NCBI GenBank assembly: GCA_013204605.1
Contig: JABMNI010000055.1
Coordinates: forward strand, 1 to 38,105
Reading direction: 5' to 3'
DNA length: 38,105 nucleotides
Origin: Ignavibacteria bacterium
GTDB lineage: Bacteria > Bacteroidota > Ignavibacteria > Kapaibacteriales > Kapaibacteriaceae
In this document: piece by piece, positions 1 through 38,105 of the stretch
How the letters are laid out: every line of letters begins with the position of its first letter
Position numbering within the stretch: the stretch's first letter is position 1
Notes under the pieces: generated by a model
Databases searched by the model: none
What the model was told of the DNA's origin: nothing
Seen by the model: only the letters and a program-made list of their open reading frames with translations
Translations under genes and position numbers: made by a program

Positions 1-1
1 C

Positions 2-40
2 GGCGCCGCAGTTTCTGCTCCGGTAACAATCGTCAAGTAA
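2..40 (+). CDS. Possible C-terminal end of an upstream gene (partial)
   Basis: In frame 2 the window opens with about twelve codons ending ...SAPVTIVK and then TAA. This is a plausible protein end that precedes a perfect terminator hairpin at 106-138. The other two frames are also open for a short distance (frame 1 to 75, frame 3 to about 26), so the frame choice rests only on residue composition. The product cannot be named. Confidence 0.22.
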   Translation, partial: GAAVSAPVTIVK

Positions 41-105
41 ACACAACCACGCAGGAGCTCAAACCCCAACGGTAAGACTCCTGGTACGGATAAAAAATCC
101 ATTCC

Positions 106-148
106 GCCGCTCTCATACCTCTCCGGTATGAGAGCGGCTTTATTTTTG
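106..148 (+). terminator. Intrinsic terminator upstream of lnt
   Basis: A perfect 14-bp inverted repeat pairs 106-119 with 125-138 (5-nt loop TCTCC) and is followed by TTTATTTTTG. This is a classic Rho-independent terminator for whatever gene ends to the left. The lnt start codon lies only 14 nt past the stem, so the hairpin is also close enough to affect lnt initiation. Confidence 0.9.
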
Positions 149-152
149 CACT

Positions 153-1862
153 ATGAACTCATCCTGGTTATTCGCTGCACTGTCTGGGCTTATGCTTGGC
201 CTTGCCTTCCCGCCATCTGCTGTAGGCCCTTTGTGCCTGATTGCATACGTGCCATTTCTATATGCCATAGTAACGCAGTCGCAAAATTGGTCGAGGGGAA
301 AGGCCTTGGTTTTGACATACCTAATGTTTTTTATCTATCATGCATCTAGCAACTGGTGGATAAGTTCGTGGCAAGAACAAACGGATCCGTTCCTTTTCTT
401 AAGCGGCATTTTGCTCGCACTATTTCATCCGTTCTTCCTTGCCCTGCCATTTTGGATACTGATTTACATCCACAAAAAGTTGGGGTCGATAGTAACACTT
501 GCAATATCGCCATTTGCAATTGCTGGCTTCGAATGGTTGCATGGCCAAACTGATGCTTCGTACCCTTGGCTTACAACCGGCTACTCACTTATCAACACGC
601 CGTTAGCCCAAGCCGCAGATCTGATTGGTGTGTATGGTCTGACGTTTTTAATTGTAACCACCAACACCGCCATTACATGGTATTTGTTGTGTAATTACAA
701 TGGTAAGGGTAGCACGAGTAACAGTAGCGGTAGCAACAACAAAACGTCTAAAAAACCACTGTACGCTTTAACGGTTTTCATGCTTGTGTGGGTTGCGTAC
801 GGTGTGTATAGGGAACAATCGCTGAACAGCGGAGATAAACAAACCACTCAAAGCACTCAAACATCTAAAAGCTCACTGTCACCTACAGAAACACGTAGCC
901 CCCTAAAAGTGGCCTTAGTGCAGCCTAATGAAGATCCGTGGAATAAATGGGCTGATCCCCGAGAACAGGTAAACAAGCACCTGCAACTCACGAATGCGGC
1001 CATTCGGGCTAATCCGGATGTCGACCTTGTTGTGTGGAGTGAGACGGCCATTCCGTACGTAATAATGGACAGATCATTTGCCGATGATTGGAGGGTGATT
1101 CGGGATTGGGTAGATTCCTCGCACTTTAGCTTGCTAACGGGTTTTGCGCAGCGTGTGGTGTATGCTCCGCAGACAGCGCCACCTTCCGCCCGGCACTCCG
1201 AGGCTGATGCGTCCGTCCGCTTCGACACATTTAACGCGGCCTTGCTTGCCATACCTAACCAACCGCACGTGCAAGTTCACCAAAAGTCTATGCTCACCCC
1301 TTTTGCCGAGCGGCTTCCGTTTGCCGATCAGCTGTCTTTCGGGATGAAATGGATTGAATGGGGCGTAGGCATTTCCGCATGGGGTAAGGGGCTTACCAGA
1401 ATACCGCTAAACGGCAGTTCGGCCCACCTAAAAAATGCCAGCATAGGCCCGATTATTTGCATCGAGAGTATATATCCGGAAGTGGCTCGTGACTTTGTAA
1501 ATAATGGAGCTACGGTGCTTTGTGTTATTACAAACGATGCTTGGTACAATGGCACCTCTGGACCACGTCAGCATTACTGTATTGCTCAAATGCGGGCTAT
1601 CGAACAACGACGTTGGCTGTTCCGCGTGGGTAATTCGGGAGTTACCGGCATTATCGATGCGCGAGGCAAATCAGTAACAGAAATTCAGCCGGAAATTCCA
1701 GGCGTTTGCGTGGGCGTCGTGGAACAATCAACCGAGAAAACAGTTTACTCGTATATCGGTAACTTACTCCCCGAAACCTCCTTCTATATCACTTGTCTAA
1801 TAGCCCTTTTTGCACGATTTCCACTTTTCATTCGTAAAATGCAGGTTCGTACCAACCAATAA
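153..1862 (+). CDS. lnt: Apolipoprotein N-acyltransferase
   Basis: Lnt transfers the third acyl chain to the N-terminal cysteine of lipoproteins at the inner membrane, the last step of lipoprotein maturation. The 569-residue product starts with a run of hydrophobic helices (about 1-180, another near 203-220) and continues with a carbon-nitrogen hydrolase domain (about 250-525). The catalytic triad is visible as E297 (WSETAIPY), K378 and C436 (ICIES). A C-terminal membrane helix follows. The first residues match the usual Lnt start with its AFPP motif, and a stop at 129-131 rules out a longer N-terminus. No Shine-Dalgarno is visible. Low-complexity Ser/Asn/Thr stretches (about 184-200 and 222-248) lie around the last helix before the catalytic domain. 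The window's lipoproteins (28265, 34405) would be substrates. Confidence 0.93.
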   Translation: MNSSWLFAALSGLMLGLAFPPSAVGPLCLIAYVPFLYAIVTQSQNWSRGKALVLTYLMFFIYHASSNWWISSWQEQTDPFLFLSGILLALFHPFFLALPFWILIYIHKKLGSIVTLAISPFAIAGFEWLHGQTDASYPWLTTGYSLINTPLAQAADLIGVYGLTFLIVTTNTAITWYLLCNYNGKGSTSNSSGSNNKTSKKPLYALTVFMLVWVAYGVYREQSLNSGDKQTTQSTQTSKSSLSPTETRSPLKVALVQPNEDPWNKWADPREQVNKHLQLTNAAIRANPDVDLVVWSETAIPYVIMDRSFADDWRVIRDWVDSSHFSLLTGFAQRVVYAPQTAPPSARHSEADASVRFDTFNAALLAIPNQPHVQVHQKSMLTPFAERLPFADQLSFGMKWIEWGVGISAWGKGLTRIPLNGSSAHLKNASIGPIICIESIYPEVARDFVNNGATVLCVITNDAWYNGTSGPRQHYCIAQMRAIEQRRWLFRVGNSGVTGIIDARGKSVTEIQPEIPGVCVGVVEQSTEKTVYSYIGNLLPETSFYITCLIALFARFPLFIRKMQVRTNQ

Positions 1863-1873
1863 CCCCTATACCT

Positions 1874-3205
1874 ATGTCCATAAAATTGCTTCCGGCAACC
1901 TTGTTGTCGCTTGTAATGTGTTGTTTTACCGCAACACATGCTCAAGTGAAACCTCTCGTTTTTACTGAATTCGACCTTCCAAACGAAGCCCACGTTATAC
2001 TGTTGGAAGACCACACAGCGCCCGTGGTAGCTACGGTTATCCATTACAAAGTTGGATCGCGCGACGAAGATCCGGCACGTACCGGGTTTGCGCATTTTTT
2101 CGAGCACTTGATGTTTGAGTCGACAGATAAAATTGAGCGCGGAACTGTCGATAAATTAGTAACCGGTGCTGGCGGACAGTTGAACGCTTACACATCCGTA
2201 GATGAAACGGTGTATCATTTTGAAGTGCCGTCAAATCAGTTCAAACTAGCGCTCTGGATTGAGGGCCAGCGTATGCGCAAATTGAACATCAATCCAATTG
2301 GCGTAGAAACTCAACGTGGCGTGGTTAAAGAAGAGCGCAAGAACAGGTACGATAATGCGCCGTATGGTGGGTGGTACGAAAAAGTGCACGCATATTTGTT
2401 TGCCAACACGCCGTATGCGTGGTCGCCAATTGGCAGCTCGCAACATATCGACAGCGCCTCGATTGCTGAATTCAAAGCATTCTATGATTCCTATTATCAG
2501 CCAAACAACGCCATCATTTCCATAGCTGGAGACTTCAATCCCGATGAAGTTCGCGAAGTTCTTAATGCGTATTTCGCGATATACCCCAAAGCTCCCTCAC
2601 CAATAAGGCCGGTGTTTACGGGCTTGCAGCCTATGACGTCGGAAATCCGCGAAACTATTAAAGACCCTAAAGCCCAGTTGCAAGCAATGTTTATGGGGTA
2701 TAGGGGGCTAAGCATGACGGACGATGATGCGTATGCGGCTGATCTACTGTCGGGAATAATGACGCGTGGTGAAAGCTCGCGAATGTACCGTACGTTGGTT
2801 GATAGTTTGCAGGTGGCCGTGCAAGTAAGCATGAGCAGTAGTTCACGGCAGTATGCGGGTTCGTTTTTGGTTATTGGAATTGCCGCACCGGGAAAAGAAC
2901 TTGCCGATGTTGAAGCGGCGATTGATGCTGAGATAAAAAAACTACTCGAAGGTGGAATAACAGATGCAGAATTGGCGAAGGCTAAAAATCAATCCGAAGT
3001 TGAGTTTATTAGTCAGCGCTCAGGGATGTACAATAAGGCGCTTCAACTTGCCAGCTACAGCAGATATTTCGGTAACACGGGTTTAGTGAATAACGAGCTG
3101 GAAAAATATATGAAGGTGACGAAAGAAGACGTTATGCGTGTTGCGCAGAAGATTCTGAAAACAAAGAACAGAGTGGTTCTTAACTATTTGCCGAGCAGGG
3201 GGTAA
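1874..3205 (+). CDS. M16 zinc metallopeptidase, catalytic subunit
   Basis: This is an exported insulinase/pitrilysin-family peptidase of 443 residues. A signal peptide ends near residue 23 (THAQ). The inverted zinc motif HFFEH occupies residues 74-78, with the third ligand expected at E153/E154 in VKEER. The second M16 domain follows to the end. The length and single catalytic half fit M16B enzymes, which work as heterodimers of one active and one inactive subunit. The next gene, 3 nt after the stop, encodes the expected inactive partner, so the two are probably co-transcribed and form a periplasmic complex. The substrate is unknown. The family assignment is firm; the periplasmic location is inferred from the signal peptide. 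Confidence 0.92.
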   Translation: MSIKLLPATLLSLVMCCFTATHAQVKPLVFTEFDLPNEAHVILLEDHTAPVVATVIHYKVGSRDEDPARTGFAHFFEHLMFESTDKIERGTVDKLVTGAGGQLNAYTSVDETVYHFEVPSNQFKLALWIEGQRMRKLNINPIGVETQRGVVKEERKNRYDNAPYGGWYEKVHAYLFANTPYAWSPIGSSQHIDSASIAEFKAFYDSYYQPNNAIISIAGDFNPDEVREVLNAYFAIYPKAPSPIRPVFTGLQPMTSEIRETIKDPKAQLQAMFMGYRGLSMTDDDAYAADLLSGIMTRGESSRMYRTLVDSLQVAVQVSMSSSSRQYAGSFLVIGIAAPGKELADVEAAIDAEIKKLLEGGITDAELAKAKNQSEVEFISQRSGMYNKALQLASYSRYFGNTGLVNNELEKYMKVTKEDVMRVAQKILKTKNRVVLNYLPSRG

Positions 3206-3208
3206 TTC

Positions 3209-5401
3209 ATGAACTATTCAATTAACAAACAAACTCAAAAGCTTATGTATCGGTTGCTGTTTATACTCAGTGTTGTTTTGCTTGTGTCATCAAGTGCTGC
3301 AATCGCTCAAAGTTCCAAGAAGAAATCGTCGAAAAAAACACCGGTTCCTACCAAGATTGAAACAACCGATCCCGCGGCAAAAAAACAAGTTTTAAGTATC
3401 GATGAACAACCTGAACCTTCGGTTGGTACGGCATTTGAATTTCCTGCGTACGATGAATTTACAACCCCTTCGGGGTTGAAAGTTGTTGTAGTTGAGAATC
3501 ATGATTTGCCGGCCGTTTCAATTCGAATGTCGTTTAAAGGTGGAGAAGCATACGATCCAAAGGGCAAAGAGGGAACGGCTTCCGTAATGGTTGATATGTT
3601 GGGAAAAGGCACAAAGACTAAAACGGCGCAAGAGATTGCCACTGAACTCGATGGCATTGGTGCTTCGTTAAGTTTCAGCACCGCCGGCGAGAGTATGTCG
3701 GTTACAGGGTACTCCTTGAAAAAGCACGTGGGAGTTGTGCTAAATATGTTGGGTGACCAGCTCAAAAATCCAGTTTTCGACGAAGTTGAAATGGAGAAGC
3801 TCATTAAGCAATATGTGGCCAACATTGCCAATAGCAAAACGCGACCGATGGACCTGGCGCAGGGTTTGTCGCGCAAGGTTATTTATGGTATGGACAATAT
3901 GCTGGCTAGGCGTCAAACGGAAAAGTCGATTCAAAAAGTGACCAAGAAAGATATCGTTGATTTTTACACAAATTATTTGCGTCCGAACAACGCCGCGATT
4001 TCATTTGTGGGAGATGTAACTGCGAAAGAAGTCAAAGAACTTCTGTCCAAATATTTTAACGGTTGGAACAAAGGAAATATTCCGGAAGTGAAGATCGACG
4101 AGAATGTACTCGAACCAGCTGGAGTATATTTTATTGCTCGAAAAGGGGCTGTGCAGAGCGGAGTAATTGTTTGCTCGCCTGCACCTGCGTATACAGATCC
4201 TGAGTGGGAAAAAGCAGATGTATTGGCGGAATATTTCGGCTCAGGTTTTGGAAGTATTTTATTCTCTACGCTTCGTGAAACATATTCGTATTGTTACTCG
4301 CCGTTTGGATTTGTAACTGGAAGCAAACGATACAATAGAATTGCGTCGGGCGCTGAAGTCAGGTCTAGTGTTACAGATTCGGCATTGAATGTGATAATGC
4401 GCGAAATGCGCAGAGTAGTGTATGAAGGACCGGAAGAGCCCAGATTGGCGAGAAGAGTAGCGTATATGGCTGGAACATATAAAATGGCGTTCGAGCGTCC
4501 GGCTACGGTTGCAACCCTGGCCATGAATGCGTGGCTAAGCGATATTTCCATGGACAGAGTAAAAGGATTCCTGCACCGTATCGAGAGTACAGATGTAGGT
4601 AGTATCCATGAAATGGCGCGTAAACTGTACAATCCATTCAATCAACGAATTATCGTTGTTGGTAATCCGGATGTGCGTGAAAAGTTAGAACAGTTTGGTC
4701 CAGTTTACGATTATAATACTGACTTAGAACCGGTAGCTGATGCACCCATTGAAGCTGTTAGTATTTCGGCCGAGGATTTAATTGCGAAGTACAAAATGGC
4801 AATTGGTGGACCTGCGGTTGATGGTGTAAAGACCGTTACGCTTACTGCAAAAATGATGATGACCATGCAAGGAAACACGTCTGAAGGGTCGTACTCAAGA
4901 ATTCTAAAAATGCCCAACATGGAAAAGAGTACAATCGAGATGCCGGGCTTTAAACAATCGCAATGGGTTGACGGTACAAACGCTTGGGTTTCAATGCAAG
5001 ACGGTCAAGCTGGCGAAGCTGGTGCGGATGAGAAACAACAGCTATTGTTAGAAGCGCGTGCCTTTCCAATTCTGTCGTGGATGGCCGACGGATACAAACT
5101 CACAATCGCTGGTAAAAAGAACGGGCAAATTATTGTCAACGCAGTTTCTTCGGGCGGTAGAAATGAAACGTACTATTTCGATGCGGAAACATTTCTGCTT
5201 ACCAAATCAGAAAAAGAAGTTGTTACACCACAAGGTTCGTTAGTCGTGGTGGATAGGTTTGAAAATTATACAACGGTTGAAGGAGTGAAATTTCCGGGAA
5301 TTGTTCGAACGCAAAATCAATACTACTCAATGGTTCTCGAAAATGAGTACATGTTGAATTCAGTGGTGGACGACGCTACTTTTAGTCCGGCAAACGAGTA
5401 G
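3209..5401 (+). CDS. M16-family inactive partner with C-terminal extension
   Basis: This 730-residue exported protein pairs with the upstream M16 peptidase. A strong AGGGGG ribosome site at 3197-3202 supports the start at 3209; an internal Met (codon 13) directly before the hydrophobic core is an alternative. The signal peptide ends near AIAQ. Residues about 70-510 are an M16 fold in which HxxEH is lost (MVDMLGKGT at the equivalent place), while the second half keeps the FGSxLFxxLRExYxYxYS pattern typical of non-catalytic M16B subunits. Residues about 525-730 are a beta-rich extension resembling the LolA-like or outer-membrane-lipoprotein-sorting fold often found behind such peptidases. That last assignment rests on pattern only. 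The catalytic subunit lies 3 nt upstream. Confidence 0.88.
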   Translation: MNYSINKQTQKLMYRLLFILSVVLLVSSSAAIAQSSKKKSSKKTPVPTKIETTDPAAKKQVLSIDEQPEPSVGTAFEFPAYDEFTTPSGLKVVVVENHDLPAVSIRMSFKGGEAYDPKGKEGTASVMVDMLGKGTKTKTAQEIATELDGIGASLSFSTAGESMSVTGYSLKKHVGVVLNMLGDQLKNPVFDEVEMEKLIKQYVANIANSKTRPMDLAQGLSRKVIYGMDNMLARRQTEKSIQKVTKKDIVDFYTNYLRPNNAAISFVGDVTAKEVKELLSKYFNGWNKGNIPEVKIDENVLEPAGVYFIARKGAVQSGVIVCSPAPAYTDPEWEKADVLAEYFGSGFGSILFSTLRETYSYCYSPFGFVTGSKRYNRIASGAEVRSSVTDSALNVIMREMRRVVYEGPEEPRLARRVAYMAGTYKMAFERPATVATLAMNAWLSDISMDRVKGFLHRIESTDVGSIHEMARKLYNPFNQRIIVVGNPDVREKLEQFGPVYDYNTDLEPVADAPIEAVSISAEDLIAKYKMAIGGPAVDGVKTVTLTAKMMMTMQGNTSEGSYSRILKMPNMEKSTIEMPGFKQSQWVDGTNAWVSMQDGQAGEAGADEKQQLLLEARAFPILSWMADGYKLTIAGKKNGQIIVNAVSSGGRNETYYFDAETFLLTKSEKEVVTPQGSLVVVDRFENYTTVEGVKFPGIVRTQNQYYSMVLENEYMLNSVVDDATFSPANE

Positions 5402-5438
5402 CACCAGCAAGTATCACCAGCAAGTAGCACAAGCAAGT
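5400..5438 (+). repeat. 13-nt tandem repeat, three copies
   Basis: Three tandem copies of AGCACCAGCAAGT occur at 5400-5412, 5413-5425 and 5426-5438, with one mismatch each in copies 2 and 3. The array begins with the last bases of the M16 stop codon and fills most of the gap before the next gene. Confidence 0.9.
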
Positions 5439-5447
5439 GGCATAATA

Positions 5448-6158
5448 ATGAACATTGACCGGTATAGATCTTTGCGTGCGTTCCGTGCTTTACTTCACGG
5501 AGTTTTCCAACCGCAGAACGTATATAAAGCCACAACAGATTCGGCGATGGCAATTTTTGCTATCGCCGTTCTTGTTTTAACGATAGGTTCAGCTGCCTCG
5601 TACATGGCCGAATCCAACAACGCGCAGTTGAAGACCGAGACGGAGCTAATGAAGTCGGCATTGAACGTCGACAAGAATTCCACCAAAAGCGTTCCAATTG
5701 CCGAAAACAATGACGTGACCCTGGCAGTAGGCAACTCACTTTTTATATGGGCAGGGGGCTTACTGGTACTCTCGTTATTATTCTTGGTGCTGGGAAGGTT
5801 CATGTTGGATTTAACGGTAAACTTCAAAATGACACTTGCCAGCGTTGGCAGTACGGCCATCATTTTACTTTCCAAAGAACTCTTCAACTCAATCTTACAT
5901 GTTTCGTTTGGCACTATTCAATACGGAGCCCATCTAGGTGCTTTCTGGGATCCGGTGCAGAGTCCTATTTTATTTTCGTGGCTGCAACGAATTGACATTT
6001 TTAGCCTCTGGGCTTTCCTAAACTGCGGGGCCGCGTTGGTAGGCTGGGGTGGCCTTCACAAGAAATTCGGCTACGCTATAGGGTTCACAGCATGGGTGAT
6101 AACTGTCTGCGCCTTTGGCGTCATTTCAGTACTTGCTGGAATTTTAGCTCAACTGTAA
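5448..6158 (+). CDS. Yip1-like five-helix membrane protein
   Basis: This 236-residue integral membrane protein has no signal peptide. The N-terminal soluble stretch with FQPQNVY is typical of bacterial YIP1-domain proteins. Predicted membrane segments lie near residues 30-53, 96-119, 127-150, 178-201 and 207-235, with a polar loop at about 55-92. Five helices plus the N-terminal motif fit the Yip1 family, whose bacterial members have no settled function. It follows the M16 pair after a 13-nt tandem repeat, with no good ribosome site. Co-transcription with the M16 genes is possible but not shown. Confidence 0.6.
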   Translation: MNIDRYRSLRAFRALLHGVFQPQNVYKATTDSAMAIFAIAVLVLTIGSAASYMAESNNAQLKTETELMKSALNVDKNSTKSVPIAENNDVTLAVGNSLFIWAGGLLVLSLLFLVLGRFMLDLTVNFKMTLASVGSTAIILLSKELFNSILHVSFGTIQYGAHLGAFWDPVQSPILFSWLQRIDIFSLWAFLNCGAALVGWGGLHKKFGYAIGFTAWVITVCAFGVISVLAGILAQL

Positions 6159-6191
6159 CCTCTCCCGCATTCATGTTGTCATCCCCATAAG

Positions 6192-6299
6192 ATGCGCAAC
6201 AGCGGCAACCATAGAACCCACAGATTGACGATCGAAGAATTGGTGTTGATTGCCGATGCGTTTCGAAACGGGGACAAAGCCGCCTTTCATGCTGTTTAA
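6192..6299 (+). pseudogene. N-terminal part of ECF sigma factor, ended by in-frame TAA
   Basis: From the ATG at 6192 the frame encodes 35 residues, including IADAFRNGDKAAFHAV, the standard start of sigma region 2. TAA follows at 6297-6299. The same frame then continues HTFESQVFRFCKHMLG straight into the downstream sigma ORF. ECF sigma factors normally have Tyr or Phe at this point (AFxxLYxxY), so one base change from TAC or TAT explains the stop. No frameshift is needed. Confidence 0.75.
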
Positions 6300-6338
6300 C
6301 ACACGTTTGAAAGCCAAGTTTTTAGGTTCTGCAAGCAC

Positions 6339-6761
6339 ATGTTGGGCAACGAGGAAAATGCTGCGGATGCTTTTCAAGAGACTTTTATCCGTGTGTATGA
6401 ACACCGGCAAACTCTCAACACAAACAATATTAGGTCATGGGTGTTTACTATTTCCCGCAGAGTTTGCCTGAATCACATCAGAGCTCAGCGGAGCAAACAT
6501 GAATCCTTCGACGAGTTAATGCATGCCGCACCCGAGTTTCAACAAACAGATGTTTTTCTCCAACAGGGAATTGAAAAGTCAATTGCTCAACTGCCGGTCG
6601 CGTTGCGAGAAGCCTTGTTGTTGAGAGATATTGAGGGTCACTCCTACAGCGAAATCGCATCGATTGTTGGAATTGATTTATCGCTTGCCAAGGTCAGAGT
6701 ATTTAGAGCTAGAATGATTTTACGAAAACTATTATCACCGTTGGTGCAGGCTGACAAATGA
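6339..6761 (+). CDS. ECF sigma-70 family factor (truncated form)
   Basis: An extracytoplasmic-function sigma factor directs RNA polymerase to a small regulon. As an uninterrupted frame it has 140 residues from M6339 (LGNEENAADAFQETFIRVYEH, region 2.2, then SWVFTISRRVCLNHIR, regions 2.3-2.4). It ends in a region 4 helix-turn-helix (LPVALREALLLRDIEGHSYSEIA, then SLAKVRVFRAR). The usual region 2.1 lies upstream in the same frame but behind a TAA at 6297-6299; with that codon read through, the protein would have a normal length of about 189 residues. The ORF ends in an ATGA overlap with the anti-sigma-like gene, so they are translationally coupled. Either the gene is a recent pseudogene, or the stop is an assembly error, or a short form is made by re-initiation. 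Confidence 0.8.
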   Translation: MLGNEENAADAFQETFIRVYEHRQTLNTNNIRSWVFTISRRVCLNHIRAQRSKHESFDELMHAAPEFQQTDVFLQQGIEKSIAQLPVALREALLLRDIEGHSYSEIASIVGIDLSLAKVRVFRARMILRKLLSPLVQADK

Positions 6762-8143
6762 TACTTGAGCAACTCATATCTAAGTATCTCGACTCTGAAC
6801 TCACGCCTGGTGAGGATTCTGAGTTACGCGGTAAAATTTCGGCCGATCCTATTTCGAAGCAGATTTTCGACGACTCAGTTTTAATGCATATTGGGCTTCG
6901 ATTTGATACAGACCAACCAGTGGTGAGTCCCGAGTTGCGGTCATCAGTTCTAGATGCCATCGACAATACAATCGACGCCGACTCTGTGCCGAAATTCACG
7001 CTGCCTACAACCTCAGGTTTAGGCGGCATCCGTAAACGCAGCTCTGCTATGCTCACTCTTGCAGTTGTATTTCTAGTTTTGTGTCTGCCAACTACGGATC
7101 AGTACATCGGACAACTATATACAACCGACCTTAAAACCAGCACTCCAGTGGCAACCACTCAAACTGCAACCCTTGCTCCGCAGCCCGCTACTTCAGGGGA
7201 TTCCAAGACGCGGAATTCTAGAGTCTTTCTTGTCAACACAATGAACAAGCAAGAGACAGCCAACGCAACTCTGGCTGATAACGCCGGCGCAACTCCAGCT
7301 GAAAACACCAACGCCGCAACGCCAGCCGCTGCTCTCGAGAAATCTAATGCAAGTACATCTGCAAACTCACTTCGTTCAAGTGCTTTGAGCAACATGCTTG
7401 ATGACGAAGCCGTACAAACAAACACAAAGCCCGTTACCCCAAATATTATTTCTGCGGAAATAGGGTTTCGCGCAATGTTTTCAGATGCGAACAATTTTGG
7501 CAAGGGGCTTAGTAGTCCTATTCTGGCAAAACGCTCCTCTATGTCTGATAATGGCGAGGGTGGCGATCAAGTAAGTAGAGTGGTTGCGAGCACTACGTAT
7601 GGAATGGGTTACGGAGCTGTACCGGGCATTACCAATGTCACGCAGGTTGCGCAAAGTATTGCCTACAGTTTTAGTGACGATGGATATATCGGGCTTGAAG
7701 TTGGTGCTACATCGTATACTATGTCTAGAACGGCAATTATTAGGGTAAGCGCTCCGAGTACAACCTCATTGGTGCGAGTGCACTCAGATAAGTCTAAACT
7801 GACGGATATTGCAGAACCAGTTCCTAGCTATAAAAACGAGGAGAGTAACCAGATTACTCGCGAAAGTGTGGTTTGGGGTGCAGCATTTGTTGATAAAACT
7901 CTCATGTCCATAAAAAACTTAGATTTTAATGGTAGGGCTGCTGTAGGTGCTGGTGAAGATGGTCTAATGACGTATGGCAGGGCTTCGGCAAGCTTGAAAC
8001 TATTTCCTTCTATTGCCCTGACTATCGGGGCTGAAGCTCGATTAATGCCGTATAGAATGGGGCCCAATGTGACTGCCGCGTCCAGCGCTACATCTTATGG
8101 TTTTTCACTAAACGCAATTTCAGGAATTCACATACAGTTCTAA
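6758..8143 (+). CDS. Anti-sigma-like membrane protein with long beta-rich C-terminus
   Basis: This 461-residue product overlaps the sigma gene by ATGA. Residues 1-70 (SKYLDSELTPGEDSELRGKI, ADP) match the cytoplasmic head of anti-sigma factors, though without the HxxxCxxC zinc motif. A single membrane helix lies near 97-110. Residues about 120-225 are an Ala/Thr/Asn-rich linker. Residues about 230-461 are Gly-rich with alternating strands (GLEVGATSY, GRASASLKL, ALTIGAEARL) and end in IHIQF, resembling an outer-membrane barrel end. The head is inferred to hold the sigma factor at the inner membrane, with the rest in the periplasm. A true outer-membrane barrel attached to an inner-membrane helix would be topologically odd. 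Nothing clearly identifies the C-terminal domain. Confidence 0.68.
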   Translation: MILEQLISKYLDSELTPGEDSELRGKISADPISKQIFDDSVLMHIGLRFDTDQPVVSPELRSSVLDAIDNTIDADSVPKFTLPTTSGLGGIRKRSSAMLTLAVVFLVLCLPTTDQYIGQLYTTDLKTSTPVATTQTATLAPQPATSGDSKTRNSRVFLVNTMNKQETANATLADNAGATPAENTNAATPAAALEKSNASTSANSLRSSALSNMLDDEAVQTNTKPVTPNIISAEIGFRAMFSDANNFGKGLSSPILAKRSSMSDNGEGGDQVSRVVASTTYGMGYGAVPGITNVTQVAQSIAYSFSDDGYIGLEVGATSYTMSRTAIIRVSAPSTTSLVRVHSDKSKLTDIAEPVPSYKNEESNQITRESVVWGAAFVDKTLMSIKNLDFNGRAAVGAGEDGLMTYGRASASLKLFPSIALTIGAEARLMPYRMGPNVTAASSATSYGFSLNAISGIHIQF

Positions 8144-8225
8144 GCTTTTCAATTATTCAACAAACGAAAGTTTGTATATTGTAATCCTTAGATTTTACGG
8201 GATATTAATTAGTTACGGAGAAATT

Positions 8226-10283
8226 ATGGGCCGCATTGTTACGCGCTCCCTTTCAAATATTGTTGCAACCTTAGCCATGATCTTGATTCTGGCGGGGATT
8301 TCTAGTGCTCAAAGCCAGATACCGGCAGCGCAAACTTCAAAATTCGGGACACCAATTGGGCAGATTCCGATACCTAACGCAACAATTGTACCGCAAAATA
8401 ATGTCGATGCGGTCACCTATGTAGTCACTTCAAAAGTCAGTACGCTTGGCGGCTACCCGAAGTTGGTAGACCAAATTCAAGCTACGTTGCCTGGGGCCAA
8501 GGTTGGAGGCACGTACTATGACTTCCAAACTAACGCCGCCATGGCAAATAGGGTTGCGTACTTCGAAGACGGTTCAGATAAGTACCTTCAGGTTGTTTGG
8601 ATGTCATCTTCAGACGCAACAAGAGACGCCGCTACTAGAATACCAGGCTTTACGAGTGCAAGAGGCACAAAGTATAATTACTTGGATGTTAATGATCCGG
8701 AGAACCCTTCAGTTGGTATTACAAGTTGGGCTAAAATTGAAGTTGACCGCGCTGGATGGCCATCAATTGCTCAGTTCGACGATGGTTCTGTTGGTACTGC
8801 ATCACACGTACCCATCAGTTTCTATAAGAATGGAAGCATTGGTGACGAATTGTTTTCAAAGTTTCCTGTAAGTACCATTGCAGATTCAACGTTGTGGCCG
8901 CGAATCGCTATCGACGGAAAAAATAATGTGCACATGGTGTACAATCGTACTCCCCCGGGAGGTCGTGCGCAGGTTGCTTACAGACGTTCTACTGACCGTG
9001 GCGAAACCTGGGGTGCTGAACTCTTCTTTACAGGAGCTTCTGCAACTAACCCGTCATCAGTTACTGCCGCACTACCTGATGGAGCCGGTGGCGATACGTA
9101 CGCTATTGCCGCACGCGGTGCAAACGTTGTTGTTGCCTATGGCGATGGACCGCTACGAGTACTTGCGAGACGTTCAACTGATTATGGCGCAACATGGACT
9201 GATAACACAGTTGGACTCAGATTGGTATTCGATGCCAATCACACATTCATCGATTCAACGGAGTATCGGGCCGGTGGTATAGATAGTATCATCTTGCATT
9301 CCGATACAGTTGTAGCCCCATCTATGCATATGGATGTAATCCTTGATTCAAAGGGCGTTGCGCATTACGCTGTTGGACAGTGCTTGACCTACATCACAAC
9401 TAAAGGATTGAAAGATAATTCTGTAGCGGGCTCAAGAGCTGGCACTATCTTTTCAGTAGTTGGTGACCAATTTTATGAAGGATTGGGTGTTTCGTATTTC
9501 AGAGAAGGTGACACTGTTTCATATAACATTGGGCGCATGGGTGGTGAGTATTGGGATGGCAAAGGTGCTATAGTTTCTCGACGTTCTTACAGTGGAGTGG
9601 CCCGTTACCCGCAACTTGGAATTACCGATGACGATAATTTACACCTGGTGTTTACCGGTGTAAAAACTGGCGATACAAAGGCGATGCAGATTGATCTGAC
9701 GCCAGGTAACGCTACTTCGGCTCCAGATACGCTATTTGATGTTGACGGGCTTTATGGTCATATTTATGGAATGTATCGTCCGGCGAATTCCATGGTTTGG
9801 TCACCCGCCCTAAGCCTTACACCCGATGGCGTTAACTGCATATTCGGGACATTGTGCGACAAGGTGATTAATAACAGAATGTACGTAGCATACAGTGCCA
9901 GTGCAGTGCCGGGTGACAGAGTAACAAATGTTGAAACGCCTGTTACCGAGGCAGAAATATACGTTATGGCTTTCGACAATACCAAGCTTGGCATTGTGAA
10001 TAGTGTTTCGGAAGAAGCATCTGAACTTGATGCTTCCGTTTCAATCGCACCAAACCCTGCTTCAGAGCAGGCGATAATCAAAATACACAGTGTAACCGAT
10101 GGAAAATTTACGGTGTCTGTTGTATCGAGTGTTGGACAAGTGATCTCTAAAACATCAAGTCCATCAACAAATGGCGAGTGGTCAGTTGTTATTCCAACAT
10201 CGAATCTTAGTAACGGAGCATATTTCGTTGTTGTAGAACAAAACGGTGTCCGCACAACTCGAACAATCAGTGTACTACACTAG
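8226..10283 (+). CDS. T9SS-secreted protein with Asp-box (BNR) repeats
   Basis: The start at 8226 is chosen because GGAG (8217-8220) stands 5 nt upstream and a signal peptide follows at once (cleavage near ISSAQ). An in-frame ATG at 8172 would give a poor leader. The 685-residue protein has two Asp boxes, S255-W262 (STDRGETW) and S317-W324 (STDYGATW), in a region suggestive of a sialidase-like beta-propeller. The last 80 residues (from APNPASEQ near 608 to TISVLH) form a type A T9SS sorting domain, so it should cross the outer membrane by T9SS and be released or anchored on the surface. Asp boxes alone do not prove glycosidase activity, and I see no catalytic set. The PorV-family gene at 17896 is a plausible shuttle. 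Confidence 0.85.
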   Translation: MGRIVTRSLSNIVATLAMILILAGISSAQSQIPAAQTSKFGTPIGQIPIPNATIVPQNNVDAVTYVVTSKVSTLGGYPKLVDQIQATLPGAKVGGTYYDFQTNAAMANRVAYFEDGSDKYLQVVWMSSSDATRDAATRIPGFTSARGTKYNYLDVNDPENPSVGITSWAKIEVDRAGWPSIAQFDDGSVGTASHVPISFYKNGSIGDELFSKFPVSTIADSTLWPRIAIDGKNNVHMVYNRTPPGGRAQVAYRRSTDRGETWGAELFFTGASATNPSSVTAALPDGAGGDTYAIAARGANVVVAYGDGPLRVLARRSTDYGATWTDNTVGLRLVFDANHTFIDSTEYRAGGIDSIILHSDTVVAPSMHMDVILDSKGVAHYAVGQCLTYITTKGLKDNSVAGSRAGTIFSVVGDQFYEGLGVSYFREGDTVSYNIGRMGGEYWDGKGAIVSRRSYSGVARYPQLGITDDDNLHLVFTGVKTGDTKAMQIDLTPGNATSAPDTLFDVDGLYGHIYGMYRPANSMVWSPALSLTPDGVNCIFGTLCDKVINNRMYVAYSASAVPGDRVTNVETPVTEAEIYVMAFDNTKLGIVNSVSEEASELDASVSIAPNPASEQAIIKIHSVTDGKFTVSVVSSVGQVISKTSSPSTNGEWSVVIPTSNLSNGAYFVVVEQNGVRTTRTISVLH

Positions 10284-10343
10284 AATTGTACTACTGTAAA
10301 ATTTGAAGAAATTTGGCTGTTAGATTTTGTTATTATTGAGCAA

Positions 10344-10394
10344 AATGAACTTGACATCAAAACACTAGCGTGTTTTACTCAACGCAATGAACTT
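10344..10394 (+). promoter_or_regulatory. Candidate control region before the TonB-receptor gene
   Basis: Two exact copies of AATGAACTT (10344-10352 and 10386-10394) lie 42 nt apart. Between them are TTGACA (10351-10356) and a 7-bp inverted repeat AAAACAC/GTGTTTT (10359-10365 and 10370-10376). TTTACT at 10374-10379 would be a poor -10 box at 17-nt spacing. This looks like a promoter with operator-like repeats. FCB promoters often differ from the sigma-70 consensus, so this is tentative. Confidence 0.35.
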
Positions 10395-10423
10395 AATGCA
10401 GGTAGACCTTTAGGAGAATTTTC

Positions 10424-13400
10424 ATGACTCGTTGGTACGCGGTCTTATTATTAGTATTCTTAATCACGGCCCCATCAGCCTATGCTGGAATTACCGGTAT
10501 GATTACCGGAACCGTGGTTGACAAGGATAACAAGCCAATTATTGGTGCAACTGTTAGAGTGCTTGGTACAACCCGAGGCGCAATAACAAAGGATGGTGGC
10601 AAGTACACCATTTTGAGTATTGCCGCCGGCCGGTGGGAGGTTAGGGTAACCGCGATTAGTTATGATACTATAACACGCACTGTTCATTTGGCTGCAGATC
10701 AAACCCTTACTGAGAACTTCAAACTGAAAACGTCCGGTGATATTACGGGCAAGACGGTTGAGGTATCAGCCGATAGGGAAATGGTAAGGTCTACAGATGT
10801 GGGTTCAAGTAGAAATATGAGCGGCACTGACATTATTCAAATTGGCCGTGACAACCTTGCCGCTGTAATTTCATTAAATGCGGGTATTGTGGCCTCGGGC
10901 AACAACTTTGTTGTACGGGGATCTAGAACAACCGAAACGCAGGTACTGGTTGACGGATTAACGGTTACCGACCAATTTACCGGTGGTTTAGGTAATGTGG
11001 GTTCGACTATTTCGGCCGCAATGCCAAGCCCCTTAGCAACCGAGCAAGTTCAATCTCAAACTGGAGGCTTTGGCGCTGAGTATGGTAATGCCATTGGTGG
11101 TATTGTAAATACGGTAGTGAAGACAGGTAAGACAGACCGATATGAAGGCGCTATGCGTTGGCGTACTGATGTGCCATTGTTATTCGGGAACGCTCAAAAC
11201 GGTCTTAAAGCAGGAGCCCCTGGCGAAGATGTGGCTGACGTCACTTTTGGTGGGCCACTGGGTTTAGGTAGCTCGACGTTTTTCTTTTCGGTAAGGAATA
11301 CGTACCAGAATAATCGAAATTTTGCTTTACAAGCAATGGACCCCATTGGTAATAATCTTGGGTTACAACCAAATAACAGAACATGGTCGAGAAACCTAAC
11401 GGGAAGGCTGAAGTTCCAACTTAATAACGATGTTTCGTTGTTAGTGGGCGGTACATTCGGGGTAGGAAGTTTTGAGCGTTCAAGTTGGGGTTGGTTGTAC
11501 GCCCGCGACGAAGGAATGAAGGTCGACACCTTGGGTCATCCCATACTCGACGGCAACGGCCAGATTCAGACCAATGGCATTTGGGAAGGTGCTGCAAAGC
11601 AAGCGGTTATTCAAGAATTTACAAGCAATGCATTTGCTCAGATAAACCATACGTTGGGTGCAAACACCGTGTATGATTTACGAATCTCGTTTAACGATAA
11701 GGTAACGGAAATTGGTAAGCGTAAGACTTTTGGGACGCCCAATCCATTTACCGGATTTGAGATTTACTATCCGGAAGATAATTGGTCGGCCGTTGACAAT
11801 TATTATAAAAAGGACTCATCTAATAAAATTTTGGATGTCTACGAGAATGCTCGCGCATCAGTTCGAACGGAAGACGGTCGTCAGCGGGTTGATGTGTCGC
11901 TTCCAAACCCTTTAACGGGTTATGTAGAGGGTACTGGTGATAATCAGTCCACGGCAAATCCATTCGGTATGTTTGGTACGTTCTTTTCGCATGGAAATGA
12001 ATTCGGGGTTGACCTTCGCAAAGCATCTTTTTGGCAATTGGATGGTAACATCACGCATAACCTTGACGTTGGTGAAACTAAACACGTAATTAAAACTGGT
12101 ATTGAGTTCAGAGCGTTGCGCCTAACAAGGCATTACAATGCCAACCCTTGGGATGGAACTTCCTTTTACGATATATATGGGTCAGACTATGGCCAGAACA
12201 TATATTTTAACGTTTCCGACGAGGCTTCTAAAGCAGCTAAGATTGAGTCTGAAAAACCATACACCCCGATAACCGGCGCGTTTTTTGTACAGGATCAAAT
12301 TCAGTTTAAGGGGCTAGTCTTTACTGCTGGTTTGCGCGCAGATTACATGGATGCCAGCGCAAAATATCGTTCAGACTTTGATAGATTTTATCCGTTTGGC
12401 GATTCGGTTGGATTTAAAACTGTTAATGCAAAACTGTATTTTTCTCCGAGATTGTCAATCGTGTATCCGATTTCCGAAACTGGCCGACAAAATATTTCCG
12501 TTTCGTACGGAATTTATTATCAAGCGCCACCATGGTCTGACTTCTACGATTCATTCAACGCATTTGCACTTCGCGGTGGACAGAGTCTTGGAAATCCAAA
12601 CATGGAGATGCAGCGCACTAATCAATACCAGGCAGCGTACAACCATCAGCTGACCGATGATTTGTCTTTCACCGTGACTGGTTATTACAAAGACATTTAC
12701 AATCAGTCAGGATTGGCATACGTGAGAGTTCTTCCAATTTCTTATCTGCAGCAAGTACTTGCTGATTATGGTTCGGCAAGAGGCGTAGAGATTACGCTTG
12801 CAAAAAGACTCGTGGATAATTGGGGCTTGAACGTTAACTATACACTCGCTTCAACATCTGGTACGGCAAACAGCAGTGCAACTACGGTGTCGTTGGATCC
12901 ATACACTGGTTTACCAGCGTTTCCAGTGACAGATTTCCCATTGAGTTTCGACCGTCGTCACAGAGTAAATATGATTTTGAACTTTCAATGGGGAACAGAT
13001 GAGGGTCCGGCAATTGCAGGAGTTCGTTTCCTAGAGCATTTCAATGTGAACCTATCCGGATTTTGGCAAACGGGCTTACCATACACCCCAGTTAATGGTC
13101 AAGGTCAAGCCATTGGTCAAATTAACTCCGCTAGATTTCCAAGTAATTGGTCGTCAAATTTGAGAATTGTAAGAACGATTCCTTTAGGTGAGTTAATTGG
13201 CGGCAATACATCGCTGGACCTATTCGTTGATGTGAGTAATCTGTTGAACTTTAATGGCGCGGTTAGTTTCTATACTACCAGTGGAAATCCTGACTACGAC
13301 GGCAACGCGCTAAACAGAACATCGGGGTCGTTCTCTACGGCAACGTATTACAAGACCGAAGATCCGCTTATCAAAGCCTCAGTGTCGGCTGGGCAATACG

Positions 13401-13573
13401 ACAGAACAGGTAAGAGGCTTTATAATCCAATTGTGGATGTGAATGGAGATGGACGAGTTACGGGAGAAGAGACGTATTTGGGTTATTTAAACTACGTGAA
13501 GACCGTTGTATCTAGGCAGGGGAATTATCAGTACCCACGCCAGGTATATTTCGGGGCAACGTTCCGTTTCTAA
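10424..13573 (+). CDS. TonB-dependent receptor with carboxypeptidase-regulatory-like domain
   Basis: This 1049-residue outer-membrane receptor has a good ribosome site (AGGAGA about 8 nt upstream) and a signal peptide ending near SAYA (21). Residues about 25-110 are a CarboxypepD_reg-like domain (GTVVDKDNKPIIGATVRV). The plug follows at about 115-240 (FVVRGSRTTETQVLVDG), then a 22-strand-type barrel ending in the aromatic signature YFGATFRF. These receptors take up large or scarce substrates using TonB energy. No SusD partner is present. Instead a giant secreted protein and a PorV-family barrel follow at close spacing. An EF-hand-like loop (D1005, N1007, D1009, R1011, T1013, E1016) lies near the last strands. 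The substrate is unknown. Confidence 0.9.
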   Translation: MTRWYAVLLLVFLITAPSAYAGITGMITGTVVDKDNKPIIGATVRVLGTTRGAITKDGGKYTILSIAAGRWEVRVTAISYDTITRTVHLAADQTLTENFKLKTSGDITGKTVEVSADREMVRSTDVGSSRNMSGTDIIQIGRDNLAAVISLNAGIVASGNNFVVRGSRTTETQVLVDGLTVTDQFTGGLGNVGSTISAAMPSPLATEQVQSQTGGFGAEYGNAIGGIVNTVVKTGKTDRYEGAMRWRTDVPLLFGNAQNGLKAGAPGEDVADVTFGGPLGLGSSTFFFSVRNTYQNNRNFALQAMDPIGNNLGLQPNNRTWSRNLTGRLKFQLNNDVSLLVGGTFGVGSFERSSWGWLYARDEGMKVDTLGHPILDGNGQIQTNGIWEGAAKQAVIQEFTSNAFAQINHTLGANTVYDLRISFNDKVTEIGKRKTFGTPNPFTGFEIYYPEDNWSAVDNYYKKDSSNKILDVYENARASVRTEDGRQRVDVSLPNPLTGYVEGTGDNQSTANPFGMFGTFFSHGNEFGVDLRKASFWQLDGNITHNLDVGETKHVIKTGIEFRALRLTRHYNANPWDGTSFYDIYGSDYGQNIYFNVSDEASKAAKIESEKPYTPITGAFFVQDQIQFKGLVFTAGLRADYMDASAKYRSDFDRFYPFGDSVGFKTVNAKLYFSPRLSIVYPISETGRQNISVSYGIYYQAPPWSDFYDSFNAFALRGGQSLGNPNMEMQRTNQYQAAYNHQLTDDLSFTVTGYYKDIYNQSGLAYVRVLPISYLQQVLADYGSARGVEITLAKRLVDNWGLNVNYTLASTSGTANSSATTVSLDPYTGLPAFPVTDFPLSFDRRHRVNMILNFQWGTDEGPAIAGVRFLEHFNVNLSGFWQTGLPYTPVNGQGQAIGQINSARFPSNWSSNLRIVRTIPLGELIGGNTSLDLFVDVSNLLNFNGAVSFYTTSGNPDYDGNALNRTSGSFSTATYYKTEDPLIKASVSAGQYDRTGKRLYNPIVDVNGDGRVTGEETYLGYLNYVKTVVSRQGNYQYPRQVYFGATFRF

Positions 13574-13589
13574 ATACAAAAGAAAGAAT

Positions 13590-16500
13590 ATGAAGAACTA
13601 TATGAATACTACTATTTTCAAAACGCCAACCTTTATTACGGTAGCAGTTGCTGCCATAATGATGGGAGTTACATTTTCAGTCGCAACTGCAGGAACTGCA
13701 GACAAAGCTTCGCGGAAGAGTAATTCAAGTGATGAAGTTCAACGAACCCCAACAGGCGTATACGATCAGCAAAGAAATGTTGTGTCGAACATCGACTTTT
13801 ACACCAGCAATTATGGAATTTTTGCACACGACATCAGAAATGGTGTTGGCGGTGCATTCTGGCCAAGGGGGAAGGGAAACCAATATCTATTTGCTGGTGG
13901 AGTATGGTTCGGTGCTTTAAAGCGCCCACCAGGAATACCTGAGTTGCGAAAATTAGTAATGATTACATACAATCCGAATAGCGGATTGTCATGGATGATT
14001 CCGGGAAGTCTCACCGATGGTATAGAACTTGACAACTCAGCTGTTGGTACAGGAAAGTACCGAAACTATGTTTCGACTGACTTCAACAGGGTAGATGGGG
14101 TCGACTTCTTTAACACTACTTTCCCTAAGTGGCCGATTTGGGATTCTAGGCCAAACGACACGCTAAGATTTGGAAATTACTACGGCGATTATATTAATGA
14201 TCCGGAGAATAGAACAAGGTCTACCTATAGTAAAGGACCGGCGTTTATTTCTGAGGAAGATATTTTTAGTGTGTACAAGGACACTGATCTTTCCAGGTAT
14301 GAGGGAGGAGTAGAGCGTAGAACAGCTCAGGGGTTTCCTTTAGGGTTTCAAATTGAACAAATGATATATTCATGGGGATTTGGTGATTATGCCGACATGG
14401 TGTTTCTTAAGTATCTGTTTATCCACCCTGAGAAAATTGGTAAAGAAAAAACCGACACCCTCTATCAATGCTGGATGGCATCCGTTCAAGATGTCGACAT
14501 CACATTACGTACGAACCCGGTTGGTGGCGCAGGAAACGATAGAGCACGATACTATTCTGAAGAAGACACGTTGAATCTTGCTGTCCAATGGACAAATGGC
14601 GATAGAGGTGAGACGGGTAACGGATTTGGATACCTTGGTTTTAACTTTCTTGAAAGTCCTGCAGTTGATGCGGACGGGTTTATCAGAAAAGATCGTAAGC
14701 AATATCCAACCACAGAGCAGTTGGGTTTGCGCACAATGCGTAACTGGCCAATTACCGTTGACCCTCTGGAAAATGAAGATCGTTACAATTTCATGTCAAC
14801 GGGACAGCGAGATGGTGACGAGGGCCCAGGTGACCGGAGACTTCTCATGGCTACTGGACCGTTCAACATGCTCCCTGGAGATTCGGCAAGAATTGTGGTA
14901 GGAATTGTTTTAGGTTCTACATCTACGGGAAAGGATGCCACCGGAACAACAGAAGATATGGCCGAACTGGTTCGTAAAGTGCGTTTTGCTCAATTCGTGT
15001 ACAACAATAATTTTAGAGCCCCTCTTGCTCCTGATTTTCCTGTGGTGAAGGGAATTCCCTCAGATAACTTCCTTTATCAGGTTCCAGCCCAAGGTTGGTT
15101 GCCATTGAACAATGCCTTGATTGTACAATGGGATTCAACAGCTGAAATATCCCTAGATACACTTGAGAATGGTTTAGATTTCCTCGGCTACCGGATTTAT
15201 AGAGCTCGCCGTACCGATCTCGATTCGTTTAATATTGATGAAATAGAAAACCAGCGACTAGGACCACTTGGATGGAAACAGGTTGGTCAATTCCAAGTTC
15301 CTTCGCCATTCTTGAAGAGCGGCACTCAGATTCCTGGACTAAACTTATTCATTGATAATTTCGAAATTGGTGACAAGATTGATTCTGGCCAGCGAAGATT
15401 CTTGGTCAGACGATCACCTACTATCCAAGCCCCGTGGGGAGCGTATTTTATCGGACTACTTCAAGATCGAACTAGAAATACTCCTAATTATGCTGTAATA
15501 CCATCTACTAACATTCACATTGATGTTAACAGATTCGACAAGTTCGACTCAATACAGTACACGTATCTCGTTACACAGTTTGAAGATCTTCCAAGTGTTA
15601 ACTGGACTACATCAAATGGTTTCAGAGTGCCTGATCCTGCTCAAGCCAAGGCTGCAAAAGATAGTTTGATAAAGCTAATTATTGCTCGAAAGGTGAAGAT
15701 GGAGCCTTTTAAATTTGCAGAGTTAGTTGATTCGTCAAACCCAGTCTCGAAAGTAATAAGGCGTCCGTTTGAAGAGTCAGCGATAGTTAGATATCACCTC
15801 ATACCTTCTTACATGAAGCGAATTACCAATAACCGTACATTCTACGACGATGGTGATGACGACAAAAATGGCCAGGTTTTGTATTCTTCCGACGTTAGAA
15901 AAACTGAAAAACTCATTAATAATGTGGAGTACTCATACGCTATTCGATCTTTCGACGAAGGCGATTATCTGTTACCAACCGCTCCAAAACTTTGTAGCCG
16001 CGCAGTTGGATTACCTAACGTGGTTACTGCAACCCCTCTAGCTTCTCGTCCTGGTGATGTTGCAAAAATTGAATTTAGTACCAATCCTGATAATGGTGGA
16101 AAAATTGGCGGCATATACAATCTAAAGCTTCTAATAAAAGATCAGCAGCGGTTTCATCAGTTGTTTGCTGGAAGAACGTTGCAATTGCAATTTGACAGAT
16201 TGTGGAGTGGGTATGATCATGATAGAGTTCCTGCCAATGACGACGACGGATTATATGGTGTTGTAATGACGTTGCGGGATTCTGCTACTCAACAACTTAT
16301 TACAACTTGGAATTCGTTGTTGCCACCAGAGCTTTGCTCTAGCCCACGGGATAATCTGCCAGGATACTTCTCAGAAAATTCTTGTACGTGGTTAGATAGT
16401 TGCTTGGTGCGATTCGACACTGCAACGTCTAATAGTGGCGAGATAAGAATCGATACCATCGTATTCGCCCTGCCCGACAATGACGACCGAATTCTTCGAA

Positions 16501-17867
16501 TGGGTGCATTTAATTCAGATGCTCAATGTCTTGCAAATAAGTATGCTTTGTCTACAGTTGGGATTTCATTTGATTATGCAATTCAACAGTGGGGTGGAAT
16601 TTACAGAGCAGCTCGAAATGGTGAAATAGTTCGTGGTGGAGATCCGCTCATTTATGTTGGAGTTTCTAGGATGGATGCACTGAGGTACAACGCAACACGT
16701 CCGCTTAATCAACCACCATCCTACTTTGAAATTCCCTATCCAGGATATACGTTAAACTCACCTTGGGACGTCAGTTACAATAACGGGCCTGGAGTTTATG
16801 AAATTGAATTTGTCGAAGGTGGGGTTGAGCCTTCACTTAAAACTCCGTTCAAGTTAGACGCTGGAGTTGGTGATGATATAACCTCGAACCCCGTTAAAAC
16901 GTTCGAGAATGTACCGTACCTAAAAATGAAGTTTCGAAACGTCGCTGAATTCGAGTATCCTTACGTAAAATCTGACGGATCAACAGAACAACGTACGGTA
17001 GGTTATCCGGTTGATTTGAATTTTGTGAATGTAAGATTAGACTCGACTGCTCAATTGCGCGAGTTTCCTAATCCGGAGTTAGTCCCGACAGGTTCATATG
17101 CTTTGGCAGCCTATGGCTGGAGAAATTCGCAAAATGGCAACACAAAGGGTATTCACGTTCAGTACCATGCTGCCGATTCAAACAACAGTAATCCAATTGC
17201 ACAAGGCCGGTATTACAGGTCAAGGAATATCTCTACAGAAGGTAAGGATACACTCGACTTTATGCATGTAGTTTCGATTGCCGGTGCACAGTTTGTTATT
17301 GACTTCAGTGGTAGAGGAAAAAGAAGCGCCAGTTACAGTGCCGTTCCTGGAGATTTGCCAGCTGATAATGGACTCCGCCCTAAAACTGATTTTCAAGTTG
17401 GAGATAAGATTAGGCTCTTTACTCATGGTGGGGCCCTTGGATTTCCAAGCGATGGAGCAAAAATGTTCGCTAAGGTTGGACAATACGATCCGAGTATAAG
17501 TGGAGCAAAGTACACTGACGAAAATCTGGAGCAGATTCAAGTTGTGCCGAATCCGTATTACATTTCACATGAAGGAATTCGGTCTTCGTATGAATCGAAG
17601 TTGTATCTGACACGCTTACCACAGCTTTGTAAAATTTCATTTTACACAATTTCAGGTGAACTCATTAAGGAGTTTACACATGATGAATCTCGTTCCACAG
17701 AGCCAGGTAAATTTGGTACGGATGTGTGGAATCTGATGTCTAAAAACGGACAACGTGTTGCAAGTCAAATGATGGTAGTAAAAATCGAAACTCCCGACGG
17801 TGCATCCGTGATTCGGAAGTTTTCGGTGATTGTTGGACCAGCGCGAATCATCGGAGACTCAAACTGA
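13590..17867 (+). CDS. Giant secreted protein of receptor/PorV cassette
   Basis: I chose the ATG at 13590, 17 nt after the receptor gene, because it gives a signal peptide (MKNYMNT then a hydrophobic stretch ending near ATAG) and is preceded by an A/G-rich AGAAAGA. The 1425-residue protein has no catalytic motif I recognise. It is rich in aromatic residues, Asn and Asp, with a DDGDDDKNGQ stretch near residue 755 that could bind calcium. The last 110 residues (from VVPNPYY near 1318, then LTRLPQLCKISFYTISGELIKEF) resemble the FlgD-Ig/T9SS C-terminal domain fold, but the final IVGPARIIGDSN is not a standard sorting-domain end. Proteins of this build occur beside TonB receptors and PorV in Ignavibacteria-like genomes (recollection). 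It is probably exported to the cell surface and works with its two neighbours. Confidence 0.72.
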   Translation: MKNYMNTTIFKTPTFITVAVAAIMMGVTFSVATAGTADKASRKSNSSDEVQRTPTGVYDQQRNVVSNIDFYTSNYGIFAHDIRNGVGGAFWPRGKGNQYLFAGGVWFGALKRPPGIPELRKLVMITYNPNSGLSWMIPGSLTDGIELDNSAVGTGKYRNYVSTDFNRVDGVDFFNTTFPKWPIWDSRPNDTLRFGNYYGDYINDPENRTRSTYSKGPAFISEEDIFSVYKDTDLSRYEGGVERRTAQGFPLGFQIEQMIYSWGFGDYADMVFLKYLFIHPEKIGKEKTDTLYQCWMASVQDVDITLRTNPVGGAGNDRARYYSEEDTLNLAVQWTNGDRGETGNGFGYLGFNFLESPAVDADGFIRKDRKQYPTTEQLGLRTMRNWPITVDPLENEDRYNFMSTGQRDGDEGPGDRRLLMATGPFNMLPGDSARIVVGIVLGSTSTGKDATGTTEDMAELVRKVRFAQFVYNNNFRAPLAPDFPVVKGIPSDNFLYQVPAQGWLPLNNALIVQWDSTAEISLDTLENGLDFLGYRIYRARRTDLDSFNIDEIENQRLGPLGWKQVGQFQVPSPFLKSGTQIPGLNLFIDNFEIGDKIDSGQRRFLVRRSPTIQAPWGAYFIGLLQDRTRNTPNYAVIPSTNIHIDVNRFDKFDSIQYTYLVTQFEDLPSVNWTTSNGFRVPDPAQAKAAKDSLIKLIIARKVKMEPFKFAELVDSSNPVSKVIRRPFEESAIVRYHLIPSYMKRITNNRTFYDDGDDDKNGQVLYSSDVRKTEKLINNVEYSYAIRSFDEGDYLLPTAPKLCSRAVGLPNVVTATPLASRPGDVAKIEFSTNPDNGGKIGGIYNLKLLIKDQQRFHQLFAGRTLQLQFDRLWSGYDHDRVPANDDDGLYGVVMTLRDSATQQLITTWNSLLPPELCSSPRDNLPGYFSENSCTWLDSCLVRFDTATSNSGEIRIDTIVFALPDNDDRILRMGAFNSDAQCLANKYALSTVGISFDYAIQQWGGIYRAARNGEIVRGGDPLIYVGVSRMDALRYNATRPLNQPPSYFEIPYPGYTLNSPWDVSYNNGPGVYEIEFVEGGVEPSLKTPFKLDAGVGDDITSNPVKTFENVPYLKMKFRNVAEFEYPYVKSDGSTEQRTVGYPVDLNFVNVRLDSTAQLREFPNPELVPTGSYALAAYGWRNSQNGNTKGIHVQYHAADSNNSNPIAQGRYYRSRNISTEGKDTLDFMHVVSIAGAQFVIDFSGRGKRSASYSAVPGDLPADNGLRPKTDFQVGDKIRLFTHGGALGFPSDGAKMFAKVGQYDPSISGAKYTDENLEQIQVVPNPYYISHEGIRSSYESKLYLTRLPQLCKISFYTISGELIKEFTHDESRSTEPGKFGTDVWNLMSKNGQRVASQMMVVKIETPDGASVIRKFSVIVGPARIIGDSN

Positions 17868-17895
17868 TATGAGAAATAATAGAGTGGAGAATTTC

Positions 17896-18978
17896 ATGAA
17901 GAGTCGGCTGAGTGTCTTGGTACGTGTTACACTGCTTGTACTGATAGTTGCGGTAGCAATGAGTGAGCTGAAAGCGCAGCAGGTTATTGCCGTTACTGCC
18001 GGTGGGTTTACGAAAGTGGGCCTTACCGGTGGACAGTTCCTAAAAATCGGAGTTGGCGCTCGTGGCACCGGTATGGCAGGAGCAGTTAGCGGTTTGTCGA
18101 GCGACGTAACGTCGGTGTTTTGGAATCCTGCTGGTATTGCAGATATTAAAAAGTATGCTGCCGACGTAAGCCATTCTTTTTGGTTTGCCGGTATGTCGCA
18201 TTCTTTTGCAGGCGCCGTTATTCCCGTTGGCGAAAAATTTAGAGTTGCTGCAAGCTTCACGTCGTTCAGTAGTGGTGATATAAATGTAACTACAACTGAT
18301 CAACAAAGCGGGTCGGGAGCAATTTACAATGTTGCCGATCTTGCCATTGGTATTACAGTTGCTGGATATTTAACTGAACAATTCTCGTTCGGAGTGACCG
18401 GTAAGTATGTTCAACATGCTTTCACCGATGTTTCTGCAGGCGGCTTTGTGTTTGATATTGGTACGAAGTATAATACTGGCTATAAGGGAATTACTCTTGG
18501 TTTCGGGGTGCTTAGTCTTGGACCCAAACAAGAATATTCTGGCGCAAACCTTGGTATCACGGGCCAACCAATTAGTGGCTTGAATGCAAGCAAGGTCGAC
18601 ATGTCAATAAGCACGTCGTCATTCAATATGCCGCTTTCATTTAGGGCAGGTTTGGGCTTGGATATGCTAACGTTGATGGATGATGTTCCTGAATATGACG
18701 ATGACGGAACTCAAGTGCATAAATGGGTAACCGGTGTTGACTTTGAAACGTACAGTGATTCGCCCGAACAATTTGCTATTGGAACTGAGTACACATTCCG
18801 AGATCTGGTAACACTTAGAGCTGGTTACAGATTGGGTAATGATCAATTTGGACTTGCCGGCGGTATTGGACTTAAATACCTGAGTGCAGATTTTGATGGT
18901 CGTGTAGACTTCTCAGTTAACCCAACAGTGAATCTTGGCTTGATCAATCGTCTTTCAGTTTCGATGCGATTTAATTAA
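17896..18978 (+). CDS. PorV/PorQ-family outer-membrane barrel protein
   Basis: PorV-type proteins are FadL-like 14-strand barrels that escort T9SS cargo from the translocon to the attachment complex. The chosen ATG at 17896 has GTGGAG at 17882-17887 as ribosome site and gives a clean signal peptide ending near LKAQQ; an in-frame ATG at 17869 is a weaker alternative. The 360-residue protein shows the family signature near its start: FLKIGVGARGTGMAGAVSGL, then SVFWNPAGIA. It ends in LSVSMRFN. It lies 28 nt after the giant secreted protein gene, so it probably belongs to that operon, which ends at the terminator just downstream. Whether it is the general PorV or a dedicated paralogue cannot be told from this window. 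Confidence 0.85.
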   Translation: MKSRLSVLVRVTLLVLIVAVAMSELKAQQVIAVTAGGFTKVGLTGGQFLKIGVGARGTGMAGAVSGLSSDVTSVFWNPAGIADIKKYAADVSHSFWFAGMSHSFAGAVIPVGEKFRVAASFTSFSSGDINVTTTDQQSGSGAIYNVADLAIGITVAGYLTEQFSFGVTGKYVQHAFTDVSAGGFVFDIGTKYNTGYKGITLGFGVLSLGPKQEYSGANLGITGQPISGLNASKVDMSISTSSFNMPLSFRAGLGLDMLTLMDDVPEYDDDGTQVHKWVTGVDFETYSDSPEQFAIGTEYTFRDLVTLRAGYRLGNDQFGLAGGIGLKYLSADFDGRVDFSVNPTVNLGLINRLSVSMRFN

Positions 18979-19007
18979 TCAACAATTTACTTTGATGTAA
19001 GTTTTAT

Positions 19008-19049
19008 TGCCGTCGGAGTGAACGTTGTACTCCGACGGCATTTTTTTTT
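19008..19049 (+). terminator. Strong intrinsic terminator after the PorV-family gene
   Basis: A perfect 12-bp stem pairs TGCCGTCGGAGT (19008-19019) with ACTCCGACGGCA (19029-19040) around a 9-nt loop, followed directly by nine T residues (19041-19049). It closes the operon ending with the PorV-family gene. Confidence 0.95.
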
Positions 19050-19099
19050 CCAATTCAAATAAATCTAATCGATTGATTCACACGTTAAATACGCCCTTC

Positions 19100-20512
19100 A
19101 TGCACAAGTTATTTATAGGTGCCGTGGCTTTGTTAGCAAATAACCTAGCCATATTTGCTCAGAACAAATTAGACTTTGTTGCTGATGTAGTTCAGTATAG
19201 GGGTAATGGGCAGACAACCAATGTTGAGTTCAACTATTCTTTTCCTGATACGGCTTTAAAATATGTGGCTGATAAGGTTGGCTATATTGGCGAGGCATAT
19301 TGCCGGCTTACAATTATTCAATCGGGGGCAGACACGATAGTTGACGAGTGGATAGCATCAGCGAATTCTGCCGTTCAAAGAGTACAACATCAGCGATTCT
19401 ATTCAGGCGTAAGAAAATGCAAAGTCCGTCCAGGGAAAGCCTTTTTCTTGCTTAACGTTCGCGACGTGCATGATTCAATGCGAACTACAGCCTCTTCTTT
19501 TGCATACGAGATTCGCGCGTTCGGTTTGAATGTTGATGTTTCTGATGTGATGTTCACACAGCCCCTTTCAATGAATGCGGACCCACGATTTGAACGGAAT
19601 GGCGTTGATGCTGTGCCCAACCCGCGGCATGAGTGTATTGGCGTAGACCCCGTGATTCCCGTTTATTTGGAAATCTACAATGCAAAGCTTAATGGTTTAG
19701 ACACGTTTGTAATTGAGTATCAAGTGTTGGATAATGTGCAGCGTGAAATGTTTACGATGTACCGAAAAATGCTGGCGAATGCCGATGGTTTGGTTGCCCG
19801 TGATGATCTGCCCGTGGGAGTCACCGTAAGTGGCGTGTACAAATTGAAAGTTTCAATCAAGTCCAAGGACCTGGATAAAACGTTTGCTTCGGTGATGGAT
19901 AAGTTTTACATACTTAATCCCGAGCTTCCGCCGCAGGGTAGTTTTTACCTCACTGAGGAAGAAAAGTTTATGACGTCGGAGTGGGCCGTAACGAAGGGTG
20001 ATAAGCTAAATCTCGAAATGGAACTTAGTAAGGTTCTTTCTTCAGCCGCTGAGCGCACTACTGCGGATGCAATGTCTGACGATCGTTCAAAACAACGGTA
20101 CCTATATCGGTTTTGGAAGAATCGCGATCCGGATCCCTCAACATCTGAAAATGAGCGCCTTGAAGATTTTAGAAAAATGTATCAACGTGCACAGACTTTT
20201 TATACTAGCGCAATTACGAAGGATGGCTGGCGGACCGACAGAGGTAATGTGTTACTCAAGTACGGTATTCCAAACCAAATTGAACAGTTCATTCAAACCA
20301 TTGATGCCAAACCGTATGAGACATGGTTCTATTCAAATATCCAGGGCGGTGTGTATTTTTATTTTGTCGACTGGCAGTTGCTACAGAATCACAAGCTCGT
20401 CCATTCAACCAGACTGGGTGAGATAAGAAATGAAAATTGGTTCAACCAATGGGCAAAAGCATTTAGCCCCGACCCTAATCCTACTGAATCGATTCAACAG
20501 AATCCTCGTTAA
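19100..20512 (+). CDS. GWxTD domain-containing exported protein
   Basis: The ATG at 19100 is preferred because it opens directly on a signal peptide (MHKLFIGAVALLANNLAIFAQ); the upstream extension begins inside the terminator loop. The 470-residue protein carries the family motif GWRTD at residues 376-380, followed by RGNVLLKYGIPNQIEQF and a WFY element, as in the GWxTD family of FCB and Acidobacteria genomes. Its function is not established. It is the first gene after the terminator and overlaps the next gene by one base (TAATG), so it probably heads an operon with the acyltransferase and glycosyltransferase genes. That points to a role in the cell envelope, which is inference. Confidence 0.85.
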   Translation: MHKLFIGAVALLANNLAIFAQNKLDFVADVVQYRGNGQTTNVEFNYSFPDTALKYVADKVGYIGEAYCRLTIIQSGADTIVDEWIASANSAVQRVQHQRFYSGVRKCKVRPGKAFFLLNVRDVHDSMRTTASSFAYEIRAFGLNVDVSDVMFTQPLSMNADPRFERNGVDAVPNPRHECIGVDPVIPVYLEIYNAKLNGLDTFVIEYQVLDNVQREMFTMYRKMLANADGLVARDDLPVGVTVSGVYKLKVSIKSKDLDKTFASVMDKFYILNPELPPQGSFYLTEEEKFMTSEWAVTKGDKLNLEMELSKVLSSAAERTTADAMSDDRSKQRYLYRFWKNRDPDPSTSENERLEDFRKMYQRAQTFYTSAITKDGWRTDRGNVLLKYGIPNQIEQFIQTIDAKPYETWFYSNIQGGVYFYFVDWQLLQNHKLVHSTRLGEIRNENWFNQWAKAFSPDPNPTESIQQNPR

Positions 20513-21405
20513 TGAACACCTATTGGATAGTGTATGTAGCCATGAAGGCCATGGGTTGGTTGTCGGGCAAGCTCTCCAACAGTGGTAGGTATTCATTGGG
20601 AAAGGCAGCCGGTTCGGTAATGCGTAAGCTGGATTCGAAACGATGGAACATAACGTTGGATAATTTGCAAAAGGCTTTTCCGGAACGGGCGGAGAGTCAA
20701 CGGCACCACGTGGCTATTGGTGCGTACGAGAACTTGGGTCAGGTATTGGTTGAAACCATCGCACTTCCTTCAATGTCGGCGATTGACATTACACGAAGCA
20801 TGAAGATTAATGGCATTGATCAACTCCAATATCGAGCCAAAAACAAGCTCCCTTCGATTTTGCTGTCGGGCCACTTTGGCAACTGGGAATATCTTGCTGC
20901 AAGCGCCGGCATTTCAATGAATGCACCCATTACCGTGGTCACACATAATATGCGCAATCACGCCGTGAATGAACGTGTTAACGCATATCGCACTGCCTAC
21001 GGAAACAAAGTAATTTCAATGGATCGCGCCGCGAAAACCCTGGTGCACGAAATGCGGAATGGCGGTGCAGTTGCATTCTTGGTAGACCAATTTGCAGATT
21101 CAGATAAAAATCCACTCACCACATTTTTTGGCAGACAAACTCCCACGTATGGTGCGCCGGCGTTGTTAGCGCTGCGTTTTCAAGTGCCAATATTTTATGC
21201 GTTTGCCGTGCGCACCGGACCCGGCACGTATTCGGCCGATTTGATTCAACTAGATATAACCGGTATTCCATCGAACGCAGAAGGCGTGCGCAGATTGACG
21301 CAAATGCATGTTGATGTTCTTGAGTCGGCAATTCGCCTGCACCCGGATCACTGGTCGTGGCAGCACAGACGCTGGCGTCCGGAACAAACGGTGGGATTGC
21401 AATGA
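20512..21405 (+). CDS. LpxL/HtrB-family lipid A acyltransferase
   Basis: This 297-residue member of the lysophospholipid acyltransferase superfamily adds a secondary acyl chain to lipid A (or a related lipid) at the inner membrane. The catalytic HxxxxE motif is HFGNWE at residues 121-126. FLVDQFAD (about 186-193) and the FFGRQTPTYGAPALLALR segment match the family, as does the DHWSWQHRRW end. The N-terminus holds one hydrophobic segment. The start overlaps the GWxTD stop by one base, and the stop overlaps the next gene in ATGA, so all three are translationally coupled. The exact acyl chain and LpxL versus LpxM role cannot be read from the sequence. Confidence 0.88.
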   Translation: MNTYWIVYVAMKAMGWLSGKLSNSGRYSLGKAAGSVMRKLDSKRWNITLDNLQKAFPERAESQRHHVAIGAYENLGQVLVETIALPSMSAIDITRSMKINGIDQLQYRAKNKLPSILLSGHFGNWEYLAASAGISMNAPITVVTHNMRNHAVNERVNAYRTAYGNKVISMDRAAKTLVHEMRNGGAVAFLVDQFADSDKNPLTTFFGRQTPTYGAPALLALRFQVPIFYAFAVRTGPGTYSADLIQLDITGIPSNAEGVRRLTQMHVDVLESAIRLHPDHWSWQHRRWRPEQTVGLQ

Positions 21406-22439
21406 CATTTGTAATTATTCAAACGGCCTTCCTTGGAGATGTGGTTCTCTCCATGCCCATGTGCGCAGCCCTGCGTAACACTCATCCCAACGCCAAAATA
21501 ATTGTAGTTACCACTCCGAGTGCTGCGCCATTCGTTGAAATGGTTTCGGATGTGGACGTTGTTATTCAATTTGACAAGCGGGGTAAACATCGCACCTTGC
21601 GCGCAAGTGCAGAACTAGCGCGGTCCCTTTCATTGGACCAAGACACAGTTGTCATTGTCCCGCATAGAAGTTTTAGAACTGCACATTTTGTTCGAAATTT
21701 GCATTCGCCTGAAGTTGTCACCTACAAAATGGGGTTTACTCGTTTCATTGCGCGCAAGACAGTAACGTATAATCGCCGCATGCATGATGCGGATAGGCAG
21801 CTATCGTTGCTCAAGGCACTTAGCGCACCAATTGTGTGTACAAAGTCCGATCAAATTGCACGCGTCGCATTCAAAAAGGAAATGATTACAAGTGAGTTTC
21901 CAGTTTCATTATCAGATTCGTTGGCAAGGGGCTACGTGGTTCTTGCTCCAGAGTCGGCTTGGAATACAAAGAAGTGGGGGATCTCGCGATACAACGAAGT
22001 GGCTAAGCAAATTGTTGAAATGGGCTTGAACGTGGTGTTTGTTGGCGCGGGGACCGAGACGCAAACCGAGACGCAAACCGAAACGCAAACAGAGATCATC
22101 AATGACCATCCGCACGTACACAACCTATGCGGTAAAACATCGCTCAAGCAACTGGTAAGCATCATTGCGCATGCGCGTGCCGTGGTTTGCAATGATAGTG
22201 CCCCGGTACACATCGCATCGTTATTAAATGTTCCAACCCTGGCTGTGTTTGGTCCGACGATACCAGAATTTGGTTTCGCCCCCTTTGCAGAAAAATCCGT
22301 GGTGCTCGGAAATTCTGCGTTGAAGTGTCGTCCGTGTTCTATTCACGGCACCGCTACCTGCCCTATAAACACTCACGAATGTATGACAAGTATCACATCG
22401 GTGCAGGTCATGACAAAGTTTTACGATATTTTTGCATAG
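21402..22439 (+). CDS. GT9-family glycosyltransferase (heptosyltransferase-like)
   Basis: This 345-residue ADP-heptose:LPS heptosyltransferase-like enzyme would extend the LPS inner core. The ATGA overlap with the acyltransferase supports the start at 21402. The N-terminal half shows IQTAFLGDVVLSMPMCAALR, and the C-terminal half has the nucleotide-sugar site: LAPESAWNTKKW (about 181-192), then CNDSAPVHIASLLNVPTLAVFGPT. A TETQ repeat at residues 217-231, encoded by a 12-nt tandem repeat, sits in a loop just after VVFVGAG. WaaF-like membership is clear; the donor sugar is not, because FCB organisms vary in core sugars. Confidence 0.85.
   Translation: MTFVIIQTAFLGDVVLSMPMCAALRNTHPNAKIIVVTTPSAAPFVEMVSDVDVVIQFDKRGKHRTLRASAELARSLSLDQDTVVIVPHRSFRTAHFVRNLHSPEVVTYKMGFTRFIARKTVTYNRRMHDADRQLSLLKALSAPIVCTKSDQIARVAFKKEMITSEFPVSLSDSLARGYVVLAPESAWNTKKWGISRYNEVAKQIVEMGLNVVFVGAGTETQTETQTETQTEIINDHPHVHNLCGKTSLKQLVSIIAHARAVVCNDSAPVHIASLLNVPTLAVFGPTIPEFGFAPFAEKSVVLGNSALKCRPCSIHGTATCPINTHECMTSITSVQVMTKFYDIFA
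22053..22094 (+). repeat. 12-nt tandem repeat inside the GT9 gene
   Basis: Three full copies of ACCGAGACGCAA start at 22053, 22065 and 22077 (the third reads ACCGAAACGCAA), followed by half a copy, ACAGAG, at 22089-22094. The unit is a multiple of three, so copy number changes add or remove TETQ without breaking the frame. Confidence 0.92.
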
Positions 22440-22472
22440 ATATTTTTTCCACGATGAGAATCGTTGTATTCC

Positions 22473-23318
22473 ATGAGCTACGATAAAAACCAACCAATTG
22501 ACAGACTTCGCACGAAAGATGGCGGTCTAAAAAAAACCAGCACGAAGGCCGGACGAGTTATTCGGGAACGCAAACCGAAAACCGAGGCCATCCCCTCGGC
22601 GCTGGAACCGGCAAGATTAAACAGGGTAATTGCCGATGCCGGAATTGCTTCGCGTAGAGCGGCCGATGTTTTAATTACCGAAGGCAGAGTAAAAATTAAC
22701 GGACAGATTGTTACGGAGTTGGGGACTAAGGTTAGTCTAAGCGATGTTGTATCCGTAAACGGCGAACCGATTACTCGCGAAAAACATTTAACGTATGTGC
22801 TGCTGAATAAGCCGAAGGATGTTATTACTACATCGAACGACGAAAAGGGCAGGGCAACGGTTTTTGATATTGTTCGAATTCATGCCCGACTTTTTACCGT
22901 TGGACGCTTGGATAGAAATACCACCGGCGCCATCCTGTTAACAAACGATGGTGACCTTGCGCACAAACTGATGCATCCGAGTTTTGGAGTGTCGCGGGTG
23001 TACAGAGCTGGCTTAGATAAATATTGCCGACAAGAACACGCTAGGGCAATTTCGCATGGTGTGGAGTTAGATGATGGTATGACGTCGCCATGCTCAGTTA
23101 CAATCGATCCCGAAGACAAGTCGTCAGTGATCCTTGAAATTAGAGAAGGCAAGAACCGCGAGGTTCGCAGACTCTTTGAACACTTTGGTTATGAAGTTCG
23201 ACGCTTAGATAGAAAGCAGTACGGAGTTCTTACTACACGTGGTTTGAAAAGGGGCGAGTACAGGCATCTTACGCGCGAAGAAATTAATGCCCTCAGACAG
23301 TTAGTTGGAATGATCTAA
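22473..23318 (+). CDS. rRNA pseudouridine synthase, RsuA/RluB/E/F family
   Basis: This cytoplasmic RNA-modifying enzyme (281 residues) converts specific uridines in rRNA, or a related target, to pseudouridine. Residues 1-45 are a basic, probably disordered tail. Residues about 48-98 are an S4 RNA-binding domain (RLNRVIADAGIASRRAADVL). The catalytic domain follows, with the family motif GRLDRNTTG and catalytic D148, then VILEIREGKNREVRRLFEHFG. Start 22473 is the first ATG; a TTG three codons upstream is possible. The overall pattern is closest to RluB (23S), but the subgroup is uncertain. It lies 33 nt after the glycosyltransferase with no visible terminator. Confidence 0.9.
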   Translation: MSYDKNQPIDRLRTKDGGLKKTSTKAGRVIRERKPKTEAIPSALEPARLNRVIADAGIASRRAADVLITEGRVKINGQIVTELGTKVSLSDVVSVNGEPITREKHLTYVLLNKPKDVITTSNDEKGRATVFDIVRIHARLFTVGRLDRNTTGAILLTNDGDLAHKLMHPSFGVSRVYRAGLDKYCRQEHARAISHGVELDDGMTSPCSVTIDPEDKSSVILEIREGKNREVRRLFEHFGYEVRRLDRKQYGVLTTRGLKRGEYRHLTREEINALRQLVGMI

Positions 23319-23332
23319 CACAAGCACACTGA

Positions 23333-25423
23333 ATGAATTTTTTAAATCCTTTTGCACTGTTTGGATTAGCTGCCGCTAGTATTCCAATTCTGCTTCACCT
23401 GCTGAATTTACGAAAACTACGAGTGGTTGAGTTCAGCACGGTTAGATTTTTACAAGAACTGCAACAAACACGAGTGCGGAAACTGCGCATTCAGCAAATC
23501 CTGTTGCTCATCTTGCGGACGCTACTCGTAGTGTTTGCTGTGCTGGCCTTTGCCCGTCCAACGGTCCCTAGCAATTTACCGTTGTTGTCCTCGAACGCTA
23601 AAGGTAGTGTTGTAATTCTTGTAGACAACTCTAACAGCATGGGCGCTTCTGATCAAAGCGGACAACGGTTTCGTCAAGCGCAGAATGTTGCGGCTAGCAT
23701 TGTTCAACAATTGCGCGATGGCGATGAAGTGTGTGTGCTTCCGCTTGCCGGGGTAGACTACAACAGATCGGTTGGATTCACTCGAACGTTTTTAGCGGCG
23801 AAAAGTGAAATTGAAAAGATGACGCTCTCTGCAAATGCCGCAAGCATAGCCGACGGATTTCGTCGTGCCGAGGGTTTGTTTCGCGACGCCGCGTACGCCC
23901 ACCACGAAGTGTATTTGATTTCCGATGCTCAACGTTCCACCACATTCCGCGAGGAAGCCGATAGCGCCAAACAACTCGATAACGATGTGTCGTTATTTGT
24001 TATGCCAATTGGTAAGGGGCTAGATGGTTTAGACAAAAACTTTTCTGTCGACTCCGTAAAACTTATCACAAAGCTGTTCAATCCGGACCGCCCGGTCGAA
24101 GTAGAAGCATTCATTCGTAACGGCAGCAATTCAGACGTTTCCGGAATTCCCGTCACCATGTCGTTCAACGGCAGTCGGGTAGCACAGCGTGTGACTGATA
24201 TTCCGGCTGGTGCAACGGTTTCGGTAGTATTGGCAGCGCCCACTCAGCGCAGGGGATTATTCAAAGTATCGGTCGAGCTTGAGGATGATGCGATTAACGG
24301 CGACAACTATCGCTACGTTGGAGTAACTGTTCCCAACCAACCCAAGGCAATACTCATCGGAAGCAATTCCGATGTAATGTTTGTTCGCGCAGCTTTTTCG
24401 GTGCCCGGCTCTGAACGTTCGGCTCCAAATGTCACGGTCTATCCATCTGTTAAAAGTGCTGCGCAAGCACTGAACTCAGCCGACGTAGCATACCTATGCG
24501 GAGGCGATGTAGGTGAATCCGATGCTGCATTGTTACGACAGTTTTTAGAGAGTGGAAGGGGCTTAGTGATTTTTGCTCAGGAAGGTGCTGCGTTTGCCAA
24601 GTTCACACAATTGTTAGGTGTTAGTGCAAATGAAATTATTGAAAATGGGTCCACCAATAATTTGGTGAATAAGGTTGAAAAAAATCATCCATTGTTTTCC
24701 GGCGTTTTTAAAGATGAATCAAACAGTAAGCAAGTGGTTGATTCGCCAAAGCTGAAAAGAATGCGATCGGCCAAAGGTGGTGTAGCTGTGGCTATGACGG
24801 AGAATGGATCGTTCATTTCAGAACATTTGGTGAGCGGAGGCAAGCTTCTGTATATATCTGTTGCCCCGGGCATTGCATGGAGTACATTTCCTGTAACTGG
24901 ACTCTTCGCGGCAACGTTGGTCCGCAGTGCCTTGTATTTATCTGCGCCAACAGATCAAGGTACAAGTATCGGACTGAATCAGCCCTTCGGCGCAATGATT
25001 CCAATTAAAAATTCAAACAACACCGTATTTACTGTTACCGATGTGCTTGGTGATACTCGGCCAATAAATGCGGCCCGCACCCCAAGTGGAACCATACTAT
25101 CTCTGCCCGCACAACGGACACCCGGGGTAGTATTTGTTGCTACGGCCAACGGTGATCCCGTAATGGCGGTAGCTGTTAACGGACCAACCGATGAATCTGT
25201 ACTAATATATTTCGACTCAAATGAATGGCTCAGTTCAATCCAGCAAAATATCACAGCCCCTAAACAGGCGGTGTTAGTAGAGAGTGGTGGCTCGGTTGCA
25301 AACGCCATACGAGCAGCACGCGAAGGATCTGAGTTATGGCCGCTACTAATTATTCTTGCATTAGTCTGTGCGCTTAGTGAGCTATTCTTACAGAGATACA
25401 TGGCCCGCGAAGAAACGGTGTAA
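23333..25423 (+). CDS. BatA-domain and von Willebrand factor A protein
   Basis: This is a membrane-anchored VWA protein of 696 residues. Residues 1-75 form the BatA/aerotolerance N-terminal domain: NPFALFGLAAASIPILLHLL helix, RKLRVVEFSTVRFL, then a second helix at about 55-74. The VWA domain starts at about 92 and its metal-binding MIDAS motif DNSNS is at 98-102. A long Ig- and glutamine-amidotransferase-like region follows (CGGDVGESDAALLRQFLESGRG, near 385-405). A last membrane helix lies near 668-690. The family is widespread in Bacteroidota and is usually linked to MoxR ATPases and stress tolerance, but no MoxR gene is near here. Function is inferred from domains only. Confidence 0.87.
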   Translation: MNFLNPFALFGLAAASIPILLHLLNLRKLRVVEFSTVRFLQELQQTRVRKLRIQQILLLILRTLLVVFAVLAFARPTVPSNLPLLSSNAKGSVVILVDNSNSMGASDQSGQRFRQAQNVAASIVQQLRDGDEVCVLPLAGVDYNRSVGFTRTFLAAKSEIEKMTLSANAASIADGFRRAEGLFRDAAYAHHEVYLISDAQRSTTFREEADSAKQLDNDVSLFVMPIGKGLDGLDKNFSVDSVKLITKLFNPDRPVEVEAFIRNGSNSDVSGIPVTMSFNGSRVAQRVTDIPAGATVSVVLAAPTQRRGLFKVSVELEDDAINGDNYRYVGVTVPNQPKAILIGSNSDVMFVRAAFSVPGSERSAPNVTVYPSVKSAAQALNSADVAYLCGGDVGESDAALLRQFLESGRGLVIFAQEGAAFAKFTQLLGVSANEIIENGSTNNLVNKVEKNHPLFSGVFKDESNSKQVVDSPKLKRMRSAKGGVAVAMTENGSFISEHLVSGGKLLYISVAPGIAWSTFPVTGLFAATLVRSALYLSAPTDQGTSIGLNQPFGAMIPIKNSNNTVFTVTDVLGDTRPINAARTPSGTILSLPAQRTPGVVFVATANGDPVMAVAVNGPTDESVLIYFDSNEWLSSIQQNITAPKQAVLVESGGSVANAIRAAREGSELWPLLIILALVCALSELFLQRYMAREETV

Positions 25424-25453
25424 AACCGACTACGGAACCGATTGATAAACCGA
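25424..25453 (+). repeat. AACCGA repeated three times at 12-nt spacing
   Basis: AACCGA occurs at 25424-25429, 25436-25441 and 25448-25453, exactly 12 nt apart, filling the gap between the VWA stop codon and the J-domain gene start. The bases between the hexamers have diverged. It may be a decayed tandem duplication or a set of binding sites. Confidence 0.6.
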
Positions 25454-25454
25454 T

Positions 25455-26393
25455 ATGCCAGCTCCGATTTTACATACAGAAACTCAAGAGCTACGTAAAC
25501 AGCTAGCTGAGTTACGCAGGGAATTGCGGAACCTGATAGAGGAAGGACACATACTTTCTACCGTTGAACGTCCGAGGATAGTCTCGATGTACGACATGTA
25601 CTTTGGCGAACTCGAAATTGAAAAACAAAGATTGGCTGTGCAGGGGGCTGAGTTGTTCCGCAGAGTTGAGTTGCTCACTATTAAATACACTCGTGGCGAG
25701 AAAATAACACCAGAAATTGTTGCGCTCGTAGATGAAGTTGTAACAAAGGAATACGACCGGATGCGACAAAGAATGCGAGAAGCTTTCGATATGAGTAGCT
25801 CCGAGCGTGAACGATCAGCCATGGAAAATCTGAATTCCCCCGACGCCGATGAATTAGTGTCTACGTACAGGATCTTGGTAAAGAAACTTCATCCCGATGC
25901 TAACGGATCGAGCGGAGATATAGATAGTATGTGGCACAGAGTTCAACAAGCTTACATGCAACGTAATACCGAGAAATTAAAAAACTTGCTTTCAGTATTA
26001 GGTGCTGATGAAGAACCGGCACACGACATCAGAGGTTTAGAAGAGTTGCAAACTGAAATCGAAATCTTAAAAAGTAAAATCAGAACTGAATCAAGAAAGA
26101 ATGTAAGCGTCAAGCAAAGTGAACCATTCTGCTTTGTAGACGATCTGGAAAATGGTGACTGGAGATTTGGTCACAAAAGACAGTTAGAAAAAGAATTGGC
26201 GAAGTTGAAAAGTAAGATCGATGAATCGGCAATCAAGTACAGGGAGTTAACCGGCATAGATGCGGTGATTATTGATGGGCATCCAAGCGCACACGAAGAA
26301 TCTACTCGATCACGAGACAAGTCGGCTAACGCGCAGAACAATGAGGCATTTAATGACGACTTCAAAAGTAACACGTACTTTAGTGGCAGGTAA
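25455..26393 (+). CDS. Coiled-coil protein with a J-like domain (HPD motif)
   Basis: This is a cytosolic protein of 312 residues without signal peptide or membrane helix. Residues about 9-75 and 190-265 are charged, heptad-like helices suggesting coiled coils. Between them, residues about 133-180 (LVSTYRILVKKLHPDANGSS, then HRVQQAYMQRNTEKL) resemble helices II and III of a DnaJ J domain with HPD at 146-148, the motif that stimulates Hsp70 ATPase. No Gly/Phe or zinc region is present, so it is not a general DnaJ. It would recruit DnaK to a specific client through the coiled coils (inference). No dnaK or grpE gene lies nearby; the neighbours are a VWA protein and an M61 peptidase. Confidence 0.7.
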   Translation: MPAPILHTETQELRKQLAELRRELRNLIEEGHILSTVERPRIVSMYDMYFGELEIEKQRLAVQGAELFRRVELLTIKYTRGEKITPEIVALVDEVVTKEYDRMRQRMREAFDMSSSERERSAMENLNSPDADELVSTYRILVKKLHPDANGSSGDIDSMWHRVQQAYMQRNTEKLKNLLSVLGADEEPAHDIRGLEELQTEIEILKSKIRTESRKNVSVKQSEPFCFVDDLENGDWRFGHKRQLEKELAKLKSKIDESAIKYRELTGIDAVIIDGHPSAHEESTRSRDKSANAQNNEAFNDDFKSNTYFSGR

Positions 26394-26426
26394 TATTTTG
26401 AAACCAAGGCGGAGCTAACATAGATC

Positions 26427-28262
26427 GTGGCATATTCAATAGAACAAACCGACAAGGAGTTATTGAACTCCACCAGCAACGTAACCTACACGTTGAACTT
26501 TTCTCGTGCAACGCAACACTTGGTAAAGGTGACAATCAACGTTAAGAATGTAATTGGTTCGAAAGCAATATTCGTGATGCCTTCTTGGACCCCAGGCAGC
26601 TATAAGATTCGCGACTTTGCCGGATTTCAAGGAAATGTTGCGGCCTTCATCATTAAGAATGGCGGACGCAACCAGACTTCATACAAGTGGATTAACAAAG
26701 CCTCGTTCAGTGTAAACTGTGAAAACGAATCTGAAATCGAAGTTGAGTATCTAGTGTATTGTCATGAGCGTAGTGTTCGCACAAATCATGTTAATCGGTT
26801 CCATGCGTTTCTTACGCCGGCGGCAGTTTGCATGTATGTGGTTGGACGCACCGATGAAGTTCACCACGTAGTTGTTGAGAGAAATGAAATTGAATGGCCA
26901 AATATTTCTACGCAACTTTCACCTGTCACCACAGTCGGTAATAGCGTAGTATTGGGCGCGTTGAATTACGACATTCTAGTTGATTCTCCAATAGAAATTG
27001 GAAACCACGTTGTAATGCACTTCGATGCGGCCGGTGCTAAGCACGAAGTAGCTATAGCCTCCACGCATAAAGTAGATGCCGAGTGGTTGACAGCGCAAAT
27101 ACAACATATAGTAGAAACAGAGGCCAAGTTGTTCGGCGGTGTGCCGTACGATAGATACATTTTCATTATTCAGGTGTACGTAGGAGTTCGCGGTGGACTT
27201 GAGCACACACGCTCATCTGTGAACGCAACGGATCCGTCACATCTGCACGATAAAACAAAGGCCGCTGAATTTTTATCGTTGTTGTGTCATGAATATTTTC
27301 ATTTGTGGAATGTGAAACGCATCCGTCCTATCGAGTTGGGTCCGTTCGATTACACAACTGAAAATTATACTAGCATGTTGTGGTTGGCGGAAGGCCTTAC
27401 CTCGTATTACGATGATCTTTGGACGCTACGTTGCGGGTACTATACCGAAAAGCAGTACATAGACCTACTTGCAAAAGATCACATCAATAAACTTTCAGAT
27501 GTAGTGGGACGCAACGTGATGTCCATAAAGGACTCAAGTTACTTGGCCTGGCTAAAACTATACATGCCTAACGCCGATGCCTCCAACCGATTCCCTTCGT
27601 ACTACCTAAAAGGTGGTGTACTTTTCCTTCTATTGGACCTGTACATTGTTGATCACACTGATGGAAAATACAGTCTTGATGACGGACTCAAAATTCTATG
27701 GAAGCGGTATCAAGAAAATCCTAGTAAGGGGCTTACCCAGGATGAATGCATTGCATTGTTGGAAGTAGGTACGCAGGTTCAGCTTCGCGAATTGATGGTA
27801 AGTTGGCTAGATGGAACGCAGGAGTTGCCATATAAAGAAAATCTCGCAACCGTGGGTCTTGATTTGTACCTAAAACCAAACACTGCCGAGGCAATAACGT
27901 TAGGCGAAAATCGGTCGTTGGGTGTTGCGGTGGCCAAGATCCAATCCGGAATGAACTACAAAGAAACGAGTGGCAAGGTGATTGTAACATCGGTTCAAGA
28001 TGGTATGCCGGCACAGTTAGCTGGAATTGGTGTTGATGATGAAATTATTGCTGTGAACGGAAAGCGAGTTTCGACAGTATCTGACATGGACGTATTTTTG
28101 GCTGAGGCTGGATTGAAAGAAACAAATATTACAGCGCACTGCGATGGCCAGATATACGAGACAACAATTGTATGTCTGCCGGAAACCGTGTATGGTTTAC
28201 GAGACGTTAAGTCAATCTCGGACCGTCAAAAGAAAATGAGATCTGTCTGGCTTAGAAAATAG
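26427..28262 (+). CDS. M61-family (glycyl aminopeptidase-like) metallopeptidase with PDZ domain
   Basis: This 611-residue zinc peptidase starts at GTG (26427), chosen because the family N-terminal beta domain (YTLNFSRATQHLVKVTINV) begins at once; the ribosome site is weak. The middle domain carries GGLEH (256-260), HEYFH at 288-292 with E289 catalytic, and the third zinc ligand E322 in WLAEGLTSYYDD. A PDZ domain lies at about 500-590 (VTSVQDGMPAQLAGIGVDDEI). The layout and length fit M61 peptidases. No signal peptide is visible, so a cytoplasmic location is suggested, although many relatives are exported. The next gene starts 2 nt after the stop, so the two are probably co-transcribed. Confidence 0.92.
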   Translation: MAYSIEQTDKELLNSTSNVTYTLNFSRATQHLVKVTINVKNVIGSKAIFVMPSWTPGSYKIRDFAGFQGNVAAFIIKNGGRNQTSYKWINKASFSVNCENESEIEVEYLVYCHERSVRTNHVNRFHAFLTPAAVCMYVVGRTDEVHHVVVERNEIEWPNISTQLSPVTTVGNSVVLGALNYDILVDSPIEIGNHVVMHFDAAGAKHEVAIASTHKVDAEWLTAQIQHIVETEAKLFGGVPYDRYIFIIQVYVGVRGGLEHTRSSVNATDPSHLHDKTKAAEFLSLLCHEYFHLWNVKRIRPIELGPFDYTTENYTSMLWLAEGLTSYYDDLWTLRCGYYTEKQYIDLLAKDHINKLSDVVGRNVMSIKDSSYLAWLKLYMPNADASNRFPSYYLKGGVLFLLLDLYIVDHTDGKYSLDDGLKILWKRYQENPSKGLTQDECIALLEVGTQVQLRELMVSWLDGTQELPYKENLATVGLDLYLKPNTAEAITLGENRSLGVAVAKIQSGMNYKETSGKVIVTSVQDGMPAQLAGIGVDDEIIAVNGKRVSTVSDMDVFLAEAGLKETNITAHCDGQIYETTIVCLPETVYGLRDVKSISDRQKKMRSVWLRK

Positions 28263-28264
28263 AA

Positions 28265-30382
28265 TTGAATTTAGCACGAACCACATTGCCCCTTTTCACA
28301 ATCGCAGTTATACTTGCGGTGTCTGGATGTGCATGGTTTGATAATCAAACTACGTACTTCAACACGTATTATAATATGGAGCGAATTCGGACGGAGATCG
28401 TAGACGAATTCAATTATCAGGACGAGAATAAGCGGGTTAAGCCGCGCGTGTTGGTGCCGGGGTTAGATAGTGCGATGCTGAGTGAGCGAGACACAAAGGC
28501 AACGGGGTATAATTTCTTGAAGGCCTTTGTAATTGATAGGACAAAGCTGCAGCCGGTGGCTACCAAGGTGGATTCGATCTTGATAAAGGGATCGAAAGTT
28601 TTGGGTAATCATCCTAAGAGCAATTATGTGGAGGGCAGTTTGTTCTTGATGGCGGAGGCGTATTTTTTCCGGCAAGAATGGATACCATCGCAACAAAAGT
28701 GTGTGGAGTTAATTGAGCGCTTTGCCGACGGAGACAAATCGCCCGATGCGCATTTGTTATTGTCGAAAGACTATTTACTGCAGAAAAAAATCACACTCGG
28801 AAAACAAACGCTATCGCGCACGATTGATGTTGCGTGGTACAAGGACAGGTACGACATTCTAAGTGAAGCATATCGCATTCAAGCGGAACTTGCACTTGAA
28901 GAGGGTGATTTAGACAGGTCAGTACAGCCGTATAAACAAGCAGTTGCGCAGTGCGAGGACGATGAGCAACGGGCTAGGTGGCAGGTGGATGTTGCTGCTT
29001 TGTATTATAGACTTGGAAAGTATAAGCTGGCAGAAGAAGCCTTTGCAAAGGTATTCGATTATACACCAGACATTTTAGCAGAATTTGAAGCACAACTTTA
29101 CCGGGCTGCATGTTTAGGAAGACTAGGCGATACTACGAAGGCGTCGGAAATGTTGGATGAGTTGGAGCGCAATAAAAATTATTCAGATTGGGCTTCATTT
29201 ATTGCCGCTGAGAGAATAGCGTTAGCCAGGCAATCTACAGATAACATGAGTGATCCTGCGTTGATCGCAAGAGAGCGCGAGGCAGACACGTCTTTTATTG
29301 GACGACCGGAATTGATGGCGCAGGCATTCCAAAAAGGTATGTCATTGTATAAGTTGGGTAAGTACGAAGAGGCATTGTCATATTTCGCAAAAGCCAAGGT
29401 AGTCCGTACGCCGGTGTACGAAGTAAGTGCCAAGTACTTTGCATTACTTAAGCAATGGGAAGATCAAAGCAGGAAGGTTGCCGGATTTAAGTCAATGATC
29501 ATCGAGCGCGAATCGATGCGTGATTCAATTGCAGCCATGACGGCGAAGGAAGTGTATGGTCTGGCACGCGTTCACCAAAACCTGGGCAACACTGATTCTG
29601 CTTTGTATTATTACCAAATGGCGTATGATTCAACTTGGGACGGTGATAGCGACCGTGACAAATACCTGTATGCGTTGGCCAGAATTCAATCGGCAGCTGA
29701 GCCAGAAGTGGCCGACTCTTTGTTCATGGTATTGGCTGACCGGTATCCTAAAAGTGTGTATGGCAGGGAAGCCGGAAGTGTAATGGGGTTTACTTCCGAG
29801 TCGGTGATAGACGATGCTGCAGAATTGTACAAGTCCGGAACCAGCTTTCGGAAGATCAAGGACTGGACCTATGCTTCGCGACAATACAACTCCATAGTCC
29901 AAAAATTTGAGTCGAGTGATTACGCACCAAAGGCCTTGTTTGCGTTAGGGTGGATGTTCGAAAAGGAAGCGCTAAATAAGGATAGTGCACTGTACTACTA
30001 TGGTCAGCTCATCGAGAAATACCCACGGTCGGAATACGCCCGTGAAATCCGGCCTAGCGTAGAATATGCCTTAGCAAAAATTAATAACGTTGAGGTGGCC
30101 GATTCGACGTTGCTGCGTGATTTAGACGATGATCTGTACAAACGAGCAAAAGCTGGCGAAAAAGGGGTGTTAAATCAGATGATCGACAACAATAAGGATG
30201 CGCTGCAGTTCAACGGTCCGGGCATGAACATGCCAACACTACCAGGGTTGAACCCTAACGATTCAACAGGAGGCTCGGTAGACGACTTTATGAAACGAAA
30301 CATGAAAGCCTTGAACCCAATTACCCTTCCGGGCTCTTCCGACAGTACAAAAATTGCACCGCCCCCTTTCAAAAAGCCTTAA
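28265..30382 (+). CDS. Large TPR lipoprotein, SprE/PorW-like
   Basis: This 705-residue lipoprotein begins at TTG, 2 nt after the M61 stop. That start gives a full signal peptide with lipobox LAVSGC (Cys 22). The mature protein opens with TTYFNTYYNMERIRTEI, similar to the start of SprE/PorW-type T9SS lipoproteins. It then holds many tetratricopeptide-like helices (for example KLAEEAFAKVFDYTPD and ALYYYGQLIEKYPRSEYARE). The C-terminus (about 650-705) is Pro/Asn/Gly-rich and probably disordered. A role in T9SS or outer-membrane assembly is inferred from this resemblance and from the T9SS genes in the window. It could be another TPR scaffold. Confidence 0.75.
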   Translation: MNLARTTLPLFTIAVILAVSGCAWFDNQTTYFNTYYNMERIRTEIVDEFNYQDENKRVKPRVLVPGLDSAMLSERDTKATGYNFLKAFVIDRTKLQPVATKVDSILIKGSKVLGNHPKSNYVEGSLFLMAEAYFFRQEWIPSQQKCVELIERFADGDKSPDAHLLLSKDYLLQKKITLGKQTLSRTIDVAWYKDRYDILSEAYRIQAELALEEGDLDRSVQPYKQAVAQCEDDEQRARWQVDVAALYYRLGKYKLAEEAFAKVFDYTPDILAEFEAQLYRAACLGRLGDTTKASEMLDELERNKNYSDWASFIAAERIALARQSTDNMSDPALIAREREADTSFIGRPELMAQAFQKGMSLYKLGKYEEALSYFAKAKVVRTPVYEVSAKYFALLKQWEDQSRKVAGFKSMIIERESMRDSIAAMTAKEVYGLARVHQNLGNTDSALYYYQMAYDSTWDGDSDRDKYLYALARIQSAAEPEVADSLFMVLADRYPKSVYGREAGSVMGFTSESVIDDAAELYKSGTSFRKIKDWTYASRQYNSIVQKFESSDYAPKALFALGWMFEKEALNKDSALYYYGQLIEKYPRSEYAREIRPSVEYALAKINNVEVADSTLLRDLDDDLYKRAKAGEKGVLNQMIDNNKDALQFNGPGMNMPTLPGLNPNDSTGGSVDDFMKRNMKALNPITLPGSSDSTKIAPPPFKKP

Positions 30383-30406
30383 AACAGGACTTAGTTAGCC
30401 TTAAAA
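30375..30406. repeat. Direct repeat covering two convergent stop codons
   Basis: AGCCTTAAAA occurs at 30375-30384 and 30397-30406, 22 nt apart. The first copy contains the TAA of the TPR lipoprotein gene (30380-30382) and the second contains the complement of the clpS stop (30401-30403). The genes are thus separated by only 18 nt. No hairpin terminator is visible. Confidence 0.7.
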
Positions 30407-30685
30407 TTCGAGCTGAGTATGCAGCGCAATCTCTTCCAGCACTGCCGACACCCTTATACACTCCTCTAATGCGCCGTCAAACACAACGGCCTTCCCCTTG
30501 TAATGAACCTCGTTGGTAAGCGCCTCAGCCATAGTTACGCCGCAATTAATGGCCAGCGTGATTTGGTGGGAAACCTCTTCGAACGTGTGGATTTCGTCAT
30601 TGAACAATATTACCCTTGCCTGAAGGACGATCTCCTCGGTAACCACGGTTTCGTGCTGTTCAATCTCGTATAGTTCAGTGATCAT
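30401..30685 (-). CDS. clpS: ClpS, adaptor for ClpAP protease
   Basis: ClpS delivers N-degron substrates to ClpA or ClpC and changes protease choice. The ATG at 30685 gives 94 residues, the family's normal length; a TTG at 30766 would add 27 poorly matching residues. The core shows ARVILFNDEIHTFEEV (strand plus the ND pair that contacts the N-degron), then the AEALTNEVHYKGKAVVFDG segment and a C-terminal helix. It is the only convincing - strand gene in the window and converges on the TPR lipoprotein gene. No clp ATPase lies nearby. Confidence 0.88.
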   Translation of the reverse strand: MITELYEIEQHETVVTEEIVLQARVILFNDEIHTFEEVSHQITLAINCGVTMAEALTNEVHYKGKAVVFDGALEECIRVSAVLEEIALHTQLEF

Positions 30686-30750
30686 AATGTCGATATGCAA
30701 GGGGCTTAATGTATATTCAAATTGTAACGAGTACAAATTTACAAAAACAG

Positions 30751-30758
30751 TATCTTTG
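30751..30758 (+). promoter_or_regulatory. Candidate Bacteroidota-type -7 box before the CADD-like gene
   Basis: TATCTTTG at 30751-30758 fits the TAnnTTTG -7 element of Bacteroidota primary sigma promoters, 55 nt before the CADD-like start. No clear TTG -33 element stands at the normal distance. It lies in the divergent region shared with clpS, where the - strand also shows TAAATTTG. Confidence 0.35.
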
Positions 30759-30812
30759 TTCCTCAAATAAGTAACTCATTTTGTGCCTTACCTATATTAA
30801 AAGGTCGTTATT

Positions 30813-31505
30813 ATGACAACCGAAGAATTTCTAGTTCAGCTCGATGAAATAGTTTCCGAGCGCCATATGTTGCAGCACCCATTCTATTTGATGTGGAATG
30901 AAGGAACGCTGTCGTTAGATATGTTGCGCGAATACGCCAAGGAGTATTACCATCAGGTGCGGGCCTTCCCGACCTTTGTGAGTGCTACGCATTCGAATTG
31001 CGATGACATGGAAGTGCGTCAGATGCTACTTGAAAATCTCATCGAAGAAGAGCACGGTCCAGATAATCACCCAGAACTGTGGCTCAGATTTGCCGATGCT
31101 TTGGGAGTTGATCGCAGGGAAATCACAACGAGAAAGTTTTTGCCACACACCCGTGCTTCGGTAAGGATTTTGAAGGAACTAGCCGGACGCAATAACCCGT
31201 CGGAAGGTCTAGCGGCATTGTATGCCTACGAATCGCAAATCCCCGAGATTTCAACAACCAAGATCGACGGTCTAAAAAAATGGTACAATCTCGACACCAA
31301 GAATGCCCTAATCTTCTTCGAAGTGCACGAGCATGCCGATGAAATTCACCGCACGGTTACTCGCGAGGCATTGGTTAGACTTTGCAATACTGACGAGCAA
31401 AAACAAGCTGCGCTTGACTCTGCCAGAGAAGCCGCCGATGCATTCAATTTGCTTTTAGACGGCGTGTATAACACATGGTGTTCTGAAAAAGCATCGCTTA
31501 ATTAA
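30813..31505 (+). CDS. CADD-family heme-oxygenase-fold protein, probable self-sacrificing p-aminobenzoate synthase
   Basis: This 230-residue all-helical protein of the TenA/PqqC/heme-oxygenase fold has a ribosome site AAGG at 30801. The dinuclear metal ligands E79, H86, E140, H172, D176 and H179 are all present, as are Y25, Y41, Y139 and K150. Each equals the residue I recall for Chlamydia CADD minus two (E81, H88, E142, H174, D178, H181, Y27, Y43, Y141, K152). CADD makes p-aminobenzoate for folate by cleaving its own tyrosine, with the lysine as amino donor. The numbering match rests on memory, but the constant offset argues against chance. It probably starts an operon with a class II amidotransferase 22 nt downstream. 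PqqC-like or thiaminase functions are less likely. Confidence 0.82.
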   Translation: MTTEEFLVQLDEIVSERHMLQHPFYLMWNEGTLSLDMLREYAKEYYHQVRAFPTFVSATHSNCDDMEVRQMLLENLIEEEHGPDNHPELWLRFADALGVDRREITTRKFLPHTRASVRILKELAGRNNPSEGLAALYAYESQIPEISTTKIDGLKKWYNLDTKNALIFFEVHEHADEIHRTVTREALVRLCNTDEQKQAALDSAREAADAFNLLLDGVYNTWCSEKASLN

Positions 31506-31527
31506 TTTACGATAGTAGATTTAGTAC

Positions 31528-32436
31528 ATGTGTCGATTTATAGCTTACATAGGTCCGCCGGTTCTTGCTGACGACCTCCTATACAAACCGCAGTTCTCGT
31601 TAATTACCGCTCAGTCCATGAATGCAGGCGAGATGAGTGTGAGTGTTAATGGAGATGGGTTTGGAATTGGTTGGTTTGATCCAAGACTGGATAATGAGCC
31701 TTGTGTTTTTCGAAGCATTAAGCCAGGTTGGAGCGACCAGAACTTAAAGTTATTGGCTAAAAAGATCTATTCCCCGTGCATTTTTGCGCACGTTCGTGCC
31801 GCAAGTCCTGGCATAACAGTCGAAGAAGTTAACTCGCATCCATTTTGGTGCGGCAAGCTTATGTTTATGCACAACGGAATGCTTTCGGGATTCAAACAAA
31901 TGCGCCGGCGCATGCTAAGGTTGTTGAATGACACTGCCTACGATGCAATTCAAGGTTCGACGGATTCGGAACATTTGTTTGGACTCTTCCTCAACCATAT
32001 CGAAGATCCTCATGGTCATGTGTCGTGCGAGGAAATGGTTCACGCCATGCAGCAAATGTTCAAGGACCTTAATTCACTCATGGTCGAGCATGAAATCAAG
32101 CAGCACTCGTATTTGAATTTCGCCGTTTCGAACGGCACTAGTCTAATAGCTGTCAGGTACACCACTAATCCTAACGTGCAACCTTCATCACTGTATTACA
32201 TGCATGGCAAAGAGTATCATTGTAACGATGATGTTTGTATGATGGAACCAACGTACAGCAAGCCGAGCGCTATTGTTGTAGCTTCGGAGCCCTTCACAAC
32301 CCGCCGTTCAGATTGGATGAAGATCGAGCGCAATAGTATGATGGTAGTTGATGAGACAATGCGAATACATTTCCATCACATAGAAATGGAAATCGAAAAA
32401 ATGGATTTTGAATCTATCGCCCCGGAGATCGGATGA
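31528..32436 (+). CDS. Class II glutamine amidotransferase (YafJ/EgtC-like)
   Basis: This 302-residue Ntn-type amidotransferase releases ammonia from glutamine. C2, exposed after Met removal, is the nucleophile (MCRFIAYIG). The GDGFGIGW loop, FAHVRAAS (glutamine-binding Arg), the NSHPF segment and MHNGMLSG complete the active site. There is no attached synthetase domain, so it acts alone or hands ammonia to a partner. EgtC in ergothioneine synthesis has this size, but no egtB or egtD gene is here. It lies 22 nt after the CADD-like gene and overlaps nuoL by ATGA. Confidence 0.82.
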   Translation: MCRFIAYIGPPVLADDLLYKPQFSLITAQSMNAGEMSVSVNGDGFGIGWFDPRLDNEPCVFRSIKPGWSDQNLKLLAKKIYSPCIFAHVRAASPGITVEEVNSHPFWCGKLMFMHNGMLSGFKQMRRRMLRLLNDTAYDAIQGSTDSEHLFGLFLNHIEDPHGHVSCEEMVHAMQQMFKDLNSLMVEHEIKQHSYLNFAVSNGTSLIAVRYTTNPNVQPSSLYYMHGKEYHCNDDVCMMEPTYSKPSAIVVASEPFTTRRSDWMKIERNSMMVVDETMRIHFHHIEMEIEKMDFESIAPEIG

Positions 32437-34391
32437 ACATTGCAGCGTTGATTCCACTCTTCCCATTAATCGGCTTTGCGATAATTGGGTTGTTTGGAAA
32501 AAAACTGAAAAACGAGAAGTTGATTGGCATAATTGGTAGTGGTGCAATCCTTGCGTCGTTCGCCGTTGCCGGCACACTTTTTGTGCAAATGCTGGGAATG
32601 CCCGCAGAAGACCGACTGTCCATCGTAAAGGTCTACACATGGATTGCTACCGGATCTTTTACCGTTGATATTGCCTATCAAATTGACCAATTATCATTGC
32701 TGTTTACCCTGATTATCACCGGAATTGGATTTCTAATTCACGTGTACTCAATCGGGTACATGCATGGCGATAAAAGCTTCCCGCGATTTTTCGCCTATCT
32801 GAACTTGTTTGTTTTCATGATGTTGAACTTGGTCCTGGCCAGCAACTTTCTGCTCACGTTTCTTGGCTGGGAGGGCGTTGGACTTGCATCCTATTTGCTA
32901 ATCGGATTTTGGTATGATAAGAAATTCGACGGTTCCCATATAACGTGGACCGGCGATGCTGCAAAAAAAGCATTCATTGTCAACCGAATTGGTGATTTCG
33001 GTGTACTCATCGCAATGTTTATGCTGTTCAATCTATTTGGCACGTTAGATTACACAACAATAAATGATTCAGCCACCGTAGTTCTTTCACCCAACGGAAC
33101 CGCTGTAATTCTCATTACGCTGGCACTTTTTCTTGGTTGTACCGGCAAGAGCGCTCAAATTCCGTTATCAGTTTGGCTGCCGGATGCTATGGCAGGGCCC
33201 ACGCCGGTTTCGGCCCTCATCCACGCAGCTACCATGGTAACTTCGGGTATCTTTTTGGTTAGTCGCACAAATGTGTTGTTCGCTCTGGCCCCAACTACAA
33301 TGGCCATCGTTGCAGGAATTGGAATTAGCACGGCACTTATCGCAGGCACGATTGGTATCGTTCAAAACGACATTAAAAAAGTACTCGCATATTCAACTGT
33401 ATCGCAACTCGGATTCATGTTTGCTGCATTGGGCGTGGGTGCATTCACAGCCGCTGTGTTTCACGTAATGACGCATGCTTTTTTCAAAGCACTCTTGTTC
33501 CTAGGATCTGGCTCAGTAATTCACGGAATGCACCACGAGCAAGACATTCAAAAAATGGGTGGACTCAAAAAGCACATGCCCATTACCTACCGAACATTTT
33601 TCATTGGTACTCTGGCAATCTCCGGCATCCCGTTTTTCTCAGGATTCTTTTCCAAGGATGAAATTCTTTGGTATAGTTTCTTGAATGGCGGAATGCTCAT
33701 TTGGGGCATTGGCGCACTGGCCGCATTCTGCACCGCCTTCTACATGTGGCGCGTAACCTCGCTCACATTTCACGGTGAAGAGCGCTTCGACGTAGCTCAT
33801 GTGCATCCGCACGAGTCTCCCAAAACCATGACCGTCCCGTTGATAATTCTAGCTGTACTAAGTGTGGTAGGGGGCTTGGTGGGAATCCCGCATGTCCTCG
33901 GACACTACCTTCACATCCCGAATTTGTTAGAGTCGTGGCTTGAACCTGTCTTTGCCGGTGGGTCTGCACTCATTCGCCAACACACAGGCGATCACACTTC
34001 AACCGAGCTAACATTGATGACGGTGTCTACAGTGATTGCTATTGCAGGCATTATGTTAGCCCGTTCCATATACTCTGGTGGACCTGAAAAATCTGACGCA
34101 TTGAAACAGAAATTTTCAACCTTGCACAAGATTCTTTGGAACAAGTATTACATCGATGAGATTTATCACATGGCATTTGTCGGACCTATCCTTGCTGCAT
34201 CGCGCGACTTTCTTTGGAAGATTGTTGATGTTGTGGTAATTGATGGTATCGTGAATGGATCAGCTACCGTTGTTGGTGCAACCGCCTCGGTGCTGCGAAA
34301 AGCTCAAAGTGGAGTAGCTCAGAATTACGCACTAGTTATGTTAATTGGAATTATGGCTCTATTGAGTCTCGTACTGTATTCAACACACTAA
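32433..34391 (+). CDS. nuoL: NADH-quinone oxidoreductase subunit L
   Basis: NuoL is the distal antiporter-like, proton-pumping subunit of complex I in the inner membrane. The 652-residue protein has the full family length, with about 14-16 membrane helices. Core motifs include FLGWEGVGLASYLLIGFW, SAQIPLSVWLPDAMAGPTPVSALIHAATMV (key Lys and His helix region), then HVMTHAFFKALLFLGSGSVIHGMHHEQDIQKMGGL. The C-terminal lateral helix and anchor (about 600-652) are present, so it is not the shorter DabB or MrpD type. It overlaps the amidotransferase stop by ATGA, and no other nuo gene is in the window. Confidence 0.93.
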   Translation: MNIAALIPLFPLIGFAIIGLFGKKLKNEKLIGIIGSGAILASFAVAGTLFVQMLGMPAEDRLSIVKVYTWIATGSFTVDIAYQIDQLSLLFTLIITGIGFLIHVYSIGYMHGDKSFPRFFAYLNLFVFMMLNLVLASNFLLTFLGWEGVGLASYLLIGFWYDKKFDGSHITWTGDAAKKAFIVNRIGDFGVLIAMFMLFNLFGTLDYTTINDSATVVLSPNGTAVILITLALFLGCTGKSAQIPLSVWLPDAMAGPTPVSALIHAATMVTSGIFLVSRTNVLFALAPTTMAIVAGIGISTALIAGTIGIVQNDIKKVLAYSTVSQLGFMFAALGVGAFTAAVFHVMTHAFFKALLFLGSGSVIHGMHHEQDIQKMGGLKKHMPITYRTFFIGTLAISGIPFFSGFFSKDEILWYSFLNGGMLIWGIGALAAFCTAFYMWRVTSLTFHGEERFDVAHVHPHESPKTMTVPLIILAVLSVVGGLVGIPHVLGHYLHIPNLLESWLEPVFAGGSALIRQHTGDHTSTELTLMTVSTVIAIAGIMLARSIYSGGPEKSDALKQKFSTLHKILWNKYYIDEIYHMAFVGPILAASRDFLWKIVDVVVIDGIVNGSATVVGATASVLRKAQSGVAQNYALVMLIGIMALLSLVLYSTH

Positions 34392-34404
34392 TTCAAGTAG
34401 CCAA

Positions 34405-34914
34405 ATGAATCCTAAAATTCTTGCTCTCTGCTTCATCGCCGTTGTTACAATTGCTGCTGGATGTAAAACTGAAACTACCGCTCCCGTTACGCCTACAGCA
34501 GACAAAAATTCATTTGTAGGAAATGGTGCTGGGTTCACAAATCAGCTGTTCAACTGTTCCCCTAGCGATGATTCTGGCAGCGCAATGATGGATCCGGTTT
34601 TTGGTAACGGTGCGATTGTTTCGGCAGGACATGTAACTACTGCGAACAATAAATTTTCAATATCAGTTACAACTAAGTTCGCCAAGCCAGGCACCTATTT
34701 GGTTAGCTCAGTTGATGGGAATTTGATTACCCTACAAATTTCCAGCGCTAGTGACGACCGTACTTTCTTTTCCGCAAGCGGTTCGATTGTAGTAACAAGT
34801 TGGGGTGCAATAGGCGAACGAGCCAAGGGCACGTTCCAAGGCAGACTTGGCGCAACTACCGGTGGTGAAATCCTCGACATAACAAACGGCCAATTCGACT
34901 GTGTTGTTAGATGA
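34405..34914 (+). CDS. Small lipoprotein of unknown function
   Basis: This 169-residue lipoprotein lies 13 nt after nuoL. The signal peptide ends in the lipobox VTIAAGC (Cys 20), followed by a Thr/Pro-rich spacer. The rest is a beta-rich domain (FSISVTTKF, GTYLVSSVDG, GSIVVTSWG, KGTFQGRL, then GQFDCVV) with the look of the small beta-sandwich lipoproteins common in Bacteroidota (DUF6252-type). Two cysteines in the mature domain (about 50 and 166) could form a disulfide. I cannot assign a function. Confidence 0.75.
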   Translation: MNPKILALCFIAVVTIAAGCKTETTAPVTPTADKNSFVGNGAGFTNQLFNCSPSDDSGSAMMDPVFGNGAIVSAGHVTTANNKFSISVTTKFAKPGTYLVSSVDGNLITLQISSASDDRTFFSASGSIVVTSWGAIGERAKGTFQGRLGATTGGEILDITNGQFDCVVR

Positions 34915-34931
34915 CCGCGTACTATCAATTT

Positions 34932-34972
34932 GATGACTGCACGCAAACAATCGGATGAAAGCACGCTAACAA
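34932..34972 (+). repeat. 19-nt direct repeat before the SRAP gene
   Basis: GATGACTGCACGCAAACAA (34932-34950) and GATGAAAGCACGCTAACAA (34954-34972) match at 16 of 19 positions and start 22 nt apart. They fill most of the 59-nt gap before the SRAP gene and end directly at its start codon. Confidence 0.75.
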
Positions 34973-34973
34973 C

Positions 34974-35678
34974 ATGTGTTTTACCGTATCTGTTCATTCT
35001 GAAACACACGTTTTTGAAACAGATACTGGTGCAATGTTCGAAGATTCATCGCTGTACACACCTTATTACCACGTAACCGGGTTTGTGTATCCTGAACTAC
35101 CGCTCATCACAAACGAAGATCCCAAACACTTCCAAATGATGCACTGGGGTTTGATTCCCCGATGGGTAAAGGATTTGCAAGGGGCTAATGATTTGCGCTC
35201 AAAAACATTGAATGCGAGATCAGAGACAGCCTTCGAGAAACCGTCATTTCGCGACGCAATAGTAAAACGCCGAGGACTTCTCCCAGTAAATGGATTCGTT
35301 GAATGGCGCGATGAAGCAACGGCAAAAATTCCACATTTTGTAAAATCTTCGGCGAACGAAGTCTTTACGCTAGGGTGCATTTGGGAACAGTGGTTAAATA
35401 AGTCCGACGGTGAATTGTTTAACACGTTTTCAATTCTAACCACGCAGGCAAATGAATTGATGAGCTATGTACATAACACTAAACAACGGATGCCCGTTGT
35501 GATAGCCAAAGGTGACCGCGATACGTGGCTTGGTGATAACGATAAAGAAGTAATTAGTAATTTGACACGACCCCTCACCGATGGTTTGTTAACTGCCTAT
35601 CCTTTATCGAGAGATGTTTCAAAGATTAAAGTAAACACCACAATGCCCGATCTCATTCAACGTGTTGAACCTAATTAG
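34974..35678 (+). CDS. SRAP-domain protein (HMCES/YedK-like)
   Basis: SRAP proteins protect abasic sites in single-stranded DNA by forming a covalent link through the N-terminal cysteine. The 234-residue protein has C2 directly after the start Met, the NARSET motif with N80 and E84, the GFVEW motif with E110, and H167 followed by RMPVV. All expected active-site residues are present, and the length is normal. No lexA box or other DNA repair gene is visible beside it. Confidence 0.92.
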   Translation: MCFTVSVHSETHVFETDTGAMFEDSSLYTPYYHVTGFVYPELPLITNEDPKHFQMMHWGLIPRWVKDLQGANDLRSKTLNARSETAFEKPSFRDAIVKRRGLLPVNGFVEWRDEATAKIPHFVKSSANEVFTLGCIWEQWLNKSDGELFNTFSILTTQANELMSYVHNTKQRMPVVIAKGDRDTWLGDNDKEVISNLTRPLTDGLLTAYPLSRDVSKIKVNTTMPDLIQRVEPN

Positions 35679-35727
35679 GAACCGCAGCATGCATCCGTCG
35701 GTCTTTTCCACCGATTGCGTGCGCGGT

Positions 35728-35745
35728 CTTCATTTACGAATGAAG
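35728..35745 (+). repeat. Small inverted repeat
   Basis: CTTCATT (35728-35734) pairs perfectly with AATGAAG (35739-35745) around TACG. The arm AATGAAG shares part of its sequence with the tandem repeat that starts 6 nt later. No T-tract follows, so it is not a typical terminator. Confidence 0.55.
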
Positions 35746-35750
35746 CAATC

Positions 35751-35826
35751 ATTCATCGTGGGCTAAATCATTCATCGTGGGCTAAACCATTCATCGTGGG
35801 CTAAACCAATCATCGTGAGCTAAACG
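35751..35826 (+). repeat. 19-nt tandem repeat, four copies
   Basis: Four contiguous 19-nt units with consensus ATTCATCGTGGGCTAAACC lie at 35751-35769, 35770-35788, 35789-35807 and 35808-35826. Units 1 to 3 are nearly identical, differing at one position; unit 4 has three changes. Every unit contains TAA and the array is not coding. There is no spacer, so it is not a CRISPR array. Confidence 0.95.
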
Positions 35827-36013
35827 TTGTGTTGAATTATTGTTTGAGTTATGTGACACGATTTATTGGAATTGCTCAAGCGAAGTCTAACACATTGATG
35901 CATAAAAAGTTTAACGAGTAGATTGAAAAATATTTCGAGTAGAAATGGACAAATTCATCACGTTGTAACAAAGAACTTGTCGAGTTGTTTTTAACAGACC
36001 GAATTGGATTTTA
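35827..36013 (+). other. Rest of the 335-nt intergenic region before the thioredoxin genes
   Basis: Within the gap from 35679 to 36013, the part after the tandem repeats is AT-rich. I see no ORF, RNA gene or hairpin with a T-tract. A promoter for the two thioredoxin-fold genes is expected here but I cannot place it with confidence. Confidence 0.5.
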
Positions 36014-36514
36014 TTGAAGACATTAATTTTTATTTGTTTGCTGGCCTGGGGAAGCCCCTTACTGAGTCAGCAAAACCCGTATTGCAGAGAAATTGCGCTG
36101 GATGAGTTGCTTGGGCGGATTGAAATGAGTTCCGACACAATATATGTCGTGAATTTTTGGGCAACGTGGTGTAAGCCCTGTATTGAGGAGCTTCCCAGTT
36201 TTGATGCGCTTGAGAAATCTACGCGGAACCAACCCGTGAAAATTATTATGGTGAGTTTGGACGACCCGAAAGTGCTGCAGACGAAGGTGCAACCGTTTGT
36301 GAAAAAACTCGGATATAGTATGGAGTTTGTTTTGTTGAATGAGAGCAAACCGAATGAATGGATTAATAGAATCGACAGCACCTGGAGTGGTGCAATTCCG
36401 GCTACGCTTCTGTTTGATGGTCGACTAGGAAGAAAAGAATTTCACGAAAATGATTTTACAAAAGATGATTTGCAAAAAACAGTTTCAAATTTTAGAATGT
36501 TGAATAATGATTAG
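36014..36514 (+). CDS. TlpA/ResA-like thioredoxin-fold protein
   Basis: This 166-residue exported thiol-disulfide protein starts at TTG, chosen because a signal peptide follows directly (KTLIFICLLAWGSPLLSQ). The active site is WCKPC with C53 and C56 in FWATWCKPCIEELPSF, and the cis-proline loop is AIPATLLFDG. Such proteins reduce or oxidise cysteines of periplasmic clients, for example during cytochrome c maturation. An additional cysteine (C24) lies at the mature N-terminus. It overlaps the next gene by 8 nt, so the pair is co-translated. Confidence 0.85.
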   Translation: MKTLIFICLLAWGSPLLSQQNPYCREIALDELLGRIEMSSDTIYVVNFWATWCKPCIEELPSFDALEKSTRNQPVKIIMVSLDDPKVLQTKVQPFVKKLGYSMEFVLLNESKPNEWINRIDSTWSGAIPATLLFDGRLGRKEFHENDFTKDDLQKTVSNFRMLNND

Positions 36515-37130
36515 CAGAGAATATTTGGTCGGATTGTTAGCGTTAATGTTTAGCGTTTCAATGATGTTCAGTGCGGATTTACCCGATGGCGTAAAGGTTG
36601 GCGATAAGGCCCCAGATTTCTTTTTAACGAATGTGGATGGGCAATCAGTTGGGCTTGAGACGTTTAAGTCTACCAAGGGTGTGATTCTCGTGTTCACATG
36701 CAACCATTGTCCGTATGCTATTAAATACCAGGACCGAATAATCGCCTTGCACGAGAAATACGCAGCTAAGGGAGTTCCGGTGTTGGCAATTAATCCGAAC
36801 GACCCTAATGTGTCGCCCGAAGATTCGTACGAAAAAATGAAGGTGCGCGCAGAAGAAAAGGGATTCAAGTTTCCATATATTTTTGACGAAACACAGAAGA
36901 CGGCACTTAGTTATGGAGCTCGGCGCACACCGCATGTTTTCTTGCTCAAGAAGGCAAAAACCGGATTTACGGTGGAGTATATTGGGGCTATTGATGACAA
37001 TGCAAACGATGCGGCGGGGGGTGAGGAAACGTTTCTGAGCAATGCCGTAGACAAGATGCTGGAGGGTCAGCCAATTGCAGTAACTACAACAAAGGCCATC
37101 GGGTGCAGCATTAAGTGGAAGAAAGATTGA
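36507..37130 (+). CDS. Thioredoxin-family/redoxin protein with CxxC
   Basis: This exported AhpC/TSA-type redoxin has 207 residues. The signal peptide ends near MMFSADLP, then VGDKAPDFFL opens the redoxin fold. The motif TCNHCPYA has C65 and C68. INPNDPN, RRTPHVFLL (cis-Pro) and GAIDDN match the well-known family of thioredoxin-like proteins with CNHCPY. A third cysteine lies near the C-terminus (IGCSIKW). The substrate is unknown. It overlaps the TlpA-like gene by 8 nt, which suggests a two-protein periplasmic redox pair. Confidence 0.87.
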   Translation: MISREYLVGLLALMFSVSMMFSADLPDGVKVGDKAPDFFLTNVDGQSVGLETFKSTKGVILVFTCNHCPYAIKYQDRIIALHEKYAAKGVPVLAINPNDPNVSPEDSYEKMKVRAEEKGFKFPYIFDETQKTALSYGARRTPHVFLLKKAKTGFTVEYIGAIDDNANDAAGGEETFLSNAVDKMLEGQPIAVTTTKAIGCSIKWKKD

Positions 37131-37139
37131 TTTTCGTCG

Positions 37140-37147
37140 TATCTTTG
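37140..37147 (+). promoter_or_regulatory. Candidate Bacteroidota-type -7 box
   Basis: TATCTTTG at 37140-37147 fits TAnnTTTG and lies 154 nt before the last gene, in an intergenic region with no other candidate. A matching -33 element is not evident. The identical octamer lies before the CADD-like gene at 30751. Confidence 0.35.
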
Positions 37148-37241
37148 TACAACCCTTCAAGGCTTGGACGATTTTCCCCAGCCTCCACAAAGTGTGACGA
37201 GCTTTTCCGCTCATTTCTTTGCTATTAACTGACGATTTACT

Positions 37242-37260
37242 TTTGGTTACAGAAACCAAA
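37242..37260 (+). repeat. 7-bp hairpin in the leader of the last gene
   Basis: TTTGGTT (37242-37248) pairs with AACCAAA (37254-37260) around ACAGA. A second small hairpin, GTAGT/ACTAC, follows near 37269-37283. Neither has a long T-tract. They may be leader structure or a weak terminator for the thioredoxin pair. Confidence 0.4.
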
Positions 37261-37300
37261 TTCCTATAGTAGTGCAGTACTACATCTCTAGATATAATTA

Positions 37301-38105
37301 ATGGACAACAAACAAGACGATACACGGCCACAGGACGGTAGTTCCGATGGTGAGCTTGAAGAACGCCAGCCTAAATCGAACGAATCGGCTGTCGGGCTTA
37401 ACAAGAATAGTCGAAAGCCTAAGGATCGATATTTCAAGCAAGCCGACTCAGCCTATGGCCAATCATATGTACGGGGCGTTAATCCCCAGTATAACGGCAA
37501 AGTAACCGACGACGAGGATGAACCTAATTCGGGAAGCGAAGCTGCTGAAGAGCAGCCTAGTGCCAGCGAAAGAACGCCGCGCACTAAACCAGGCGGATCA
37601 CGTGCAAGTGCGGGTGGACCTCGTGCAACTGCAAGGGAACCGCGCAGAGCTGGCAGGGATCAACAAAGCGATAGAAGGGGGCCGCGCAGAGACAGTGGTG
37701 AGGCACGTGGCGAATCGCGCGTTGAATCGCGTGGTGACGGCCCTTCACAGAGTGAAAGAAATTCAGAAAACGAAGGTAATACGCAAGAGAGTACCAAAGC
37801 ACCAAACGGCGAGAACCGTTCACAAAGCGATAATTTTGAGCAAGGTGGCTACAATCGTGCTCAAGAGGGCAATTTCGAGCCGCGAGCTGAGGGCCGCCCA
37901 CAAGGCGATAACCGAGGCCCACGTGGTGAAGGCCGCCCGCAACGCGACCGCAGACCATACGGCGAGGGCCGCCCACAAGGCGATAACCGAGGCCCACGTG
38001 GTGAAGGCCGCCCGCAAGGCGACCGCAGACCATACGGCGAGGGCCGCCCGCAAGGCGATAACCGAGGCCCACGTGGCGAAGGCCGTCCGCAAGGCGACCG
38101 CAGAC
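37301..38105 (+). CDS. Low-complexity Arg/Gly-rich protein, N-terminal part (cut by window end)
   Basis: From ATG 37301 the frame is open to the window edge (268 codons). Residues 1-100 are acidic and polar with Lys/Arg clusters. Residues about 100-195 are rich in Arg, Gly, Ser and Glu. From about 198 a 25-residue repeat begins, built from GRPQGDNRGPRGE and GRPQRDRRPYGE. There is no signal peptide or membrane helix. Such RGG-like disordered tails occur on RNA-binding proteins, for example the N-terminus of some Bacteroidota pseudouridine synthases and the tails of DEAD-box helicases, but the folded part lies outside the window. The function is unknown. Confidence 0.8.
   Translation, partial: MDNKQDDTRPQDGSSDGELEERQPKSNESAVGLNKNSRKPKDRYFKQADSAYGQSYVRGVNPQYNGKVTDDEDEPNSGSEAAEEQPSASERTPRTKPGGSRASAGGPRATAREPRRAGRDQQSDRRGPRRDSGEARGESRVESRGDGPSQSERNSENEGNTQESTKAPNGENRSQSDNFEQGGYNRAQEGNFEPRAEGRPQGDNRGPRGEGRPQRDRRPYGEGRPQGDNRGPRGEGRPQGDRRPYGEGRPQGDNRGPRGEGRPQGDRR
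37892..38105 (+). repeat. 75-nt coding tandem repeat, at least 2.85 copies
   Basis: Units at 37892-37966, 37967-38041 and 38042 to the window end (64 nt of the third) are almost identical at the DNA level, with scattered mostly silent changes and one CGC to GGC change (Arg to Gly) between copies 1 and 2. Each unit encodes 25 residues. The near-identity points to recent duplication, and assembly could have collapsed further copies beyond the edge. Confidence 0.95.

Follow-up and report, generated by a model that had tools for sequence, protein, structure and literature searches.

A predicted self-sacrificing p-aminobenzoate synthase of the CADD family in Kapaibacteria

Self-sacrificing enzymes are rare, and the synthesis of p-aminobenzoate (pABA) is a classic drug target. 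The two subjects meet in the CADD family, whose mechanism of self-sacrifice is already known from Chlamydia and Nitrosomonas and whose biochemistry has been described (PMC11965152, PMC13108848). The closest described systems are CADD/CT610 of Chlamydia trachomatis (PDB 1RCW, 8VA9, 8VAG), NePabS (NE1434) of Nitrosomonas europaea and the 4-aminobenzoate synthase 9PJ4; the latter two belong to the same family, with the same sacrificial pair of residues and a phenylalanine at position 177. An earlier note on the DNA discussed here had called this route best known in an obligate pathogen; it is not restricted to such organisms, since NePabS of N. europaea was shown biochemically to follow it and homologues of Chloroflexi and Sphingomonas have been listed (PMC11965152). 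Farther away, PqqC, TenA, BesC and UndA have a similar seven-helix fold and, for the heme-oxygenase-like (HDO) enzymes, a similar metal site, but they act on free substrates. In our literature search, neither CADD nor the formation of pABA turned up as the subject of a paper on Kapabacteria. What we add to the known mechanism is its lineage-wide use free of chorismate, a natural loss mutant, and a compact subfamily of 185 aa that holds both sacrificial residues.

The gene studied here lies at 30813..31505 (+ strand) of the window, i.e. the whole stretch of 38,105 nucleotides that was analysed; it starts with ATG, stops with TAA and encodes 230 aa. By sequence comparison it clearly belongs to the CADD family: the TIGR04305 profile matches it with 282.3 bits, the curated cut-off being 200 bits, and with an E-value of 2.3e-84, so that the match is far beyond chance. 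The nearest solved relatives found by phmmer are 9PJ4 (1e-51), 1RCW (9.7e-47, 163 bits, 37% identical to CT610) and 8VA9 (2.8e-46). The AlphaFold (AF2) model, with a pLDDT of 96, has the seven-helix heme-oxygenase-like fold and superposes on 1rcw_B with a Z of 32.6 and an rmsd of 1.1 Å over 214 residues. Profile score, ungapped alignment with CT610 and predicted fold thus confirm the CADD-type identification made in the earlier note. An alignment scan of viral contigs for CADD copies returned 62 pattern stretches, among which 0 relatives.

The alignment to 1RCW/CT610 runs without gap, at an offset of +2, from residue 5 of the query to beyond H179, so that every residue the earlier note had named falls on its CADD counterpart. 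The six metal ligands are E79 (31047..31049, + strand like all codons given here), H86 (31068..31070), E140 (31230..31232) and H172, D176 and H179 (31326..31349), and the fold and the six ligands are common to the Chlamydia protein. Y27, Y43, Y141 and K152 of CADD all have their equivalents: Y25 (30885..30887), the predicted sacrificial tyrosine, which is also Y25 in NePabS; Y41 (30933..30935); Y139 (31227..31229); and K150 (31260..31262), the predicted amino donor, K159 in NePabS. Y25, Y41, K150 and all the metal ligands are invariant among 33 diverse homologues, and the residues at the Y25, Y41 and K150 positions are essential in NePabS (PMC11965152). Two further residues might take part in a radical relay: Y45 (30945..30947), which is Y45 in NePabS, and W90 (31080..31082), counterpart of the tryptophan W99 examined in that enzyme and absent from the list of the earlier note. 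NePabS differs by a loop insertion of ~9 residues, absent here. In the homologue of another genome (G134, L131:1786-2529) a K stands in place of the ligand E140, and the stretch from H172 to H179 is altered as well.

One difference had been overlooked in the earlier note: Y170 of CADD is replaced here by F168 (31314..31316), the counterpart of F177 in NePabS. Y141 and Y170 of CADD adjoin the metals, and NePabS has a phenylalanine at both positions, so that its F148 stands where the present protein has Y139 (PMC11965152). The NePabS mutant F148Y, which carries the same Y/F pair as Y139/F168, functions about equally with Fe/Fe and Mn/Fe, while F177Y switches the enzyme to Mn/Fe (PMC11965152). 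The Chlamydia-type arrangement, linked to strict Mn/Fe use, has a tyrosine at both 141 and 170; here Y139 is retained but the second residue is F168. From this pair, read in the light of the two NePabS mutants, we predict an enzyme that uses Fe/Fe or accepts both Fe/Fe and Mn/Fe, and not one strictly dependent on Mn/Fe. Among 93 longer sequences sampled the metal-proximal pair is Y/F in 80, Y/Y in 12 and V/Y in 1, the Y/Y carriers being Chlamydiae, Verrucomicrobia and one Ignavibacteriales.

The organism itself is represented by a draft assembly of 2.69 Mb in 86 contigs, rated 100% complete; among named organisms, Candidatus Kapaibacterium and Ignavibacteria MAGs stand close to it, with protein identities of up to 87%. 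The lineage is known from environmental MAGs and, to our knowledge, not as an intracellular pathogen, unlike Chlamydia; a death-domain role such as that reported for Chlamydia CADD is not expected for this protein. The canonical set pabABC is absent from the assembly. No PF00425 protein (chorismate-binding; PabB, TrpE) was found in it, the domain being present in 14/14 control genomes, and the search for chorismate synthase found none. PabA/TrpG gave no match above cut-off, all the matches below it lying inside longer ORFs of 405, 515 and 560 aa. PabC is missing as well, since the two class-IV aminotransferases of the genome are both of the IlvE type.

Downstream in the pathway, FolB and FolK are present, together on contig C67, but DHPS (TIGR01496), the consumer of pABA, has no match in the draft. 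Neither has DapA, searched with the protein of a relative (G059). In two relatives dapA and folP lie side by side, beside a response regulator and gltX, and in the host genome (G000; C83, L177) this synteny ends directly after the response regulator. That DHPS is missing together with dapA, at the very point where synteny breaks, suggests a gap; the absence of both genes is likely due to the assembly or to a rearrangement, a true loss of folP staying conceivable.

Next to the CADD gene itself one does not find the folate genes that adjoin it in Chlamydia. A class II glutamine amidotransferase, EgtC-like, begins 22 nt downstream (31528..32436, +; PF13230, 72 bits; EgtC TIGR03442 at 187.5 bits, under the cut-off of 218.65) and is followed by nuoL, for subunit L of the NADH-quinone oxidoreductase (32433..34391, +). 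Upstream and on the other strand lies a ClpS-like adaptor (30401..30766, −), a weak match of 30.8 bits for a cut-off of 117. CADD, amidotransferase and nuoL are adjacent in 24/24 named Kapaibacterial loci displayed (L048-L076) and also in most loci of families f1 and f2, the genes upstream of CADD differing between these two families.

We then consider that the protein is a single-turnover pABA synthase consuming its own Y25 and K150 and replacing PabABC, to which we give a probability of nearly nine in ten. It would be an O2-dependent dimetal enzyme of the HDO superfamily, in which the side chain of Y25 would give the ring of pABA and, with O2, its carboxylate, and the amine of K150 would become the amino group, a spent protein being left after one pABA. 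By replacing PabABC, CADD would let folate synthesis be fed from tyrosine obtained elsewhere, and thus proceed without chorismate synthase or any chorismate-binding enzyme. Catalysis, self-sacrifice, metal use and the use of pABA for folate are properties that we infer for this protein, and its reading as a pABA synthase draws support from its sequence, its fold and the genomic setting.

The order-wide comparison, carried out on 99 genomes of the Kapaibacteria order, shows how frequent this situation is. Full-length CADD occurs in 62 of them and weaker relatives in 13. Fifty of the 62 have neither PF00425 nor aroC, the gene of chorismate synthase. In the remaining 12, every PF00425 protein was classified, and all are TrpE or isochorismate synthase except in G123 and G136, so that PabB accompanies full-length CADD in 2/62 genomes; in G123 CADD is intact and the two coexist. 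The short PF00425 proteins of seven genomes of family f4 are all PabB. Mutual exclusion between CADD and PF00425 over the 99 genomes is not significant (p 0.10), because PF00425 also takes in TrpE and isochorismate synthase. PabB on its own is found in 1/74 genomes with an intact CADD or with the compact form described below (mini-CADD), versus 8/25 of the others (Fisher p 4.7e-5), a test that was picked after the PF00425 test had failed and that ignores shared ancestry, so that, the genomes being related, the p-value overstates their independence. The 74 include G197 and G200, which have only a partial mini-CADD with unreadable N-terminal residues and were counted as intact.

The second genome with PabB, G136, is of particular interest. 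Its CADD (L132:1667-2350) carries the changes Y25F, Y41F and K150F while keeping all six ligands; the residues lost are exactly those essential in NePabS. The same genome encodes a PabB-PabC fusion (L169:560-2961) and PabA. In the tree this CADD falls, with a support of 89, among intact sisters of family f35; its branch is long, 0.91 versus 0.11 and 0.16 for them, and it is possibly a repurposed metalloenzyme. This is a single case, and as the contig of the PabB-PabC fusion is short (8.4 kb) and the contamination of the assembly is 3%, it depends on correct binning.

These data bear on what else the protein could be. Most HDO enzymes use free small molecules (PMC13108848), and a CADD-fold enzyme might likewise form pABA by catalysis from a substrate supplied from outside, be it free tyrosine or some other aromatic. 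Against this, both sacrificial residues are invariant in 33 diverse homologues, and the pair is lost together with Y41 in the homologue of G136, a genome endowed with PabB; besides, the yield of NePabS is not raised by added tyrosine, chorismate or p-hydroxybenzoate (PMC11965152). We therefore hold external supply of the substrate for quite improbable. Membership in a neighbouring HDO family, PqqC, TenA (thiaminase II) or BesC, is scarcely credible: the common fold and weak profile matches speak for it, but the scores of 68.2 bits for PqqC (TIGR02111), 15.5 for TenA and 30 for BesC are far under the respective cut-offs of 240, 130 and 500, and in the PqqC/D alignment the positions matching Y25 and K150 hold neither Tyr nor Lys.

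It could also be that the main product of this HDO enzyme does not serve folate synthesis, either because pABA has another use or because the function is not pABA synthesis at all. The genus g74 points in this direction: in six genomes of it (G121, G141, G146, G151, G161, G165) CADD is intact but neither HPPK nor DHPS is detected, so that keeping CADD does not go hand in hand with folate synthesis in every case. The DHPS missing from the assembly of the window, and the conserved neighbour of CADD, a glutamine amidotransferase with no assigned role, could be read in the same way. However, a DHPS match is present in nearly all the remaining f1 genomes that were searched, the exception named being G190 (86% complete), which gives a MetH-type match only, and HPPK is matched in all of them but G190; FolB and FolK are moreover present in the host of the window. 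A destination other than folate thus appears improbable for the protein of the window, and self-sacrificing pABA synthesis feeding folate is the reading we retain.

Families f4 and f31 (L011, L119-L127) contain the compact relatives of CADD, of ~185 aa, which reach 71 to 85 bits with TIGR04305. These mini-CADDs keep Y25, Y41, Y45, K150 and W90, as well as the ligand set with D176 changed to E, and their metal-proximal aromatic pair is reversed, F139/Y168. Profile comparison with the full CADD family gives a probability of 99.7%, with both sacrificial residues aligned, and the model of a mini-CADD (pLDDT 95.6) has CtCADD as its top PDB match (TM 0.84). A search of plasmids gave no match. In family f4, mini-CADD occurs in 10 genomes and PabB in 7, never both (0), a distribution that does not reach significance (p 0.06). 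Thirteen genomes of this family (e.g. G172, G148, G206) have HPPK and DHPS while PabB, CADD and mini-CADD are undetected. Judging from sequence and model, mini-CADD is a possible second class of self-sacrificing pABA synthases, and it may define the minimal enzyme.

We somewhat favour the idea that self-sacrificing pABA synthesis is old in the order and often its sole route to pABA, most CADD carriers being without chorismate synthesis, and that it includes the compact class of ~185 aa of f4 and f31 with its F139/Y168 pair. The sequences themselves yield predictions: metal use can be proposed from two positions, and a natural loss mutant is found where PabB-PabC is present. Whole families of this lineage appear to depend on a costly self-sacrificing route in genomes devoid of chorismate synthase, and this absence offers a plain reason for the route, which would need tyrosine and not chorismate.
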